From the NCBI RefSeq assembly GCF_900172325.1, contig NZ_FWFR01000001.1:806001-870000 (forward strand): DNA of 64,000 bases, read 5' to 3'. A program made the position numbers and the translations under genes. Positions 1-64,000 of the stretch are shown one piece after another. Source of the DNA: Oceanibacterium hippocampi (GTDB lineage Bacteria; Pseudomonadota; Alphaproteobacteria; Sneathiellales; Sneathiellaceae). How positions within the stretch are numbered: position 1 is the stretch's first letter; every line of letters begins with the position of its first letter. Under the pieces are notes generated by a model that saw only the letters and a program-made list of their open reading frames with translations, made no database searches and had not been told where the DNA came from.

Positions 1-9
1 CCACCCGCC

Positions 10-387
10 ATGTCCCGTCGCCCGGAAGACTGTCTGCCACCCGGTGTTCTTGCCGATTTCGCGCATGCCCTCGCCGACGAGGATCCGGCGCCGTGCGGCA
101 CGAACATGCTTCTGTCGGCGCATCTGACCGGCCTGCCGCCGCATGCGGAAGTGATCGCGGGCGGTGCCACCTTCACGGGCAAGACCAATTACACGATCAC
201 CCCCGACGAATTCGACAGTCTCGAGATCCGCCTTCCGGCCGGCGAGATCTGCCATGCGGTCCGGGTCGAACTGGTGTGGCTGGACGGCTCCGGCCGGCCC
301 GGCAGGCGCGAAATCTCCCTGCCGCTCGAACGGCAGCCGGCGCCCGCCGTCGCGCCGGCGACGGCAAGGGCAACCGTCGCTGCCTGA
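10..387 (+). CDS. Hypothetical protein, 125 aa
   Basis: I do not recognise this protein. It is short, probably soluble and has no signal peptide or membrane segment. The middle (about residues 45-108) alternates hydrophobic and polar residues as a small beta-rich fold would, and the last 20 residues are an Ala/Pro-rich tail. It has normal third-position GC bias and an ATG start, but only nine bases precede it here, so neither the ribosome site nor the upstream neighbour can be judged. The next gene converges on it from the other strand. Function unknown. Confidence 0.6.
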   Translation: MSRRPEDCLPPGVLADFAHALADEDPAPCGTNMLLSAHLTGLPPHAEVIAGGATFTGKTNYTITPDEFDSLEIRLPAGEICHAVRVELVWLDGSGRPGRREISLPLERQPAPAVAPATARATVAA

Positions 388-467
388 GCCGTTCCGTGTT
401 CGCGTCGGGCTAGGCCCGGTCGATGACTTGTGCCGATGCAGTTCGGGGCGGCTGTCCCCGGAACGCA

Positions 468-498
468 CGAGGCGCGCCCGGTGGCCGGACGCGCCTCG
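468..498. terminator. Inverted repeat between convergent genes, terminator-like
   Basis: A perfect 9-bp inverted repeat (CGAGGCGCG at 468-476, CGCGCCTCG at 490-498) lies in the 195-bp gap between the convergent small gene and the thiolase. There is no clear T-run on either side, so it may act as a weak bidirectional terminator or an RNA-end protector. Nothing else is visible in this gap. Confidence 0.35.
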
Positions 499-582
499 CA
501 TCTTGAACCGGCGCTGTTGCGCCGTCGTGTCAGCCGGCCTCGCCTGGCGGTCCGTCGAACCGCCGGGAGGTCCGGGGCCGGG

Positions 583-1767
583 TCAGGCGACCTCGAACAA
601 TCCCGCCGCGCCCATGCCGCCGCCGATGCACATCGTGCAGACGACATACTTGGCGCCGCGCCGCTTGCCCTCGATCAGGGCGTGGCCGACCATCCGCGAT
701 CCGGACATGCCGTAGGGATGGCCGATCGCGATCGCGCCACCGTCCACGTTCAGCCTGTCGTTCGGAATGCCGAGCTTGTCACGGCAATAGAGGACCTGGA
801 CGGCGAAGGCCTCGTTGAGCTCCCAGAGATCGATATCGTCCATCTTGAGGCCGTTGCGCTCGAGCAGGCGGGGTACAGCGAAGACCGGGCCGATGCCCAT
901 CTCGTCCGGCTCGCAGCCGGCAACGGCGAGGCCGCGGAAAAAGCCGAGCGGCTCGATATTGCGCTTCTCGGCAAGCTTCGCGTCCATCACCACGCAGGCC
1001 GAGGCGCCGTCCGAGAGCTGGCTGGCATTGCCGGCGGTGATGAAGGCGTCCTCACCCATGACCGGCTTCAGCTTGGCGAGCCCGTCAAGCGAGGTGTCGG
1101 GCCGGTTGCCCTCGTCGCGGGAGAGGGTCACTTCCTCTTCCAGGGTTTCGCCCGTCTCCTTGTTGACCAGCAGCTTGACCGTCGTCATCGGCACGATCTC
1201 GGCGTCGAGACGGCCGGCCTGCTGGGCGGCGGCGATCCGCATCTGGCTCTGCAGGCCGTACTCGTCCTGGGCCTCGCGGCTGATGCCGTAACGCTTGGCG
1301 ACCACCTCGGCGGTCTGGATCATCGGGTAATAGACTTCCGGCTTGTGCTCGGCGATCCAGGCGTTCTCCGACCGGAAGCGGTTCATGTGCTCGTTCTGCA
1401 CGAGGCTGATCGATTCGAGGCCGCCGCCGATCGCCACCGGCACGCCGTCGACGATGACCCGCTGGGCCGCCATCGCGATGGTCTGCATGCCGGACGAGCA
1501 GAACCGGTTGACCGTTACGCCGGACGTCGTGACCGGCAGCCCCGCGCGAATCGCGGCCTGGCGGGCGATATTGCCACCGGCGGCGCCTTCCGGGTTGGCT
1601 ACGCCCATGATCACGTCCTCGATCTCGGCCGGATCGACGCCGGCCCGCTCGACGGCATGCTTGATGGCGTGGGCGCCGAGATCGGCGCCGTGGGTGTTGT
1701 TGAAGGCACCGCGATAAGCCTTGCCGATCGGGGTGCGGGCGGTCGAGACGATTGCGGCCTCAGCCAT
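583..1767 (-). CDS. Acetyl-CoA C-acyltransferase (thiolase, FadA-like)
   Basis: A type II thiolase of 394 residues that should cleave 3-ketoacyl-CoA with CoA (beta-oxidation), or run the reverse condensation. The N-terminal STARTPIG motif, the nucleophile in RFCSSGMQ (about residue 90), the His in the AIGHPYG motif and the C-terminal second Cys in [10 protein letters not shown] are all present, so it should be active. I place the start at the ATG at 1765-1767 because GGAGGA sits just upstream and family proteins begin here; 16 further in-frame codons upstream look non-coding. It differs from the PhaA-type thiolase at 52.4 kb and looks closer to the degradative class. It lies downstream of the MeaB gene on the same strand. 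Confidence 0.93.
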
Positions 1768-1880
1768 GGTCGGTGTTCCTCCGGAGATCTTGAACGCTGG
1801 TTCTGAATTCGCCACCGACTTTATGCAGGGACTTGGCCCAGGTAAAGCGGATGACGACGATTCAGGTCGCCCGGCGCCCG

Positions 1881-2747
1881 CTACCTGTCGGCGTCGCGCC
1901 CGCCGAACAGAGCGATTGCGGCATCCGCGGCGGCCTCGAAACTGGTGTCGCCCCGGGCGAGTCGATCGCAGAGCGCCTCGAGTGCCGGTCCGGTGCCGTC
2001 CTGGATTCGCGTCTTGAGACGCTCGGCGGCGAGCGAGGCGAGCAGCCGGCGAACCCGCCCGGCCGGATCGGGCCGCGCGACCCCGGCCTCGCGGCGGGCA
2101 AGGATCGCCTCGGCGAGCTCCGGCACGCCGCGCCCGGTCAGGGCTTCGGTTTCGAGGACCGGAACCGGTTTGCCGAAGGCGCCACCCAGCATCGCCTCCA
2201 GGCGCCGCCGGCTGGCCCGGGCAAGCGGGCTGTCGGCCTTGTTCACGACCATGATGTCGGCGATCTCGAGAATTCCGGCCTTGATCGTCTGCACGTCGTC
2301 GCCGAGGCCGGGGGCAGAGATGACGATCCGGCTGTCGGCGAGTTCGGCAACCTCGATCTCGGACTGTCCGGCGCCGACCGTCTCGACCAGGACGATATCC
2401 TTGCCGGCGGCGTCCATGACGTCGATCACCCGGCTAGCGGTACGGCACAGGCCGCCGAGGTGGCCCCGGCTCGCGAGGCTCCGGACGAAGACCTCGCGGT
2501 CGCCGGCATGACGGGTCATGCGGATCCGGTCGCCGAGCACCGCGCCGCCGGTGATCGGACTGGAAGGATCGACGGCGATGACCCCGACCGAGAGCGCGCG
2601 GTCGCGGAAGGCGTCGACCAGCGCGGCGACCAGCGTCGATTTGCCGGCCCCCGGCACGCCGGTGATGCCGACCACGTGGGCGCGGCCGAGACGGGGCGCG
2701 ATGGCGGCCAGCAGTGGCGCCTGTTCGGCGCGCTCGTTCTCGACCAC
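1881..2747 (-). CDS. meaB: MeaB/ArgK-family P-loop GTPase
   Basis: G3E-family GTPase of the MeaB/ArgK type, normally a chaperone that loads and protects adenosylcobalamin in methylmalonyl-CoA mutase. The P-loop GVPGAGKS, the [11 protein letters not shown] switch segment, the VETVGAGQ segment and the NKAD base-recognition motif are all clear. The start is uncertain. The coordinates use the GTG at 2745-2747, but the reading frame stays open upstream and encodes GDRLALARAIT, which belongs to the conserved family N-terminus. No ATG, GTG or TTG occurs in that extension before the preceding arsC stop. The real start may be non-standard, for example ATC at 2832-2837 behind a GGAG. No mutase gene is in the window. 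Confidence 0.9.
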
Positions 2748-2850
2748 GGTGATCGCGCGGGCAAGCGCCAGCCGGTCGCCGGCGAGCAGGCCGGCGACCC
2801 AGTCGGGCGATGCTGCGGGGACTTGTGTAGTGATGATCCCGCTCCGCCGT

Positions 2851-3198
2851 TCAGAGAATGTCGAGCACGGCTTCGGGCGGACGCCCGAGCGCCGCCTTGC
2901 CGTTCGCCGTCACCACGGGGCGCTGCATGAGCTTCGGGTGAGCGGCCATCGCGGCGACCAGCGTCGCCTCGTCGAGCGACTTGTCGGCCAGGCCGAGCGC
3001 CTTGTACTCTGCCTCGCCGGTGCGCAGCAGGTCCCGGGCGGAAATCCCGAGCCGGGCAATAAGGTCGCGTAACCCGGCCTCGTCGAGCGGCGTTTCCAGG
3101 TATTCGACGATCTCGGGCTCGATCCCGCGGTCCTGGAGCAGGGCGAGCGTCTCCCGCGACTTGCTGCAGCGCGGGTTGTGATAAATCGTGACGGACAT
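2851..3198 (-). CDS. arsC: ArsC-family arsenate reductase (glutaredoxin-type)
   Basis: A 115-residue thioredoxin-fold protein of the ArsC/YfgD family. The catalytic Cys is in NPRCSKSR near residue 11, and the downstream LMQRPVV segment carries the Arg that lowers its pKa. Such enzymes reduce arsenate to arsenite with glutaredoxin and glutathione, but many family members have no proven arsenate role. There is no arsR, arsB or acr3 nearby, so an arsenic operon is not supported. I start it at the ATG at 3196-3198, where the family N-terminus SVTIYHNPRC begins; the frame stays open further upstream without homology. meaB follows directly on the same strand. Confidence 0.88.
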   Translation of the reverse strand: MSVTIYHNPRCSKSRETLALLQDRGIEPEIVEYLETPLDEAGLRDLIARLGISARDLLRTGEAEYKALGLADKSLDEATLVAAMAAHPKLMQRPVVTANGKAALGRPPEAVLDIL

Positions 3199-3355
3199 GG
3201 CTTTCTCGGATGCTTCGGGTGTGACGTTGCGATCGGCGCAAAGGAAAGCCACGCCGGGGGGCCTTGTCAAACGTCGTCTGCTGTGACTTGTTTCGCAGCC
3301 GCCGGCGGAAGCCGGAATCGCGCGCAGCCGACGCGCCCGCAACAGTGAAGACGCC

Positions 3356-4171
3356 ATGATCCGATCCTCCGATCGCCCGTCCGGCGCCCTTGCCGGCACC
3401 GTCAATTATGCCGACTGGCTTGGCCTCTGGACCCTGTACTGGAAGGAAGTGCAGCGCTTCCTCGTCGTGCCGATGCAGACGCTGGCCGCGCCGGTCATGA
3501 CGACGCTTCTGTTCTTCGCGATCTTCTCGCTCGCCATCGGTGGCGACGGACGGGGCGTTGCCGGCGTGCCGTTCGCGCATTTCATCGCGCCGGGGCTGCT
3601 GATGATGGCGCTGCTGCAGAACGCCTTCGCCAACAATGCCTCCTCGATCATGATCTCGAAGGTCCAGGGCAATATCGTCGACGTGCTGATGCCGCCGCTT
3701 TCTCCGGCCGAGCTGACCATCGGCTATGTCATGGCCGGCGTGACGCGCGGCCTCGTCGTCGCCGGCATGGTCGCGCTCGTCATGTGGCCACTCATCGGCC
3801 TCGGCTTCGTGGCGCCGCTGCTCGCCTTCTATTTCGCCTTCGCCGGTTCGCTGATGATGTCCCTGGTCGGCATTCTCACCGGCCTCTGGGCCGACAAGTT
3901 CGACCATCTGGCGACCATCACGAATTTCGTCGTCACGCCGCTGGCGCTGCTCTCGGGCACCTTCTATTCGATCGACCGCCTGCCGGAATCGGTACAGGGC
4001 ATCGCGCAGTACAATCCGATCTTCTTCCTGATCGACGGCTTTCGCCACGCCACGATCGGTGTCGGCGATGCCCATCCGCTGACCGGGGCGATCGCGGTCG
4101 GGGTGATCGACGCGGCGCTCGCGGTCTTCGTCTACCTGCTCGTCCGCCGAGGCTACAATCTGCGCGCCTGA
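3356..4171 (+). CDS. ABC-2 type transporter permease
   Basis: A 271-residue membrane protein of the ABC-2 permease family (YadH/NodJ-like), with six hydrophobic segments at roughly 35-60, 75-95, 120-145, 150-175, 185-205 and 235-262. The late segment with PLALLSGTFYSIDRLP and the following YNPIFFLIDGFRHA are typical of exporters of polysaccharide or drug-like molecules. An ATPase partner is needed, but none is adjacent: the neighbours are arsC on the other strand and argD downstream. It is therefore an orphan half here and the substrate cannot be inferred. Confidence 0.85.
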   Translation: MIRSSDRPSGALAGTVNYADWLGLWTLYWKEVQRFLVVPMQTLAAPVMTTLLFFAIFSLAIGGDGRGVAGVPFAHFIAPGLLMMALLQNAFANNASSIMISKVQGNIVDVLMPPLSPAELTIGYVMAGVTRGLVVAGMVALVMWPLIGLGFVAPLLAFYFAFAGSLMMSLVGILTGLWADKFDHLATITNFVVTPLALLSGTFYSIDRLPESVQGIAQYNPIFFLIDGFRHATIGVGDAHPLTGAIAVGVIDAALAVFVYLLVRRGYNLRA

Positions 4172-4178
4172 GCGCCGC

Positions 4179-4207
4179 TTGACAGGGGCCCGAAGCGCCC
4201 CGATAGT
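4179..4207 (+). promoter_or_regulatory. Sigma-70-type promoter for argD-argF
   Basis: A consensus -35 box TTGACA (4179-4184) is followed after exactly 17 bases by GATAGT (4202-4207). The predicted start of transcription, near 4214, leaves a leader of about 57 nt before the argD GTG. Confidence 0.7.
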
Positions 4208-4239
4208 GTCGCGCTTTCCGGCATTTCGGGGGGCTTGAG

Positions 4240-4269
4240 GGAGTCTCTCCGACCCGGCAGGGAGACTCC
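4240..4269 (+). promoter_or_regulatory. Leader hairpin covering the argD ribosome-binding site
   Basis: GGAGTCTC (4240-4247) and GAGACTCC (4262-4269) form a perfect 8-bp stem that can extend inward by a T-G and a C-G pair. The right arm contains part of the Shine-Dalgarno sequence (GGGAG, 4260-4264) of argD, whose GTG follows at 4271. If the RNA folds this way the site is masked, which suggests translational control of argD. Confidence 0.5.
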
Positions 4270-4270
4270 A

Positions 4271-5443
4271 GTGGAATCAGCCGTATTGCCCACCTATGCC
4301 CGCGCTCCGCTCTCGTTCGAACGGGGCGAGGGCGCCTATCTTTTCGACGAGGACGGCCGCCGCTATCTCGATTTCGGCGCCGGCATCGCCGTCTGCGCGC
4401 TCGGCCACGCGCATCCTCATCTGGTCGCGGCGCTGACCGAACAGGGCAGCAAGCTGTGGCACAACTCCAACGTGTTCCAGATTCCCGGCCAGGAAAAGCT
4501 CGCCCGACGGCTGACCGAGCGCTGCGCGCTGGACGCCGCCTTCTTCACGAATTCGGGCGTCGAGGCGCTCGAATGCGCGTTCAAGATCGCGCGCCGCTAC
4601 CAGTATGAGCAGGGCCGGCCGGAACGCTATCGCATCCTCACCTTCGACGGCGCCTTCCATGGCCGCACGCTCGCCGGCATCGCGGCCGGCGGCCAGGACA
4701 AGCTTCTGAAGGGCTTCGGGCCGAAGGTCGACGGCTTCGACCAGTCGCCGTTCGGCGACCTGGCGGCGGCCAAGGCGGCGATCGGGCCGGAAACCGCGGC
4801 GATCCTGGTCGAGCCAATCCAGGGCGAGGGCGGCATCCGGGTTGCCGATCCGGCCTTCCTGAAGGGCCTTCGTGCGCTCTGCGACGAGCACGACCTGCTG
4901 CTGATGTATGACGAGGTGCAGTGCGGCATGGGGCGCACGGGCAAGCTTTTCGCCCATGAATGGTCCGGCGCCGCGCCCGACGTCATGGCGCTTGCCAAGG
5001 GCATCGGCGGCGGCTTCCCGCTCGGCGCCTGTCTCGCGGTCGAGAAGGCGGCGAAGGTCATGACGCCCGGAACGCACGGGACCACCTATGGCGGCAACCC
5101 GCTGGCGATGGCGGTCGGCAACGCGGTTCTCGACGTCATGCTGGCCGACGGCTTCCTGGAGACCGTCGAGCGGCGCGCCAACCACCTTCGGCAGCAGCTG
5201 TCGGGCCTCGTCGACCGGCACCCGACGATCCTCGAGGAACTGCGCGGCCAGGGCCTGATGCTCGGCCTCAAATGCCGGGTGCCGAACGGCGACCTGGTGA
5301 CGGCGCTCCGCGAGCACGGGATGCTCGCGATCCCGGGCGGCGATAATGTGGTCCGCCTGATCCCGCCGCTGATCATCAACGAGAGCCACATCGCCGAGGC
5401 GCTGGAAACGCTCGATGAGGCGTGCCGGGAGCTGGAAGGGTGA
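4271..5443 (+). CDS. argD: Acetylornithine aminotransferase
   Basis: Class III PLP aminotransferase of 390 residues. It converts N-acetylglutamate semialdehyde and glutamate to N-acetylornithine in arginine synthesis and can also act in lysine synthesis as a succinyl-diaminopimelate transaminase. Family marks include [17 protein letters not shown], the PLP-phosphate segment TNSGVEALE, the Asp motif [13 protein letters not shown], and the Schiff-base Lys in [12 protein letters not shown]. The GTG at 4271 is chosen because GGGAG lies 6-10 bases upstream and the length fits. A TTG at 4235 is in frame but would put the leader hairpin inside the gene. It overlaps argF as GTGA, so the two are probably translated together. 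Confidence 0.95.
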
Positions 5444-6366
5444 GTGGTCCGAGGCACTTTCTCGATCTCAACCGTATCGACGCGCCGTCGCTACGCGGCA
5501 TCGTCGATACGGCGGCGACCGTGAAGCGCGCGCGCGCCGGCTTCTCGCAGGGCACGCGCGACGCCGGCCGGCCGCTCGACGGCAAGCTGCTGGCGATGAT
5601 CTTCGAGTTTCCCTCGACCCGGACCCGTGTCTCCTTCGACGTTGCCATGCGCCAACTCGGCGGCGAGACACTGATCCTGAAAAGCGACGAGATGCAGCTC
5701 GGCCGCGGCGAAACGGTGGCCGACACGGCGCGCGTCCTCTCGCGCTACGTCGACGCGATCATGATCCGCACCGACAGCCATGCGAAGCTGACCGAACTGG
5801 CCGAGCATGCGACGGTGCCGGTGATCAACGGCCTGACCGACCGCTCCCATCCCTGCCAGCTTATCGCCGACGTGATGACCTTCGAGGAACATCGCGGCGG
5901 GATCGCCGGCAAGGTTGTCACCTGGGCCGGCGACGGCAACAACATGGTCAATTCCTGGGTCCATGCCGCCGGCCGCTTCGATTTCGAGCTTCGCCTCGCC
6001 TGCCCGCCGGAATGCGCGCCCGATCCGCGCGCGCTCGATTGGGCGAAGGAGAACGGTGCCCGCGTCGTCGTCTATGACGACCCCTTCGCGGCGGTCGCCG
6101 GCGCCGATTGCGTGGTCACCGATACCTGGGTCTCGATGGGCGAGGAGGCGGCCAACCGCCACAACGCCCTCAAGCCCTATCAGGTCAACGAGGCGCTGAT
6201 GGCGGCGGCGGCCAGGGAAGCGATCTTCATGCATTGCCTGCCGGCACATCGCGGAGAGGAAGTGACCGATGCGGTCATGGACGGTCCGCGTTCGGTGGTC
6301 TTCGACGAGGCCGAGAACCGGTTGCATGCCCAGAAGGCGATCCTGCTGTACTGCCTCGACCGGTAA
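5440..6366 (+). CDS. argF: Ornithine carbamoyltransferase
   Basis: 308-residue anabolic ornithine carbamoyltransferase, which makes citrulline from ornithine and carbamoyl phosphate. The carbamoyl-phosphate motif STRTR (near residue 50), the HPCQLIAD segment, the ornithine-side DTWVSMG motif and HCLPAHRG are intact. The start is the GTG at 5440, inside the last codons of argD (GTGA overlap), with GGAAGGG just upstream. argD-argF followed by hslO is a common alphaproteobacterial order. Transcription is likely from the argD promoter. Confidence 0.96.
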
Positions 6367-6426
6367 TCCCGCACACCCTGACCCCCGACCGGGCGCCCGC
6401 TGCCCGGGTCGCGAGCGGATGAGAGC

Positions 6427-7377
6427 ATGAGCGATCGCATCGCAACCGACGACATGATCCGGCCCTTTCAGCTCGAGAGCGGCGATGTCCGGGGCCGCCT
6501 GATCCGGCTCGGCGGTGACCTCGACAGGATGCTGACGCGGCACGACTATCCGGCACCGGTCGCCGCCCTGCTCGGCGAGGCGGTCATGCTGGCGGCCCTG
6601 CTCGCCTCCGTGGTCAAGGAAGGCGGGATCTTCTCCGTCCAGGCCCAGGGCGAGGGGCCGGTGCGCTTCCTGGTCGCGGACTATCGGGACGGCGGCGCCC
6701 TTCGCGGCTATGCCAGCTTCGACGCGGATGCGGTCGCCGAGGCGCTGGAAGCCGGGGGCGGTTCGTCGAAGGTGCCGAAGCTGTTCGGGCGCGGGCATCT
6801 GTCGTTCACGGTCGATCGGGGCGAGGAGGCGGAGCCCGGTGAGGCGCCGCGCTATCAGGGCATCGTGGAGCTTGCCGGCGACACGCTGGCCGAATGCGCG
6901 CAGCGCTATTTCCTGCAGTCCGAGCAGATCGAGACCGCCCTCAAGCTCGCCGTGGCGCCGGTGGTCGACGGCGACGGGAACACGCGATGGCGGGGTGGCG
7001 GCCTGCTTCTGCAGCGCCTGCCCGGCGAGGCCCACGATGAGGCGGAGCGCGACGAGGCTTGGCTCGAGGCGCTGGTTCTGGCAGGGACCGCGACCGCCGG
7101 CGAGCTGACCGACCCGACGCTGGACGGTGACAGTCTTCTCTACCGCCTGTTCCACGAACCCGGCATCCGCGTTTTCCCCGAGACGCCACTCCGGGAACGA
7201 TGCACCTGCGGCGCCGAACGGGTGCGCATGGTGCTGGGTTCGTTCCCGCCGGCGGAGATCGTCGAGATGGAAGTGAATGGGCAGATCGAGGTGAAATGCG
7301 AATTCTGCGGCCGGCGCTACGATTTCCCGCTGTCGGAGTTCGAAGGGAATGGCGACGGGGATGGCGGTGCAGCTTGA
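6427..7377 (+). CDS. hslO: Hsp33 redox-regulated chaperone
   Basis: Hsp33, a cytoplasmic holdase that is switched on by oxidation and heat. The 316-residue protein has the usual core and a C-terminal zinc/redox centre with CxC at Cys259/Cys261 and CxxC at Cys291/Cys294. The 29-residue gap between the two pairs fits the family, so the switch should work. It begins 60 bp after argF on the same strand and may be cotranscribed with argDF. The last nine residues form an acidic Gly-rich tail. Confidence 0.95.
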   Translation: MSDRIATDDMIRPFQLESGDVRGRLIRLGGDLDRMLTRHDYPAPVAALLGEAVMLAALLASVVKEGGIFSVQAQGEGPVRFLVADYRDGGALRGYASFDADAVAEALEAGGGSSKVPKLFGRGHLSFTVDRGEEAEPGEAPRYQGIVELAGDTLAECAQRYFLQSEQIETALKLAVAPVVDGDGNTRWRGGGLLLQRLPGEAHDEAERDEAWLEALVLAGTATAGELTDPTLDGDSLLYRLFHEPGIRVFPETPLRERCTCGAERVRMVLGSFPPAEIVEMEVNGQIEVKCEFCGRRYDFPLSEFEGNGDGDGGAA

Positions 7378-7442
7378 ACCGGCCGTCGGTTCTCTGTTAA
7401 TGCCTGTGTGATCGGACCCTGAAACGCGCGGAATCCCTGACC

Positions 7443-8027
7443 ATGATTCGGAAGCTCGCCCTGTCGATCCTGGCCGTTGCCGGCCTCGCACTGGCCGCCT
7501 GTTCGACGCCGCCGAAAGAACCGGTCTTCCCGGATATCACCTTCGCCCACAAGCCGCAGATCCGTCTCGCGGTCAGCGCGATCACGGTTCGCGAAAGCTA
7601 TCTCCCGCCGCTCAAGGCGCCCAATGTCGAGCATGAATTCCCGGTGACGATCTCGCAGGCGGCGCGCCGCTGGATCGCCGACCGGCTGGTTGCCGTCGGC
7701 GGCCCGGGCGTGGCGACCGTCGATATCGTGCAGGCGAGCGCGGTCGAGACCGAGCTGCCGAAACAGGGCGGGGTCAAGGGCCTGGTCACCAAGCAGCAGG
7801 CACAGCAGTATGACGCCACGCTCAAGGTCGAGATCACCGTCCAGGAGCCTTCGGGCGCCGGCGGTTTCGCCGCGGCGGAAACCGTGCGCACCATCAGCGT
7901 GCCGGAGAACATCACCCTGAACGAGCGCGACAAGGCCTATTACCGGCTGACCGAGGGCGTGATGAACGATTTTGACATGGTGATGGAGGACAAGATCCGG
8001 CAGTTCCTCGGCGCCTATATCCGTTGA
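7443..8027 (+). CDS. Lipoprotein of unknown function, 194 aa
   Basis: A secreted lipoprotein: a lipid-anchored N-terminus with a hydrophobic stretch at residues 5-18 and the lipobox LAAC, Cys at 20. The mature part is a single soluble domain with a region (about 50-85) rich in PLKAPNVEHEFPV-like sequence, then a mixed alpha/beta part ending in a helix. It resembles the uncharacterised lipoproteins often seen beside hslO in alphaproteobacteria; I cannot name a function. The +2 residue is Ser, which would favour sorting to the outer membrane. Confidence 0.8.
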   Translation: MIRKLALSILAVAGLALAACSTPPKEPVFPDITFAHKPQIRLAVSAITVRESYLPPLKAPNVEHEFPVTISQAARRWIADRLVAVGGPGVATVDIVQASAVETELPKQGGVKGLVTKQQAQQYDATLKVEITVQEPSGAGGFAAAETVRTISVPENITLNERDKAYYRLTEGVMNDFDMVMEDKIRQFLGAYIR

Positions 8028-8054
8028 CCGGACGTCCTCCGCCGCCGCTTCCGA

Positions 8055-9308
8055 TCAAATCGCGAGCGGCAGGCTTTCGATGCCGCGAAAGCGGATGCGG
8101 TTGCCGAGCTTGGCCGGACCGGTCGCCCTGAGCCCCGGAAAGCGCGCCGTGATCCGCGAGATGGCAACCCGGCCCTCGATCCGGGCCAGCGTGTTGCCGG
8201 CGCAGATATGGATGCCGACACCGAACGCGAGATGACGGTTCGGCTTCCGCTCGATATCGAAGCGCTCAGGCGCGGGGAACTGTGTCCCGTCGCGGTTCGC
8301 CGCGCCGATCATCAGATGCACGACGGCGCCTGCCGGAACCGGCTGGCCGCCAAGCGTGACGTCGCGGACCGCGCGCCGGTTGTTGATCTGGATCGGCGAC
8401 TGGTAGCGCAGAACCTCCTCCACGCAGCCCTGGGCACGGCCCGGATCGGCACGCAGCCGGGCTGCCTGTTCGGGGTGCCGCAGCAGTTCGTGGATGCCGT
8501 GCGCCAGCATGTTGGTCGAGGTCTCGTGGCCGGCATTGAGCAGGAAGATGCACTGGTGCAGCAGTTCGAGCTCGGTCAGCCGCTCGCCGTCCGCCTCGGC
8601 CTCGATCAGCGCCGTCAGCACCTCGCCGGAGCGGCCGTCGGTCGGATTGCGGCGCCGGAAGGCGACCAGTTCGCGCAGGTAGCGCTTGAAATCCTCGACC
8701 GCGCCGCAGCCCTCCGCGAAGGCGGCCGCGCTCAGCGTCGGTTCGAGCCCGCCCAGGATCGCCTGGGCCCAGTCGCGGATGCGCGCCCGGTCCGGGGCCG
8801 GCACGCCGAGCATGTCGCAGATCACGTCGACCGGCAGGCGCCAGGCGAAATCGGTGACCGCGTCGATCGCGCCGGCCTCCTCGAAATGGTCGAGATAGCC
8901 GTCGACCAGCGCCTCGACGCGCGGCTCCAGCACGGCGAGCGCTTTCGGCGTGAAGGCCGCCTGGAAGAGCCGGCGGATCCGCGTATGGTCCGGCGGGTCG
9001 CGGAACACGAGGCTGGTCGTGTGATGCTCGTAAAGCGGGCTGTCGCCGAACTTCGGCTTGAAGTCGAGTTTCTTGTCGGAGCTCCAGTTCGCCGGGTCGC
9101 GATAGACCGCGACGCAATCGTCGTAGCGGGTCAGCAGGTAGGAGCCGTCGCCCATGCGGTGGATCGGCGATTGCTCGCGGAGCGCGGCGAAATAGCGGTA
9201 GGGATCGGCGATGAAGTCGCCCGGCAGGGCGCGCAGGTCGAAGCCGCCGACATCCGGCGCCGGCTGCCCGGCCCGGTCGTCATCGTCGTTCGCCGCGTCC
9301 TCGCGCAT
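8055..9308 (-). CDS. Cytochrome P450
   Basis: A soluble bacterial P450 of 417 residues (class I type, needing separate ferredoxin and reductase, neither of which is adjacent). The haem-binding signature FGVGIHICAG carries the proximal Cys at 369, the ExxR pair is E298/R301, and the I-helix oxygen-activation motif is AGHETS (259-264), with Glu-Thr as the acid-alcohol pair. All parts needed for activity are present. The ATG at 9306-9308 is preceded by GGGGAGAGG. The gene lies downstream of argE on the same strand, but the 58-bp gap and unrelated role do not indicate a shared pathway. Substrate unknown. Confidence 0.93.
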   Translation of the reverse strand: MREDAANDDDDRAGQPAPDVGGFDLRALPGDFIADPYRYFAALREQSPIHRMGDGSYLLTRYDDCVAVYRDPANWSSDKKLDFKPKFGDSPLYEHHTTSLVFRDPPDHTRIRRLFQAAFTPKALAVLEPRVEALVDGYLDHFEEAGAIDAVTDFAWRLPVDVICDMLGVPAPDRARIRDWAQAILGGLEPTLSAAAFAEGCGAVEDFKRYLRELVAFRRRNPTDGRSGEVLTALIEAEADGERLTELELLHQCIFLLNAGHETSTNMLAHGIHELLRHPEQAARLRADPGRAQGCVEEVLRYQSPIQINNRRAVRDVTLGGQPVPAGAVVHLMIGAANRDGTQFPAPERFDIERKPNRHLAFGVGIHICAGNTLARIEGRVAISRITARFPGLRATGPAKLGNRIRFRGIESLPLAI

Positions 9309-9366
9309 TCGTTGCCTCTCCCCTTGCTCGGGCCTCCGAACGCCGTGTCACAGCTGGCCCGGGCCG

Positions 9367-10530
9367 TCAGTTCTCCCGCACATGTTCGGCCAGCCGCCGC
9401 ATGAAACGGTCGCAGGCGGCGATCTGGTCGAGCGCGATCCATTCGTTCGGCTTGTGCGCCTCGCGGATGTTGCCCGGGCCGCAGACCACAGTCGAGGAGC
9501 CGGTGCCCTGGAAGAGCCCGCCCTCGGTGGCGTAGGACACGACCTCGGTATCGTTGCGCCCGGCGAGCCGCTTGACCAGTGCCTCGGCCGGCGAGTCCGT
9601 CTCCGGGCGCAACGGGGTCACCGTGGCGCGCGTCTCCGACACGATCTCGGCGCCCGGATGGATGGCGCGCATGCGCGGCAGCAGAACCTGCTCGGCATAG
9701 TCGTCGAAACGGCGCCGGATGGTCGGTCCGTCATCCTCCGGAATGCTCCGGCAATCCCACTGGAAGGTGCATTCGCGGGGAATGATGTTGCGTGCCGTGC
9801 CGCCCTTGATGGTGCCGACATTGATCGTCGTGTAGGGCGGTACGAAGGGGCTGTCGGCGGGCGCGCCGGCGATCAGTTCCTCCTGCGTCCGGCCCAGCCA
9901 GGCGACCAGCTCGGCCGCGTAGGCGATGGCGTTGACGCCGGTCTGCGGGGCCGAGGAGTGGGCCTCGAGCCCGCGCACCGTCGTGTTGGTCGCCATCGTC
10001 CCCTTGTGCGCGTTCACCACCTTCATCTCGGTCGGTTCGCCGACGATGACGATCTCTGGCACCGGGCCGTCATGCTCGATATGACGGATGACGCCATGGA
10101 CGCCGACGCAGCCGATTTCCTCGTCATAGGAGAAGGCGAAGCGGACCGGGGTCTTGAGCGGCCGTTTCACCAGTTCCGGGACGAGCGCCAGCGAGCAGGC
10201 GATGAAGCTCTTCATGTCGGCGGTGCCGCGGCCGAACAGCCGGCCGTCGCGCTCGACCACGGTGAACGGGTCGCTGTCCCAGGGCTGGCCCTCGACCGGA
10301 ACCACGTCGCTGTGGCCGGAGAGCACGATCCCGCCCTTGTCGGCCGGGCCGACGACGGCATAGAGATTGGCCTTCTGCCCGGTCTCGTCCGGGATCAGCC
10401 GGGACTCGATCCCGAAGCCGGACAGATAGTCGGCCACCCACTCGATCAGTTGAAGGTTGGACCGGAAACTGGTGGTGTCGAATCCGACGAGGGTTTCGAC
10501 GAGCTGTCGCGAGGTGAGTGCGGTTGCCAA
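9367..10530 (-). CDS. argE: Acetylornithine deacetylase
   Basis: M20-family zinc peptidase of 387 residues that hydrolyses N-acetylornithine to ornithine and acetate. Metal-site motifs are LSGHSDVVP, GTADMKSF and the catalytic Glu pair in SYDEEIG; GEPTEMKVVNAHKG follows as in ArgE/DapE proteins. I use the TTG at 10528-10530: AAGAAGG lies upstream at suitable distance, the product matches the usual family length, and the 56 codons further upstream look non-coding and would include the intergenic region shared with the divergent tetR gene. With argD and argF it covers three arginine steps within 6 kb. Confidence 0.92.
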   Translation of the reverse strand: MATALTSRQLVETLVGFDTTSFRSNLQLIEWVADYLSGFGIESRLIPDETGQKANLYAVVGPADKGGIVLSGHSDVVPVEGQPWDSDPFTVVERDGRLFGRGTADMKSFIACSLALVPELVKRPLKTPVRFAFSYDEEIGCVGVHGVIRHIEHDGPVPEIVIVGEPTEMKVVNAHKGTMATNTTVRGLEAHSSAPQTGVNAIAYAAELVAWLGRTQEELIAGAPADSPFVPPYTTINVGTIKGGTARNIIPRECTFQWDCRSIPEDDGPTIRRRFDDYAEQVLLPRMRAIHPGAEIVSETRATVTPLRPETDSPAEALVKRLAGRNDTEVVSYATEGGLFQGTGSSTVVCGPGNIREAHKPNEWIALDQIAACDRFMRRLAEHVREN

Positions 10531-10696
10531 GGGAAAAACCTTCTTGAAATACGCGGAATACGCTTTCCGGCAGGGTAATGCCCGGCCGGGGCCCCGTCCA
10601 GCCGTCAGCCACACGGTATCGGGTTTCGATCGCGGGAGTGTTTGCAAAGGTGTGATCCCGATTGCTTTCCAGTCTTGCCGGGTCATATGGTTGCGC

Positions 10697-11389
10697 ATGG
10701 ATCAATCGATTGACCTAAAGTCAGCCCGGGACACGCGCGAGCGCCTGATACTGGGCGCGCTCGGGTTGTTCGCGGGGCGCGGCTTCGAGGCCACCTCGAC
10801 GCGGGAACTGGCCCGCGCCGCGCACGTCAACCTGTCGGCAATCGCCTATCATTTCGGTGGAAAGGAAGGGCTCTACGCCGCCGTCGTCGAGCGCGTGATC
10901 GAAGACATGGCGCCGAACCGCGAGGGGCTGGCCCACTTCATCCGTTCGGGGCTCGACGAGGCCGCAGGCGACCCGGCCCGGCTCGCCGAACTGGCACGGC
11001 AGGTCGTGCGGCTGATCATCCGGACCATCTCGACGATGCCCGGCCATCGCATCCGGATGCAGCTCCTCTATCACGAGATCCAGCAGCCGTCGGACCATTT
11101 CGCGGCGATCCGGGAGCGTCATTTCGCGCCCCTGCAACGGACCGTCGGCGCCCTCGTCGCCGCCGCGACCGGGCTCGACCCGGCCGACGAGCGGACTCGG
11201 ATCCAGGCCCATATGACCATGATGCTCTGCGTCCAGTTCGTCTTGAACACCAACCTCGTGCAGGCCAGCCTCGGCTGGAAAAGCCACGGCGAGGCGGAAT
11301 TCGAGAAGCTCGCCGGGATCGCCGGCGACTGGGTCGTCCGCGCGCTCGGCCTCGAGTATGCGGCCGCGACCTGGCCGGAGGACGTCTGA
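10697..11389 (+). CDS. TetR-family repressor (CecR/DUF1956 type)
   Basis: 230-residue TetR-family regulator. The N-terminal helix-turn-helix is clear (TSTRELARAAHVNLSAIAYHFGGKEGLY, split here by the turn near residue 35), and the C-terminal part resembles the CecR/YbiH ligand-binding domain, a group often found beside HlyD-type efflux genes. Its stop overlaps the start of the adaptor gene (TGATG), so it is the first gene of the efflux operon and probably represses it. The ATG at 10697 is chosen over upstream in-frame codons because TetR proteins start this close to the first helix. A 12-bp palindrome lies in codons 2-6. Confidence 0.9.
   Translation: MDQSIDLKSARDTRERLILGALGLFAGRGFEATSTRELARAAHVNLSAIAYHFGGKEGLYAAVVERVIEDMAPNREGLAHFIRSGLDEAAGDPARLAELARQVVRLIIRTISTMPGHRIRMQLLYHEIQQPSDHFAAIRERHFAPLQRTVGALVAAATGLDPADERTRIQAHMTMMLCVQFVLNTNLVQASLGWKSHGEAEFEKLAGIAGDWVVRALGLEYAAATWPEDV
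10702..10713. promoter_or_regulatory. Palindrome at the start of the tetR gene, possible operator
   Basis: TCAATCGATTGA is perfectly palindromic and sits immediately after the repressor start codon, where it could serve for autoregulation. Only symmetry and position support this. Confidence 0.25.
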
Positions 11390-12645
11390 TGGGCCGGCTC
11401 TCGACGACCCTGAAGATCATTCTGCCGGTCGGGTTGCTGGTCGTCGCGGTTGCCGTCTTCGTGGCGCTGAAGGAAACCCGGCCGGTCGCCGAGCCTGCCC
11501 CGCGGCTGGAACGCAGCTGGCCGATCGCCGTGGCGACAGTCTCGATTGGTGACGAACAGCCGACGCAGCGCGTCTTCGGGACGGTCGTCTCCGGGCGTAC
11601 CGTGTCGATGCGGTCTTTGGTCGCCGGCGAGGTCGTGGCGGTCGGCGAGAATTTCCGGAACGGCGGGATCGTTGCCAGGGGCGAGATGCTGATCGAGATC
11701 GATCCCTTCGAATACCGGATCGCCTTGCGGGAGATCCGCGCGCAGCTCGCCGAGGCGCGCGCGCGACTTGTCGAATTGCGCGCCCGCCGGGACATGGAGA
11801 AGGCGGCGCTGGCGCGCGAGCGCGAGATGCTCGGCCTCGACGAGCGCCAGCTTGCCCGCTCCGAGGAGCTGTTCAGGCGGGGCAACGTCTCCGAGCGCGC
11901 ACTCGACGATTCGCGGATGGCGCTGGCGCGGATGCGCCAGGGGGTTTCCGGCCGCGAATTCTCGGTCACCGCCGAGAGCGCCCGGGTCGCCCAGCAGGAG
12001 GCGACGATCGAGCGCCTTGAGGCGGAGGAAGCGCGCGTCGCCCGCGACCTCGAGCGGACCCGGCTGGTTGCGCCCTACAACGGTTTCCTGCGCGGGATCC
12101 AGGCCGAGATGGGCCGCCGCCTCGGCGTCAACGACGCGGTTGCCGAACTGATCGATGCGGACAGCCTTGAAGTCGCGGTCCGCCTTTCGGATGCGCAATA
12201 TGGCCGCGTCTACGGCTCGCCGGAGGGGCTGATCGGACGTCCTGTGCAGGTGATCTGGCAGGCCGGCCGGGTTGCGCTGACCCATGCCGCGCGGATCGAG
12301 CGGGTCGGCGCCGCGGTCGAGGCAGCCAGCGGCGGCATCGAGATCTATGCCCGGCTCGCCGACAGCAACGCGGCGAGCCCGCTCCGGCCGGGCAACTTCG
12401 TCGAGGTCCGGATGTCGGACCAGGTCTATGCGGACGTCGCCCGGCTGCCGGAAAGCGCGCTGCACGAGGGCGACAGGGTCTATGTCGTCCGTGACGGCCG
12501 GCTCGAGCCGCGCGACGTCACGGTCGTCGCGCGAATGGGCGACGACATGCTGGTCCGGGGCGCCCTCGATGACGGCGACCAGGTGGCGGTCACCCGCTTT
12601 ACCGGCATCGGCCCGGGCCTCAAGGTCGAGATCCTCGCGCCATGA
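11389..12645 (+). CDS. RND efflux periplasmic adaptor subunit (HlyD/MFP)
   Basis: Membrane fusion protein of 418 residues that joins an inner-membrane RND pump to an outer-membrane channel. It has an N-terminal membrane anchor (about 8-28), a lipoyl/barrel-sandwich half (about 70-115), a charged alpha-hairpin (about 115-220), the second lipoyl half ending near RTRLVAPYNGFL, then beta-barrel and membrane-proximal domains. There is no lipobox Cys, so it is probably held by the uncleaved helix. It overlaps tetR at its start (TGATG) and the pump gene at its end (ATGA). No outer-membrane TolC-type gene follows, so a channel encoded elsewhere must be used. Confidence 0.93.
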   Translation: MGRLSTTLKIILPVGLLVVAVAVFVALKETRPVAEPAPRLERSWPIAVATVSIGDEQPTQRVFGTVVSGRTVSMRSLVAGEVVAVGENFRNGGIVARGEMLIEIDPFEYRIALREIRAQLAEARARLVELRARRDMEKAALAREREMLGLDERQLARSEELFRRGNVSERALDDSRMALARMRQGVSGREFSVTAESARVAQQEATIERLEAEEARVARDLERTRLVAPYNGFLRGIQAEMGRRLGVNDAVAELIDADSLEVAVRLSDAQYGRVYGSPEGLIGRPVQVIWQAGRVALTHAARIERVGAAVEAASGGIEIYARLADSNAASPLRPGNFVEVRMSDQVYADVARLPESALHEGDRVYVVRDGRLEPRDVTVVARMGDDMLVRGALDDGDQVAVTRFTGIGPGLKVEILAP

Positions 12646-15600
12646 ACCCGCTCTCCGTCGTCCGGCTGTTCGTCCATCACCGGACCGCGGCGAACCTGCT
12701 GATGATCCTGATGATCGTGGCCGGCCTGTTCGCGCTGCTCAGGCTCAACACCCAGTTCTTCCCGACCTTCTCGATCGATATCGTCTCGGTCACCGTGCCC
12801 TGGCCGGGCGCCAGCGCCGCCGATGTCGACGGCAACATCATCGCCGCCATCGAGCCGGAGGTCCGCTTCCTCGATTCGGTCCGCAAGGTGACCTCCTACG
12901 CGGCCGAGGGCCAGGGCACCGTGGTCATCGAGTTCGAACCCGGCAGCGACATGCAGGCCGCGCTCTCGGATGTCGAGCAGGCGGTCGCGCGGGTCACCAC
13001 CCTGCCGGACGAGAGCGAGCGGCCGATCATCAAGCGGGTCATCGCCTATGACACGATCGCCCGGCTGGTCGTCTCCGGGCCGTTCTCCGAGAGCGCGCTC
13101 AAGAGCTTCGCCAAGGAGATCCGCGACGAGCTGCTGGACCGGGGGATCGACAAGATCGACCTGGTCGGCGCGCGTGACGAGGAAATCTGGATCGAGATCG
13201 ACGAAGGCGAGCTGCGCCGCCTGGACCTGACCCTCGACGATGTCGGCCGGCGCGTCGGCTCGATCTCGCAGGACCTGCCGCTCGGCACGGTGGGCGGACC
13301 GGTCGAGAAGCAGCTCCGCAGCCTCGGCGAGGTCGAGGCGGCCGATCTGCTCGGTGCGGTCGAGATCCGTTCGGGGCCGACCGGCGAGCGGGTCCTGTTG
13401 CGCGACGTCGCCCGCATGAGCGAGGCCTTCGACAAGGACGCCCCGGTCGCCAGGCGCCTGCACGATCCGGCGATCGAGCTGCATATCCGGCGCGCCTCGG
13501 CGACCGACGCGCTGGTCGCCCAGCGAACGATGCAGGACTACATGGCCGAGAAGGCGGGGACCTGGCCGGAGACGCTGCGGGTCGAGATGTTCGACGTCAT
13601 GGCCAACCTGATCCGCGATCGCATCGAGCTCCTTCTGCGCAATGGCGTCTCCGGACTGATCCTCGTCCTCGGCGTGCTGTTCGTCTTCCTGAACGGCTGG
13701 GTCGCCTTCTGGGTCGCGGCCGGCATTCCCGTGGCGATGCTGGCGACAGCGGCGGTGATGCTGGCGACCGGGCAGAGCATCAACATGGTCAGCCTGTTCG
13801 CGATGATCATGACCCTCGGCGTGATTGTCGACGACGCGATCGTGGTCGCCGAGCACGGCTCGTCGCGGCGCGCCCTCGGCCTGTCGCCCGGCGAGGCGGC
13901 CGAGGAGGGGGCGACCCGGATGCTTGCGCCGGTGGTCGCCTCGTCGCTGACCACGATCGCGACCTTCCTGCCGATCCTGCTGGTTTCCGACATCATCGGC
14001 CAGATCATCGCCGCGATCCCCTATGTCGTGGTCGCGACGCTCATCGCCAGCCTCGTCGAATGCTTCCTGATCCTGCCGGGTCACATGCGTCATGCGCTGT
14101 CCGGCCAGGGACTGCGCGACAGCCGGCTCCGGCAATGGTTCAACCGTCATTTCGATGCCTTCCGGGACGGTCCCTTCGTTCGCGCGGTCGGTTTCGTGGT
14201 GCGCTGGCGGTATGCCTCGGCGGCCGGCGCGCTCGGACTGCTGATCGTCGCCGCCGGGCTGATCGTGGGCGGGCGGGTGCCGTTCACCTTCTTCCCCTCG
14301 CCGGAGAGCGATACGGTCAATGCCAACATCCTGTTCGCCCCGGGCACGCCCAGGGAGACAACGACGGCGATGATCGAGGAGCTGGAACGCGCGCTCCACG
14401 TCGCCGAGGAGAAGCTGACGGACGGCGCCGGCGGGCTCGTGCTGATGGCCTTCGGCAAGTCGGGGATCAGCCAGGGAGACGACTTCTCCTCGGTCCGGGG
14501 CGGCAACCGGGGCGGCGTCCATGTCGAGCTTGCCCCCTCCGACCATCGCGACATCCGCACCGCCGAGTTCATCGAGGCCTGGCGGGCGGAGATCCGGCCG
14601 CTGCCGGGGCTGCAGCGGCTCGCCCTCATCGAGCGGTCGGGCGGCCCGCCGGGGCGGGAGGTCGACATCAGGCTCTCGGGCGCCTCGAGCGACGTCCTGA
14701 AACAGGCCGCCGAGGCGGTCAAGGACGCGCTGGGCCGGTATCCCGGGATCAGCGATATCGAGGACGACCTGCCCTACGGCAAGCAGGAACTGCTGCTCGA
14801 ACTCACGCCGCGCGGGCTCGCCCTCGGCTTCACCACCGACAGCGTCAGCCGGCAGGTCCGGGCCGCCTTCGAGGGGACGATCGCGCGCAAGTTCGCCCGC
14901 GGCGACGAAGAGGTCACGATCCGCCTCAAGTATCCGCGCGAGCAGGCGACGCTTGCCGCGATGGACCGTCTCTACCTGAAGAGCCCGACCGGCGCCGAGG
15001 TGCCGCTGACCGAGGCGGTGCGGTTCAACGAGCGGATCGGGTTCGACCGCATCCGGCGCGAGGACGGCCACCGCGAGGTCGCGGTCACGGCCGAGGTCGA
15101 CGAGGATCGCGCCGATGCCAACCAGGTGCTGGCGAGCCTCGCGGCCGACGACCTGCCGCGAATCGCCGGCGATCTGGGGATCGACTATTCCTTCGCCGGC
15201 AAGGCGGAGGAGCAGGAACGGACCTTCGGCGACATGAAGTTCGGCGCGATGATCGGGCTTGCCGCGATCTACATCATTCTTGCCTGGGTCTTCTCGTCCT
15301 ACGGCCGGCCCTTCGTCGTGATGTCGATCATTCCGTTCGGCTTCGTCGGCGCCGTCGTCGGCCATATGGTGCTCGGTTACGCGGTGACAGTGCTCAGCCT
15401 GGTCGCGCTGCTCGGCCTCGCCGGCATCCTGGTCAACGATTCGATCATCCTTGTCTCGACCATCGACGAGCGTATCTCGCGGGGCGAGCGGGTTCGCGAC
15501 GCCATCGTCCAGGGTACCGCCGACCGCCTCCGGGCGGTGCTGCTGACCTCGCTGACGACGATCGGCGGGCTGGCGCCACTGCTGTTCGAGACCAGCCTGC

Positions 15601-15773
15601 AGGCGCGCTTCCTGATCCCGATGGCGATCACCATGGTCTTCGGCCTGATGACGGCGACCCTTCTGGTGCTGTTTCTCGTGCCGGCGCTGACCCATATCGC
15701 CGAGGATATCGGCGGCCTGTTCCGTGGCGCCCGCGTCGCGCGCCGGCAACCCGACGCCGGTCGCGCCGCCTGA
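12642..15773 (+). CDS. RND efflux transporter permease (AcrB/HAE1 family)
   Basis: Full-length RND pump of 1043 residues. There is a first membrane helix at about 15-32, a large periplasmic loop, helices 2-6 around 330-480, a second periplasmic loop and helices 8-12 from about 865 to 1020. The proton-relay pair is present in GVIVDDAIVV on TM4, and a second half copy appears as GILVNDSIILV. It exports hydrophobic compounds or drugs using proton motive force; substrate unknown. Translation is coupled to the adaptor through ATGA. Its stop codon abuts that of the convergent trkH gene (TGA then TCA). Confidence 0.95.
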   Translation: MNPLSVVRLFVHHRTAANLLMILMIVAGLFALLRLNTQFFPTFSIDIVSVTVPWPGASAADVDGNIIAAIEPEVRFLDSVRKVTSYAAEGQGTVVIEFEPGSDMQAALSDVEQAVARVTTLPDESERPIIKRVIAYDTIARLVVSGPFSESALKSFAKEIRDELLDRGIDKIDLVGARDEEIWIEIDEGELRRLDLTLDDVGRRVGSISQDLPLGTVGGPVEKQLRSLGEVEAADLLGAVEIRSGPTGERVLLRDVARMSEAFDKDAPVARRLHDPAIELHIRRASATDALVAQRTMQDYMAEKAGTWPETLRVEMFDVMANLIRDRIELLLRNGVSGLILVLGVLFVFLNGWVAFWVAAGIPVAMLATAAVMLATGQSINMVSLFAMIMTLGVIVDDAIVVAEHGSSRRALGLSPGEAAEEGATRMLAPVVASSLTTIATFLPILLVSDIIGQIIAAIPYVVVATLIASLVECFLILPGHMRHALSGQGLRDSRLRQWFNRHFDAFRDGPFVRAVGFVVRWRYASAAGALGLLIVAAGLIVGGRVPFTFFPSPESDTVNANILFAPGTPRETTTAMIEELERALHVAEEKLTDGAGGLVLMAFGKSGISQGDDFSSVRGGNRGGVHVELAPSDHRDIRTAEFIEAWRAEIRPLPGLQRLALIERSGGPPGREVDIRLSGASSDVLKQAAEAVKDALGRYPGISDIEDDLPYGKQELLLELTPRGLALGFTTDSVSRQVRAAFEGTIARKFARGDEEVTIRLKYPREQATLAAMDRLYLKSPTGAEVPLTEAVRFNERIGFDRIRREDGHREVAVTAEVDEDRADANQVLASLAADDLPRIAGDLGIDYSFAGKAEEQERTFGDMKFGAMIGLAAIYIILAWVFSSYGRPFVVMSIIPFGFVGAVVGHMVLGYAVTVLSLVALLGLAGILVNDSIILVSTIDERISRGERVRDAIVQGTADRLRAVLLTSLTTIGGLAPLLFETSLQARFLIPMAITMVFGLMTATLLVLFLVPALTHIAEDIGGLFRGARVARRQPDAGRAA

Positions 15774-17225
15774 TCAGATCTGCCAGAAGCGGCGGGTGAA
15801 CAGCACCAGCACCGTGAACAGTTCCAGCCGGCCGATCAGCATCCCGCCCGACAGCAACCACTTCGCCGTATCCGGCAGCGGCTGGAAGTTGCCGGACGGA
15901 CCGATGATGTCGCCGAGGCCGGGCCCGACATTGGCGATCGCCGTCGCCGCACCCGATACCGCGGTGACGAAATCGAGGCCGAGCGCGGTCAGCGCCAGGG
16001 TCAGCAGGCTGAAGGACAGCAGGAAGAGAAACAGGAAGCTCATCACCGATTCGATGGCGGTATCCGGCAGCGGCCGCCCGTTGTAATGCGGGATGACGAT
16101 GCGGTTCGGTTGCCAGAGCTGAAGCATCTGCATGCGGGCGGTCTCGAAGATGACCTGGAAGCGGAAGATCTTGATGCCGCAGCTCGTCGAGCCGGCGCAA
16201 CCGCCGATGAACATGATGAAGAAGAAGGCGCAGACGGCGAAGCCGCCCCACAGGCCGTAGTCTGTCGTCGCGTAGCCGGTGCCGGTCATCACCGACGTGA
16301 CGTTGAAGGCCGCGTAGCGCAACGCGTCCGCCACCCCGGTTCCGTGGCGGAGTATCTGCAGCAGTGCCATCGCGGCGATGAAGAGGCCGAGGATGCCGAG
16401 AAACCAGCGGACCTGGCTGTCGCGGAGCAGGGCGACCGGCTGGCCCTGCACGGCCCGGAAATAGAGCAGGAAGGGCAGCGCGCCGAGCGCCATGAAGAGC
16501 GTGACGATCCAGTCGATGGCGGCACTGTCGAAATGGCCGATCGAGAGATCGTGGGTCGAGAAGCCGGCGGTCGAGATCGCCGTCATGCTGTGCGCGACGG
16601 CGTCGAACACCGACATGCCGGCGAGCCACAGGCTGATCGCGCAGGTGATCGTGAGCAGAAGGTAGATCGAACCGATGGCGGCCACGATCTGGGTCGTGCG
16701 CGGCATGACCTTGTCGGGCGAGTTCTCGGAACTTTCCATCCGGAAAAGCTGCATGCCGCCGACCTGCAGGATCGGCAGCACGGCGATTGCCATGACGACG
16801 ACGCCGACGCCGCCCAGCCATTGCAGCAGGGCCCGCCAGATCAGCAGGCCCGGCGGCGCGCCGTCGAGCCCGGTGATGACGGTCGCCCCGGTCGTCGTCA
16901 GCCCGGACATCGCCTCGAAGAAGGCGTCCGTGTAGCTCATGTTCAGTTCGGAGAAGTTGAACGGGACGGCGGCGAAGGCCGGCAGGATGATCCAGACGAC
17001 CGTGGTCAGGATGAAGGCTTCGCGTAGGCCAACCTCGGTAAGCTCGGCCCTGTTGGAGAGAAAGAGCCCGATGCCGACGAACACGGTGACGATCGCGCTG
17101 CCGGCGAAGACCTGCCAGTCGGCATGGCCGGCAAACAGGTCGACGATCGCCGGGATCATCATGAACACGCCCAGCGTCGCGACCAGCAGTCCGGCCACCA
17201 TCAGAACGGGGCGATAGTCGATCAC
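15774..17225 (-). CDS. trkH: TrkH potassium uptake protein
   Basis: Integral membrane K+ translocating subunit of the Trk system, built of four membrane-pore-membrane repeats. Selectivity-filter-like loops with Gly can be seen, for example SGLTTTGATV near residue 95 and GGCAGSTSCGIKIFR near 310. It needs the NAD-binding TrkA protein, which is not in the window. I prefer the GTG at 17223-17225 because a GGGAG lies 11 bases upstream and family members begin with the equivalent of VIDYRPVL. An ATG at 17247-17249 adds eight residues but lacks a well-placed ribosome site. It converges on the RND operon with no gap. Confidence 0.92.
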   Translation of the reverse strand: MIDYRPVLMVAGLLVATLGVFMMIPAIVDLFAGHADWQVFAGSAIVTVFVGIGLFLSNRAELTEVGLREAFILTTVVWIILPAFAAVPFNFSELNMSYTDAFFEAMSGLTTTGATVITGLDGAPPGLLIWRALLQWLGGVGVVVMAIAVLPILQVGGMQLFRMESSENSPDKVMPRTTQIVAAIGSIYLLLTITCAISLWLAGMSVFDAVAHSMTAISTAGFSTHDLSIGHFDSAAIDWIVTLFMALGALPFLLYFRAVQGQPVALLRDSQVRWFLGILGLFIAAMALLQILRHGTGVADALRYAAFNVTSVMTGTGYATTDYGLWGGFAVCAFFFIMFIGGCAGSTSCGIKIFRFQVIFETARMQMLQLWQPNRIVIPHYNGRPLPDTAIESVMSFLFLFLLSFSLLTLALTALGLDFVTAVSGAATAIANVGPGLGDIIGPSGNFQPLPDTAKWLLSGGMLIGRLELFTVLVLFTRRFWQI

Positions 17226-17338
17226 GTCGGTTGGTACTCCCACCGCCATCCTCGCGGGTGGCTGGGATCATCGGCGCTCGGACGACGCATGTCCATGCGG
17301 GATTGGTTGCCGTCCGTTGCCGGACGCGACCGGCATGC

Positions 17339-17980
17339 TCAGCCGGTCGAGGTGCCGATCATGGTGAGCAGCTCGCGGCGCGTGGTCGGATCGTCGCGGA
17401 ACGCGCCCAGCATGCAGCTGGTCACCATCGAGACGCCGTCCTTGTGGACGCCGCGCGTCGACATGCACTGATGCTCGGATTCAAGGACGACCGCGACGCC
17501 GCGCGGCGTCAGCGCCTCCTGGATCGTCTGGGCGATCTGCGCGGTCAGCTTTTCCTGGATCTGCAGGCGCTTGGCAAAGGCGTCGACGACGCGGGCGAGC
17601 TTGGAGATACCGACCACCCGGTCGCTCGGCAGGTAGGCGACATGGGCCCGGCCGATGATCGGCAGCATGTGGTGCTCGCAATAACTCTCGAAGCGGATAT
17701 CGCGGAGCAGGATGACCTCGTCATAGCCTTCGACATCCTCGAAGGTCCGCTCCAGATAGGTGGCGGGATTCTGGTCGTAGCCGGCGAAGAATTCCTCGTA
17801 GGCGCGGACGACGCGGTCGGGCGTGCCGATCAGGCCTTCGCGGTTCGGGTCGTCGCCGGCCCAGCGCAGAAGCGTTCGAACGGCTTCCTCGGCCTGCTGC
17901 CGGCTCGGTCGTTTGATCGCGGTCGAGCCGCTTTCTGCGCTGCTTTCGGCCAGGGCCTGGGAATTGGGAGAATCCAACAC
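17339..17980 (-). CDS. folE: GTP cyclohydrolase I
   Basis: FolE converts GTP to 7,8-dihydroneopterin triphosphate, the first step of tetrahydrofolate (and queuosine-related) synthesis. About 213 residues; the zinc ligands are in [10 protein letters not shown] (Cys and His) and [11 protein letters not shown] (Cys), and the GTP-contact motif GISKLAR is present. I place the start at the GTG at 17978-17980, with AGGAG five bases upstream; the next codon, TTG, is an alternative at better spacing. The first 20 or so residues are low in similarity. The gene stands alone between trkH and apaG on the same strand. Confidence 0.95.
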
Positions 17981-18086
17981 GCTCGCTCCTACTCCGGATG
18001 TCGTAATACCCGGCCGGCAACGAGCAGACAGGGCGAAAAGCAATATGGTGTAAGGAAATCCGGAGGCAACCGCAACTTGCACCGGG

Positions 18087-18494
18087 TCAGTGGACGGCGG
18101 AGCCCTCGTGCGGACTGTCGAGCGAAAAGGCCGGAATCGCGACCTCGAAGACCTCGCCGACGGCGTTGGTCATCTCGTAGGCGCCGACCATGATCCCGGA
18201 CGGCGTCGAGAGCGGCGTGCCGCTGGTATATTCGAAACTGCCGCCCGGCTCCAGGATCGGTTGCTCGCCGACGACGCCGGCGCCGCGGACCTCCTGGACC
18301 TGGCCTCGGGCATCGGTGATCTTCCAGTGACGGTTGAGCAGGGTGACCGTTTCGGTGCCGTTGTTCTCGATCCGCACCTGGTAGGCCCAGACATAATAGT
18401 CGTCGTCCGGTTCCGATTGATCCTCGAGGAAGACCGGTCTCACGCAGACCCGGATATGCCGGGTTTCCTTGTCGTAGGTGCCAGTGTCGGTCAT
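18087..18494 (-). CDS. apaG: ApaG protein
   Basis: A 135-residue ApaG-domain protein with an Ig-like beta sandwich. The family is linked to Co2+/Mg2+ efflux phenotypes in enterobacteria, but its biochemical role is unsettled. The core [13 protein letters not shown] and [10 protein letters not shown], followed by [18 protein letters not shown], are the standard family signature, and the length is normal. The start is the ATG at 18492-18494. An OmpA-like lipoprotein gene lies upstream on the same strand. Confidence 0.93.
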
Positions 18495-18593
18495 CGAACG
18501 ATCATCACGCCATCTGCTCTGCCGGCCAGGGGCAGGCCGACCCGTTCGGCGGAGTATCGCGATCGCCCGGTGGGTTGTCCAGAGACGGCGCGC

Positions 18594-19466
18594 TCAGCCG
18601 TCGCGCTCCGGAAGGGCGGCGTACCAGAGCTCGACCCGGCGGTTGGCCGGCTCGACCGCGCCATCCGCCGTCGCCACCCTCGGCCGGCTCTCGCCCAGCG
18701 CCTCGATCCGGATGCGGGCCGGGTCGGCACCGCGATCGCGGAGATAGTCGGCGACCGCCTCGGCCCGCTTCAGGCTGAGCCAGAAATTGTAGCTCGGCAA
18801 TCCGGCACTGTCGCTGTGGCCCTGGATCAGCAGCGTCCGGCCGTCGACCCCGGCGCCGCCGAGCGGCAGTTCATCGAGGTTGCGCATGGCGCCGGCGTCG
18901 AGCTCCCGGCTGTCGAAGTCGAAATGCACGAGACGCCGCGGCGTATCCGGTGTCGGCAGATGGGCGGTCGCCGGGCCGGCGGCGGTCAGGATCGCGGTCA
19001 GGCCGTCACGGCAATAGGCGATATCGGCGCTTTGCCAGTTCTCCTCCTGCTGCTCGATCCAGCAATCGAAGAGCACCTGGGCCCGCGCCGCGCCGCCCGG
19101 GTCGCGCTCGCGGGCGCCGCCGTCGAGCCAGCGCAGGAGGGTCTCGCGCCGGGCGGCGATCAGGGTCCGCTGGGCGGCCGGCAGACTCCAGTCGGCGAGC
19201 GCCTCCGGTCCCGGCCGCTGGCCGCTCGCCGCGCTCAGGCCCTTGGCCGCGAAATAGGCCTGGTCGGGCCAGTCCTGTTGTGCCAGTTCGAGTTCGGCGA
19301 AGGCGAGATACTCGCGCGCCAGCGCTGCGTCGAACCCACCTGCCGCATCGCCGCCGCCGGACGCGCTCCGGCGCAGCGCATCGATGTTGGCGGTGGTGCA
19401 GGCCCCGATGCCGAGGATCAGCACCAGGGCCAGTGCACTGCCCGTGAGGAGTTTCCGCGTTGCCAT
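18594..19466 (-). CDS. OmpA-family lipoprotein
   Basis: 290-residue outer-membrane-type lipoprotein. A signal peptide with lipobox LGIGAC puts the lipidated Cys at about residue 23. The N-terminal half (about 30-170) is helical and unassigned; the C-terminal 110 residues are an OmpA/MotB peptidoglycan-binding domain with VHFDFDSRELD, LLIQGHSDSAG and the closing NRRVELW, including the Asp and Arg that bind diaminopimelate. The protein probably tethers the outer membrane to the cell wall. Five Cys-free blocks are rich in Ala. No ribosome-site oddity is seen. Confidence 0.88.
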   Translation of the reverse strand: MATRKLLTGSALALVLILGIGACTTANIDALRRSASGGGDAAGGFDAALAREYLAFAELELAQQDWPDQAYFAAKGLSAASGQRPGPEALADWSLPAAQRTLIAARRETLLRWLDGGARERDPGGAARAQVLFDCWIEQQEENWQSADIAYCRDGLTAILTAAGPATAHLPTPDTPRRLVHFDFDSRELDAGAMRNLDELPLGGAGVDGRTLLIQGHSDSAGLPSYNFWLSLKRAEAVADYLRDRGADPARIRIEALGESRPRVATADGAVEPANRRVELWYAALPERDG

Positions 19467-19574
19467 GATCGAGCCTCCCGTCGTCGAACCGGGAGCGAAC
19501 GTCGCAGGACAACAGGGCGGTCTCGGGTCGCCTTCGTGGTTCTTTCGGGGCGGCGCGGGGACGAATTGTGGCGG

Positions 19575-20780
19575 TCAGCCGCCGAGCGCCTGGTCCAGGT
19601 CCTCGATCAGGTCTTCCGCGTCCTCGAGCCCGACCGACAGGCGCACGAGTCCGTCGGAGATGCCGAGACGGGCCCGTTCCTCCGGCGTCAGACGCTGGTG
19701 CGTCGTTGTCGCCGGATGCGTCACCAGACTCTTCGCGTCGCCCAGGTTGTTGCTGATATCGATCAGCCCGAGGCGGTCGAGAAAGGCGAAGGCACCGGCC
19801 TTGCCGCCGGTGACCTCGATGGCGACCATCGTCCCGCCGGCGGACATCTGGCGCGCCGCCAGGTCGGCCTGCGGGTGGTCCGGATCGCCGGCGTAGAGCA
19901 CCCGGGCGACGCCCTTGTGTCCCTTCAGGAAGGCCGCGACCCGGGCGGCGTTCTGGCAATGCCGTGCGACCCGCAGGTCGAGCGTCTCGAGGCCCTTCAG
20001 CATCAGCCAGGCATTGAACGGGCTGATCGCCGGTCCGGTGTGGCGCAGGAAGGACTTCAGGTGGGTTTCGCAGAATTCCTCGGAGGCGAGGATGATCCCG
20101 CCGAGCGCCCGGCCTTGGCCGTCGATATGCTTGGTCGCGGAATAGACCACGACATCGGCGCCGAGCGCCAGCGGGCGCTGCAGCATCGGGGTCGCGAAGA
20201 CATTGTCGACGACCAGCCGCGCGCCGACGCTGTGGACGATCTCGGCGACGGCCGGGATGTCGATGATCTCGAGCATCGGGTTGGAGGGCGTCTCGATGAA
20301 GGCGGCGACGGTTTCCGGCCGGACCGCGCGGCGCCACTGGTCGAGGTCGGTGCCGTCGACCAGCGTCGTCTCGACGCCGAAGCGGGGCAGCAGGTCCTCG
20401 ACGATATAGAGACAGGAGCCGAACAGCGCCCGGGACGCCACGACATGGTCGCCGGCCCTGACCTGCGAGAGCAGGGCGGCGTTGACCGCGGCCATGCCGC
20501 TCGCCGTCGCGCGGCCGGCCTCGGCACCCTCGAGCAGCGCCATCCGTTCCTCGAACATGGCCACGGTCGGGTTGGCGTAGCGGGAATAGATGAAGCCGGT
20601 TTCCTCGCCCTTGAAGCGGGCCTCGGCGGCCTCCGGGCTGTCGTAGACATAGCCCGAGGTCATGAACAGCGCCTCGCTGGTCTCGCCATGCGGCGAACGG
20701 TGCGTGCCGCCCCGGATCAGCCGGGTGGCGGGGCGCCAGTTCTGCGCGGCGCGATCTCCGTCGGAAGTCCTGTCGTTCAT
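19575..20780 (-). CDS. metZ: O-succinylhomoserine sulfhydrylase
   Basis: PLP enzyme of the Cys/Met metabolism family, 401 residues, which makes homocysteine directly from an activated homoserine and sulfide. The PLP Lys lies in SATKHIDGQG, and YSRYANPT, GMAAVNAALL and THPATTTHQRL are the typical blocks. The ATG at 20778-20780 has AAGGAGA at good spacing. Upstream lies a complete control unit: promoter, SAM-II aptamer and terminator, so high S-adenosylmethionine should shut the gene off. Whether it uses O-succinyl- or O-acetylhomoserine depends on the metX product made at 61 kb; the MetZ name follows the family. Confidence 0.95.
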   Translation of the reverse strand: MNDRTSDGDRAAQNWRPATRLIRGGTHRSPHGETSEALFMTSGYVYDSPEAAEARFKGEETGFIYSRYANPTVAMFEERMALLEGAEAGRATASGMAAVNAALLSQVRAGDHVVASRALFGSCLYIVEDLLPRFGVETTLVDGTDLDQWRRAVRPETVAAFIETPSNPMLEIIDIPAVAEIVHSVGARLVVDNVFATPMLQRPLALGADVVVYSATKHIDGQGRALGGIILASEEFCETHLKSFLRHTGPAISPFNAWLMLKGLETLDLRVARHCQNAARVAAFLKGHKGVARVLYAGDPDHPQADLAARQMSAGGTMVAIEVTGGKAGAFAFLDRLGLIDISNNLGDAKSLVTHPATTTHQRLTPEERARLGISDGLVRLSVGLEDAEDLIEDLDQALGG

Positions 20781-20811
20781 TTTTCGCTCTCCTTACCGGC
20801 GGAGCCTGCGC

Positions 20812-20842
20812 AAAAAAAATCCCCGACCAATGGGGGTCAGGG
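20812..20842 (-). terminator. Intrinsic terminator of the metZ riboswitch
   Basis: Read on the minus strand, CCCTGACC (20842-20835), a 6-nt loop and GGTCGGGG (20828-20821) form an 8-bp stem with one T-G pair, followed by A and a run of eight T (20819-20812). This is a standard rho-independent terminator about 30 nt before the metZ start. Confidence 0.88.
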
Positions 20843-20850
20843 AGCGCATG

Positions 20851-20918
20851 CCCCGACCTTTTAGCGTGTTGTTTTACGTGGCCGCAAGCCGGTCGGCACA
20901 AATCACCACGTGGCCGAA
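20851..20918 (-). promoter_or_regulatory. SAM-II riboswitch aptamer
   Basis: The minus strand matches the SAM-II consensus: P1 arms CGTGG (20910-20906) and CCACG (20881-20877), the conserved GTGATTTG and GGCTTGC loop elements, ACAA, then GCTAAA (20865-20860). The loop CCGACC (20896-20891) can pair with GGTCGG right after GCTAAAA, giving the pseudoknot. It binds S-adenosylmethionine and controls metZ. Confidence 0.93.
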
Positions 20919-20947
20919 GCTTTAGCGGCGCGGGGCCGGATCGTCAA
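20919..20947 (-). promoter_or_regulatory. Promoter of the metZ riboswitch transcript
   Basis: Minus-strand -35 box TTGACG (20947-20942), 17-base spacer, -10 box TAAAGC (20924-20919). Transcription would begin just before the aptamer P1 stem, so the whole switch is in the leader. Confidence 0.65.
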
Positions 20948-20956
20948 GCGGGACGG

Positions 20957-21622
20957 CTAGTCCGCTTGCGGCGCGCCGAGTTCGAGGACGGTGCCGCCGG
21001 CGGCACGGGCGTCCTCGGCATCATGGGTAACCAGCAGGGTCGGCAGGGCATGGGCCCGGGCATGGTCGAAGACGAAGCGCCGGATCCGGTCGCGGAGCCC
21101 GGCGTCGAGGCGCGAGAAGGGCTCGTCGAGCAGGAGCGCGCGCGGCCGCGCCAGAAGCGTCCGCATCAGCGCGACCCGGGCGCGCTGGCCGCCGGAGAGG
21201 GTGGCCGGATCGCGCTCGCCGTAGCCGTCCAGTCCGGCATCGTCGAGCGCCGCGGCGATCGCCGCGGCGCGCGCCTTCCGGCCGCGCACGGCGGGATCGA
21301 GACCGAAGGCGAGGTTGTCGGCGACGGAGAGATGCGGGAACAGCAGGTCGTCCTGGAACAGGATGCCGACACGCCGGCGTTCCGGCGCGAGGTCGCGAAG
21401 CGGGCGGCCGTCCAGCGCGATCTCGCCGCTGGCCCGGAAGGCCGGGTCCAGGGTGCCGCAGATCAGCGCCAGCAGGCTCGATTTTCCGCAGCCGCTCGGC
21501 CCCATCAGGGTCACCACGTCGCCCGGCGCGACGGTCAGGTCGAGCGGGCCGAACAGCGCGCGCGGGCCGAGACGGAGCGAGACGCCGCGAAGCTCGAGCG
21601 TGTTTGCCGGCATGCCTGTCAT
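20957..21622 (-). CDS. ynjD: YnjD-type ABC transporter ATP-binding protein
   Basis: 221-residue ABC ATPase of the inner-membrane importer class. Walker A GPSGCGKSS (about 39-47), Q-loop in FQDDLLFPHLS, signature LSGGQRARVAL, Walker B ALLLDEPFSRLD and the switch His in LVTHDAEDA are all present. The start is the ATG at 21620-21622, which overlaps the permease stop as ATGA; a longer open frame upstream runs through the permease in another frame and is not coding. Together with the permease and binding protein it forms a YnjBCD-like importer. The gene ends ten bases before the metZ promoter -35 box. Confidence 0.9.
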   Translation of the reverse strand: MTGMPANTLELRGVSLRLGPRALFGPLDLTVAPGDVVTLMGPSGCGKSSLLALICGTLDPAFRASGEIALDGRPLRDLAPERRRVGILFQDDLLFPHLSVADNLAFGLDPAVRGRKARAAAIAAALDDAGLDGYGERDPATLSGGQRARVALMRTLLARPRALLLDEPFSRLDAGLRDRIRRFVFDHARAHALPTLLVTHDAEDARAAGGTVLELGAPQAD

Positions 21623-23331
21623 GCGGCGGTCCGCATGCCGCGGCGGCGGCGGAAGCACCAGGCCGGGATGATCAGCGCGGCGAGGAAGGCGAGCCCCGGA
21701 AGGATCATCTGGACGACCGCGTAGAGCCCGATCAGCCGCCGGTCGCCACCGGCTGCCAGACCGACGGCCTCGGTGGTTACCGTGGTCACCCGGCCGGCCC
21801 CGGCGAACAGCGTCGGCAGATACTCGCCGACGGACACGGCGATCCCGATCGCCCCGGCAACGAGGATCGGGCGCAGCAGGAGCGGCAGGCGCAGGCGCCA
21901 GAACAGGGCGGCGGGCGAACGGCCGAGCGCCAGCCCGGTGCGGAAATAGCGCGGGTCCAGGTCGCGGTAGGCGCCGCCCAGGGCGAGGAACACATAGGGC
22001 AGGACGAACAGGAGATGGCTCCAGGCGACCGCCGGCCAGGTGCCGTCGGCGCCGGCCTGGACGAGCAGGATCTGGATCCCGAACAGGAACGCGACCTGCG
22101 GCACCAGCAGCGGCAGATACAGCAGCACGAGGCCGCGCCCGCCGTTCGCATTCGCCGTCGTGCGCCGCTGGCCGGCTTCGAGACTCGCCAGCGCCAGCAC
22201 CAGCGCTGCCCCGGCGGCGGCGATGGCGATCCCGGCGGTGGTCGCGACATGCCCGCCGAGTGCCGGGCCATGCCGGACGGCGGCGTCTAGGCTCCAGTCG
22301 GAGGGCAGCGGGTCCGGATAGCGCCAGCGCCCCGCACCGGCCCAGAGCGCCATGGTGGCGAGACCGGCGGTGGCCGTTCCGAAAACGGTGATCGCTGTCC
22401 CGGCCGAGAGCATTGCGCCGAAGCGCCCGGTGCCTCCCCGGCGGCCCGCCATCAGCCGCCGGCGGGCGGCCCGGACAATGACCCGTTCGGCGCCGAGCCA
22501 GAGCAGGACCGTGCCGGCGACCAGCAAGAGTTGCAGGATCGCGCCGGCCGATGCCTGGAAACGGAAGGCGAGATCCGGATCGTTGAACCAGCGCACCAGC
22601 AGGACCGCGAGGGGCGGCGGGGTCGCCGGGCCAAGGATGATCGCCATGTCGACGGTTGACATCGCGTAGGTGAGCACGGCGAAGACCGGCAAGCGGAGCT
22701 GCGGATAGAGCTGCGGGAAGGCGACGGCGCACCAGGCGCGGGCCTTGCCGTAGCCGAAGCCGCGGGCCTGCGCGACCTGGCCTGCGGTCGCCGTCTGGCC
22801 GCTGGCCGCCAGCATTATGAGGAAGAGAAAGGGTACTTCCTTCAGGACCAGCCCGCCGATCAGCGCCAGGCCGAGCGGATCCTGCACGATCGTCAGGTCG
22901 GGCGGCACGGGCCCGGCGAGCGGCGCCCAGAACAGCCGGAACAGCCAGCCGCTCGGCGCGATCAGGAAAGCGAGTCCGAAGGCGAGTGCCGCATGCGGAA
23001 CGGAAAGCAGCGGCGCGATCAGCCTGCGAAGGCGCGCGATCAGGCGACTGTCATGCCAGTGGGCGAACAGGGCCGTGACGATGGCGACCGAAAGCAGCGT
23101 CGCCGTGAGCCCGGTGCCGAGTGAGAGGCCGACGGCGTTGCCGAGGCCCGGATAGGCGAACAGCGCCTGCCAGGGGGCGAGCGACAGTCGTTCGCCGCCG
23201 AGCGCGGGCAGATACCCGAAGGCCGGGCCGAGGGTCCACAACAGGCCGGCGAAGAGCGGGCCGAGAAAGAGCGCGAGCGTGAACGGCGGGACGAAGCGAA
23301 GCAGCCCGCCCCGACGTTGCACCGCGGTCAA
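21619..23331 (-). CDS. ynjC: YnjC-type ABC transporter permease (double length)
   Basis: A permease of about 570 residues with two fused six-helix halves, as in ThiP/YnjC. Each half ends in an EAA-like loop (ARGFGYGKARAWCAVAFP and GLALGRSPAALFWRLRLP) that docks on the ATPase. I start it at the TTG at 23329-23331, which overlaps the stop of the binding-protein gene (TTGA) and so suggests coupling; upstream in-frame sequence lies inside that gene and is Arg/Gly-rich, not membrane-like. It is somewhat longer than E. coli YnjC (511 aa). Coupled to ynjD by ATGA. Confidence 0.88.
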   Translation of the reverse strand: MTAVQRRGGLLRFVPPFTLALFLGPLFAGLLWTLGPAFGYLPALGGERLSLAPWQALFAYPGLGNAVGLSLGTGLTATLLSVAIVTALFAHWHDSRLIARLRRLIAPLLSVPHAALAFGLAFLIAPSGWLFRLFWAPLAGPVPPDLTIVQDPLGLALIGGLVLKEVPFLFLIMLAASGQTATAGQVAQARGFGYGKARAWCAVAFPQLYPQLRLPVFAVLTYAMSTVDMAIILGPATPPPLAVLLVRWFNDPDLAFRFQASAGAILQLLLVAGTVLLWLGAERVIVRAARRRLMAGRRGGTGRFGAMLSAGTAITVFGTATAGLATMALWAGAGRWRYPDPLPSDWSLDAAVRHGPALGGHVATTAGIAIAAAGAALVLALASLEAGQRRTTANANGGRGLVLLYLPLLVPQVAFLFGIQILLVQAGADGTWPAVAWSHLLFVLPYVFLALGGAYRDLDPRYFRTGLALGRSPAALFWRLRLPLLLRPILVAGAIGIAVSVGEYLPTLFAGAGRVTTVTTEAVGLAAGGDRRLIGLYAVVQMILPGLAFLAALIIPAWCFRRRRGMRTAA

Positions 23332-24566
23332 TGGCCGTAACGGCGCTGCCACTCGGCTTCGAGCGCCCCGACCCAGCTCGGATGCGGTTCGGGCAGGCTC
23401 GGGGTCAGTTCCTCTGGCGTCAGCGTCGCCGGTCCGAGCTTCAGGTGACGAAATCGGGCCCGTTCCTCGACCGGCAGCGCGGCGACGTCGAGCACGGTGA
23501 AATCGCCCCACACGGCGGGGTCCTGCTTGTGCAGCTGGGCCTCCGGCGAGATCAGGAAGTTGGCCACCACCATCGCCCCCTCGCGGGCCGAGGCGTTGAA
23601 CGGAATGGCCACGAAATGGCTGTTCGAGAGCGTGCCGGCATCGAAGATGAAGGTCCGGGTGCTCTTCGGCAGCAGACCGTTCGCGATGTCGTTGCTGGCG
23701 GTTGCCGGGTTGAAGGCCATCGCGATGTCGACCTCCCGGTCGTCGAGCATGCGGCGCAGCCTTGTCGAGCTCTCGGGATAGTTCTTTCCGCCCCGCCAGA
23801 GATGCGGCCGCAGTTCGTCCAGGTAGGCCCAGAGCGGCGCGGTGGTCGCCTCGAAGTCGTCGCCGACCGGGCGCAGCAGGCGATCGCGATCGGTCGCGAG
23901 TTCGAGCAGCGCCTGCTTCAGGAAGCTCGTGCCGACGAAGTCCGGCGGCTGCGGATAGGTGAAGCGGCCCGGATGGGTGCGTGCCCAGTCGAGCAGGCGC
24001 ACCGCGCTCTTCGGCGGCGAGGCGAGAACGTCGCGGTCGTACATGAAGATGAAATGGGCCATGCCCCAGGGCGATTCGAAGCCATCGGTCGGAACAGTGA
24101 AGTCGAGGATCGTGCTGGGTTTCTCGGCGACGTCGACATAGCGGAAATTCGGCAGCATCTCGGCGAACGGGCCGTACAGGAGACCGTTGCGCTTCATCGC
24201 CGCGAAATTCTCGCCGTTGATCCAGATCAGGTCGATCGAGCCGCCGGCGCTGCGCCCGGCCGCCTTCTCCGCCACCACGCGGGCCACGGCCGAACCGGTA
24301 TCGGTCAGCTTCACATGCTCGACCGTGACGTCGAACTGCTCCTTCACCCGTGCCGCGACCCAGTCGATATAGGCGTTGATCACCGTGTCGCCGCCCCAGG
24401 CGTTCCAGTACACGGTCTGGCCCTTTGCCCGCTCGGTCAGCGCCTGCCAGTCCTCGACCGGGGTCGACGACGCGGCCGCGGTCCGGCCGGGCACGATCGC
24501 TGCCATCGCGGCGAGCAAGAGGACGAGCGCGGAAAGGGTCGCCATGATACGCGTGTTACAGGTCAC
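23328..24566 (-). CDS. ynjB: YnjB-type ABC transporter substrate-binding protein
   Basis: 412-residue periplasmic binding protein with a signal peptide (hydrophobic 9-28, cut near AAASS). It is close to YnjB along its length: GQTVYWNAWGGDTVIN, GGSIDLIWINGENF, ESPWGMAHFIF, TYPQPPDFVGTSFL, VVANFLISPEAQL, KQDPAVWGD and the C-terminal WVGALEAEWQRRYG. The ligand of YnjBCD is not established, so none is given here. The GTG at 24564-24566 has GGAG ten bases upstream. It is the first gene of a three-gene operon; no TPP-type riboswitch is visible in the 200 bp before it. Confidence 0.9.
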   Translation of the reverse strand: MTCNTRIMATLSALVLLLAAMAAIVPGRTAAASSTPVEDWQALTERAKGQTVYWNAWGGDTVINAYIDWVAARVKEQFDVTVEHVKLTDTGSAVARVVAEKAAGRSAGGSIDLIWINGENFAAMKRNGLLYGPFAEMLPNFRYVDVAEKPSTILDFTVPTDGFESPWGMAHFIFMYDRDVLASPPKSAVRLLDWARTHPGRFTYPQPPDFVGTSFLKQALLELATDRDRLLRPVGDDFEATTAPLWAYLDELRPHLWRGGKNYPESSTRLRRMLDDREVDIAMAFNPATASNDIANGLLPKSTRTFIFDAGTLSNSHFVAIPFNASAREGAMVVANFLISPEAQLHKQDPAVWGDFTVLDVAALPVEERARFRHLKLGPATLTPEELTPSLPEPHPSWVGALEAEWQRRYGH

Positions 24567-24770
24567 AATCTCGGAACTCCGGCAGGATTCGTGTTGCTCC
24601 GGCGCACCTTACGCACTTTTGCCGGCCACGGAAATAACGCCGCATCGCGATCCCGTGACCGCCGCCCGCGAGATCGCCGCCGATTGCGGCCCCGCGGCCT
24701 ATTCCGGCGGGGTCAAGGCGATTTGGGCCTTCCGCCGAAACTGGAGGTCATGCTAAGTAACGGTCGGAGC

Positions 24771-24845
24771 GCGGGTGTAGCTCAGTGGTAGAGCGTCTGC
24801 TTCCCAAGCAGAATGTCGAGGGTTCGATCCCCTTCACCCGCTCCA
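24771..24845 (+). tRNA. tRNA-Gly (CCC anticodon)
   Basis: A complete cloverleaf: acceptor GCGGGTG pairs with CACCCGC, D arm GCTC/GAGC, anticodon stem TCTGC/GCAGA around loop TTCCCAA with anticodon CCC at 24803-24805, and a T arm with TTCGATC. The discriminator T is followed by an encoded CCA (24843-24845). It reads GGG codons. Confidence 0.97.
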
Positions 24846-24883
24846 GCTTCCCGGTATTGCCAGTAGCGCCTTGCGCCGCCGCG

Positions 24884-25618
24884 TCAGTCCAGGCGACTGA
24901 CCGGCGCGGCCAGCACGTAGCCGATGCCGCGCACCGTCTTGATCAGTTCGGGCGTGTTCGGGTTCGTCTCGATCTTTTTCCGCAGCCGGCCGATCAGCAC
25001 GTCGATCGAACGATCGTAAGGCGTCCAGTCGCGCGAGCGGGTCAGGTCCATGAGCTGGTCGCGGCTGAGCGGAATGTTGGCCGATTGCGCCAGGCAGCGC
25101 AGCAGGTCGAACTCGCCGCTGGTCAGCGTGATCTCCCGGTCGGCTGCGTCGGCAAGGCGACGGCGTGTCAGGTCGAGCGTCCATTGTCCGAAACCGAGAA
25201 TGCCGCCGCTTTCCTTCGGCGTCGGGGCGGGCGCGTAGCGCCGCAGCACGCTGCGCATGCGCGCCAGCAGCTCGCGCAGTTCGAAGGGCTTGCCGATATA
25301 ATCGTCGGCGCCGATCTCGAGCCCGCGAATGCGGTCCATCGGGGTATCGTATGCGGTGATCATGATGACCGGCACTTCCGACCGGCCGCGCAGCGTGCCG
25401 AGCAGCTCGATCCCGTCGGCGTCCGGCAGATTGACGTCGAGGAGCATGAAGTCGATATCGTCCTCGTCGAGGCGACGCCACATGTCCCGCGCCGAGGCCG
25501 CTTCCACGACCGCCATATCCTCGCTGGACAGGAATGTCGCGACCATCAGGCGCAGATCGGCGTCATCCTCGACGATCAGGACCCGGATGTCTCGCTTCGT
25601 CGGATCGGATTGGGTCAC
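24884..25618 (-). CDS. OmpR/PhoB-family response regulator
   Basis: 244-residue two-component regulator. The receiver domain (about 8-122) has the acidic pair in VEDDADLR, the phospho-acceptor Asp in MLLDVNLPD and the Lys in IGKPFELRELL; the winged-helix domain (about 140-240) ends with IKTVRGIGYVLA. It should bind DNA after phosphorylation. No histidine kinase is adjacent, so the partner is unknown. The GTG at 25616-25618 gives the usual length; AGGAAG lies 12 bases upstream, slightly far. An upstream extension would add 70 residues without similarity. A TTGACA at 25678-25673 on this strand may be the -35 box. Confidence 0.9.
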   Translation of the reverse strand: MTQSDPTKRDIRVLIVEDDADLRLMVATFLSSEDMAVVEAASARDMWRRLDEDDIDFMLLDVNLPDADGIELLGTLRGRSEVPVIMITAYDTPMDRIRGLEIGADDYIGKPFELRELLARMRSVLRRYAPAPTPKESGGILGFGQWTLDLTRRRLADAADREITLTSGEFDLLRCLAQSANIPLSRDQLMDLTRSRDWTPYDRSIDVLIGRLRKKIETNPNTPELIKTVRGIGYVLAAPVSRLD

Positions 25619-26075
25619 GTCGCCGTCTGTCTTCCTGCGCACTTGTGTCTGGCATGGTTGCCCGACACTTGTTGTCAAAAGCTTGCGATCGGGATACCGG
25701 GCACGCGAATTCGATACTGGGACAGCGCGGCGCCGCGGAGTTGCGCGGTTCCCGCCTATGTGCCATATCCAGCATATCCAGTCGCGCGTTCCGGGGAAAG
25801 GGACAGCCGGGCGCGAATCACCGGACGCCGCTGGCACATGTGGGGTGATGGAACGAATGTTCGCGTCACCTGTTCAGGAGCCGGAAGTTCGCTTCCGGCC
25901 ACGGTTACGGAGGCCGCCCGAACCGGGGCTGGCGGAGCCGCTGTCTATGTGGTTAGGGTGTGCCCCGGTCCATGATCGGGGCCGTGTCCCGATGGCCTGT
26001 TCGATAGCTTTCCGTCGGCACCTCGTATCCGAGTGAACAGTCGTCACGAGTGAGAAAGCCGGGGACATTTCTCTA
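25619..26075. other. Divergent intergenic region with two hairpins
   Basis: This 457-bp gap separates the divergent regulator and the ankyrin-protein gene. It holds a very stable hairpin (stem 25880-25887 with 25892-25899, loop TTCG) and a second one, GCCCCG (25962-25967) with CGGGGC (25977-25982). Neither has a T-run, so they look like leader or mRNA structures and not terminators. I see no convincing gene in it. Confidence 0.5.
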
Positions 26076-29018
26076 ATGGCCTATACGCAGCATTTCGGCC
26101 TGCGCGACGCGCCTTTTGCCGCGTCCACGATGCGTCACAGCCTTCTGGCGCTCGATGCCAACGAGCGCCTCCGGCGATCGATCGGGCGAAGCCTGGCGCG
26201 TGCCGGGGCGATCTATCTTCTGGCCGGCGACAGCGCCGCCACCCGGACCGCGCTCCTCCAGGCGCTTGCCGAGGATCGCGACGGCGAATCCAGGCGGATC
26301 GTCCTGGATGCCGCCGGCATGGGGTTCGAGGACCTGGTGCACGAGGCGGCCCGCCTGCTCGATTTCCGTGCGCCGGGCAAGTCCGGCACCGACCAGGCGG
26401 CCCTGCTCGCCTTCATCATGGCCGAATGCGCGGCGATCCGGCCGCCGTTGATCCTGTTGAACAACGCCGATTGCGCCGCCGACGATCTCTTTCGCGGCCT
26501 CGCGCGGATCTTCCCGGCCAGTGGCCCGCGCGAACGCATGCCGCGCGTCGTTCTCGCCGGCGGCGACGCCTTTCCGGCCCGCTTCGAGGCCGCGGCGCCG
26601 GGCGACCTGCTGGCCCGCCGGGCGGAAACCTACACGATCGGCCCGCTGTCGATCGTCGAGGCCGAGGAGTTCATCGACAATTGTCTCGAGCAGGTCGGAC
26701 ATAGCAGCGAAGGCCTGTTCGAGCCGCAGGCGATCGTCCGTCTGACCGAGATCGGGGAAGGCCGGCCGGAGGCAATTGCCCGGCATGCCGAGCGGGGCCT
26801 CATTGCCGCCAGCGAGCGCGGTGCCCCGCGCGTCGGCGCCGAGCACATCGTGCCGGAACAGGTCGCCGTCCCGCTCCCTCCGGCGACGTCGCCCGCGCCG
26901 AAGGCGGAAGCCGCGCCTGCCGCGATACGCCCGGCGGCCGGCGACTTCCATCGTCCCGAGGATCGGCCGGGCCTTCCGCCACGGAAGCAACCGTTGCCGG
27001 CGAAACGACGGCGTGGTCTGCTGCTCGCCGCCACCATCCTGCCGCCGCTGGTCGTGGCCGGGCTGGTTCTGGCGGTTCTCACGCGGTCCGGATGGGACAT
27101 CGACAGGGTCGCGGGCCTGTTCCAGGGCAGCGGTTCGACCGCCGTCAACCCGAGTTCGGCCCAGCCGGCCGCCGACCAGGCGCCGGCACCGGCCGAGGCC
27201 GATCCGATGCCAGTCGGTACGGGGCTGGACGTGCCCATGCCCGATCCGGAGGAAGTGCTGCGCCTGCGTGCCGAGACCCTCGAGGGCGCGATCGACGATC
27301 TGACGGCCAATCTGGGCGTTGTCATCGGTGAGCGCGACGGACTGTCGGTCCGGCTGCGGACCGTCAAGGAAACCGAGCAGGCACTGCGCAGCGATCTCGA
27401 AGCCGCGCGTCAGCGCATCCGTGACCAGGCGGTGGCCTTCGGCACGACGCAGCGGCAGCTTGCCGAGGCAAGGTCGCGGCTCGCCGAAATGGAGAGCAGG
27501 CTGGCGAGCGTCGAAGCGGCCCGTGGCAGCGCGGCCGAGTTGGCCACGGGAGCGGAAAGCGACGCCCGCGCAGCGGCCCGCTCGCTCGCCGAGGCGAAGG
27601 CCGCGAACGATACGCTCCGGGCCGAGATCGGCACGCTGCGCGACGATCTGGACCGCCTGAAGACGGTCGCCGATACCGTGCCCGGCCTGAAGCGTGACCT
27701 GGCGCGGCAGAAAACCCTCTACGAACAGGCGGACGGCAAGATCGCGCGGCTCGAGCAGCAGCTTGCGACGGTCACGGCCGAACGGAACCGGATCATGGCG
27801 GCGGTCGCAGATCGCCCGGCCGCGGCGGTGGAAACGCCGGCCGCTGAACAGCAGATCGCCTCGCCGGCCGACCCGAAGAAGACCGAGCTTTCTCCCGAAG
27901 TCGATACGCTGCTGGCGCGCGCCGCGACCCTGGCCGAGAACCAGCAACTGACCGTGCCGCCGGGAAACAACGCGGTGGAAAGCTACAAGGCGGTCCTCGA
28001 ACAGGCGCCCGACAACGAGACCGCGCTCGCGGCACTCGACCGGCTGAAGTCGGATTTCCTGCTCTGGGGGCGTTCGGCGATGGCCCGCGGCGAGTACGAT
28101 GCGGCGCTCCGGCAGTACCGAAAGGCGTTGTTCGTCGATCCGCGAAACGACGAGGCGCTGGAGGCATTGAACAAGGCCCGCGAGAAGGCCGGCGTCGCAG
28201 GGGCGACGGTGACCGCGTCGGCCGATCCTACCGGGCTGGCGCGGCCCGAGACCGGGCGCGCCATGACGGCTGCCGGGAGCGGCGATCTCTCGACTCTCGG
28301 GGCCTGGCTTGCGACGGGCGGCGATGTCAACCAGCGTGACGGACGTGGCTGGACGCTCCTGATGCACGCGGCGGCGGAAGGCCAGACCGAGACCGTCGAC
28401 TGGCTGCTCGACCGGGGGGCCGAGCTCGGCCGGCGCGACGCGGATGGCCGGACTCCGTTGCTGCGCGCGGTCTGGGACGGCCGCTCTTCGGTGGTCGCCC
28501 TGCTGCTCGAGGCCGGTGCCGACGTCAATGCCCGCGATGGCGAGGGGCGAACCCCGCTTCAGGTCGCCGCGGCGCGCGGCTACGAGGCGATGCTCGGGCA
28601 ACTGGTCGCTGCCGGTGCCAACCTCAACAGCCGTGACCAGGATGGTCAGAGCCCGCTGATCGCCGCCGCCGTCAACGGCCATGTTTCGGCGGTCGCCACC
28701 CTCATCCGGGCCGGCGCGGATGTCAACGCGGCGGACGAGAACGGACGGACGGCCCTTCTCCAGGCGATTGCCCGCCGCCAGGAGCCGGCGGCCCGGCTGC
28801 TGCTCCAGGCCGGGGCCGAGATCGACCATGCGGACAGCACCGGCGAAACCGCGCTCATGGCTGCGGCGACGATGGGCGAGGCCGCGCTCGCCGAGGAGCT
28901 TCTGCGGCGCGGCGCCGATCCGACCCGGGTGAATGCCGGGGGTGCCAGTGCGGCCGATATTGCACTTCGCCACGGACGCATTACCCTTGCCCAGCGGATC
29001 GCCCGCGCCACCAACTGA
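26076..29018 (+). CDS. ExeA-like pseudo-ATPase, coiled-coil, ankyrin-repeat membrane protein
   Basis: A 980-residue multi-domain protein. Residues 1-260 follow the ExeA/GspA AAA ATPase (start YTQHFGLRDAPF), but Walker A reads GDSAATRT (51-58) without the GKT, and the Walker B position reads LILLNNAD (125-132) without the acidic pair, so ATP hydrolysis is unlikely. A Pro/Ala linker leads to one membrane helix (about 316-336). Beyond it lie a long coiled coil (about 391-575), a TPR-like helical pair (about 628-705) and six or seven ankyrin repeats (about 727-977). In ExeA the N-terminal part is cytoplasmic, so the coiled coil and ankyrins should be periplasmic. The role is unknown; an envelope scaffold is my inference. 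Confidence 0.85.
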   Translation: MAYTQHFGLRDAPFAASTMRHSLLALDANERLRRSIGRSLARAGAIYLLAGDSAATRTALLQALAEDRDGESRRIVLDAAGMGFEDLVHEAARLLDFRAPGKSGTDQAALLAFIMAECAAIRPPLILLNNADCAADDLFRGLARIFPASGPRERMPRVVLAGGDAFPARFEAAAPGDLLARRAETYTIGPLSIVEAEEFIDNCLEQVGHSSEGLFEPQAIVRLTEIGEGRPEAIARHAERGLIAASERGAPRVGAEHIVPEQVAVPLPPATSPAPKAEAAPAAIRPAAGDFHRPEDRPGLPPRKQPLPAKRRRGLLLAATILPPLVVAGLVLAVLTRSGWDIDRVAGLFQGSGSTAVNPSSAQPAADQAPAPAEADPMPVGTGLDVPMPDPEEVLRLRAETLEGAIDDLTANLGVVIGERDGLSVRLRTVKETEQALRSDLEAARQRIRDQAVAFGTTQRQLAEARSRLAEMESRLASVEAARGSAAELATGAESDARAAARSLAEAKAANDTLRAEIGTLRDDLDRLKTVADTVPGLKRDLARQKTLYEQADGKIARLEQQLATVTAERNRIMAAVADRPAAAVETPAAEQQIASPADPKKTELSPEVDTLLARAATLAENQQLTVPPGNNAVESYKAVLEQAPDNETALAALDRLKSDFLLWGRSAMARGEYDAALRQYRKALFVDPRNDEALEALNKAREKAGVAGATVTASADPTGLARPETGRAMTAAGSGDLSTLGAWLATGGDVNQRDGRGWTLLMHAAAEGQTETVDWLLDRGAELGRRDADGRTPLLRAVWDGRSSVVALLLEAGADVNARDGEGRTPLQVAAARGYEAMLGQLVAAGANLNSRDQDGQSPLIAAAVNGHVSAVATLIRAGADVNAADENGRTALLQAIARRQEPAARLLLQAGAEIDHADSTGETALMAAATMGEAALAEELLRRGADPTRVNAGGASAADIALRHGRITLAQRIARATN

Positions 29019-29052
29019 GCGCCGGCGCGACAAGGTTCGACAAGGGGGAACA

Positions 29053-30408
29053 ATGCGCGATATCGAAACGGCGCGCGTGGCGCTTCGGGCCGGGCAGACA
29101 ACGTCGCTTGCCCTGACCGAGGCGGCGCTCGACCGCGCCCGCGATCCGGCCGGCGAGGGGGAGCGGGTTTTTACCCGGCTTTACGCGGATCGGGCGCTGC
29201 AGACCGCGCGGGCAGCCGACATGCTCCGCGATGCCGGCCATGCACCGTTGCCGTTGCAGGGTATTCCGATCTCGATCAAGGATCTCTTCGACGTCGCCGG
29301 TGAGCCGACGCCGGCCGGTTCGGTGGTGCTGCGCGACGGCCCCGTGGCGGCAGCCGACGCGCCGATCGTCGCCCGCCTGCGCGGCGCCGGGGCGGTCCTC
29401 GTCGGGCGTACCAACATGACCGAGTTCGCCTATTCCGGGCTCGGCCTCAACCCCCATTACGGGACGCCGCGAAATCCGTTCGACCGGGCGACCGGGCGGA
29501 TTCCCGGCGGCTCCAGTGCCGGCGGCGCCGTTTCGGTCACCGACGGCATGGCGCTCGGCACGATCGGCACTGATACCGGCGGCTCCTGCCGGATCCCGGC
29601 CGCGCTCTGCGGCATCGTCGGTTACAAGCCGAGCCAGCAGCGGGTGTCCCGGGACGGTGCCGTGCCGCTCTCGACCAGCCTCGATTCGATCGGACCGCTG
29701 GCCCGGACTGTCGCCGACTGCGCCCTGCTCGATGCGGTTATCGCCGGCGAGGCGGAGGTCGCGCCGCCGCCACCGTTTCCGCTCGACCGGCTGACCGTCG
29801 GGGTGCCCGGCCACTATGTCATGGAAGGCATGGACGACGATGTCGCCCGCGCCTTCGAGCGGGCGCGTTCAGCGCTGTCCGCCGCCGGGCTCCGGGTCAT
29901 CGATATCCCGCTCGCCATGCTCGAACGCCTGCCGGCGCTCAACAGCAATGGCGGCATCGCCTCGGCCGAAGCCTTTCACTGGCATCGCGATCTGCTGGCG
30001 ACGGGCGCCAACCGCTACGACCCGAACGTCTCCGCGCGCATTCTCGCCGGCCGCGAACACTGCGCCGCCGACTATATCGAACTGCTCCGCCAGCGCCGCG
30101 CGATGATCGCGGAATTCGCCGCCGAAACGGCCGGCCTGGACGCGCTGATGATGCCAACGGTGCCGACGATCGCCGCACCGATCGCGCCGCTGCAGGCGGA
30201 CGAGGCGGCCTATCGGCGAACCAACCTGCTGATGCTCCGGAACCCGTCCGCCTTCAATTTTCTCGATGTCTGCGGCATCAGCATTCCCTGCCATGAGACC
30301 GGCGCCGCCCCGGTCGGACTGATGCTGACGGCGGCGAACGGTGCCGATCGCCGGCTCTTCGCGATCGCCCGCGCGGTCGAGGCAGTCGTCGCGCCCCGCG
30401 AGGCCTGA
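29053..30408 (+). CDS. Amidase (amidase-signature family)
   Basis: 451-residue amidase-signature hydrolase. The Lys-cisSer-Ser triad is in place: Lys in ISIKDLFD, the GGSSAGG loop, and the nucleophile in GTDTGGSCRIPAALCG. The family cleaves C-N bonds of diverse amides; no GatB or GatC gene is nearby and the C-terminal half is unlike GatA, so a catabolic amidase is more likely. The ATG at 29053 is preceded by AGGGGGAA. It begins 34 bp after the ankyrin-protein gene and may be cotranscribed with it, but the two have no evident link. Confidence 0.9.
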   Translation: MRDIETARVALRAGQTTSLALTEAALDRARDPAGEGERVFTRLYADRALQTARAADMLRDAGHAPLPLQGIPISIKDLFDVAGEPTPAGSVVLRDGPVAAADAPIVARLRGAGAVLVGRTNMTEFAYSGLGLNPHYGTPRNPFDRATGRIPGGSSAGGAVSVTDGMALGTIGTDTGGSCRIPAALCGIVGYKPSQQRVSRDGAVPLSTSLDSIGPLARTVADCALLDAVIAGEAEVAPPPPFPLDRLTVGVPGHYVMEGMDDDVARAFERARSALSAAGLRVIDIPLAMLERLPALNSNGGIASAEAFHWHRDLLATGANRYDPNVSARILAGREHCAADYIELLRQRRAMIAEFAAETAGLDALMMPTVPTIAAPIAPLQADEAAYRRTNLLMLRNPSAFNFLDVCGISIPCHETGAAPVGLMLTAANGADRRLFAIARAVEAVVAPREA

Positions 30409-30421
30409 GCGGGCATTCCGC

Positions 30422-32203
30422 TCAGAGTGGCCAGACGGTGATCAGGGCGGGAAGGCCGACGGCGACGATCAGCAGCTCGAGCGGCAGCCCGAGCCGCCAG
30501 TAGTCGCCGAAGGAATAGCCGCCGGGGCCGAGAATGAGCGTGTTGTTCTGATGCCCGATCGGGGTCAGGAAGGCGCAGCTTGCCCCCAGCGCCACGGCCA
30601 TCAGGAAGGCGTCGGGATTGACGCCGAGGCTGTTGGCGAGGCCGTAGCTGATCGGCGCCATGACGACCGCGGTCGCGGCATTGTTCATGATGTCGGAAAG
30701 CGTCATCGTGACAACCAGGATGATGCCGAGGATCACCACCGGGCCGAAATCGCGCGAGAAGGCGAGGATCTGCTCGGCCAGCAATTCCGTCGTGCCGGTC
30801 GATTCGAGGGCGCCGGCGACCGGCACCATCGCGCCCAGCAGGACGACGACCGGCCAGTCGACGGCGTCGTAGAGTTCCCGCGGCGGCACCACGTTGATCA
30901 TCACCATGGCACCCGCCGCCAGGCAAAGCGCCAGCACCAGAGGCACGAAGCCGAGCGCGGCGGCGGTCACGGCCAGGATGAAGATGCCGGCAGCCGGCAG
31001 CGCGAGATGACGCTTGCCGAGAACCCAGTCGCGGCCGGCGAGCGGCAGACAGCCGATCGCCGTGATCACGTCGGGCAGCGCCTCCGCGTCGCCCTGCAGC
31101 AGCATGACGTCGCCCGCCCGGAACTGGATCGCGTCCATCTTGTCGCGAAAGGGACGGCCCTGGCGCGAGACCGCGATGAGATTGACGCCGTGCTTGCGGC
31201 GCAGGCCGATTTCCTTCGGTGTCCGGCCTTCGATCTTGGCGCGCGGCGGTACCACGGCCTCCATCACGGTGACGTCGTCGGATTTCAGCAGGTCGCTGCG
31301 GCTGCCCTCGATGCCGACGAATTTCAGGTTGTAGGCCTTGCGCTGCTTCTCCAGCGCCGTCGGATTGGCCTCGACGATCAGCAGGTCGCCCTCGGCCAGC
31401 CGCAGCCAGGGCAGGCCGTGGAAGCGGCGCTGCTCACGGCGGATCAGGCCGACGATCCGGATCCCGTCGTCGCCGCTCTTGTCTTCCAGCTCGCGGACCG
31501 TAAGGCCGATCGCCTTCGAATCCTCGGTGACCCGCAGCTCGCTGACATATTCCTCGATCTCGTAGAGCGCGGCGGTGTTGGCGCGGGATTTGTGCGAGCG
31601 CGGGATCAGGCGCCAGCCGCCGAGCGTGATGAAGGCGAGGCCGGCGAGCGCCACGGCGAGCCCGACGGGCGTGAAGTCGAACATCTCGAACGGCCCGTCG
31701 CCGACCTGCCCGCGATAGGTCGCCACGATGATGTTGGGCGGGGTCCCGATCAGCGTGATCAGGCCGCCGAGGATGGAGCCGAAGGAGAGCGGCATCAGCA
31801 GGATGCCCGGCGGACGCTTCGCCTTGATCGCCGATTGCATGGCCGTCGGGAGCAGCAGCGCCAGCGCACCGACATTGTTCATGAAGGCGGAAAAGGCCGC
31901 GGCGATTCCGGAGAGCGCGGCGATATGGGTTGTGGTCGTGCGTGTCGCCGGCTCGATCAGTCCGGTAATGAACTCGATCGCGCCCGAATTGGCGAGTGCG
32001 CGCGAGACGATCAGCACGGCGATCACGGTGATCACCGCGGGATGGCCGAATCCGGCGAAGGCCTCGTCGATCGGGATGAGGCCGAAAGAGACGGCGGCGA
32101 GCAGGGCCGCGAGAGCGACCAGGTCATAGCGCCAGCGGCCGTGGATGAAGAAAACCAGCGCGCAGGCGACGATGCCGGAGATGATCTGCTGTTCGACCGT
32201 CAA
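30422..32203 (-). CDS. SLC13-type sodium/anion symporter with two RCK_C domains
   Basis: 593-residue permease of the DASS/SLC13 superfamily. It has two membrane halves separated by a cytosolic insert (about 205-390) holding two TrkA_C/RCK_C domains, an arrangement common in bacterial SLC13-like proteins often annotated as sulfate or dicarboxylate transporters. Repeated helix-hairpin motifs FMNNVGALALLLP and IMNNAATAVVMAP, with GTPPNI and PIGHQNN, mark the ion and substrate sites. The TTG at 32201-32203 has GGAGG just upstream and overlaps the LysR stop (TTGA), so the two are likely translated together. Substrate unknown. Confidence 0.9.
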   Translation of the reverse strand: MTVEQQIISGIVACALVFFIHGRWRYDLVALAALLAAVSFGLIPIDEAFAGFGHPAVITVIAVLIVSRALANSGAIEFITGLIEPATRTTTTHIAALSGIAAAFSAFMNNVGALALLLPTAMQSAIKAKRPPGILLMPLSFGSILGGLITLIGTPPNIIVATYRGQVGDGPFEMFDFTPVGLAVALAGLAFITLGGWRLIPRSHKSRANTAALYEIEEYVSELRVTEDSKAIGLTVRELEDKSGDDGIRIVGLIRREQRRFHGLPWLRLAEGDLLIVEANPTALEKQRKAYNLKFVGIEGSRSDLLKSDDVTVMEAVVPPRAKIEGRTPKEIGLRRKHGVNLIAVSRQGRPFRDKMDAIQFRAGDVMLLQGDAEALPDVITAIGCLPLAGRDWVLGKRHLALPAAGIFILAVTAAALGFVPLVLALCLAAGAMVMINVVPPRELYDAVDWPVVVLLGAMVPVAGALESTGTTELLAEQILAFSRDFGPVVILGIILVVTMTLSDIMNNAATAVVMAPISYGLANSLGVNPDAFLMAVALGASCAFLTPIGHQNNTLILGPGGYSFGDYWRLGLPLELLIVAVGLPALITVWPL

Positions 32204-33150
32204 GATGCCTCCACCAGCCCGGGGCGCACGACCGGCGGGATGTCCCACTCGGTCCGGCTGGCATAGCGTTCGACGAGGAAATCGACGAAGGCGCGAACCT
32301 TCGGCGAAAGGTGGCGGTTGTGGGAGAAGACCGCGTAAATGGCCGTGTCGAGCGCGCTCGGGCTGGCCGTGTAGTCCGGCAGGATCTGCACCAGCCGACC
32401 GCTCGCGATATCGGACTGTACCATCCAGGACGAGAGCAGCACGATGCCGAGCCCGTTCAGCGCCGCGGCCAGCAGCGCTTCGGCATTGTTGCACTGCAGA
32501 TTGCCACTCACGCGGATTTCCTTCATGCCGTCCTCGCAGCGGAACCGCCAGGTGTCCTGGTGGCCCGTCTGCTTGTAGAGAAGGCAGTTGTGGCGTTCGA
32601 GTTCCGTCGGCGTCGTGGGCACGCCGTGTTTGCGGAAATAGTCCGGGCTGCCGCAGACGACGCGGTTGTTGTTGGCGAGCTTGCGGGCGATCAGGCTGGA
32701 ATCCTTGAGCTCGGCGATCCGCACCGCGAGGTCGATGCCGGCCTCGATCAGGTCGATGATGTTGTCGGTCAGGATCAGGTCGACGCTCACCTCGGGGTGG
32801 CGGGCGACGAATTCCGGGATCGCCGGCGCGATATGCAAGCGGCCGAAGGCAACCGGCGCGGTCACCCGAAGGCTGCCGGTCGGTGAGGCGCCGAGCTTGG
32901 TGACGGCGAGATTGGCCTCCTCGATATCGGCCAGGACCTGTTTCGCCCGCTGATAGTAGATCAGCCCGGCTTCGGTCAGGCTGAGCTTGCGCGTCGAGCG
33001 GTTGAGCAGGCGCACGCCGAGCTTGTCCTCGAGCCCGTTGATCTGCCGCGATACCGACGACGGCGCCAGACCGAGCTGGCGACCGGCAGCGGAAAAACTG
33101 CCTGCCTCGACCGCCGTCGTGAGGAGTCTCATACCCGTTTCGCTATCCAT
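32200..33150 (-). CDS. LysR-family transcriptional regulator
   Basis: 316-residue LysR regulator with the N-terminal winged helix-turn-helix (FSAAGRQLGLAPSSVSRQINGLE, split at the turn near residue 26) and a two-lobe effector-binding domain from about residue 90. It closely resembles the CrgA/DsdC-like group often simply called LysR. The ATG at 33148-33150 matches the family start. It is the first gene of a two-gene unit with the SLC13 transporter, so the transporter is its probable target; a small gene diverges from it. Confidence 0.9.
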   Translation of the reverse strand: MDSETGMRLLTTAVEAGSFSAAGRQLGLAPSSVSRQINGLEDKLGVRLLNRSTRKLSLTEAGLIYYQRAKQVLADIEEANLAVTKLGASPTGSLRVTAPVAFGRLHIAPAIPEFVARHPEVSVDLILTDNIIDLIEAGIDLAVRIAELKDSSLIARKLANNNRVVCGSPDYFRKHGVPTTPTELERHNCLLYKQTGHQDTWRFRCEDGMKEIRVSGNLQCNNAEALLAAALNGLGIVLLSSWMVQSDIASGRLVQILPDYTASPSALDTAIYAVFSHNRHLSPKVRAFVDFLVERYASRTEWDIPPVVRPGLVEAS

Positions 33151-33266
33151 CGGTATTCCGTCTTTGCATGTACAGCATCGATGATGCTCCAAAACCTTCT
33201 ATTTATCCGACACAGACAAAGCGACATAAAGTCGGTAGTGGCATTCGGCAAACAGGAATCAGTCCA

Positions 33267-33479
33267 ATGACCCCAAGCCATTTCCCACGTCACCCGCTGG
33301 CAGACGACCCGATCCGGCAGGCTCTCGAGCGTGGCCGCGACCTGCATGCCCAGGCTGTTCGGGGCGGTGTCCGCCAGGTGCTCGACATCGTATCCAGCGC
33401 GCTCGCCGCATCGTTCCGCGTCAGCCGCTTGCGTCGCCGCTCGATTTCTCCGCGCGGCGAGTGCGTTGCCTGCGGATAA
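33267..33479 (+). CDS. Small protein divergent from lysR, 70 aa
   Basis: A short basic protein with a PRHPLADDPIRQALERGR start, an amphipathic helix and an Arg-rich end. It has an ATG with GGAA nine bases upstream. Short proteins of this style, divergent from LysR genes, recur in alphaproteobacteria, but I cannot name the family. Its last 59 bp overlap the end of the convergent enoyl-CoA hydratase gene, which lowers confidence. Confidence 0.4.
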   Translation: MTPSHFPRHPLADDPIRQALERGRDLHAQAVRGGVRQVLDIVSSALAASFRVSRLRRRSISPRGECVACG

Positions 33480-34242
33480 AGTCGTCCATCATACGTCGAG
33501 GTTCGTCGCTTTCGAAAGAGCATGCGAAGGCGTCGATTCCCGCCTGGATCCCGGCACTGAGCGGCATTTCCTCCCAGGCATGCATCAGCGCCTTCTGGTC
33601 GGCGACCGCTTTCGGGCCGGCCGGCAGGATCTCGTCGATCCAGGCGGCGATTGCCTGGTCAAGCGCGTCGGCCGGAACGATCCGGTTGACGAGGCGCATG
33701 TCCCGCGCCGCGCCGGCGTCGATGGTCCGCCCGGTGAGCAGCAGATCGGCGGTCGCCGCCATGCCGATCAGGCGCGGCAGCAGGGCCGCCTCGATAACCG
33801 AGGGTATGCCGACGCGAACCTCCGGCATGCCGAACTGGCTGCCGTGCGCGGCGACGCGGTAGTCGCACGCGGCCGCGACCTCGAGACCGGCGCCGAGGCA
33901 GAACCCTTCGATACGCGCGACGACCGGGACCGGAAGGGCGCGGATATCGGCGCATAGCGCGTGCAAGGCGGTGATGAATCGGCGTGCGCTGTCCGGCTCG
34001 AGTGTCGCCATCTCGAAGATGTTGGCGCCGCCGATGAAGGCGCGCCCGCCGGCCCCGGTCAGGATCACGGCGCGCAGATTATCCACCTCCCGCACGGCAC
34101 CAAAGGCCATGCGGAGCCGTGCAACCTCGGCGCTGCCGACCGTGTTCAGTTTGCCACTGTTGTCGAAGGTAAGCGTCGCGATCCGGCCGCCGCCGTGATC
34201 CGCGATCGCCGTCTCGACGCGCGGCGCGGGTATATCAGACAT
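33421..34242 (-). CDS. Enoyl-CoA hydratase/isomerase family protein
   Basis: 273-residue crotonase-fold protein. The oxyanion-hole segment AFIGGANIFEM and the catalytic block GFCLGAGLEVAAACDYR are present, and both acidic residues used for hydration (the Glu in GLEVA and the Glu in GMPEVRVG) are retained, so hydratase activity is plausible. The exact substrate is not clear from sequence. The ATG at 34240-34242 is used; the frame is open for 14 more codons. It stands alone on this strand, divergent from the NifU gene. Confidence 0.88.
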   Translation of the reverse strand: MSDIPAPRVETAIADHGGGRIATLTFDNSGKLNTVGSAEVARLRMAFGAVREVDNLRAVILTGAGGRAFIGGANIFEMATLEPDSARRFITALHALCADIRALPVPVVARIEGFCLGAGLEVAAACDYRVAAHGSQFGMPEVRVGIPSVIEAALLPRLIGMAATADLLLTGRTIDAGAARDMRLVNRIVPADALDQAIAAWIDEILPAGPKAVADQKALMHAWEEMPLSAGIQAGIDAFACSFESDEPRRMMDDFIRRQRTRRAEKSSGDASG

Positions 34243-34388
34243 TCTGACTGGCTTTCTGGTTGTCCCCAGCCGGTATCGGAGCATGCGTCGGGACGCTTTG
34301 CAAGCGTATGACCTTTTGACTTTGTCGTGAGTCTTTCTAGGTTATGGGCAGGTTGCGCCCCGCATGGCGACGACAGGAAGGTGGGACG

Positions 34389-35237
34389 ATGTTCATTCAG
34401 ACCGAAACACGCGACGACGGACGCACGATCGGCTTCTTCCCCGGGCGCGCGGTGCTCGATCAGGGGCGCAAGCGATTCGCCGACGCGGAGGCGGCTTCCG
34501 CCTCGCCACTGGCGCAACGGATCTTCGCCGTCGACGGTGTCGAGAGCGTCACGCTGGACGGCGACAGCATCGTCGTCAGCCGCACATCGTCGGCCGACTG
34601 GGTGAGCATGAAGCCGGCCGTTCTCGGCGCGATCATGCAGCATTTCACGAGCGGCGATCCGGTGCTCGTCGAGGCCCCCGAGGTCTCCGATGCGCCCGAG
34701 GCGGCGCCTGCGGACAGTCTCGAGGACGAGGCCGACCCGGAAGTCCGCGCCAAGCTGATCGACCTGATCACCACCCGGATCCGACCGGCAGTGACACAGA
34801 GCGGCGGCGAGATCGAATACAAGTGGGTGCGCGACGGGATCCTCTACCTGCATCTGGCCGGCGCCGGCCTGCAGATGAAAGCCGGCATCGAAAACATGCT
34901 TCGCCACTACCTGCCGGAGATCCAGGCAGTCCGCGACTGGCGCGAATCGCTGCCGAAGCCGGGTCTCGGTACCGACCGCGGCCAGGCGATCGCCCGTTTC
35001 CTGGACGAGCGGATCAATCCGTCGGTCGCCTCCCACGGCGGCCATATCGCCCTGGTCGACGTGCAGGACGATCGCGTCTTCATCCGTCTCGAGGGCGGCT
35101 GCCACGGCTGCGGCATGGCGGACGTGACCCTGAAGCAGGGTGTCGAGGTCGAGATCAAGCGGGCATTCCCGGACATCTCGGCGGTGCTCGACGTCACCGA
35201 CCACGCAAGCGGCAACAACCCCTACTACCAGGCCTGA
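34389..35237 (+). CDS. NifU-family Fe-S scaffold protein with an extra, loop-deleted NifU domain
   Basis: 282-residue Fe-S carrier with three parts: an Nfu N-terminal domain (about 1-90), a linker, a NifU-like domain (about 118-184) and a complete C-terminal NifU domain (about 196-270) whose CHGC (Cys238, Cys241) can hold a 4Fe-4S cluster. The middle domain keeps the family pattern (IRPAVTQSGGEIEY, LKAGIENML-like LQMKAGIENML, LPEIQAV), but the seven residues carrying CxxC are missing, so it cannot bind a cluster alone. The ATG at 34389 has AGGAAGG upstream. Likely role: delivering clusters to apo-enzymes. Confidence 0.9.
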   Translation: MFIQTETRDDGRTIGFFPGRAVLDQGRKRFADAEAASASPLAQRIFAVDGVESVTLDGDSIVVSRTSSADWVSMKPAVLGAIMQHFTSGDPVLVEAPEVSDAPEAAPADSLEDEADPEVRAKLIDLITTRIRPAVTQSGGEIEYKWVRDGILYLHLAGAGLQMKAGIENMLRHYLPEIQAVRDWRESLPKPGLGTDRGQAIARFLDERINPSVASHGGHIALVDVQDDRVFIRLEGGCHGCGMADVTLKQGVEVEIKRAFPDISAVLDVTDHASGNNPYYQA

Positions 35238-35263
35238 ATACCGCTACGCGATTGACCGACGGG

Positions 35264-37123
35264 TCAGGTCCGGCTGGTGGCGGACCGTAGTCCTCTGAGG
35301 CGGTAGACGTCGATGCGGCCGCTGCGGCCGCGGATATCCCGGTCGCCCACCGTTTGCCAGTCCAGCGCCCGGGCGGCCTCACGGGTGTCGCCCGAGGCGA
35401 GCACGATGCAGTCATTCGTGTCGTCGATCTCGCGGCCGAGCGCTTCCAGCCGCTGGGCGACATTCACCGTATCGCTGACGACCGTGTAGTTGATGCGCCC
35501 CGGCGCGCCGATATTGCCGACCACGACCCGGCCGGAATGAAGGCCGATCCGGAGCCGGATCGGCGGCTCGCCGTCGCGCCGGCGCCGGACATTCTCGGCT
35601 TCCGCGCCGGCGGCGATCGCCTGTGCTGCCCGGCAGGCCCGCAGCGCATGGTCCGGCTGGGCCTCCGGCGCACCCCAGAAGGCCATCACCGAATCGCCGA
35701 TGAACTTGTCGACAGTGCCATCCTCCGCCTCGATGCAGGCGGTGATCGTCTCGAAATGCCGGTTCAGGAGGCTGGCGACGCGCGAGGCCGACAGTCCTTC
35801 CGCGAGCCTGGTGAAGCCGACGATATCGGTGAACATCACCGTGACCTCGCGTTCCTCGGAATCTTCCGGGCCGGTCGCGACCAGTCGCTCGACAAGGCGT
35901 TTCGGCACGTAGCGCTCGAACCAGATCAGCCCGCGCAGCATCGAGTTGTAGGCGTCGGCGGCATTGTTGAGTTCGCGGAAACGGGTATGCGGCAACGGCG
36001 TGACCCGGGCGAAGTCGAGGCGCGAGATCTGCGAGGCGGCGCGTGCCAGCGCCTCGATCGGGCGGGCGATCCGCCGGCCGAGCAGGATCGCGGCGGCGAT
36101 GGCGAGCAGCAGGATGACGAAACCCGTCACCGTGCTCGCGATCAGCCGATTGAATTCCGCGCCGATCTGGTCATCCCGGTAATAGACACCGACCTGCCAC
36201 GGCTTGTCGGAATAGCCATAGAGCGTCCTGTAGAGAAAGAAATGCCCCTCGCCCGGGCGGGAGCGGGTCCTGTGGCCCTGGACCTCCGAGATGTTGGCGA
36301 TGAAGCCCAGTTTCGGGTTCTCCGGGTTCCACATCTCCCGCAGCACCGGGTCGCTGAACTCGGCGAGCGGCGGCAGCGGCCTGTCGGGGCCGAGGGTGGC
36401 CAGCGCCGCCGGCAGATCCTTGTGGGCGAGAACATAATGATCGTCGTAGAGGATGAAGCTGGTGCCGCCGGGAAGTGCCTTGCTCGCACCCAGGAAAGTG
36501 GTGAAGGCGGTGGTCGGAACGACCGCCAGGTAAGCGCCGATCAGCCTGCCGTCGCGGTTTACGGGCTGGACGAACCAGACAATCGGCTTGCCGGTATCCG
36601 GCTCGAAGATCACCGGCCCCCAGAGCGGCGATGCATTGCGGCTGATGGCCTCCAGCATCGCGATCGCGATCGGGTCGGCGGCGAGATCCTCGGAACCGAA
36701 CTGGCCATTCTCGCGGACGATGTAGCGGAGCCGCAGATTCGTATCGACGAAACCGGCCGCGGCGACGTCGGGCGTTGCCGAGAGAGCGGCCCGGATTGTC
36801 CGCCGGAGATCGCGGTCATCGGTCGGATCGACGGCACCGACATAGGTCAGTTCGGCGAGGTAGCCGAGTTGCGCCTCGATTGGATCGAGATGGTTCTCGA
36901 TACTGTCGACGGCCGATTGCACGGCGAGACGAGCGACGTCCTGACCGAGATCGCGGGTATTGCTGAAACTGGTGTAGAGGCCGACCGCGAGCACGCTGGC
37001 CACGGCAGTCAGGGTCAGCAGGCCGAGTGCGAGCGCCAGCGCGCTGGCAATCGAAAGCCGCGTGATCCGCTTGCGCGGGCCACCGGCCTCGGCGCTGTCA
37101 GGCTTTCGCGGGCGCGATCGCAT
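35264..37123 (-). CDS. Class III adenylate/guanylate cyclase with extracytoplasmic sensor domain
   Basis: 619-residue membrane sensor cyclase: TM1 about 28-50, a dCache-type periplasmic domain about 55-325, TM2 about 330-350, a HAMP segment, and a class III cyclase domain about 425-600. The two metal Asp residues (FTDIVGF, D433; FIGDSVM, D477), substrate-selecting Lys473 and Asp551, and the transition-state Asn554 and Arg558 are all present; Lys plus Asp indicates ATP as substrate. It should make cAMP in response to a small ligand. Its start overlaps the thioesterase gene end by 26 bp on the same strand. Confidence 0.93.
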   Translation of the reverse strand: MRSRPRKPDSAEAGGPRKRITRLSIASALALALGLLTLTAVASVLAVGLYTSFSNTRDLGQDVARLAVQSAVDSIENHLDPIEAQLGYLAELTYVGAVDPTDDRDLRRTIRAALSATPDVAAAGFVDTNLRLRYIVRENGQFGSEDLAADPIAIAMLEAISRNASPLWGPVIFEPDTGKPIVWFVQPVNRDGRLIGAYLAVVPTTAFTTFLGASKALPGGTSFILYDDHYVLAHKDLPAALATLGPDRPLPPLAEFSDPVLREMWNPENPKLGFIANISEVQGHRTRSRPGEGHFFLYRTLYGYSDKPWQVGVYYRDDQIGAEFNRLIASTVTGFVILLLAIAAAILLGRRIARPIEALARAASQISRLDFARVTPLPHTRFRELNNAADAYNSMLRGLIWFERYVPKRLVERLVATGPEDSEEREVTVMFTDIVGFTRLAEGLSASRVASLLNRHFETITACIEAEDGTVDKFIGDSVMAFWGAPEAQPDHALRACRAAQAIAAGAEAENVRRRRDGEPPIRLRIGLHSGRVVVGNIGAPGRINYTVVSDTVNVAQRLEALGREIDDTNDCIVLASGDTREAARALDWQTVGDRDIRGRSGRIDVYRLRGLRSATSRT

Positions 37124-37514
37124 AGGTCATGGTGGCGTGCGCGGCGGGCTCGTCCTCGCCTTCGACGGTCATGGTCGCCTCGCCGAAGACGAGCGTCCGT
37201 CCGGCTTTCAGGATGCGGATCTCGGCGATCAGGTCGCCGGCCCGGGCGGCGCGCAGGAACGAGGTATTCTGGGTGACCGTGGCCATCTCGCGAAAGCCGC
37301 CGAAGCGGCTCGCGACCGCGAAGACCATGGCCGTATCGGCGGTCGCCATCAGCGCCTGGCCGCAGATCATGCCGCCGGTCCGCGCGATATGCGGGCTGTT
37401 CGGAAGCCGCATCCGGACCCGGCCGTCGTGGATCGCCTCGATCGCCAGGCGCAGGTCCTGAATCCACGGCGCGAACCGTTCCCGCAGCACCTCGTTCGCT
37501 TCGTCGAGGGTCAT
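37098..37514 (-). CDS. PaaI-type hotdog thioesterase
   Basis: 138-residue hotdog-fold protein of the PaaI/YbgC-like acyl-CoA thioesterase group. HIARTGGMICGQALMATADTAMVFAV is the central helix with the usual Gly pair and the catalytic-position Asp; TQNTSFLRAARAGDL matches the beta strands. The ATG at 37512-37514 has GGAGG eight bases upstream. Its position near the aryl-CoA monooxygenase gene may be meaningful (aromatic CoA thioester turnover), although the genes lie on opposite strands. Confidence 0.88.
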   Translation of the reverse strand: MTLDEANEVLRERFAPWIQDLRLAIEAIHDGRVRMRLPNSPHIARTGGMICGQALMATADTAMVFAVASRFGGFREMATVTQNTSFLRAARAGDLIAEIRILKAGRTLVFGEATMTVEGEDEPAAHATMTYAIAPAKA

Positions 37515-37627
37515 GAGCCGGGCCTCCCCCTTGTTGTCCGGCGATCCGCCCGTGTCGATCCCGACCGGCAGCGCCCGCGCAACTTGATACGGGCAGCGCC
37601 GGCGGAGCGTCAAGGGACTGTGGGTCG

Positions 37628-38245
37628 ATGGACAGCCCCGGAGCGGACGCGCATAGTTGCGTGATGGGAAGCGTGGTCATCTTCGAACTGCTGCTCGCCG
37701 CCGCTGCCGGCTGGGCATTCTGGCGCGGCTGGCGGCCGTCCGGACCGGAGATGATCCCCTGGATGATCGGTTTCGCGGCAATTGCCTTCGCGGCGCTGGT
37801 CGGCGCCCTCCGCTACGGCGGCATCGATGCTCTCGAACCGGTCCATCGCTTCGTTTCGACATTCGCCGGCGGGGCCGGCATCCTGCTGATCGCGGCGTCG
37901 GTGGCGCTCCGCCATCTCGTCACGGTGCCGGCAAACTGGAAGACGCCGGTCGCCTGGGCTCTGGTCGGTGCGGTCGCCGCGGCGGCGGTTGCCGGTGTCG
38001 GCGATGTCGGTATCGCCGGCCGGGCGGTCGCAATTCTGCTGATACTCGGCGCCGTCCTTCGCCAGTGGACGGCGCGGCCGCGCGTTGCCCACCTGCTGCT
38101 GCTCGCCGTTGTCTTCCTGCTGGTCGCCGCCTACGCCGCCCGCCCGGCTGCCGAACTGGTCGGCCTGAACGGGCTCAATGCCTATCACCTGCTGCTGACG
38201 GTCGGGGTCGTGATGTTCGGACTGGCGATCCGCCCGACGCGCTGA
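37628..38245 (+). CDS. Small integral membrane protein, 205 aa
   Basis: Not recognised. After a 15-residue polar start it consists of about six hydrophobic helices (near 17-33, 43-60, 75-95, 105-125, 130-150, 165-200) with short loops and no catalytic motif. The WKTP and WRGW segments and the Arg-rich cytosolic turns fit positive-inside topology. AAGGGA lies about ten bases before the ATG at 37628; an internal ATG at 37664 is the alternative. The aryl-CoA monooxygenase gene follows 96 bp downstream on the same strand. Confidence 0.75.
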   Translation: MDSPGADAHSCVMGSVVIFELLLAAAAGWAFWRGWRPSGPEMIPWMIGFAAIAFAALVGALRYGGIDALEPVHRFVSTFAGGAGILLIAASVALRHLVTVPANWKTPVAWALVGAVAAAAVAGVGDVGIAGRAVAILLILGAVLRQWTARPRVAHLLLLAVVFLLVAAYAARPAAELVGLNGLNAYHLLLTVGVVMFGLAIRPTR

Positions 38246-38262
38246 GGGAAGGGCAGCCTTGC

Positions 38263-38294
38263 GGCAAATTATTTTAAGTATAAAATAGTTTGCC
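38263..38294. promoter_or_regulatory. Long palindrome, probable operator for the aryl-CoA monooxygenase
   Basis: Arms GGCAAATTATTTTA (38263-38276) and TAAAATAGTTTGCC (38281-38294) match at 13 of 14 positions, the other being a T-G pair, around AGTA. It is AT-rich in a GC-rich area and lies 48 bp before the monooxygenase start, where a MarR-type aromatic-acid regulator would bind. It could also form an RNA hairpin. Confidence 0.6.
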
Positions 38295-38341
38295 CGAGAC
38301 AGGGGCGCCCGAGCGGCGGCGCCCGGGATGGAGGTCAAGCG

Positions 38342-40684
38342 ATGCGGATCAGGATCATCGGCGGAGGCCCGGCCGGGCTCTACTTCGCCCTGCTCATGAA
38401 GAAGGCCGATCCCTCGCACGATATCGTCATCTACGAGCGGAACCGGTCGGACGACACCTTCGGATTCGGGGTCGTCTTTTCCGACGAGACGCTCGGGAAT
38501 TTCCGCCTGCACGACCCGGAAAGTTTCCGTTCGATCACCGATGCCTTCGCCTACTGGGACGAGATCGACGTTCATTTCGACGGCGAGGTGATCCGTTCCG
38601 GCGGGCACGGGTTCTGCGGGCTCGCCCGCAAAGACCTGCTGCTGATCCTGCAACGGCGTGCGATCGCGCTGGGTGTCGATATCCGCTTCGAGACCGAGCT
38701 CGACGATATCGAGGCGCTCGACGGCGATCTCATCGTCGGTGCCGACGGCATCAACTCGCTGGTCCGCGAGCATTACAAGGACGCCTTCCGGCCGGAGCTC
38801 GACTGGCGGCGCAACAAGTTCGCGTGGTTCGGCACGACCAAACCGCTGAAGACCTTCACCTTCCTGTTCCGCGCCAACGAGCACGGCCTGTTCCAGGTTC
38901 ACGCCTACCGGTACAACCGGGAGCATTCGACCTGGATCGTCGAGACCTCAGAGGAGACCTGGCGGCGCGCCGGCCTCGACCGGATGACGGAAGCGGAATC
39001 GCTGCGATATTGCGAGGAGCTGTTCCGCGACGATCTCGACAACCACCCGCTGCTCGCCAATCGCTCGGTCTGGCGGACCTTCCCGACGGTGAAATGCGCG
39101 CGCTGGGTGCATGAGAATGTCGCGCTGCTGGGCGATGCGGTGCACACGGCGCATTTCTCGATCGGCTCGGGCACCAAGCTCGCCATGGAAGGCGCGATCG
39201 CCCTGTTCGAGGCCTGCCGCGACAACACTTCGGTCGCCGATGCGCTGGCTGCCTACGAGCGCGACCGCCGCGAGGAAGTCGAGCGACTGCAGCACGCGGC
39301 CCAGGTCAGCCTCGAATGGTTCGAGCATACGCCGCGCTATCGCGGTTTCGAGCCGCTTCAGTTCGCGGTCAGCCTGCTGACCCGCTCGAAACGGGTGACC
39401 TACGAGAATCTCGGCGTGCGCGACCCGGCCTTCATCCAGGGCGTCGACCGCATGGTGGCTGCCCGTGCGGCCCGCCAGAGCGGTTGCCCGGTGCCGCTGG
39501 ACCCGGCGCCGCCGCCGATGTTCACGCCGTTCCGGCTGCGCGACATGACGCTGGTCAACCGGGTCGTGGTCTCGCCGATGTGCCAGTATTCGGCCGAGGA
39601 CGGGATGCCGAACGACTGGCACCTGGTTCACCTGGGGGCGCGGGCGACCGGCGGCGCCGGGCTCGTCTATACCGAGATGACGGATGTGCTGGAGGACGGC
39701 CGGATCACGCCGGGCTGCGCCGGCATGTGGAAGGACGAGCATATCGCGCCCTGGGCCCGGATCGTCGATTTCGTGCATGCCAACAGCCGGGCGAAAATCT
39801 GCATGCAGCTTGCCCATGCCGGTCGCAAGGGCTCGACCTGCCTGCCCTGGGCCGGTGGCGCCGACATGCCGCTGCCGGGCGGCAACTGGCCGCTGATCGC
39901 GCCGTCGGAACTGCCCTATCTGCCGGATGTCAGCCAGGTTCCGCAGGCGATGGACCGGGATGACATGGACCGGGTCCGCGACGGCTTCGTCGCCGCGGCG
40001 CGGCGCGCCGAGGCGGCCGGCTTCGACATGATCGAGCTGCACATGGCGCACGGCTACCTGCTGTCCGCCTTCATCTCGCCGCTGTCGAACCGGCGGACGG
40101 ACGAGTATGGCGGCAGCCTGGAAAACCGGATGCGCTTCCCGCTCGAGATTTTCGACGCGATGCGGGCCGCCTGGCCGGAAGCGAAGCCGATGTCGGTCCG
40201 CCTCTCGGCGACCGACTGGGTCGAGGGTGGGCTGACCGGCGATGACTCGGTCGCGATCGCCCGCCTGCTGAAGGCCCACGGCTGCGACATCGTCGACGTG
40301 TCGACCGGTCAGACCTCGCCGGACGCCCGTCCGGTCTATGGCCGCATGTACCAGACGCCGTTCGCAGACCAGATCCGCCAGGAGGCGGAGATCGCCACGA
40401 TGGCGGTCGGCAACATCACCAGTGCCGACCAGGTCAACACCATCGTCGCCGCCGGGCGCGCCGACCTTGTCGCGCTGGCACGGCCCCATCTCGCCAACCC
40501 GCATTTCACGCTCGCCGCCGCCGCCCATTACGGCTACGGCGCGCAGTTCTGGCCGCCGCAATATGCCTCGGCCCGGCCGCAGGCCGAGGCCCTTGCCGAC
40601 CGGGAGCGCGAGGAACTGGCCGAGCTCCGCGAGGAGGCGGCGCGCGGCCGCCGGGTGCAGAGCCGCCGGGAGGCCGCGGAATAG
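38342..40684 (+). CDS. Bifunctional 2-aminobenzoyl-CoA (salicylyl-CoA) monooxygenase/reductase
   Basis: A 780-residue fusion. Residues 1-390 are a flavin aromatic hydroxylase: FAD motif [12 protein letters not shown] and the second flavin motif [14 protein letters not shown]. Residues about 396-760 are an Old-Yellow-Enzyme FMN reductase: [13 protein letters not shown], catalytic-site [16 protein letters not shown] and RTDEYGGS. This matches the enzyme that hydroxylates and then reduces the ring of 2-aminobenzoyl-CoA, annotated in many genomes as salicylyl-CoA 5-hydroxylase. GGAGG lies eight bases before the ATG. The usual companion ligase is not adjacent; a palindrome sits upstream. Confidence 0.92.
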
Positions 40685-40690
40685 GCACGG

Positions 40691-40726
40691 AACGGGGCGT
40701 CCCCGGCTTGACTTTCCGGCCCCGTT
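40691..40726 (+). terminator. Inverted repeat after the aryl-CoA monooxygenase
   Basis: AACGGGG (40691-40697) pairs with CCCCGTT (40720-40726), enclosing an inner CCGG/CCGG pairing. The tail GCCTCTTGTT is only weakly T-rich, so this is a possible, not a strong, terminator. A TTGACT at 40708-40713 in the loop could be a -35 box for the next gene. Confidence 0.3.
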
Positions 40727-40782
40727 GCCTCTTGTTCGGGCCTCCGGCGGGATAGCCGATGCAAGGTCGAAGGGAAGTGACG

Positions 40783-41007
40783 ATGGCGAATTCGGAGAGC
40801 GCGCCCGGCGCGGCTGCCCGCGAGCTCTATCTCGTCTTCGGTGGCGAGGTCGTGGACACGCAGACCAAGGATTACGCGGATCCCGGAAAGCTCGATATCC
40901 GCGGCATTTTCGCGAGCTACGACGAGGCGCTTGCCGCCTGGCGCGCGGCCAGCCAGCAGTATGTCGACAACGCCTTCATGAAATACGTCATCGTCCGGCT
41001 TTTCTGA
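40783..41007 (+). CDS. DUF4170 family protein, 74 aa
   Basis: Small cytoplasmic protein matching the DUF4170 pattern: LYLVFGGEVVDTQT, GIFASYDEALAAWRAASQQ and the end MKYVIVRL. Function unknown; the family is short and common in alphaproteobacteria. The ATG at 40783 has AGGGAAG eight bases upstream. It lies alone, about 100 bp after the monooxygenase. Confidence 0.85.
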   Translation: MANSESAPGAAARELYLVFGGEVVDTQTKDYADPGKLDIRGIFASYDEALAAWRAASQQYVDNAFMKYVIVRLF

Positions 41008-41027
41008 CGCCGTTGTCCGGACCGCGC

Positions 41028-41140
41028 CGGACGCTTTGCGGCGTCCGCGGATCACTTTCCCTTGATTCCGCGACCCCCGGCCGGCTCGACCATGCTAGGC
41101 TCGTGATCGTTGCTGAAATCTCCGGGCGGCTGCCGCCCGG
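41028..41140 (+). promoter_or_regulatory. Two hairpins between DUF4170 and the gamma-glutamyltransferase
   Basis: CGGACGC (41028-41034) pairs with GCGTCCG (41041-41047), and CCGGGCGG (41122-41129) with CCGCCCGG (41133-41140) over a three-base loop. The second lies about 40 bp before the next start codon and may be in its leader. Neither has a T-run. Confidence 0.35.
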
Positions 41141-41179
41141 CCGAGAACCGTCAACGTTCACTTGCAGGGAACTACGCCG

Positions 41180-42769
41180 ATGAGGAGCCTTTTCCGTCCC
41201 GGTCGTTCGGTCGTCCATTGCATCAACGGCGCGGCCGCGTCCTCGCACCCGCTGTCCAGCCTCGCCGCCGTCGAGGTGCTGCGGCAGGGCGGCAACGCCA
41301 TCGATGCGGCGGTCACCGCCTGCGCGGTGCAATGCGTGGTCGAGCCAATGTCGACCGGCATCGGCGGCGACTGCTTCGTGCTCTATTCACCGGGCGGCAG
41401 CCGTGACGTGGTGGCGCTGAACGGGTCCGGGCGGGCCCCGGCCGGGCTCGACGCGGCGCAGCTTCAGGCGCAGGGACTGTCCAGCATTCCGACCGAAAGC
41501 CCGCACGCGGTCACCATCCCCGGCGCGATCGATGCCTGGTCCCGGCTGCTCGCCGATCACGGCACCTGGGACCTGGCCCGGGTGCTGGCGCCGGCGATCA
41601 CCTATGCCGAGGAAGGCTTCGCCGTCACCCCCCGGGTCGCCTGGGACTGGAGCCGGTCCGGGAGCCGTTTCTCGAATCCGGAAACCGGCGCTCGCTTCTA
41701 CCTGAAGGACGGTGTCGCCCCCGTCGCCGGCGAGCGCTGGGCCTCGCCCGAGCTTGCCGCGACGCTCAGGCGGATCGCCCGCGACGGCCGCGACGGGTTC
41801 TACAAGGGGCCCGTGGCGGAAGACATCGTCGGTTTCCTGAACGGCCTCGGCGGTCGCCATTCGCTTGACGATTTCGCCAGCCATACCTCGGAATATGTGA
41901 CGCCGATCTCGAGCCGCTACCGCGACCACGAGGTCCTGCAGATTCCGCCGAACGGGCAGGGCATCACGACGCTGATCCTGCTCAACATCCTCCAGGGGTA
42001 CGAGTTGTCGGGCCTCGATCCGAACGGTGCGCTGCGCCTGCATCTCGAAGCCGAGGCGACGCGTCTCGCCTTCGATGCGCGGAACCAGCATGTCGGCGAT
42101 CCGGCGCATGGCGCGGTCCCGGTCGAGCGGCTGCTGTCGGCGGATTTCGCAGCCGAGCAGCGGGCGACCATCGATCCGGAACGGGCCGGCCGGCCGCTCG
42201 ATTCCGCCGGTCTCGCCGCATACCGCGATACCGTCTACCTGACCGTCGTCGACAAGGATCGAAACGCCGTCTCGTTCATCAACTCGCTCTACTTCCCCTT
42301 CGGCTCGACGCTGGTCGCGCCGGAGAGCGGCGTCATGCTGCAGAACCGGGGAGCGGGCTTCCGGGTCGAGCCCGGCCATCCGAACTGCGTCGCGCCGGGC
42401 AAGCGGCCGCTGCACACGATCATCCCCGGCATGGTGTTCGAGGGCGATCGCCTGAAATGGTCCTATGGCGTCATGGGTGGCGGCTACCAGCCGGTCGGCC
42501 ATGCCCACGTGCTGACCAACATGATCGACTACGGCATGGACGAGCAGGAGGCGCTCGACAACCCCCGCGCCTTCTACGAGGACGGAACCTATTACCTGGA
42601 AGAGGGGATCCCGGACGGGGTCGCCGCCGCGCTGCAGGGCATGGGGCACAACGTCAAGCCGGCCGGAAACCCCTACGGCGGCGGTCAGATCATCGGCATC
42701 GACTGGGACAACGGGACGCTTGCCGCGGCCTCCGAGCCGCGCAAGGACGGCATCGCGATCGGCTACTGA
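41180..42769 (+). CDS. Gamma-glutamyltransferase family protein (Ntn hydrolase)
   Basis: 529-residue gamma-glutamyltransferase-like Ntn hydrolase. Such proteins self-cleave before a Thr that becomes the nucleophile; here the site is RDTVYLTVVDKDRNAVS, with the Thr retained, followed by SFINSLYFPFGS and GVMLQNRGAGF. The GGNAIDAAV and STGIGGDCF blocks of the large subunit are clear. There is no recognisable signal peptide, so it may act inside the cell on glutathione or related gamma-glutamyl compounds. The ATG at 41180 has AGGGA nine bases upstream. Confidence 0.9.
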   Translation: MRSLFRPGRSVVHCINGAAASSHPLSSLAAVEVLRQGGNAIDAAVTACAVQCVVEPMSTGIGGDCFVLYSPGGSRDVVALNGSGRAPAGLDAAQLQAQGLSSIPTESPHAVTIPGAIDAWSRLLADHGTWDLARVLAPAITYAEEGFAVTPRVAWDWSRSGSRFSNPETGARFYLKDGVAPVAGERWASPELAATLRRIARDGRDGFYKGPVAEDIVGFLNGLGGRHSLDDFASHTSEYVTPISSRYRDHEVLQIPPNGQGITTLILLNILQGYELSGLDPNGALRLHLEAEATRLAFDARNQHVGDPAHGAVPVERLLSADFAAEQRATIDPERAGRPLDSAGLAAYRDTVYLTVVDKDRNAVSFINSLYFPFGSTLVAPESGVMLQNRGAGFRVEPGHPNCVAPGKRPLHTIIPGMVFEGDRLKWSYGVMGGGYQPVGHAHVLTNMIDYGMDEQEALDNPRAFYEDGTYYLEEGIPDGVAAALQGMGHNVKPAGNPYGGGQIIGIDWDNGTLAAASEPRKDGIAIGY

Positions 42770-42802
42770 GCCGCGCACGGTTCGTCCGGAACTTCGGCGA
42801 GG

Positions 42803-43783
42803 TCAGGCGGGGAAGCAACCCGCCTGCCGGGCGCGGGCAAGGGCCAGCCGGTACACCGTCTCGATCGTCGGGACGGGCAGTCCGGCGATCCCGGCAAGCT
42901 CGATGATCGAGCCAACCAGCGCGTCGAGCTCCATCGGCCGGCCAAGTTCGAGATCCTGCATCATCGAGGTCTTGTGCTCGCCGACCGCCTCGGCCGTGGC
43001 GATGCGCTTGTCGACCGACATCGCGAAGCGGATGCCGAGCGCCTCGCCGACGGCCTTCGATTCCGACATCATCGCCGCGATGACGGCGCGCGTTTCGGGA
43101 TCACGGGCCATGCCGGCAAGCGTCTGCATGGTCAGCACGCTGACCGGGTTGAACGACAGGTTGCCCCAGAGCTTCATCCAGAGCTCGTTGCGCAGGTCGG
43201 TGCGGACCGGCGATTTCAGGCCGGCCCCGACCATTGCCTTCGAGAGCGCCGTTGCCCGCTCCGACTTGCTGCCGTCGGGTTCGCCGAGCGGCAGCCGGTC
43301 GCCGTAGCTGTGGTTGACGACCCCCGGAGCCTCGAGCTCGGCGGCCTGCCAGACGACGGTGCCGATGGCGCGTTGCGGCCCGATGCCGCGCCACTGCACG
43401 CCGCCCGGATCGACGGATTCGAGCTGGCGCTCGGCATTGGGGCCCTCGACACCGTGGAAGTACCACCAGGGAATGCCGTTCATCGCCGTCACGACCGCCG
43501 TGTCGGGCCCGAGTAGGGGCTGCATGGCGTCGACAACGGTCGGCGCGGCGGTCGCCTTCAGGCTGACGATGACGTAATCCTGCGGGCCGAGATCAGCCGG
43601 GTTGTCGGTCGCCTTCGGGTGGCAGGTGAAATCGCCGGTCGGGGTCCTGACCCGGAGACCGTTGGCGCGGATCGCCGCCAGGTGCGCGCCGCGCGCGACC
43701 AGCGAGACGTCGAGCCCGGCACGCGAGAGCAGCCCGCCGATCAGTCCGCCGATCGCCCCGGCGCCGTAAACGCAGATCTTCAT
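42803..43783 (-). CDS. Ketopantoate reductase (PanE/ApbA) family protein
   Basis: 326-residue NADPH-dependent 2-hydroxyacid-type reductase of the PanE/ApbA family: dinucleotide motif GAGAIGG at the N-terminus, the NGIPWW segment, and the Lys-containing NELWMKLWGNLSFNPVS block. It reduces a 2-keto acid; ketopantoate itself is not certain because many paralogues act in degradative pathways. The start overlaps the end of the acyl-CoA ligase gene (ATGA), so the two form one unit, which suggests a catabolic role more than pantothenate synthesis. Confidence 0.88.
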   Translation of the reverse strand: MKICVYGAGAIGGLIGGLLSRAGLDVSLVARGAHLAAIRANGLRVRTPTGDFTCHPKATDNPADLGPQDYVIVSLKATAAPTVVDAMQPLLGPDTAVVTAMNGIPWWYFHGVEGPNAERQLESVDPGGVQWRGIGPQRAIGTVVWQAAELEAPGVVNHSYGDRLPLGEPDGSKSERATALSKAMVGAGLKSPVRTDLRNELWMKLWGNLSFNPVSVLTMQTLAGMARDPETRAVIAAMMSESKAVGEALGIRFAMSVDKRIATAEAVGEHKTSMMQDLELGRPMELDALVGSIIELAGIAGLPVPTIETVYRLALARARQAGCFPA

Positions 43784-45318
43784 GCGCCGAGTCCGAGCTT
43801 GGCGGCGAGCCCGATGCGCTGCAGCTTGCCGGTCGCGCCCTTCGGGATCTCGTCGAGGAACAGGATCCTGCGCGGTACCTTGAAATCGGCCAGCCGCTCG
43901 CCGACGAACCTGCGCAGCACCGCCTCCTCGACCGTCGCGCCGTCGCGCAGCACGACGGCGGCGCCGACGTCCTCGCCGAGCTTGTCGTGCGGTATCGCGA
44001 AGGCGATCGCCTGGGCGACCGCCGGATGATCCATCAGCACTTCGTCGACCTCGCGCGGGCTGATCTTCTCGCCGCCGCGGTTGATGATCTCCTTCAGCCG
44101 TCCGGTGATCGTCAGATAGCCCTCGGCGTCGAAGACCCCCTGGTCGCCGGTCCGGAACCAGCCGTTCGTGAAGGCGGTCCGGTTGGCCTCCGGATTGTTC
44201 TCGTAGCCGGCCGTGACATTCGGGCCGCGGATCACCACCTCGCCTGTCGCGCCCTGCGGCAGGATGGCGCCGTCCGCATCCATGATCGCCACTTCCGGCC
44301 CGGCCGCGATGCCGACCGATCCGGGCTTGCGCGCCTTCGGCGGCAACGGGTTCGAGGTCATCTGATGGGTCGCTTCGGTCATGCCGTAGGATTCGATCAC
44401 CGGCGCGCCGAACGCGTCTTCAAGCGCGGCCATGACCTGCGGCGGCAGCGACGAGGAGGACGAGCGGATGAAACGGAGCGGATGGGCCTTGATCGCCGCC
44501 TGGTTCCGTTCGGCGCGGCTCAGGATCGCCTGGTGCATGGTCGGCACCGCGCTGTACCAGTTCGCGCCGGCCTCCTCGAGCCAGGTGAAGAAGCGGAGCG
44601 CATTGAAGCCCGGCGTGCAGTAGACCGACCCGCCCGCGGCGAGGCTGGAAAGTGTTGCCGCGATCAGTCCGTGAATATGGAAGAGCGGCATGATGTTGAG
44701 GCAGCGGTCGGCCGGCGTCAGCGCCAGGGTGGCGCCGATATGGCGGGCCGAGGCGACCAGGTTCCGCTGCCTGAGCGGGACGATCTTCGGTCGCGAGGTG
44801 GTGCCCGAGGTATGCAGCACCAGGGCAATGTCGTCCGGGCCCGCCCGGCCCGGGCGGGCGCACTCGCCCCCCGCCGGGCCGTCGAGCGTGAAGCTGCCGG
44901 CAGGATCCGCGGGATCGAAGGACAGTTCCAGCACCGGGACCTTCTTCTCGGCCGCGACCGCGCGGGCCGGCGTCTCCCAGTCCTTCAGGACGACCAGCGC
45001 CCGGGCCTGGAGATCGTCGAGATAGAAGGCGAATTCCTCGGCCCGGTAGGCCGGGTTGAGCGGCGCGGTGACGGCGCCGGCGGCGATCGAGAGGAAGGCG
45101 CTGGCCATCTCGGGGCCGTTCGGCAGGACGATCGCGACCTTGTCGCCACGGCCGATGCCGAGGGCGTTGAGCCGGTCCACGGTTGCCGCGATCTGAGCCG
45201 CGAGACCGCGGTGATCCAGGGGCGGACGATCCGGGGCGAGCAGCGCCGGCGAGGTCGGGTCCGCCTGGCCGAGCAGGCCGGCCAGTGTATCCGCCGTTTC
45301 GGATGTCGAAGAAGCCAT
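43780..45318 (-). CDS. Acyl-CoA ligase, oxalate-CoA ligase-like
   Basis: 512-residue adenylate-forming CoA ligase. The P-loop LHTSGTTSRPK, adenine motif SYGMTEATHQM, ATP-binding FRTGDQGVFDAEGYL and GRLKEIINRGGEKISP, and the catalytic Lys in KGATGKLQR are all present. Along its length (MPLFHIHGL, WYSAVPTMHQAIL, SNPLPPKARKPGSVG) it is most like the Pcs60/AAE3 oxalyl-CoA synthetase group, but neither the oxalate substrate nor a role for the downstream reductase can be read from sequence. No oxalyl-CoA decarboxylase or formyl-CoA transferase gene is nearby. Confidence 0.88.
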   Translation of the reverse strand: MASSTSETADTLAGLLGQADPTSPALLAPDRPPLDHRGLAAQIAATVDRLNALGIGRGDKVAIVLPNGPEMASAFLSIAAGAVTAPLNPAYRAEEFAFYLDDLQARALVVLKDWETPARAVAAEKKVPVLELSFDPADPAGSFTLDGPAGGECARPGRAGPDDIALVLHTSGTTSRPKIVPLRQRNLVASARHIGATLALTPADRCLNIMPLFHIHGLIAATLSSLAAGGSVYCTPGFNALRFFTWLEEAGANWYSAVPTMHQAILSRAERNQAAIKAHPLRFIRSSSSSLPPQVMAALEDAFGAPVIESYGMTEATHQMTSNPLPPKARKPGSVGIAAGPEVAIMDADGAILPQGATGEVVIRGPNVTAGYENNPEANRTAFTNGWFRTGDQGVFDAEGYLTITGRLKEIINRGGEKISPREVDEVLMDHPAVAQAIAFAIPHDKLGEDVGAAVVLRDGATVEEAVLRRFVGERLADFKVPRRILFLDEIPKGATGKLQRIGLAAKLGLGA

Positions 45319-45472
45319 CGCAATTACCCTGACGCTGCGTGAGATCCGGGATTCCCTGCGTCTAGGATGTATCGGCCGGTCATCGCTTCTGCAAGGAAAG
45401 CGTGCAGACGGAAGGGCAAAGGAGCTTTGTCATGGCGCCCGGGGAACGGCGCATGCCGGAGCTGTCGACGGC

Positions 45473-45910
45473 TCAGATCCTGACTTCGACCCCGGCGATA
45501 CCGAACAGCGCGATGCCCTGTTCGTCGGCGAGGCGATAGGCGTCGACCGCCTGCTGGTGACCGGAAGGCCCGGGGCCATCCTCGTCGTCGGCATCGAGCG
45601 CCTGGCCCAGCAACTGGGCGAGGAAGGGGCTGGAAACGCCGCGGTGGGCGGCGGCGCCGAAGCTGGCCGCGGCATTCTTCGCGGCATGGCCGGTCGCCTC
45701 GCTGGCCGACGATCCGGCAGTCTCGCGCTCCCTGCCGATCGCGTCACGGGCAGTCGGGCGGGGTTCCGGGCGGGTCTTCCGGATCGCCTCGAGCGGCTCG
45801 ATCTCGGGTTGCGGACGGGTTCCGATCCGGCCCGCAAGCAAGGCAGCGGCGCCGAGAGGCCGATAGACCTCCGCCGTTCCTGTGCCTGCGATATGCGAAC
45901 CGGAAATCAA
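45473..45910 (-). CDS. Hypothetical protein, 145 aa
   Basis: Not recognised. It is soluble, rich in Ala, Arg and Glu through about 30-90 (probably disordered), with a more ordered C-terminal helix pair: SSPFLAQLLGQALD and AVDAYRLADEQGIALFG. There is no signal peptide. It starts with TTG at 45908-45910 behind an AGG-containing site. The pattern of a disordered body and two conserved short helices is seen in some flagellar or cell-envelope adaptor proteins, but nothing here supports naming it. Confidence 0.55.
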   Translation of the reverse strand: MISGSHIAGTGTAEVYRPLGAAALLAGRIGTRPQPEIEPLEAIRKTRPEPRPTARDAIGRERETAGSSASEATGHAAKNAAASFGAAAHRGVSSPFLAQLLGQALDADDEDGPGPSGHQQAVDAYRLADEQGIALFGIAGVEVRI

Positions 45911-46284
45911 TGTGTCGCACCTGTCCTATTGAACCCAATCTACCTCACCTAGGGCTAATAGATTGCATTTTCGCTAATTTTCTTCAACCGGCCAGGGCGG
46001 GTCAATCATCGGATTGTGATCGTCGGCAACAGAACGGCGATTGTCCGCCGTGTCGGAGGCAATCCCCCTGCCGGCCTGGTCGGAGGGCCACGGCCGGCCC
46101 CTCGTGCCGTGATCGCGGACGCGCACCTGTATCGAAGAAAACGACTGCCCTGGAAAAAAGGGAGATAACCGGGAATGTGAACAGTCCAAATAACAATGAT
46201 GGTTCAGTTTTCTGCGGCTGATCGTGGAAAGAAATAATGATGGTCAGTATTTCAAATTACCTTGTGAGTCTTATAGTATAATAA

Positions 46285-46308
46285 AATATTCAATGTATAT
46301 TGAATATT
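46285..46308. promoter_or_regulatory. Perfect inverted repeat upstream of the betaine transporter
   Basis: AATATTCAAT (46285-46294) and ATTGAATATT (46299-46308) are perfect 10-bp arms around GTAT. Dyads like this are typical repressor or activator sites; it lies about 30 bp before the promoter candidate. Confidence 0.5.
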
Positions 46309-46334
46309 AGTAATATCAAAAAATCCGTAATATG

Positions 46335-46362
46335 TTGACATATGAATCTCCGAAGCTAAGTT
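46335..46362 (+). promoter_or_regulatory. Promoter candidate for the glycine betaine transporter
   Basis: TTGACA (46335-46340) is followed after 16 bases by TAAGTT (46357-46362), giving a leader of about 100 nt. The -35 is perfect but the -10 is weak. A second dyad (CGGAAT at 46395-46400, ATTCCG at 46406-46411) lies downstream. Confidence 0.4.
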
Positions 46363-46470
46363 CAGGGACACACTGCAAATCGAATGTGGCCGGACGGAAT
46401 CGCTTATTCCGCCCGAATAACCATGTCTGTATCAGACTTATGTCGGTAATTATTGGCGGAATATTTTCAT

Positions 46471-47703
46471 TTGACTGACGTTGCACCAAAACTGGAAGTC
46501 TCCGGACTTTACAAGATTTTCGGGCCGTCGCCGGAACGCGCGCTGGCCCGCCGGCGGGAAGGGGGCTCCAAGGACCGGATCCTGTCGGAGACCGGCGACG
46601 TGGTCGCCGTTTCCGACATTTCCTTCTCGGTTCGGGAAGGCGAATTCTTTGTCGTCATGGGTTTGTCCGGATCCGGGAAATCGACCCTTATCCGCTGCCT
46701 CAACCGGCTGATCGATCCGACCGCCGGCCGGATTCTTGTCGACGGCGAGGATGTCGCGCAGATGGATGCCGAAGCGCTGCGCCAGCTCCGGCTCTCCAAG
46801 ATGGCGATGGTCTTCCAGCATTTCGCGCTGTTTCCGCACCGGACGGTTGGCGAGAATGTCGAGTTCGGCCTCAAGATGCAGGGCGTCGATCGATCCGAAC
46901 GCCGGGACCGTGCCCTCGAGGCGCTCGACCTGGTCGAACTGCGCGCCTGGGCCGACCGGTCGCCCGCGGCACTGAGCGGCGGGATGCGCCAGCGCGTCGG
47001 CCTTGCCCGGGCACTGGCCGTCGATCCGCAGATCCTGCTGATGGACGAGCCGTTCGGCGCCCTCGACCCGCTGATCCGGCGCGACATGCAGGAAGAGCTC
47101 ATCACCCTGCAGCGGCGCTTCAAGAAGACGATCATCTTCATCACCCACGACCTCCACGAGGCTCTCCGGCTGGGGGATCGGGTCGCGATCATGCGCGACG
47201 GGCGTTTCGTCCAGGTCGGCGCGCCCCAGGCGATCGTCGATCACCCGGAAGATCCCTATGTGGCTGCCTTCACCCAGGATGTCGACCGCGGCCGGGTCTT
47301 CACCGTCGAGACCATCATGCGCGAACCGGAAACGCTCGTTTCCGGCGCGGACGACGTCGACGGGGCGCTCCGGCGGCTGCATGACAGCGGACGCAGCGGG
47401 CTGGTCGTTACCGGCGCCGACGGTGGCGCCAATGGCGTCGTCGGCCTGGCCGAGCTGTCTGCCGCGGCGTCGGCCGGCGGCGATGCCGGGGCCCTGAGCG
47501 CAGCGACGCAGGATGTGACGACAGTCGCGCCCGAAACGGCCCTCGCCGATATCTACGACCAGTGCACGGCCGGGTTGCCGATCGCCGTCGTGGACAAGGC
47601 CGGCAGCCTTTGCGGCGTGGTCGAGCCGCTCGACGTGTTCACCGCCCTGACCGGGAACGAGGGTTCCGAAGACAGGAAGGACGCCGGTCGCCTGGCGCGC
47701 TAG
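46471..47703 (+). CDS. proV: Glycine betaine/proline ABC transporter ATP-binding protein (ProV/OpuA type)
   Basis: About 410-residue ATPase of the osmoprotectant importer. Walker A GLSGSGKST, signature LSGGMRQRVGLA, Walker B ILLMDEPFGALD and switch His ITHDLHEAL are intact. The C-terminal 130 residues form a CBS-domain pair (MREPETLVSG and VTTVAPETALADIYD) that senses ionic strength in this family. No ATG is near the family N-terminus; I use the TTG at 46471, with GGCGGAA nine bases upstream, and note TTG at 46453 as an alternative. First gene of proVWX behind an AT-rich control region. Confidence 0.92.
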   Translation: MTDVAPKLEVSGLYKIFGPSPERALARRREGGSKDRILSETGDVVAVSDISFSVREGEFFVVMGLSGSGKSTLIRCLNRLIDPTAGRILVDGEDVAQMDAEALRQLRLSKMAMVFQHFALFPHRTVGENVEFGLKMQGVDRSERRDRALEALDLVELRAWADRSPAALSGGMRQRVGLARALAVDPQILLMDEPFGALDPLIRRDMQEELITLQRRFKKTIIFITHDLHEALRLGDRVAIMRDGRFVQVGAPQAIVDHPEDPYVAAFTQDVDRGRVFTVETIMREPETLVSGADDVDGALRRLHDSGRSGLVVTGADGGANGVVGLAELSAAASAGGDAGALSAATQDVTTVAPETALADIYDQCTAGLPIAVVDKAGSLCGVVEPLDVFTALTGNEGSEDRKDAGRLAR

Positions 47704-47707
47704 AAAC

Positions 47708-48679
47708 ATGGACAGACTTTCCGATATCTACGTTCTGCCGGTCGACGACTGGATCGAAAGCTTCGTCAAGGACTGGCTGGTGCCCAATTTCCGGCCCGCC
47801 TTCCAGGCGATCCAGTGGCCGATCGACCAGGTGCTGACCGGTCTTGACGCCTTCCTGCTGACGATCCCCCCGTTCCTCTTCATGGCCGTGGCGGTGCTTC
47901 TGGCCTGGCGCATCGGCGGTCGCGGCATCTCGCTTTTCACACTGGCCGCCCTCGTCCTGCTGGATCTCATGGGGATCTGGGACGATTCGATGACCACTCT
48001 CGCCATGGTGTTGACCTCGGTCGTGTTCTGCGCGGTCGTCGGCGTACCGCTCGGCATCCTCGCGGCGCGCAGCGACCGCTTCCAGACCGGCCTCCGTCCG
48101 GTCCTCGACATCATGCAGACGATCCCGGCCTTCGTGTACCTCGTTCCGATCGTGATGCTGTTCGGGGTCGGCATGGTGCCCGGCATCATCGCCACCATCA
48201 TCTTCGCCATGCCGCCGCTGATCCGGCTCACCAATCTCGGCATCCGGCAGGTTCCGGAAGAAATGGTCGAGGCCGGCTATGCCTTTGGCGCGACCCGCCG
48301 CCAGGTCTTGTTCGAGGTCCAGGTCCCGATCGCCATGAAGACCATCATGGCCGGTCTGAACCAGACCCTCATGCTGTCGCTCTCGATGGTCGTGATCGCG
48401 GCCCTGATCGGCGCCGAGGGGCTCGGGCTCCTGGTCTTCACCGGGATCGGCCGCCTCGACGTCGGGGCCGCGGCGCTCGGCGGTATCGGCATCGTGCTGA
48501 TCGCCATCGTGCTCGACCGCCTTACCCAGGCGCTCGGCGAACCGTCCCTCGGCGAGGAGAAGCGGTCCTTCCGCGGCCTCGCGATGCGGCTGGTCGGCGG
48601 CTCGCCGGCGGCAGACAAGGCGGACGAGAGTGCGGCCGACCCGGCCGGTCCCGCCGGTGCGGCGGCGAAACGCAACTGA
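47708..48679 (+). CDS. proW: Glycine betaine/proline ABC transporter permease (ProW type)
   Basis: 323-residue permease with a polar N-terminal stretch, a helix at about 55-80 and the conserved BPD-transporter core (about 95-285) carrying the EAA loop EEMVEAGYAFGATRRQVLFEVQVP. It pairs with the CBS-containing ATPase, and the gene begins four bases after proV. The C-terminal 40 residues are a charged, Ala/Pro-rich cytosolic tail that ends the protein. Confidence 0.93.
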   Translation: MDRLSDIYVLPVDDWIESFVKDWLVPNFRPAFQAIQWPIDQVLTGLDAFLLTIPPFLFMAVAVLLAWRIGGRGISLFTLAALVLLDLMGIWDDSMTTLAMVLTSVVFCAVVGVPLGILAARSDRFQTGLRPVLDIMQTIPAFVYLVPIVMLFGVGMVPGIIATIIFAMPPLIRLTNLGIRQVPEEMVEAGYAFGATRRQVLFEVQVPIAMKTIMAGLNQTLMLSLSMVVIAALIGAEGLGLLVFTGIGRLDVGAAALGGIGIVLIAIVLDRLTQALGEPSLGEEKRSFRGLAMRLVGGSPAADKADESAADPAGPAGAAAKRN

Positions 48680-48809
48680 ATTCAGGCTTTCGGCCGTCCG
48701 TTCGCGGGGATGGCCGGGTGACATCGAGCTTCGAGATCCGGAGCGCGCCTCTCGGGTGCGTCCGGAACCGGAGGAATACGCGATAACGAACGAGGAAAGG
48801 ATAGCGATC

Positions 48810-49862
48810 ATGAACTTGGCAAATGCCGGACACATGATGAAATCCGCCATTGCGGGCGCCACGATGGGCGCGGCAATCCTGCTCGCCGGAGCGAGCGCCC
48901 AGGCGGCCGAACTGCCGGGCGAGGGCGTCACCGTCCACCCGGCCCGGGCGACCTGGGATACCGGCTGGTTCCAGACCGAGATCTACATCAAGGCGCTCGA
49001 GCGCCTCGGCTACGAGGTCAAGACCCCGAAGACCCTCGACAATCCGCCCTTCTACCAGGCGGTCTCGCAGGGCGACGTGGACTTCTGGGTGAACGGCTGG
49101 TTCCCGATCCACAATACCTATACGGAGACCTTCGAGAAGGGCGCCGAGATCGTCGGCTATGTCGCCCAGGGCGGTGCCCTGCAGGGCTACCTGATCGACA
49201 AGAAGACGGCCGAGAAGTACGACATCACCAGCCTCGAGGACTTCAAGAAGCCCGAGATCCGCAAGCTCTTCGACACCGACGACGACGGCAAGGCCGAGTT
49301 GGTCGCCTGCCCGCCGGGCTGGGGCTGCGAACTGGTGATCGCCCATCAGATCGAGGCCTATGGCCTCGAGGACGCGATCGATCCGATCAAGGCCGGCTAT
49401 TCCGCGTCGATGGCCGACGCCATCGGCCGCTACGAAGCCGGCGAGCCGGTCCTGTTCTACACCTGGACGCCGAACTGGACGGTCGGGATGCTGAAGCCGG
49501 GCCGTGACGTGGTCTGGATCGAGGTGCCCTATCCGAGCCTGCCGGACGATCAGAAGATGTACGAGGACAAGACGACGGTCCCCGGCGTCACCGGCTGCGT
49601 CGACGATCCGTGCAAGATGGGCTGGCCGGCCAACGACATCCGCCCGGTCGCCAATTCCGAGTTCCTCGACAAGAATCCGGCCATCCGGGCGCTGCTCGAG
49701 AAGGTCCGGATCCCGCTCGACGACATCTTCGCCCAGAATGCCAAGATGTTCGAAGGCGAGGACAAGAAGGCCGACATCAAACGGCATGCCGACGAATGGA
49801 TCGCCGATCACCAGAAGCTGTTCGACAGCTGGATCGAGGCGGCCGTGCAGGCGGCCTCCTGA
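48810..49862 (+). CDS. proX: Glycine betaine/proline-binding periplasmic protein (ProX type)
   Basis: 350-residue substrate-binding protein with a cleavable signal peptide (hydrophobic about 14-27, cut near AQAAE). The Trp-rich ligand cage of the ProX/OpuAC class is visible: ATWDTGWFQTE, VDFWVNGWFP and VLFYTWTPNWT. A Cys pair (CPPGWGC) and a second one (GCVDDPC) suggest disulfides. AGGAAAGG precedes the ATG at 48810. It closes the operon and is followed by a strong terminator. Confidence 0.94.
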   Translation: MNLANAGHMMKSAIAGATMGAAILLAGASAQAAELPGEGVTVHPARATWDTGWFQTEIYIKALERLGYEVKTPKTLDNPPFYQAVSQGDVDFWVNGWFPIHNTYTETFEKGAEIVGYVAQGGALQGYLIDKKTAEKYDITSLEDFKKPEIRKLFDTDDDGKAELVACPPGWGCELVIAHQIEAYGLEDAIDPIKAGYSASMADAIGRYEAGEPVLFYTWTPNWTVGMLKPGRDVVWIEVPYPSLPDDQKMYEDKTTVPGVTGCVDDPCKMGWPANDIRPVANSEFLDKNPAIRALLEKVRIPLDDIFAQNAKMFEGEDKKADIKRHADEWIADHQKLFDSWIEAAVQAAS

Positions 49863-49916
49863 CCGGCTTTCACCGGGACTGGCCGGGGCTTCGAACGCCT
49901 CGGCCGGAACGATCGA

Positions 49917-49941
49917 GGGCGGCCTCCGGGCCGCCCTTTTT
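49917..49941 (+). terminator. Intrinsic terminator after proX
   Basis: GGGCGGCC (49917-49924) pairs perfectly with GGCCGCCC (49929-49936) over TCCG, followed by five T (49937-49941). It ends the proVWX transcript; the convergent phaR gene ends 19 bp further. Confidence 0.9.
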
Positions 49942-49959
49942 CGTGCCGTTCCGGGTGCG

Positions 49960-50571
49960 CTACTTGTTGCCGCTGAGCTTGTCGATCTGCGCCTGCATGA
50001 CGGCGAGCTGCTGCTTGAGCTCGTCGAGCGCTTCCTTCGATTCGCCGCCCTTGGCGGGCGCCGCGCCTTCGGGCCGGTCGCCCTTGGTCCCGGGCGTGCT
50101 GTTGCCCGGCGCGACGGGCGAGAAGAGCTTCATCGCCTCCTGGAACATGGCCAGGTTCTGACGGCCGATTTCCTCGAAGGTGCGGAACGGGTTCAGTTCG
50201 CCGAAGGTCTCGGCGACGGCCGTCCGCATCTGCTCCTGGTTGCGGGAGAAGGTGCTCATCGACATTTCCAGATAGCCCGGCACGAGGCCCTGCAGACTGT
50301 CGCCGTAATAGCTGATCAGTTCGCGGAGGAAGGGCACGGGCAGCATGTTCTGACCCTTGGATTCCTCCTCGAAGATGATCTGGGTGAGGACCGAGCGGGT
50401 GATCTCGTCGCCGCTCTTCGCGTCGAAGACGACAAACTCCTTGCCCTCCTTGACCATTTTCGCCAGGTGGTCGAGCGTCACGTAAGACGACGTGTCGGTG
50501 TTGTAGAGGCGACGATTGGCGTATTTCTTGATGACGATGGTATCGGTCTGCTTCCCGTTTTCCTGTTTCAC
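49960..50571 (-). CDS. phaR: Polyhydroxyalkanoate synthesis repressor PhaR
   Basis: 203-residue PhaR. The N-terminal DNA-binding domain (IVIKKYANRRLYNTDTSSYV to about residue 65) and the following PHB-binding helical region (LPVPFLRELISYYGDSLQGLVPGYLEMSM) are intact; the C-terminus is a Lys/Gln-rich coiled coil. It binds PHB granules and represses phasin and PHA genes until polymer appears. The GTG at 50569-50571 has GGGGA nine bases upstream; the longer open frame beyond it lies in the divergent promoter region. Two direct repeats lie between it and the next gene. Confidence 0.94.
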   Translation of the reverse strand: MKQENGKQTDTIVIKKYANRRLYNTDTSSYVTLDHLAKMVKEGKEFVVFDAKSGDEITRSVLTQIIFEEESKGQNMLPVPFLRELISYYGDSLQGLVPGYLEMSMSTFSRNQEQMRTAVAETFGELNPFRTFEEIGRQNLAMFQEAMKLFSPVAPGNSTPGTKGDRPEGAAPAKGGESKEALDELKQQLAVMQAQIDKLSGNK

Positions 50572-50640
50572 GTCAACGCGTCCCCGTTTCCTTGGCAAAG
50601 TCGGTTCACGACAGTCGCCGCGATTCAAGAACATGCCCCC

Positions 50641-50671
50641 GCAATGCGCAAGCGAATTGTGCAATGCGCAA
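50641..50671. promoter_or_regulatory. Direct repeat in the phaR/PHA divergent region, possible PhaR sites
   Basis: GCAATGCGCAA occurs twice (50641-50651 and 50661-50671), spaced 20 bp, about two helix turns. The decamer GCAATGCGCA occurs again at 52291-52300 before phaA. PhaR is known to bind TGC/GCA-type sites in related bacteria, so this is a reasonable operator candidate. Confidence 0.5.
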
Positions 50672-50725
50672 TATCGGGCCCGCGGCTCGCTGGCCGGGCC
50701 GCGCCGGGCGCGCTATCCTGCGCCG

Positions 50726-50956
50726 ATGTCTGACGATCGCGAAATACGGGCGCTGGCGCGGCGCTTCCTCGACCTGTGGGAGCGCGAGACCGCGGCGCTC
50801 GGCGACGATCCGACGCTGCAGCGCTTCACCGGCGAACTGATGCGCCTTGCCGGCACGAGGCTCGGTCCGGGCAATCATGACGTTTCGCGGAATAGCGATA
50901 CGCCGGGTTCCGTCACGGCGTCGGCCGAAGCGGACGATGGAAAGACCGGACGATGA
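50726..50956 (+). CDS. Small protein upstream of the PhaC-like gene, 76 aa
   Basis: A short soluble protein; about 40 N-terminal residues form an amphipathic helix (RALARRFLDLWERETAALGD). Short proteins with this RxxLDLWE-type helix precede PhaC-like hydrolase genes in other alphaproteobacteria; a PhaE- or phasin-like partner role is possible but not shown. Its stop overlaps the next start as ATGA, so the two are coupled. The second half is likely disordered. Confidence 0.65.
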   Translation: MSDDREIRALARRFLDLWERETAALGDDPTLQRFTGELMRLAGTRLGPGNHDVSRNSDTPGSVTASAEADDGKTGR

Positions 50957-52176
50957 ACGGACCGCGATCCGGGCCGCGGCCGCTTGGCCTGCACCTGGCC
51001 GTTGCTACCGGCATCGCGCTCAGTGTCGGCCCGGGCTACGCCGCCGCGCGGGCCGGCGCCGTTCCCTGGCCGGACGGCCTGCGTGACGAGGCCGAGGGGC
51101 TGCTCGCCGACATGGCGGCGCACGATCCGGCCCGCCTCGGGCTGGCGATCGCCGAGGAAGGCCATGCCCGGCTTGGCCGGATGATTTCCGGGATCGACAA
51201 GTACCAGGGTCATTCCTACCGCCGGGATCTGGCCGATCCGCCCGTCCTGTGGCGCGAGGGTTCGACCCGGCTGCTCGATTTCGGCCCGGGGGATGCGGCG
51301 CCCGGCGACCGCTTGCCGATCCTGTTCGTGCCGTCGCTGATCAACCGCGCCTACGTGCTCGACCTGATGCCGGAACGCAGTTTGATGCGACATCTGGCGG
51401 CCCGCGGTTTCCGGCCGTTGCTGCTCGACTGGGGAATGCCCGGGGCGGACGAGCGCGCCTTCGATCTCACCGCCTATGTCGCCGGGCGGCTGGTTCGCGC
51501 CCTCGATGTGGCGGTCGACGCCCATGACGGCCGGCCGGTCGGGCTCGCCGGCTATTGCATGGGCGGCAATCTCGCAGTCGCGGTCGCCACCCTCGCGCCG
51601 GAACGGATTGCCCGCCTCGCCCTGCTGGCGACGCCCTGGGACTTCCATGCCGAGCTCAACCCGACGGCCAGGATGCTGGCGACCACCGAGACGCTGTGGG
51701 AGCCGGTGCTGGCGGCGGTCGGCGAGCTGCCGGTCGACTATCTGCAGGCGCTGTTCGCGAGCCTCGACCCGGGGTTGGCGATGCGTAAGTTCAGCCGGTT
51801 CGACCGGCTCGACCCGGCCGGACCCCATGCCGCCGAATTCGTCGCGCTGGAGGACTGGTTGAACGACGGGGTGGCGCTGCCCGCGGCGGTCGCCCGGGAA
51901 TGCCTGGGCGGCTGGTACGGCGCCAACAGCACCGCCGGCGGCGCCTGGCGGATCGCCGGCCAGATCGTCGATCCGGCCGCCGTCCGGCTGCCGACCATGG
52001 CGGCGATCCCGGCCCGCGACCGGATCGTGCCGCGGCCCTCGGCGCTCGCCCTCGCCGGGACGATCCCCGATTGCCGGATCCTCACCCCGCCGTCCGGCCA
52101 TATCGGCATGGTGACCAGCGCGCGCGCGCCGAGCGGCCTCTGGCGGGATCTCGAGGACTGGTTCGCCGGCGCCTGA
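50953..52176 (+). CDS. PhaC-like alpha/beta hydrolase (class III PHA synthase family)
   Basis: 407-residue alpha/beta-hydrolase close to the PhaC subunit of class III/IV PHA synthases. The nucleophile box GYCMGG has Cys in place of Ser, as in true synthases; the general-base Asp lies in [10 protein letters not shown] and the His in PPSGHIGMV. The hydrophobic N-terminus is typical of this group and not a clear signal peptide. It probably polymerises hydroxyacyl-CoA or turns over PHA; being slightly longer than class III PhaC, I keep the name open. Coupled to the preceding gene, and near phaA and phaB. Confidence 0.85.
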
Positions 52177-52414
52177 CAGGGCCGGTCGCCCGCTTCTGCC
52201 TCCGTTGTTCGATTTTGCACCTGCGAAATGCGGCGCAAGGTTGTATCGTGATGGGGAATCGCCGGGCGCAGGCCGGGTCCGGCATCGCCGGCAATGCGCA
52301 TGCCGGCGGGCCCCCGGTCGGCAGCCGACCGGCCCGCGAGATACGGACATCGCCGCCCGTGAAATCCGGACGGCGACATGCCATCATGAAACGTCATCGT
52401 CAGGAGGATCGCCC
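52177..52414. other. Intergenic region before phaA with a PhaR-type decamer
   Basis: A 238-bp gap. GCAATGCGCA recurs at 52291-52300, and AGGAGG (52402-52407) is the phaA ribosome site. No promoter box stands out, and I see no gene. Confidence 0.5.
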
Positions 52415-53599
52415 ATGTCCAAGAACGGCACCGAAATCGTCATCGCTTCCGCCGCCCGCACCCCGGTCGGCGCCTTCAACGGCGCCATGTCGGGCCTGCC
52501 CGCGCACCAGCTCGGCCAGGTCGCGATCAATGCCGTGCTCGAACGCGCCGGGGTCGCGGCCGCGGAGGTGAGCGAGGTCATCCTCGGCCAGATCCTCACC
52601 GCGGGCGAGGGCCAGAACCCGGCCCGCCAGGCCTCGATCGCCGCCGGCATGCCGGTCGAGGTCCCGGCCTGGGGCGTCAACCAGCTCTGTGGCTCCGGTC
52701 TGCGCGCCGTGGCCCTCGGCCACCAGGCGATCCTGAACGGCGATTCGTCGATCGTCGTCGCCGGCGGCCAGGAAAGCATGAGCCAGGCGCCGCATTGCGC
52801 GCATCTCCGCAACGGCCAGCGGCTCGGCAATCTCGAATTCGTCGACACGATGATCCGCGACGGCCTGTGGGACGCCTTCAACGGCTACCACATGGGCAAC
52901 ACGGCCGAGAACGTGGCCGAGCGCTGGCAGATCACTCGCGAGCAGCAGGACGCCTTCGCTGCCGCCTCCCAGGCCAAGGCCGGCGCGGCGATGAGCTCGG
53001 GCCGCTTCAAGGACGAGATCGCCCCGGTCACCGTGAAGACCCGCAAGGGCGAGACCGTGGTCGACCAGGACGAGTTCCCGCGCCCGGACACGACCGCCGA
53101 GAGCCTCGCCCGGCTCCGCCCCGCCTTCCAGAAGGACGGCACGGTGACCGCCGGCAACGCCTCCGGGATCAACGACGGCGCCGCCGCGGTGGTACTGATG
53201 ACGGCGGCCGAGGCGGCGAAGCGCGGCATCACGCCGCTCGCCCGGATCGTCTCCTGGGCGCAGGCCGGCGTCGATCCGGCGATCATGGGCACCGGGCCGA
53301 TCCCGGCCAGCCGCCGGGCCCTGGAGAAGGCCGGCTGGAAGGCCGAGGACCTCGACCTGATCGAGGCCAACGAGGCCTTCGCCGCCCAGGCCTGCGCGGT
53401 CAACCGCGATCTCGGCTGGGACACCGACAAGGTGAACGTCAATGGCGGGGCGATTGCGATCGGCCACCCGATCGGCGCCTCGGGCGCCCGGGTGCTGGTC
53501 ACCCTGCTCCATGAAATGCAGAAGCGCGACGCCAGGAAGGGCCTGGCGACGCTGTGCATCGGCGGCGGCATGGGCATTGCCATGTGCGTCGAACGCTGA
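52415..53599 (+). CDS. phaA: Acetyl-CoA acetyltransferase
   Basis: Biosynthetic thiolase of 394 residues that condenses two acetyl-CoA to acetoacetyl-CoA, the first step of PHB synthesis. The nucleophile Cys is in [10 protein letters not shown], the His in [12 protein letters not shown], and the second Cys in [24 protein letters not shown] and the VNVNGGAIA segment are typical of PhaA. AGGAGG lies seven bases before the ATG at 52415. phaB follows by 53 bp and they are likely cotranscribed. Confidence 0.96.
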
Positions 53600-53652
53600 C
53601 GTCGAATCGACGGGGCGATACATAACAAAACGCAGCAATACGGGGATGGATC

Positions 53653-54375
53653 ATGGCTCGAGTGGCACTTGTTACCGGCGGTACGCGGGGAATCGGCGCG
53701 GCAATCAGCATCGGATTGAAAAATGCGGGCTATGTCGTCGCCGCCAACTATGCCGGCAATGACGAACGGGCGCGGGCGTTCAACCAGGAACACGGGATCG
53801 ACGTCTACAAGTTCGACGTTTCCGATTTCGACGCCTGCGCCGCCGGCGTCGCCCAGGTGGAGAAGGATCACGGCCCCGTCGAGGTGCTGGTCAACAATGC
53901 CGGCATTACCCGCGACGGGACGCTGCAGCGCATGGACAAGATGAGCTGGCAGGCGGTGGTCGATACCAACCTGGGCTCCTGCTACAACATGTGCCACGCG
54001 GTCATCGGCTCGATGCGGGAGCGGAAGTTCGGGCGGATCGTCAATATCGGCTCGATCAACGGCCAGGCCGGCCAGTATGGCCAGGTCAACTACGCCGCCG
54101 CCAAGTCCGGCATTCACGGCTTCACCAAGGCGCTCGCCCAGGAAGGCGCGGCGCACGGCATCACCGTGAACGCGATCGCGCCGGGCTACATCGATACCGA
54201 CATGGTCGCGGCGGTGCCCGAGAAGGTGCTGGAGAAGATCGTCGCCAAGATCCCGGTCGGCCGCCTCGGCAAGGCGAGCGAGATCGCCCGCGGCGTGCTG
54301 TTCCTGGTCGCCGACGATGCCGGTTTCGTGACCGGCTCGACGATGTCGATCAACGGCGGCCAGCATATGTATTGA
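53653..54375 (+). CDS. phaB: Acetoacetyl-CoA reductase
   Basis: 240-residue short-chain dehydrogenase that reduces acetoacetyl-CoA to 3-hydroxybutyryl-CoA with NADPH. The TGGTRGIGAAI cofactor motif, NNAGITRDG, the Ser in NIGSINGQAGQYGQ and the YAAAKSG Tyr-Lys pair are present; TRDGTLQRMDKMSWQAVVDTNL is the PhaB-type loop. The product feeds the PhaC step. It is the last clear PHA gene of the cluster and is followed by a long hairpin. Confidence 0.95.
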   Translation: MARVALVTGGTRGIGAAISIGLKNAGYVVAANYAGNDERARAFNQEHGIDVYKFDVSDFDACAAGVAQVEKDHGPVEVLVNNAGITRDGTLQRMDKMSWQAVVDTNLGSCYNMCHAVIGSMRERKFGRIVNIGSINGQAGQYGQVNYAAAKSGIHGFTKALAQEGAAHGITVNAIAPGYIDTDMVAAVPEKVLEKIVAKIPVGRLGKASEIARGVLFLVADDAGFVTGSTMSINGGQHMY

Positions 54376-54403
54376 GCCACCGCCGCACTTCGACCTATTG
54401 ATG

Positions 54404-54434
54404 GAACGGCCGGGCGAACTTCGTCCGGCCGTTC
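54404..54434 (+). terminator. Long perfect hairpin after phaB
   Basis: GAACGGCCGG (54404-54413) pairs perfectly with CCGGCCGTTC (54425-54434) over 11 bases, and part of the loop (CGAA with TTCG) can extend the stem. There is no T-run, so it may protect the 3' end or terminate weakly. Confidence 0.5.
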
Positions 54435-54464
54435 GCATGTCACGGGATGAGAGAGTGACCGGGA

Positions 54465-55382
54465 ATGGCTGATGGAGCCGGAACGACCGCCCGGAAGGGC
54501 AGCCTCAGGGCAACCCTGATCGGCGGCATCGCGGTGCTGCTCTGGGCGCTGCTTGCCCTGTTCACGGCGGCGACCGGCCAGGTCCCGCCGTTCCAGCTCG
54601 CCGCGATGTCGTTCACCATCGCCTTTCTCGTCGCCGTCGTCATGTGGCTGCGCCGCGGCCGGGCGGTGCTTGCCCGCCTGCGCCAGCCGCCGGTCGTCTG
54701 GCTGATCGGGATCGGCGGGCTGTTCGGCTATCACTTCTGCTATTTTCTGGCGCTGCGGAACGCGCCGGCTGTCGAGGCGAGCCTGATCGCCTATCTCTGG
54801 CCGCTGCTGATCGTCTTCTTCTCCGCGCTGCTGCCGGGCGAGCGCCTGCGCTGGTATCACGTGGCCGGTGTCTTCGCGGGACTGGCCGGGACGGTGCTGC
54901 TCGTCTCCGGCGGCGAACTCGCCTTCAAGGGCGAATACGCGCTCGGCTACGCGGCGGCAGGGGCCTGCGCCCTCATCTGGTCGGGCTATTCGGTACTGAG
55001 CCGCCGCTTCCCGGCTGTTCCCACCGACGTCGTCGGCGGTTATTGCGGGGCGACGGCGGTGCTGGCGCTGCTTTGCCATCTCGGCTTCGAGACGACCGTC
55101 TGGCCGGCCGGCGCGCTCGAATGGCTGGCCGTGGCCGGGCTCGGCCTCGGCCCGGTCGGCGCCGCCTTCTTCGTCTGGGATCACGGCGTCAAGCATGGCG
55201 ACATCCAGGCGCTGGGGGCCGCTGCCTATGCCGCGCCGCTGCTCTCGACGCTGGTGCTGATCGCCACGGGTCTCGCCGCGCCGACGGCGGTCGTGCTGAT
55301 CGCCTGCCTGCTGATCACCGGCGGCGCGGTGCTCGGCGCCGGCGGGCTCGTCCGTCGTCGCCGGACGGCGCCCGCCGGTTAA
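54465..55382 (+). CDS. EamA-family (DMT superfamily) transporter
   Basis: 305-residue membrane protein with ten predicted helices in two EamA repeats, typical of the 10-TMS drug/metabolite transporters. The segments GYHFCYFLALRNAPAVEASLI, AYLWPLLIVFFSALL and, in the second half, VWDHGVKHGDIQALG are like the aromatic amino acid/YddG-type exporters. Substrate unknown. It ends eight bases before a convergent gene and is otherwise unlinked. Confidence 0.88.
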   Translation: MADGAGTTARKGSLRATLIGGIAVLLWALLALFTAATGQVPPFQLAAMSFTIAFLVAVVMWLRRGRAVLARLRQPPVVWLIGIGGLFGYHFCYFLALRNAPAVEASLIAYLWPLLIVFFSALLPGERLRWYHVAGVFAGLAGTVLLVSGGELAFKGEYALGYAAAGACALIWSGYSVLSRRFPAVPTDVVGGYCGATAVLALLCHLGFETTVWPAGALEWLAVAGLGLGPVGAAFFVWDHGVKHGDIQALGAAAYAAPLLSTLVLIATGLAAPTAVVLIACLLITGGAVLGAGGLVRRRRTAPAG

Positions 55383-55390
55383 GCGCCGGA

Positions 55391-56263
55391 TCAGTTACCG
55401 AGCAATTTCCTGAAGCTGCCGCTCGCCTCCTCCACGGCCTTGCCGGCACCGCTCGCGATGCCGCCGGTCGCGCCGGCGACGCCCTCGACCGCCTTGCCGG
55501 CGCCGGATGCGACGCCTTCGACGGCCTTGCCCGCGCCTTCCGCGATGCCGCCCAGGTTCTTCTGCAGGTCATTCAGCGTGTCGCCGACGCCGAGCCGGTC
55601 GGTGACCCGGCCGACGGCACCGGTCAGCGCCGCCATGACCGCCTCGACCACTTCCGCCGGGCTCGCGCCGCCATCATCCCTGCCGATGTCCCTCAGATGG
55701 ATTTCCGGGAGCGCGGCGCCGATCGTCCGGCCCTGCAGGATGCTGGCCGAGACATTGACCCGGCCGCCCCGGATGATCAGGTCGTCGATGATCAGCTTCG
55801 GTCCTTCGCCGTTGGCGTCGGCCGTCTCTCCGCCGCCCTTCAGGCCGGCCTTCGCCATGTAGGCGTCGACATTGCGGCGCAGGGTGTCGATGTTGTTGCC
55901 GGTCTCGCTCATCTCGTAGGTCACGTCCGGCCCGTCAACGACGATCTCGCGGATGACGATGGCATCGCCGCCGATGCTGGCGGTGTCGATGGCGAGGCTG
56001 ATGCCGCCGAGGGTGAAGGCGGCGGGGGTCGAGAAGCCCTCCGGATTGCCGACCTTGAAGCCCCTGAGCGCGCCGCTGCCGCCGGGAATGTCGATCGCCA
56101 CCTCGTCGAGCGTGACACGGGCGAGCGTGACCTCGGAGCCGTAGGTCTCGACCCCGTCCCTGACGAGCACATCGAGCGAGGAGAGCAGGTGGATCGCCCC
56201 GCCCGCGATGACGGCGACGAGGAGCAGCAGCACGCCCCCGCCGATCAGCAGTCCACGTTTCAT
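55391..56263 (-). CDS. AsmA-like membrane-anchored protein with C-terminal Gly/Ala/Lys repeats
   Basis: 290 residues: a membrane anchor (about 4-22), a beta-rich extracytoplasmic domain resembling AsmA/TamB-like outer-membrane biogenesis proteins (about 25-215) with regular strand-turn patterns, then repeats of GAGKAVE (three copies) plus GGIASGAGKAVEEASG. The repeats would make an amphipathic helix with Lys on one face, which could bind membrane or act as a spacer. Function unknown. The ATG at 56261-56263 has AAGGGA seven bases upstream. The cupin gene lies immediately upstream on the same strand. Confidence 0.75.
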   Translation of the reverse strand: MKRGLLIGGGVLLLLVAVIAGGAIHLLSSLDVLVRDGVETYGSEVTLARVTLDEVAIDIPGGSGALRGFKVGNPEGFSTPAAFTLGGISLAIDTASIGGDAIVIREIVVDGPDVTYEMSETGNNIDTLRRNVDAYMAKAGLKGGGETADANGEGPKLIIDDLIIRGGRVNVSASILQGRTIGAALPEIHLRDIGRDDGGASPAEVVEAVMAALTGAVGRVTDRLGVGDTLNDLQKNLGGIAEGAGKAVEGVASGAGKAVEGVAGATGGIASGAGKAVEEASGSFRKLLGN

Positions 56264-56273
56264 GTCGTTTCCC

Positions 56274-56720
56274 TTATTCTTCTGTTGTCGGAATGTCGGT
56301 TCGCGGACCGGGCGCCCAGTCGGGCGCGGCGAGGGTGAAGCCCTCGAATTCGAAGGCGGGTGCCACCGTGCAGCCGACCAGGGTCCATTCGCCAAGGCTC
56401 CGGGCGGCCTGCCAGACCCCGGCGGGCACCACCGCCTGGGGCTGCTCGCCCTTGTCCAGCGCCGTCCCGAGCCGGAGCCGGCGGATGTTGATGCCGTCGC
56501 CCGAGAGCTCGAGGGCGAGCGGTGCGCCGGCATAATGGTGCCAGACCTCGGCCGCGTCGACACGGTGCCAGTGCGAGCGCTGGCCGGCCTCCAGCAGGTA
56601 GTAGATGGCCGTCGAGTGGCCACGCCCGCCGGCGTGGGCGTCCCGGAAGGTCTCGCGGAAATGGCCGCCCTCGGGATGCGGGGCGAGGCCAAGGGCGGCG
56701 ATGATCCCGGCCGCCGTCAC
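56274..56720 (-). CDS. Cupin domain protein (DUF985/Cupin_5)
   Basis: 148-residue single cupin matching the DUF985 pattern: HPEGGHFRETFRD, HWHRVDAAEVWHHYAG and PAGVWQAARSLGEWTLVGCTVAPAFEFEGF. The metal-type His/Glu positions of the cupin fold (HWH and the second Glu/His) are retained. Function unknown; some relatives are called YML079-like. The start is GTG at 56718-56720, with an AGGG close upstream. It precedes the AsmA-like gene by ten bases. Confidence 0.85.
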   Translation of the reverse strand: MTAAGIIAALGLAPHPEGGHFRETFRDAHAGGRGHSTAIYYLLEAGQRSHWHRVDAAEVWHHYAGAPLALELSGDGINIRRLRLGTALDKGEQPQAVVPAGVWQAARSLGEWTLVGCTVAPAFEFEGFTLAAPDWAPGPRTDIPTTEE

Positions 56721-56835
56721 GTGGCCCTGCCGGTTGCGGAAAAGTCGTAACGTTCGCTCATCAGCGTACTATATCAGCAGAAGGCGGCCGATGAAGTGAT
56801 CGCCGCCACGACGCGTACAGGATAGGATCGGCATC

Positions 56836-57624
56836 ATGCTGCGGGCGGATGTAATCGACCTACGGAACTTCTATGACGGCAATCTCGGCCGCGTCACGCG
56901 CCGCATCCTGCAGGCCCGGGTCCGCGAGGTCTGGCCGAACGTGCGCGGGCTCAACGTTCTCGGCCTCGGCTACGCGACGCCGTTCCTGAGGGGCTTCCGC
57001 GAGGAGGCGGAGCGCGTGCTGGCGATCATGCCGGCGACCCAGGGGGTCATCCACTGGCCGCCGGAAGGGCCCTGCGCCGTCGCGCTCGCGGAAGAAATGG
57101 CGCTGCCGCTCCCCGACGCGTCGATGGACCGGGTGCTGATGGTCCATGCCCTGGAGAATACCGAGGCCGTCCGGCCGCTGTTGCGCGAGGCCTGGCGGGT
57201 GCTCGCGCCCGGCGGCCGCCTGCTCGCGATCGTGCCGAACCGGCTCGGACTGTGGAGCCGCATCGAGGGCACGCCGTTCGGACAGGGCTTTCCCTACAGC
57301 CCGCCGCAGCTCGACCGGGTGCTGCGCGAGAACATGTTCTCGCCCCGGCTCTCCTCGGCCGCGCTCTACATGCCGCCGAGCCGCTACCGCTTCATCCTGC
57401 GTTCCGTTCGGGCCTGGGAAACGGTCGGCGGGCGGCTCGCCCAGGCGCTCGGCGGCGTCCTGGTGATCGAGGCCGACAAGCAGGTCTTCGCGGTGACCGG
57501 CCCGATGAAGGCGCGGCGCCTGCGCCGGCCGGTGGTTATCGCGTCCGGTCGTCCGGCCGCGGCGGGGCGGAGTCTTCCGCCGGCGCTGACGCTGGCGCCG
57601 CCGCCGGAGGGGCAGTCGGAATAG
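56836..57624 (+). CDS. Class I SAM-dependent methyltransferase
   Basis: 262-residue methyltransferase of the Methyltransf_11-like group. Motif I NVLGLGYATPFL is degenerate (GLGYA in place of the usual GxGxG), motif II-type DRVLMVHALENTE and the post-motif LREAWRVLAPGGRLLAIVPN are clear. Family members of this length sit beside hydroxyacylglutathione hydrolase genes in other alphaproteobacteria, but no partner is visible here. The last 89 bp overlap the end of the convergent channel gene; the tails are Pro/Ala-rich in both. Substrate unknown. Confidence 0.82.
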   Translation: MLRADVIDLRNFYDGNLGRVTRRILQARVREVWPNVRGLNVLGLGYATPFLRGFREEAERVLAIMPATQGVIHWPPEGPCAVALAEEMALPLPDASMDRVLMVHALENTEAVRPLLREAWRVLAPGGRLLAIVPNRLGLWSRIEGTPFGQGFPYSPPQLDRVLRENMFSPRLSSAALYMPPSRYRFILRSVRAWETVGGRLAQALGGVLVIEADKQVFAVTGPMKARRLRRPVVIASGRPAAAGRSLPPALTLAPPPEGQSE

Positions 57625-60037
57625 TTGTTCCGGGTGCGAAATGGATGACCCGCTGGGGAAACGGGATCTCGATTCCCTCTTCCTTGAAGCGACGGTCGAT
57701 CTCGTAGCGCAGTTCGCTCGCGATGGTCAGCCGCTGCAGCACGTCTGCCGTGTAGCAGCGCAACTCGAAGGCCAGCTCGCTCGCGCCGAAGTCCGCGAAA
57801 ACCACGAACGGGGCCGGTATCCGGGCGACCAGGCGATGATCCTCGGCGCAGGAAAGCAGGACCTTCCGGACCTTCTGGACGTCGCTGCCATAGGCCACGC
57901 CGACCGCGATCTCCATCCGCCCGTACCGGTCCTTGTAGGTCCAGTTGGTGACCGCCTGCGAGATCAGGTCGGCATTCGGGATGATGATCGAGGAGCGCTG
58001 GAAGGTCTCGATCTCGGTCGCCCGGATATTGATCTCCTTCACGAAGCCCTCGACCGATCCGACCACGACCCAGTCGCCGACCTTGATCGGTCGCTCGAAC
58101 AGCAAGATTATTCCGGATACGAAATTATTGACGATATTCTGCAGCCCGAAGCCGATGCCGACCGAGAGCGCGCCCGCGACCAGCGCCAGGTTAGTGAGAT
58201 CGATGCCGAGCGCGGCGATGCCGAGCGCGATCGCGATGACATAGCCGAGGAAGCTGATCCCGGTGCCGACCGAGTAGCGGATTCCGTCGTTCAGACCGAC
58301 GCCCTTGAGAAGGCGCTCGGTCACGGCGCGCTGGGCGATGCGGGTCAGCGCGACCGCCCCGACAAAGATTGCCAGCGCGAACAGCACGCCATAAAGCGAG
58401 ATCGTGACGCCGCCGATCTGCACGCCTTCGCCGAGCCAGCGCAGCCATTCCCGGATCTTCGAAGCGGGTACGCCCCAGGCCGGCAGGACCCCGATCAGCA
58501 GGATGAAGGCCAGGACCGGATCGAGGGCAGTGCGCACGAGGGATTTAAGGCGGCTGCGGATCTCGTGTTCAAGCGCAAGGTGACGACGCGCGACGGCCGA
58601 GCGGAAGGCGACCCCGACCAGTTCGCGCAGGAGGCTCCGGAGGATCACGACACCGCCGAGCACCAGTCCGGACACGAACAGGCCACGGAGCACGAAGGCG
58701 GTGACGTTCGCATGCCCGATCAGGGCCGCGCCGACCGCGCCGGCGGCCAGCAGGAGGACCAGGGCCCGCGCGATGCCCCAGATCGTCACGCCGCCGCTCC
58801 CGGCCGCCGCGCCTGTCGCCTCGTCGCTGCCTTCGGCGGGAGCCGGCATCCTGCCACGTCGCCAGTTGTCGCGCCGGACGAGGCCGATGAGGCAGGTCAG
58901 GGCGGCCAGCGCGAGTACGGTCTTGGCGACCGCATCCAGCGACGCGCCGACGGCAATCGCGGGGGCAAGTTCCGCCACGGCGAGCGCCAGCGCGATCAGG
59001 GCGAGCAGCAGGATCGTCCAGCGGTAGATGCGCCGGCTGCCTTCCGCACCGATGTTCAGAAGCTGCCAGCGCGGTCGCCCGGGCGACAGGATGGTCATCG
59101 CAACCGCGCGCGCGGTGAAGAAATAGAACAGCGCGAGCGCCACCGCCTTGACGAGATCCCGTGTCAGGCCGGTGATCGGCGAATCCGGGATATCGACGCG
59201 GAAATAGACCCCCGCGGTGATCGCCGCCGGTATCAGCCCATACGCGACCGCTCCGAGCAGGGCGACGACGAAACGCTCCCGGTAGGCCGGTTCGGCCGAG
59301 GTGGAGCGCTGCTCGAAACGCCGCAGCAGGCGCAGGCGGATATACATCGCGCCGAGGATCAGCGCGATCACCACCAGGAGCGTCCGCAGGAAGCGGAGCG
59401 CAACGTCGTCCCTATCGGCAAGGTCGGCGAACCACGCCGTGCCATGGACCGACAGTCGGGTCGTGATCGCCGCTGCGTTTGCCGCCGCGGCGCGCAGGGT
59501 CGAGGGCTCGAAGGGCAGGGGCGTCTGCTCTTCGAGATGATCGACAAGGCGCTGGCTGACAAGGCTGTTGAGATCGTCACGAACGCCGGCGACCTGCGCG
59601 TTCAGCAGTTCGGCCTGCGATTTCCTGGCATTGATGGCGGACAGTTCGTTCTGCAGGCGGGCGCGTTCGCTGGCTACCGCTTCGGATTCCGAGGGCTCGC
59701 CCTCCTTTGGCGCCGGACCCAGTGAATTCAGCAGCGTTTCGAGCGCCCGGCGTTTCTCCGCGATGCCCTCGACCACGGTGCCGATCTCGCCTTCGATCGT
59801 GTCGAGATCGGCATGCATCGACTTCGCCGTCTGCGCGTCGACCAGGCCCAGTCGTGCCTTGTCCTGGATGAGCTCCAGGGTCTGCTGCCAGGTTTCGAGC
59901 TGTTTCTGGAACGAGTCGGGCGCCGCCGCGGCGGCGCCGTGCAGGGCGAGCAGAAGGACCAGGAGGCCGAGAGCCGAAAGCAGCCGCAGGCTCGCCGCGT
60001 TCACGATCGACCGTTCATGGCGGTCCCTGCCCGGCAT
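57536..60037 (-). CDS. Large mechanosensitive channel with DUF3772 domain (MscS/MscK type)
   Basis: 833-residue MscS-family channel: signal-like segment (about 18-38), a periplasmic DUF3772 helical domain (about 40-190), several membrane helices from about 215, and the C-terminal MscS core with the pore helix (GALSVGIGFGLQNIVNNFVSG), the beta domain FERPIKVGDWVVVGSVEGFV and the FQRSSIIIPNADLIS hinge, followed by a Pro-rich tail. It releases osmolytes when the membrane is stretched, which fits the nearby betaine importer only loosely. Three bases separate it from metW on the same strand. Confidence 0.92.
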   Translation of the reverse strand: MPGRDRHERSIVNAASLRLLSALGLLVLLLALHGAAAAAPDSFQKQLETWQQTLELIQDKARLGLVDAQTAKSMHADLDTIEGEIGTVVEGIAEKRRALETLLNSLGPAPKEGEPSESEAVASERARLQNELSAINARKSQAELLNAQVAGVRDDLNSLVSQRLVDHLEEQTPLPFEPSTLRAAAANAAAITTRLSVHGTAWFADLADRDDVALRFLRTLLVVIALILGAMYIRLRLLRRFEQRSTSAEPAYRERFVVALLGAVAYGLIPAAITAGVYFRVDIPDSPITGLTRDLVKAVALALFYFFTARAVAMTILSPGRPRWQLLNIGAEGSRRIYRWTILLLALIALALAVAELAPAIAVGASLDAVAKTVLALAALTCLIGLVRRDNWRRGRMPAPAEGSDEATGAAAGSGGVTIWGIARALVLLLAAGAVGAALIGHANVTAFVLRGLFVSGLVLGGVVILRSLLRELVGVAFRSAVARRHLALEHEIRSRLKSLVRTALDPVLAFILLIGVLPAWGVPASKIREWLRWLGEGVQIGGVTISLYGVLFALAIFVGAVALTRIAQRAVTERLLKGVGLNDGIRYSVGTGISFLGYVIAIALGIAALGIDLTNLALVAGALSVGIGFGLQNIVNNFVSGIILLFERPIKVGDWVVVGSVEGFVKEINIRATEIETFQRSSIIIPNADLISQAVTNWTYKDRYGRMEIAVGVAYGSDVQKVRKVLLSCAEDHRLVARIPAPFVVFADFGASELAFELRCYTADVLQRLTIASELRYEIDRRFKEEGIEIPFPQRVIHFAPGTTIPTAPPAAAPASAPAEDSAPPRPDDRTR

Positions 60038-60042
60038 TGCTT

Positions 60043-60687
60043 TTATCGATCACCCCGGCTCAGCAGGAAGACGCCGGTGGCGCCGAAAAGATTGGCGACC
60101 CGACCGGTTCCGAGATGCCGCAGCGGCTTTCCGGTCTGGCCGGTGATGATGCTCTGCTCGATGGTGATGCCGAGATCGCGACAGAGCAGGACGAAATCGA
60201 GGATCGTGCAGAAGTGGATGTTCGGGGTCTCGTACCAGGCCGCGTCGAGGGCGTCGGTCATCGGCATCCGGCCGCGCAGCAGGAGGTCGAGACGAACCTT
60301 CCAGAAGCCGAAATTGGGGAACGAAACGATCGCCCGGCGCCCGACCCGGAGCAGTTCGTTCAGCACGGTGCGCGGCTGCCGCATCGCCTGCAGGGTCTGG
60401 CTGAGGATCGCATAGTCGAAACTGTCGGCCGGGTAGTCGACGAGATCGGTATCGGCGTCGCCCTGGATCACCGAGAGGCCGCGGCTGACGCAGGAGTTCA
60501 CGCCCGCCTGGCTGATCTCGATGCCACGGGCATCGACATTGCTGTGGCGTGCGAGAAACGCGAGCAGGGAGCCGTCGTCGCAGCCGACATCGAGCACCCG
60601 GCTGTTCGCCGCGACCATCTCGGCGATGAGCAGCAGGTCGTCGCGGATCTCGATGTTCCGGCCGAGGCCGATGTCGATCGTGGCCAT
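60043..60687 (-). CDS. metW: Methionine biosynthesis protein MetW
   Basis: 214-residue MetW, a methyltransferase-fold protein that works with MetX in homoserine acylation. SAM-type motif VLDVGCDDGSLLAFL, DYAILSQTLQ and FPNFGFWKVR are the family signature, and the TGQTGKPLRHLGTGRVANLFGA end is usual. The ATG at 60685-60687 has GAGGAG six bases upstream. metX is only ten bases away upstream, so the pair is one operon. Confidence 0.93.
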   Translation of the reverse strand: MATIDIGLGRNIEIRDDLLLIAEMVAANSRVLDVGCDDGSLLAFLARHSNVDARGIEISQAGVNSCVSRGLSVIQGDADTDLVDYPADSFDYAILSQTLQAMRQPRTVLNELLRVGRRAIVSFPNFGFWKVRLDLLLRGRMPMTDALDAAWYETPNIHFCTILDFVLLCRDLGITIEQSIITGQTGKPLRHLGTGRVANLFGATGVFLLSRGDR

Positions 60688-60697
60688 GCGGCGCTCC

Positions 60698-61858
60698 TCA
60701 GAGGATGCCCCGGCGTACCGCCGAGGCCTCGAGGAATCCGCCGATGGTGGCGAACATTTCCGGTTCGTCGAGCAGGAAGGCGTCATGTCCCTTGTCGGTC
60801 TGGATCTCGACGAAACTCACGTTCGCGGCCGAGGCGTTGAGGGCGCGGACGACGTCGCGGGCCTCGGTGGTCGGGAACAGCCAGTCGGAGGAAAAGGAAA
60901 CGACGCAGAAGCGCGTCCGGCTGTTGGCGAAGGCCCGGGCGAGCACCCCGCCATGCTCGGCCGCGAGGTCGAAATAGTCCATGGCGCGGGTGATGTAGAG
61001 ATAGGAATTGGCGTCGAAGCGGTCGACGAAGGTGATCCCCTGGTGGCGCAGGTAGCTCTCGACCTGGAAATCCGCATCGAAGCCGTAGGTCAGGCGTTCG
61101 CGGTTCTGCAGGTTGCGCCCGAACTTGCGGTGCAGCGCAGTCTCCGACAGATAGGTGACATGCGCCGCCATGCGGGCGACCGCCAGTCCGGCGCGGGGAG
61201 TTTCGCCGCTCTCGTAATAGTCGCCGCCACGCCACTGCGGATCGGCCATGATTGCCTGGCGGCCGACTTCGTGAAAGGCGATGTTCTGCGCCGAATGGCG
61301 CGCCGCGCAGGCGATCGGGACCGCGTTGGCGACCCGCTCGGGATAGGCGGCGGCCCATTGCAGTACCTGCATGCCGCCCATGGAGCCACCGATCACGCAG
61401 AACAGCTCGTCGATCCCCAGGTGATCGATCAGCAGCGATTGCGCGCGGACCATGTCGCCGATGGTGATGACAGGGAAGCCAAGGCCCCAGGGCCTGCCGG
61501 TCTCCGGATCGATTTCCTGCGGCCCGGCGGTCCCCATGCAGCCGCCGAGCACGTTGGCGCAGATGACGAAATACCGGTCCGTGTCGAGCACCTTGCCGGG
61601 CCCGACCATGCGGCCCCACCAGCCTGGCTTGCCGGTCACCGGATGGTCGCTCGCGACATACTGGTCACCGGTCAGCGCATGGCAGATCAGGACGGCGTTC
61701 GACTTTGCCTCGTTGAGCGTGCCATAGGTCATGTAGGACATGGCGAACGGCCCGATCTCGGTGCCGGAATCGAGGCGCAGCGGCGTCTTTTCCGCAAGCG
61801 TAACCGTGGAGCCCTCCCGTGCCGGAACGGCCCGCTTCATGTCCAGCCGTTCACGCAT
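60698..61858 (-). CDS. metX: Homoserine O-acyltransferase
   Basis: 386-residue alpha/beta-hydrolase that acylates homoserine in methionine synthesis. The nucleophile Ser is in GGSMGGMQV, the Asp in SDWLFPT and the His in GHDAF. Whether it uses acetyl- or succinyl-CoA cannot be decided reliably by eye. The ATG at 61856-61858 is used because the longer frame from TTG at 61886 has no ribosome site and no similarity; ATG at 61838-61840 is another option. metW follows. The product feeds MetZ at 19.6 kb. Confidence 0.92.
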
Positions 61859-61906
61859 GGTCGTCCAACAAGGCTTGCAGTCGGGCAAAGTGTCGAATGG
61901 CCTGAA

Positions 61907-61935
61907 TAGCTAAGTTGCAGGGCCTTCGGCGTCAA
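61907..61935 (-). promoter_or_regulatory. Promoter candidate for metX-metW
   Basis: On the minus strand TTGACG (61935-61930) precedes TAGCTA (61912-61907) with a 17-base spacer. The -10 is only partly consensus. No SAM-II aptamer lies between it and metX, unlike metZ. Confidence 0.45.
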
Positions 61936-62006
61936 CGTTTTCTTTGATTTTGCCCGGTCATCTCACTACAACTATCGGCCTTGTCACGAGGGGCCCGGAT
62001 AGGCGT

Positions 62007-62876
62007 GTGTTGAACGATTCCGAAGGCAGTACAGGCGCGCTCGAAACGCTGCGCGCCGAGATCGACCGCATCGACGACCAGCTGCTGACACTCATTCAGC
62101 AACGGGTCGCCTGCGTCAACGACATCGCGCGCGCGAAACAGGCGAACGGCGGCCGGCCGGGCATTCGCCCGGGCCGCGAGGCGATGATCCTGCGCCGCCT
62201 CCTGGCCGGCTACGACAACGCCCTGCCGGTCCAGGTCGTGGTGCGGATCTGGCGCGAACTGATTTCCGCCTTCTGCCGTTTCCAGAGCCCTTACTCGGTC
62301 GCGGTCGTCGCGCCGGAGAAGTCGGTCGGCTACTGGGACCTGGCGCGCTCCCATTACGGAACCGCGACGCCGACCTCGCTGCATCGCTCGCAGCATGTCG
62401 TCCTGAGCACCGTCTCGGCCGATTCTGACGTCGTCGGGATCCTGCCCTGGCCGTGCCCGGAAGGCGATGAGGAACCCTGGTGGATCCAGCTCGTCGCCGG
62501 CGGCGAACGGACCCCGCAGATCATCGCCAAGCTGCCCTTCCTCGAACCCGGCGGTGGCCGCTTCGAGGATCTGAGCGCGATGGCGGTCGCCAATGTCGAT
62601 CCCGAACCGTCCGGCGACGACATCACGCTGGCCGTCGCTGTGACCCGCGAGCAGGTCAGCCGGGCCCGCTTCAACACCGAGATCGAACGAGCCGGAATTC
62701 CCGGGCATTGCATCGATTCGCGCCAGGCTCGCTCGGGCGGCGACTGGATGCAGCTCATCGAAATCGACGGTTTCGTCGAACGCGGCGATCCACGCCTCGA
62801 GGCGCTCCAGGCCGCCGAAGGGGCCGACATCGAGCGCATCGTCGTGCTCGGCGCTTACGCCAAGCCGCTTCACTAG
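62007..62876 (+). CDS. Chorismate mutase with decayed prephenate dehydratase/ACT region
   Basis: 289 residues. The first 90 are a complete AroQ-type chorismate mutase (ALETLRAEIDRIDDQLLTLI and RQRVA-like QQRVACVNDIARAK). The rest follows the layout of a P-protein: YSVAVVAPEKSVGYWD matches the start of prephenate dehydratase, GGGRFEDLS stands where the catalytic Thr-Arg-Phe should be (Gly replaces Thr), and DSRQ plus WMQLIEIDGFVERGDPRLEAL and RIVVLGAYAKPL match the ACT domain. The region is shorter than normal. I infer a mutase with a regulatory or structural tail but no dehydratase activity. GTG at 62007 is chosen; TTG at 62010 is equally possible. Confidence 0.82.
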   Translation: MLNDSEGSTGALETLRAEIDRIDDQLLTLIQQRVACVNDIARAKQANGGRPGIRPGREAMILRRLLAGYDNALPVQVVVRIWRELISAFCRFQSPYSVAVVAPEKSVGYWDLARSHYGTATPTSLHRSQHVVLSTVSADSDVVGILPWPCPEGDEEPWWIQLVAGGERTPQIIAKLPFLEPGGGRFEDLSAMAVANVDPEPSGDDITLAVAVTREQVSRARFNTEIERAGIPGHCIDSRQARSGGDWMQLIEIDGFVERGDPRLEALQAAEGADIERIVVLGAYAKPLH

Positions 62877-62915
62877 AGATCCGATCAGGCGACATTCCTC
62901 ACCCGGGAGATTGAG

Positions 62916-64000
62916 TTGAGCTTGCCCGAACCGCAGCCAGGCATCATGGCGATCAAACCCTATCGTGGCGGCGCCCACAGCGCCGAGGGTGTCGAGCGGG
63001 TGATCACGCTGTCGGCGAACGAGTCGCCGCTCGGGCCGAGTCCCAAGGCGGTCGCGGCGGTTCGCGCCATGGCCGATCATGCCCATCGCTATCCGGACGG
63101 CGGCGCCACGGCGCTCCGCGAGGCGCTGGCCGCACACTACGGGCTCGAGGCCGATCGCATCATCTGCTCGAACGGCTCCGACGAGCTGATTTCGCTGCTC
63201 TGCGCCGCCTATGTCGGGCCGGGCGACGAGATCGTCATGAGCCGGCATGGCTTCCTGATGTATCCGATCGCCGCGACCGTCTGCGGCGGCAAGGTGGTGA
63301 TGGCGCCGGAGAACGAGCTCACCGCCAATGTCGATGCGCTGATCGCCGCGGTGAGCGACAGGACGCGGATCTGTTTTCTCGCGAACCCGAACAACCCGAC
63401 CGGGACGATGCTGCCGAGCGACGAGGTCGCGCGGCTGCGTGACGGCCTGCCCGAGCGTGTCCTGCTGGTGATCGACGCGGCCTATGCCGAATATGTCACG
63501 CGGAACGATTACAGCGCCGGCATGGATCTGGTTGCCCGTCATGACAACGTGATCATGACGCGGACCTTCTCGAAGATCTACGGGCTGGCCGGGCTCAGGA
63601 TCGGCTGGGCCTACGGCGCACCGGGCGTGATCGAGGTGCTGCACCGGGTCCGTGGGCCGTTCAACACCAATGCGGTTGCCCAGGCCGCGGCCATCGCGGC
63701 GCTCGCCGATGTTGCCCATGTCGACGCGGCCCGGAGCCACAACGATATCTGGCGACCTTGGCTGGAACGGGAATTCCGTGCCCTCGGCCTGGAGGTCACG
63801 CCGAGTGTCGGCAATTTCCTGCTTGTCCATTTCCCGGGCGGTGACAAGGGCGCGCAGGCGGCCGACGCCTTCCTGGTCAAGCGCGGCATCCTGCTTCGCG
63901 ACATGCAGGCATACGGTTTCGATCATGCGCTTCGCGTGACCGTCGGGCTCGAGGAGGAGAACCGGGCCCTGGTCGCCGCCCTCGCCGATTTCCTCGGCGC
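62916..64000 (+). CDS. hisC: Histidinol-phosphate (or aromatic) aminotransferase, cut by window end
   Basis: Class I/II PLP aminotransferase of the HisC family; 361 codons are present and the stop lies beyond 64000, so it is nearly complete. It shows LSANESPLGPSP, YPDGGATALREALA, the PLP block NPNNPTGTM and the Schiff-base Lys in TFSKIYGLAGLRIGW. It starts with TTG at 62916 with GGGAG seven bases upstream. In alphaproteobacteria hisC often follows chorismate mutase and precedes a prephenate/arogenate dehydrogenase, and the enzyme may also transaminate phenylpyruvate. Confidence 0.92.
   Translation, partial: MSLPEPQPGIMAIKPYRGGAHSAEGVERVITLSANESPLGPSPKAVAAVRAMADHAHRYPDGGATALREALAAHYGLEADRIICSNGSDELISLLCAAYVGPGDEIVMSRHGFLMYPIAATVCGGKVVMAPENELTANVDALIAAVSDRTRICFLANPNNPTGTMLPSDEVARLRDGLPERVLLVIDAAYAEYVTRNDYSAGMDLVARHDNVIMTRTFSKIYGLAGLRIGWAYGAPGVIEVLHRVRGPFNTNAVAQAAAIAALADVAHVDAARSHNDIWRPWLEREFRALGLEVTPSVGNFLLVHFPGGDKGAQAADAFLVKRGILLRDMQAYGFDHALRVTVGLEEENRALVAALADFLG

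Follow-up and report, generated by a model that had tools for sequence, protein, structure and literature searches.

Oceanibacterium hippocampi encodes a member of a separate alphaproteobacterial family of proteins in which an ExeA-type AAA+ domain is joined to a transmembrane helix (TM), a TPR module and, in part of the family, ankyrin repeats, with the AAA+ domain occurring in both an intact and a catalytically deficient state. The gene lies in the window, the stretch of 64,000 nucleotides analysed here, and its product combines in one chain the parts that define the family: an ExeA-like domain, a TM and a TPR module with the signature LTxPxxxNA. In total we counted 57 members, the window protein included, of which 10 are intact and 47 deficient. 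A preliminary description of this DNA had raised the possibility of a separate family, which the survey supports.

Layout of the window protein

The open reading frame, the motifs and the domain order given in the preliminary description were all borne out on re-reading (Table 1). A frameshift or pseudogene was considered as a reading of the gene and rejected, since its 980 codons contain no stop and GC3 is 0.79–0.85 throughout, an even coding signal.

Table 1. Features of the gene and its product (positions in the window).
Feature	Position	Strand	Basis
Gene for AAA+-like/TM/coiled-coil/TPR/ankyrin protein	26076..29018	+	980 aa ORF
ExeA/XrtA-ATPase-like AAA+ domain with lid, residues 3–260	26082..26855	+	TIGR03015; AlphaFold2 fold
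Degenerate Walker A GDSAATRT (K to R), residues 51–58	26226..26249	+	Aligned motif tables
Degenerate Walker B LILLNNAD (DE to NN), residues 125–132	26448..26471	+	Aligned motif tables
Degenerate sensor-2 stretch GRPEAIA (usual form G-x-P-R-x-x-N)	26760..26780	+	Motif alignment
Single predicted membrane helix, residues 314–336	27015..27083	+	Hydropathy peak 2.47; KRRR
Coiled coil, residues about 396–580	27261..27815	+	Matches to coiled-coil families only; sequence
TPR module with LTxPxxxNA signature, residues 608–704	27897..28187	+	Pfam; predicted helices
Ankyrin array of eight repeats (two of them end caps, the others full), residues 727–980	28254..29015	+	Pfam; AlphaFold2

Judged by profile and predicted fold, the ExeA/GspA likeness first described for the N-terminus is real, and weak at the level of sequence. 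The NCBIfam profile TIGR03015 (XrtA/PEP-CTERM-associated ATPase) matches residues 3–249 over nearly its full length with 27.4 bits and E 2e-6 (E 4.7e-5 when the whole protein is the query), a score that does not reach the curated cut-off of 324.5. With residues 1–275, Pfam returned no family at E up to 1, and a phmmer search of the PDB with residues 1–290 returned one match, to an unrelated enzyme at E 0.64. AlphaFold2, given a three-row alignment (A6; alignments A5 and A7 placed the Walker B strand of the window protein wrongly), predicted an AAA+ fold for the N-terminal domain with pLDDT 74.5 and pTM 0.70, residues 1–26 being poor; over the five models, mean pLDDT spanned 74.5 to 42.0, which is too coarse for active-site detail. 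In Foldseek and VIA-align comparisons the predicted domain groups with AAA+ proteins, and its VIA list is led by Cdc6/ORC, TnsC and MuB at Z 15–18, with a best Z of 18.1 for Cdc6. The region of residues 1–260 is thus predicted to have an AAA+ fold and not an unlike one. The ExeA-type label stands for the N-terminal domain, with the correction that the top profile is that of the XrtA-associated ATPase and not one specific to type II secretion.

The catalytic residues said to be missing from the Walker A and Walker B motifs are indeed lost by comparison with 36 intact domains. Among 37 ExeA-like domains (44 matching loci minus duplicates and short matches; L034, a further locus, gave no match), GK[ST] and the Walker B aspartate are kept in all except the window protein. 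At sensor 2 its sequence reads GRPE, with PE where most of the 37 domains have PR. The window protein has neither of the Walker B acids and is also without the sensor-2 arginine and the glycine that would precede the Walker A lysine.

Outside the AAA+ domain only the stretch listed in Table 1 rises above the hydropathy threshold, with KRRR on its N side, and the predicted topology is N-in, with the C-terminal part in the periplasm. Pfam places the TPR at residues 666–704 and ankyrins from about residue 730, and the AlphaFold2 model of residues 598–980 (pLDDT 82.6) has eight ankyrin helix pairs, mostly with pLDDT over 85; the PDB matches listed for this predicted model are ankyrin proteins and designed ankyrins. 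Hydropathy, Pfam and AlphaFold2 agree with the single membrane helix, coiled coil and TPR-like helices of the preliminary description, and its ankyrins are present as well, although they number eight with the two end caps rather than six or seven. The long outside binding surface that it proposed is in line with the N-in prediction, which would place the TPR and ankyrin parts in the periplasm.

Intact and deficient relatives

In a survey of 385 genomes of the class, the N-terminal domain was matched at E up to 0.001 in 26, its own included. The closest match after the window comes from the metagenome-assembled genome Plut_88856 (G147), in a protein with the same order of parts and intact GEAGCGKT and VLIVDEAQ motifs. 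Denitrobaculum tricleocarpae (G356) has a protein with matching part order and intact GEHGTGKT and VLFIDDAQ, and an uncultured Kiloniellaceae genome yielded a further intact member of equal architecture. A scan of genome contigs with residues 1–265 of the single protein found no relative; a scan with an alignment of TPR modules gave the named ones. Within the window's order the long protein occurs in 1 of 25 genomes, and no close relative of the window gene was found there. At a separate locus, L043 (1486–3393), an ExeA-like AAA domain and a phage integrase share one frame of 636 aa.

In f51, the taxonomic family of genome G368, the TPR module was matched at E up to 1e-8 in 55 of 82 genomes, with one match per genome. 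An ExeA-like domain lies in the same reading frame in 53 of these 55 regions; in the other two (L189 and L207), which were dropped, the contig ends ahead of the AAA part. Seven of the 53 readable orthologues have intact motifs: g261 holds five of them, g455 one and g457 one. The remaining 46 lack Walker A (41 in g52 and five in g464, g459, g458 and g157). Homologues thus do not always lack the GKT, and its absence does not define the family, an outcome that the preliminary description had itself named as going against its reading. The 10 intact proteins among the 57 members mostly share the architecture of the window protein and include those of Plut_88856, Denitrobaculum, Kiloniellaceae and f51 genera.

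Counting the window protein among the 47 deficient ones, arginine stands at the position of the Walker A lysine in 45, proline in one and histidine in one. The Walker B aspartate position is occupied by glutamate in 26, aspartate in 20 and, in the window protein, asparagine, and the position after it is asparagine in 37 of the 47. Of the 47 rows, 36 retain the glycine ahead of the lost lysine, the window's not being among them. An alignable lid stretch is missing from all 46 deficient f51 proteins and from none of the 10 intact ones, and is kept in the window protein. Among the f51 proteins scanned with Pfam, AAA_22 was matched in all five deficient ones (E 6.7e-10 to 5.1e-7) and in the three intact ones with E 3.8e-18 or better.

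These substitutions bear on whether the deficient proteins could bind nucleotide without hydrolysing it and act as cytoplasmic ATP/ADP sensors that signal to the periplasmic arm. Arginine for lysine in almost every deficient protein, an acidic residue at the Walker B aspartate position in 46 of 47 and the frequent asparagine that follows would all suit such a sensor. We nevertheless regard it as quite unlikely: the window protein has also lost the pre-lysine glycine, both Walker B acids and the sensor-2 arginine, and the f51 proteins that lost Walker A are without the lid, which in AAA+ proteins usually closes the nucleotide site.

Between the AAA and TPR parts a TM over threshold is found in 55 of the 57 members, the other two falling just below, and the N side of the TM is basic in 50. 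The ankyrin C-terminus of the window protein is not universal in the family. By pattern, ankyrins are absent from the five deficient f51 rows outside g52, from L179 and from the short L047; Pfam, which found ankyrins in four of eight f51 proteins and none in the other four, agrees with the pattern. The G368 copy (L047 5757–7841) stops at 695 codons, without the ankyrins that its congener L161 has, perhaps through a frameshift. L214, which a contig end cuts, was used neither for the dN/dS pairs nor in the tree of TPR modules.

By itself the TPR module is common, being matched in 50 of 398 genomes of the phylum at E up to 1e-6, and none of 29 TPR-bearing loci besides the window's (a subset of the hits, with flanks of about 1.5 kb) has an ExeA domain; TPR likeness alone therefore does not amount to membership. 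Five weak TPR matches in the class (L215, L216, L218, L219 and L220) were rejected because they have no ExeA domain, and L217, the sixth locus of this set, yielded no row under the threshold. Two gammaproteobacterial Ser/Thr kinases (L120 4834–7458 and L121 4498–6846) carry TPR modules of the LTxPxxxNA kind after the kinase domain; they differ from the window protein in that the kinase replaces the AAA+ domain and no ankyrin family is listed for them. When plasmids were searched with a g52 protein, none of the 47 records obtained covered 80% of the query; the 25 listed match its C-terminal third only, many being annotated as ankyrin proteins.

Probable recurrence of loss, and constraint on the domain

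Inactivation has likely been recurrent in the family, with at least two losses, on the indirect argument that f51 holds intact and deficient orthologues at one match per genome and that the window belongs to another order than f51 and has retained the lid. In the tree built from the 37 AAA domains, the window joins the four other rows with a TPR module at an unstarred support of 79/92, at a place where long branches meet. In a tree of the TPR modules (56 rows) it stands with Plut_88856 and the Kiloniellaceae/Denitrobaculum pair, apart from f51, at weakly supported nodes (71/85 and 81/12). The TPR tree, whose key forks are weak, requires three state changes under parsimony, and AU tests rejected neither one common loss of all deficient proteins (p 0.060) nor the f51 losers as one clade (p 0.36). 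As 46 of 53 f51 orthologues are without Walker A in a family with one TPR match per genome, loss appears to be tolerated or favoured while the gene is retained.

The AAA domain of the window protein has an end branch of 3.78 in the AAA tree, compared with a median of 0.34. Its identity to the AAA domains of other members is 0.20–0.25, whereas those members share 0.30–0.36 among themselves; for the TPR module, identity is 0.31–0.36 for all such pairs, the window's included (these ranges exclude the near-identical Kiloniellaceae/Denitrobaculum pair and the row of the XrtA ATPase). Because AAA identity dropped while TPR identity held, the AAA domain of the window protein alone has accelerated.

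This very long branch, AAA identity that has fallen so far while TPR identity is still 0.31–0.35, and the lid that cannot be aligned in any deficient f51 protein could mean that the AAA+ domain is a decaying vestige in a protein that now depends on its membrane anchor and TPR/ankyrin arm alone. We consider such decay unlikely, since the window domain is predicted to keep the AAA+ fold in a gene of even GC3, the pre-lysine glycine is retained in most deficient rows (although not in the window's), and the AAA part is the most constrained part in g52. Median dN/dS in g52, where the domain is dead, is 0.31 for AAA, 0.42 for the C-terminus, 0.47 for TPR and 0.75 for the linker (the first 60 pairs to qualify, covering 36 of the 40 rows), values of which only the ranking is usable because they are Nei-Gojobori estimates at high GC, and in which the AAA part is the profile-matched stretch and so biased to conserved sequence. 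Ranked in the same way, the intact Kiloniellaceae/Denitrobaculum pair gives AAA 0.057, ANK 0.060 and TPR 0.094, with AAA and ANK both under tight constraint. Three intact g261 pairs give AAA 0.11, TPR 0.18 and linker 0.22; their C-terminus value of 0.55 may be elevated by the short L047. The dead AAA domain of g52 is relaxed, yet it is the most constrained part of the protein, a ranking obtained for g52.

Proposed role and genomic setting

We give an even chance to the proposal that the window protein descends from an AAA+ ATPase of the ExeA/XrtA type and serves as a bitopic scaffold in the inner membrane, positioning or coupling an envelope machine without ATP hydrolysis. The dead AAA+ domain would assemble in the cytoplasm, either as a homo-oligomer or with an intact ExeA-like partner, which is assumed; the coiled coil would extend partway across the periplasm; and envelope proteins would be docked there by the TPR/ankyrin arm. 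The protein could then position the envelope machine, or tie assembly of the machine to the state of the cytoplasm, with no ATP being hydrolysed. An envelope scaffold or regulator, as first suggested for this gene, remains the likely role in light of the fold, the motif loss and the predicted topology. Counting against a scaffold are the few neighbours that the window shares with the flanks of 17 other members, the fast rate of the window domain, which also fits decay, and the C-terminus being the least constrained part in the three intact g261 pairs.

ExeA and GspA resemble the window protein in having an N-terminal cytoplasmic AAA+ domain, a single TM and a periplasmic C-terminal part, according to excerpts of two sources (PMC4098917, PMC9239104). 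The cytoplasmic ATPase domain of ExeA is described in one excerpt as needed for complex formation and its periplasmic part as binding peptidoglycan, and the ExeA work cited there used ATP-binding mutations (PMC4098917). If ExeA itself needs its ATPase motifs, as this excerpt indicates, the dead proteins have to function in some other way. GspA and GspB vary, and some GspA proteins are without a periplasmic part, as stated in an excerpt of PMC9239104. Unlike ExeA and GspA, the window protein has no working ATPase motifs, and where ExeA has a peptidoglycan-binding domain it has TPR and ankyrin parts. By analogy, it may keep the assembly part of ExeA with a different outer part.

An ExeA-type domain with one TM could also belong to a GspA-like assembly factor for the secretin of the genome's type II secretion system. 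Secretin matches in the window genome lie in frames of 716, 478 and 237 aa, the largest of which we take to be of a size fitting GspD, and some kind of secretin was found in all four member genomes searched. Still, we hold this role to be highly improbable. PG_binding_1 (PF01471) is absent among the 25 of 29 Pfam families listed for the window protein, the other four having E 0.29 or more; T2SSB/GspB (PF16537) was matched in none of the four member genomes, though none of 14 controls matched either; Denitrobaculum has an intact member but its lone secretin match is in a frame of 484 aa; and the 716-aa secretin is on a different contig from the window gene. The tie to type II secretion through ExeA and the secretin, drawn in the preliminary description, is thus left with slight support.

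Export of exopolysaccharide or protein of the XrtA/PEP-CTERM kind is suggested by the best profile, which runs near end to end through the N-terminal domain, and by a divergent Poly_export gene about 1–3.5 kb from the family gene in six f51 genera (Pfam-confirmed in three). We think service to such a system very unlikely, because the window protein is far below the cut-off that a genuine TIGR03015 member reaches, because the genome has a separate, intact XrtA ATPase (C7; 351 aa, TIGR03015 score 357.5, above the cut-off) clustered with exosortase A and an XrtA polysaccharide deacetylase, and because the window neighbours scanned, a subset of the window genes, are of other kinds. Polysaccharide export genes lie divergently near the f51 family gene at L224, L223 (14323–14925) and L231 (5220–5816), and at L224 a second AAA_22 protein is divergent as well, the two occupying 5210–6046 and 3639–5156. 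In a g52 genome, a caspase-domain protein with MORN repeats (L225 6792–8567) adjoins a deficient family member convergently.

Upstream of the window gene is a divergent OmpR-type regulator. An amidase-family gene (PF01425; 29053–30408) starts 34 bases past its stop, and the two are perhaps on one transcript. When ORFs of 120 aa or more at 17501–38500 of the window were compared with those in the flanks of 17 other members, the only matches apart from the core gene were an ABC ATPase, which had many partners, an OmpA-domain ORF and a weak match near 33424 to one g52 flank. The OmpA-domain ORF (18597–19574, minus strand) matches an OmpA-family lipoprotein gene of Denitrobaculum with 36% identity over 115 residues. 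That lipoprotein gene shares the strand of the family gene in Denitrobaculum and Kiloniellaceae and sits at most about 325 bases upstream of it, but in the window the ORF is 6.5 kb away on the opposite strand; for this reason, and because OmpA domains are common, the shared gene carries little weight. The OmpA-family lipoprotein gene is about 310–325 bases upstream of the intact member at L119 (2971–3555) and L118 (2971–3555), with a phage capsid gene further out at L119.

For the proposed scaffold, yeast Sir3 offers a comparison, since its ORC-type AAA+-like domain is a structural part and its entry 3te6 is in the fold list of the window domain. Sir3 is not known to act as an ATPase, and it is a eukaryotic chromatin protein not known to have a membrane part or ankyrins. 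An abstract terms its domain an 'AAA+ ATPase-like domain'. Human CLPB/Skd3, as an excerpted source describes it, likewise has AAA+ and ankyrin repeats in one chain; unlike the window protein, it is an active disaggregase with N-terminal ankyrins and both parts in one compartment. Searches of open-licence papers yielded nothing recognisable that joins ExeA with ankyrins or has this architecture, and no ankyrin array on the outer face of the inner membrane that is fixed to a cytoplasmic AAA+ domain.

More broadly, we tentatively propose, with slightly less than even confidence, that ExeA-type motors have turned more than once, even within one bacterial family, into non-hydrolysing transmembrane scaffolds. 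The Walker A lysine would become arginine, the lid might be lost, selection would keep an AAA+ domain that organises a complex, and the periplasmic TPR/ankyrin arm would do the work. Intact, dead-with-lid and dead-without-lid AAA+ domains, attached to membrane and periplasmic parts of one kind, form a natural series in the family, and this series makes testable what an ExeA-type domain adds beyond ATP hydrolysis. The family would also add a bacterial membrane case to pseudo-AAA+ scaffolds such as Sir3.
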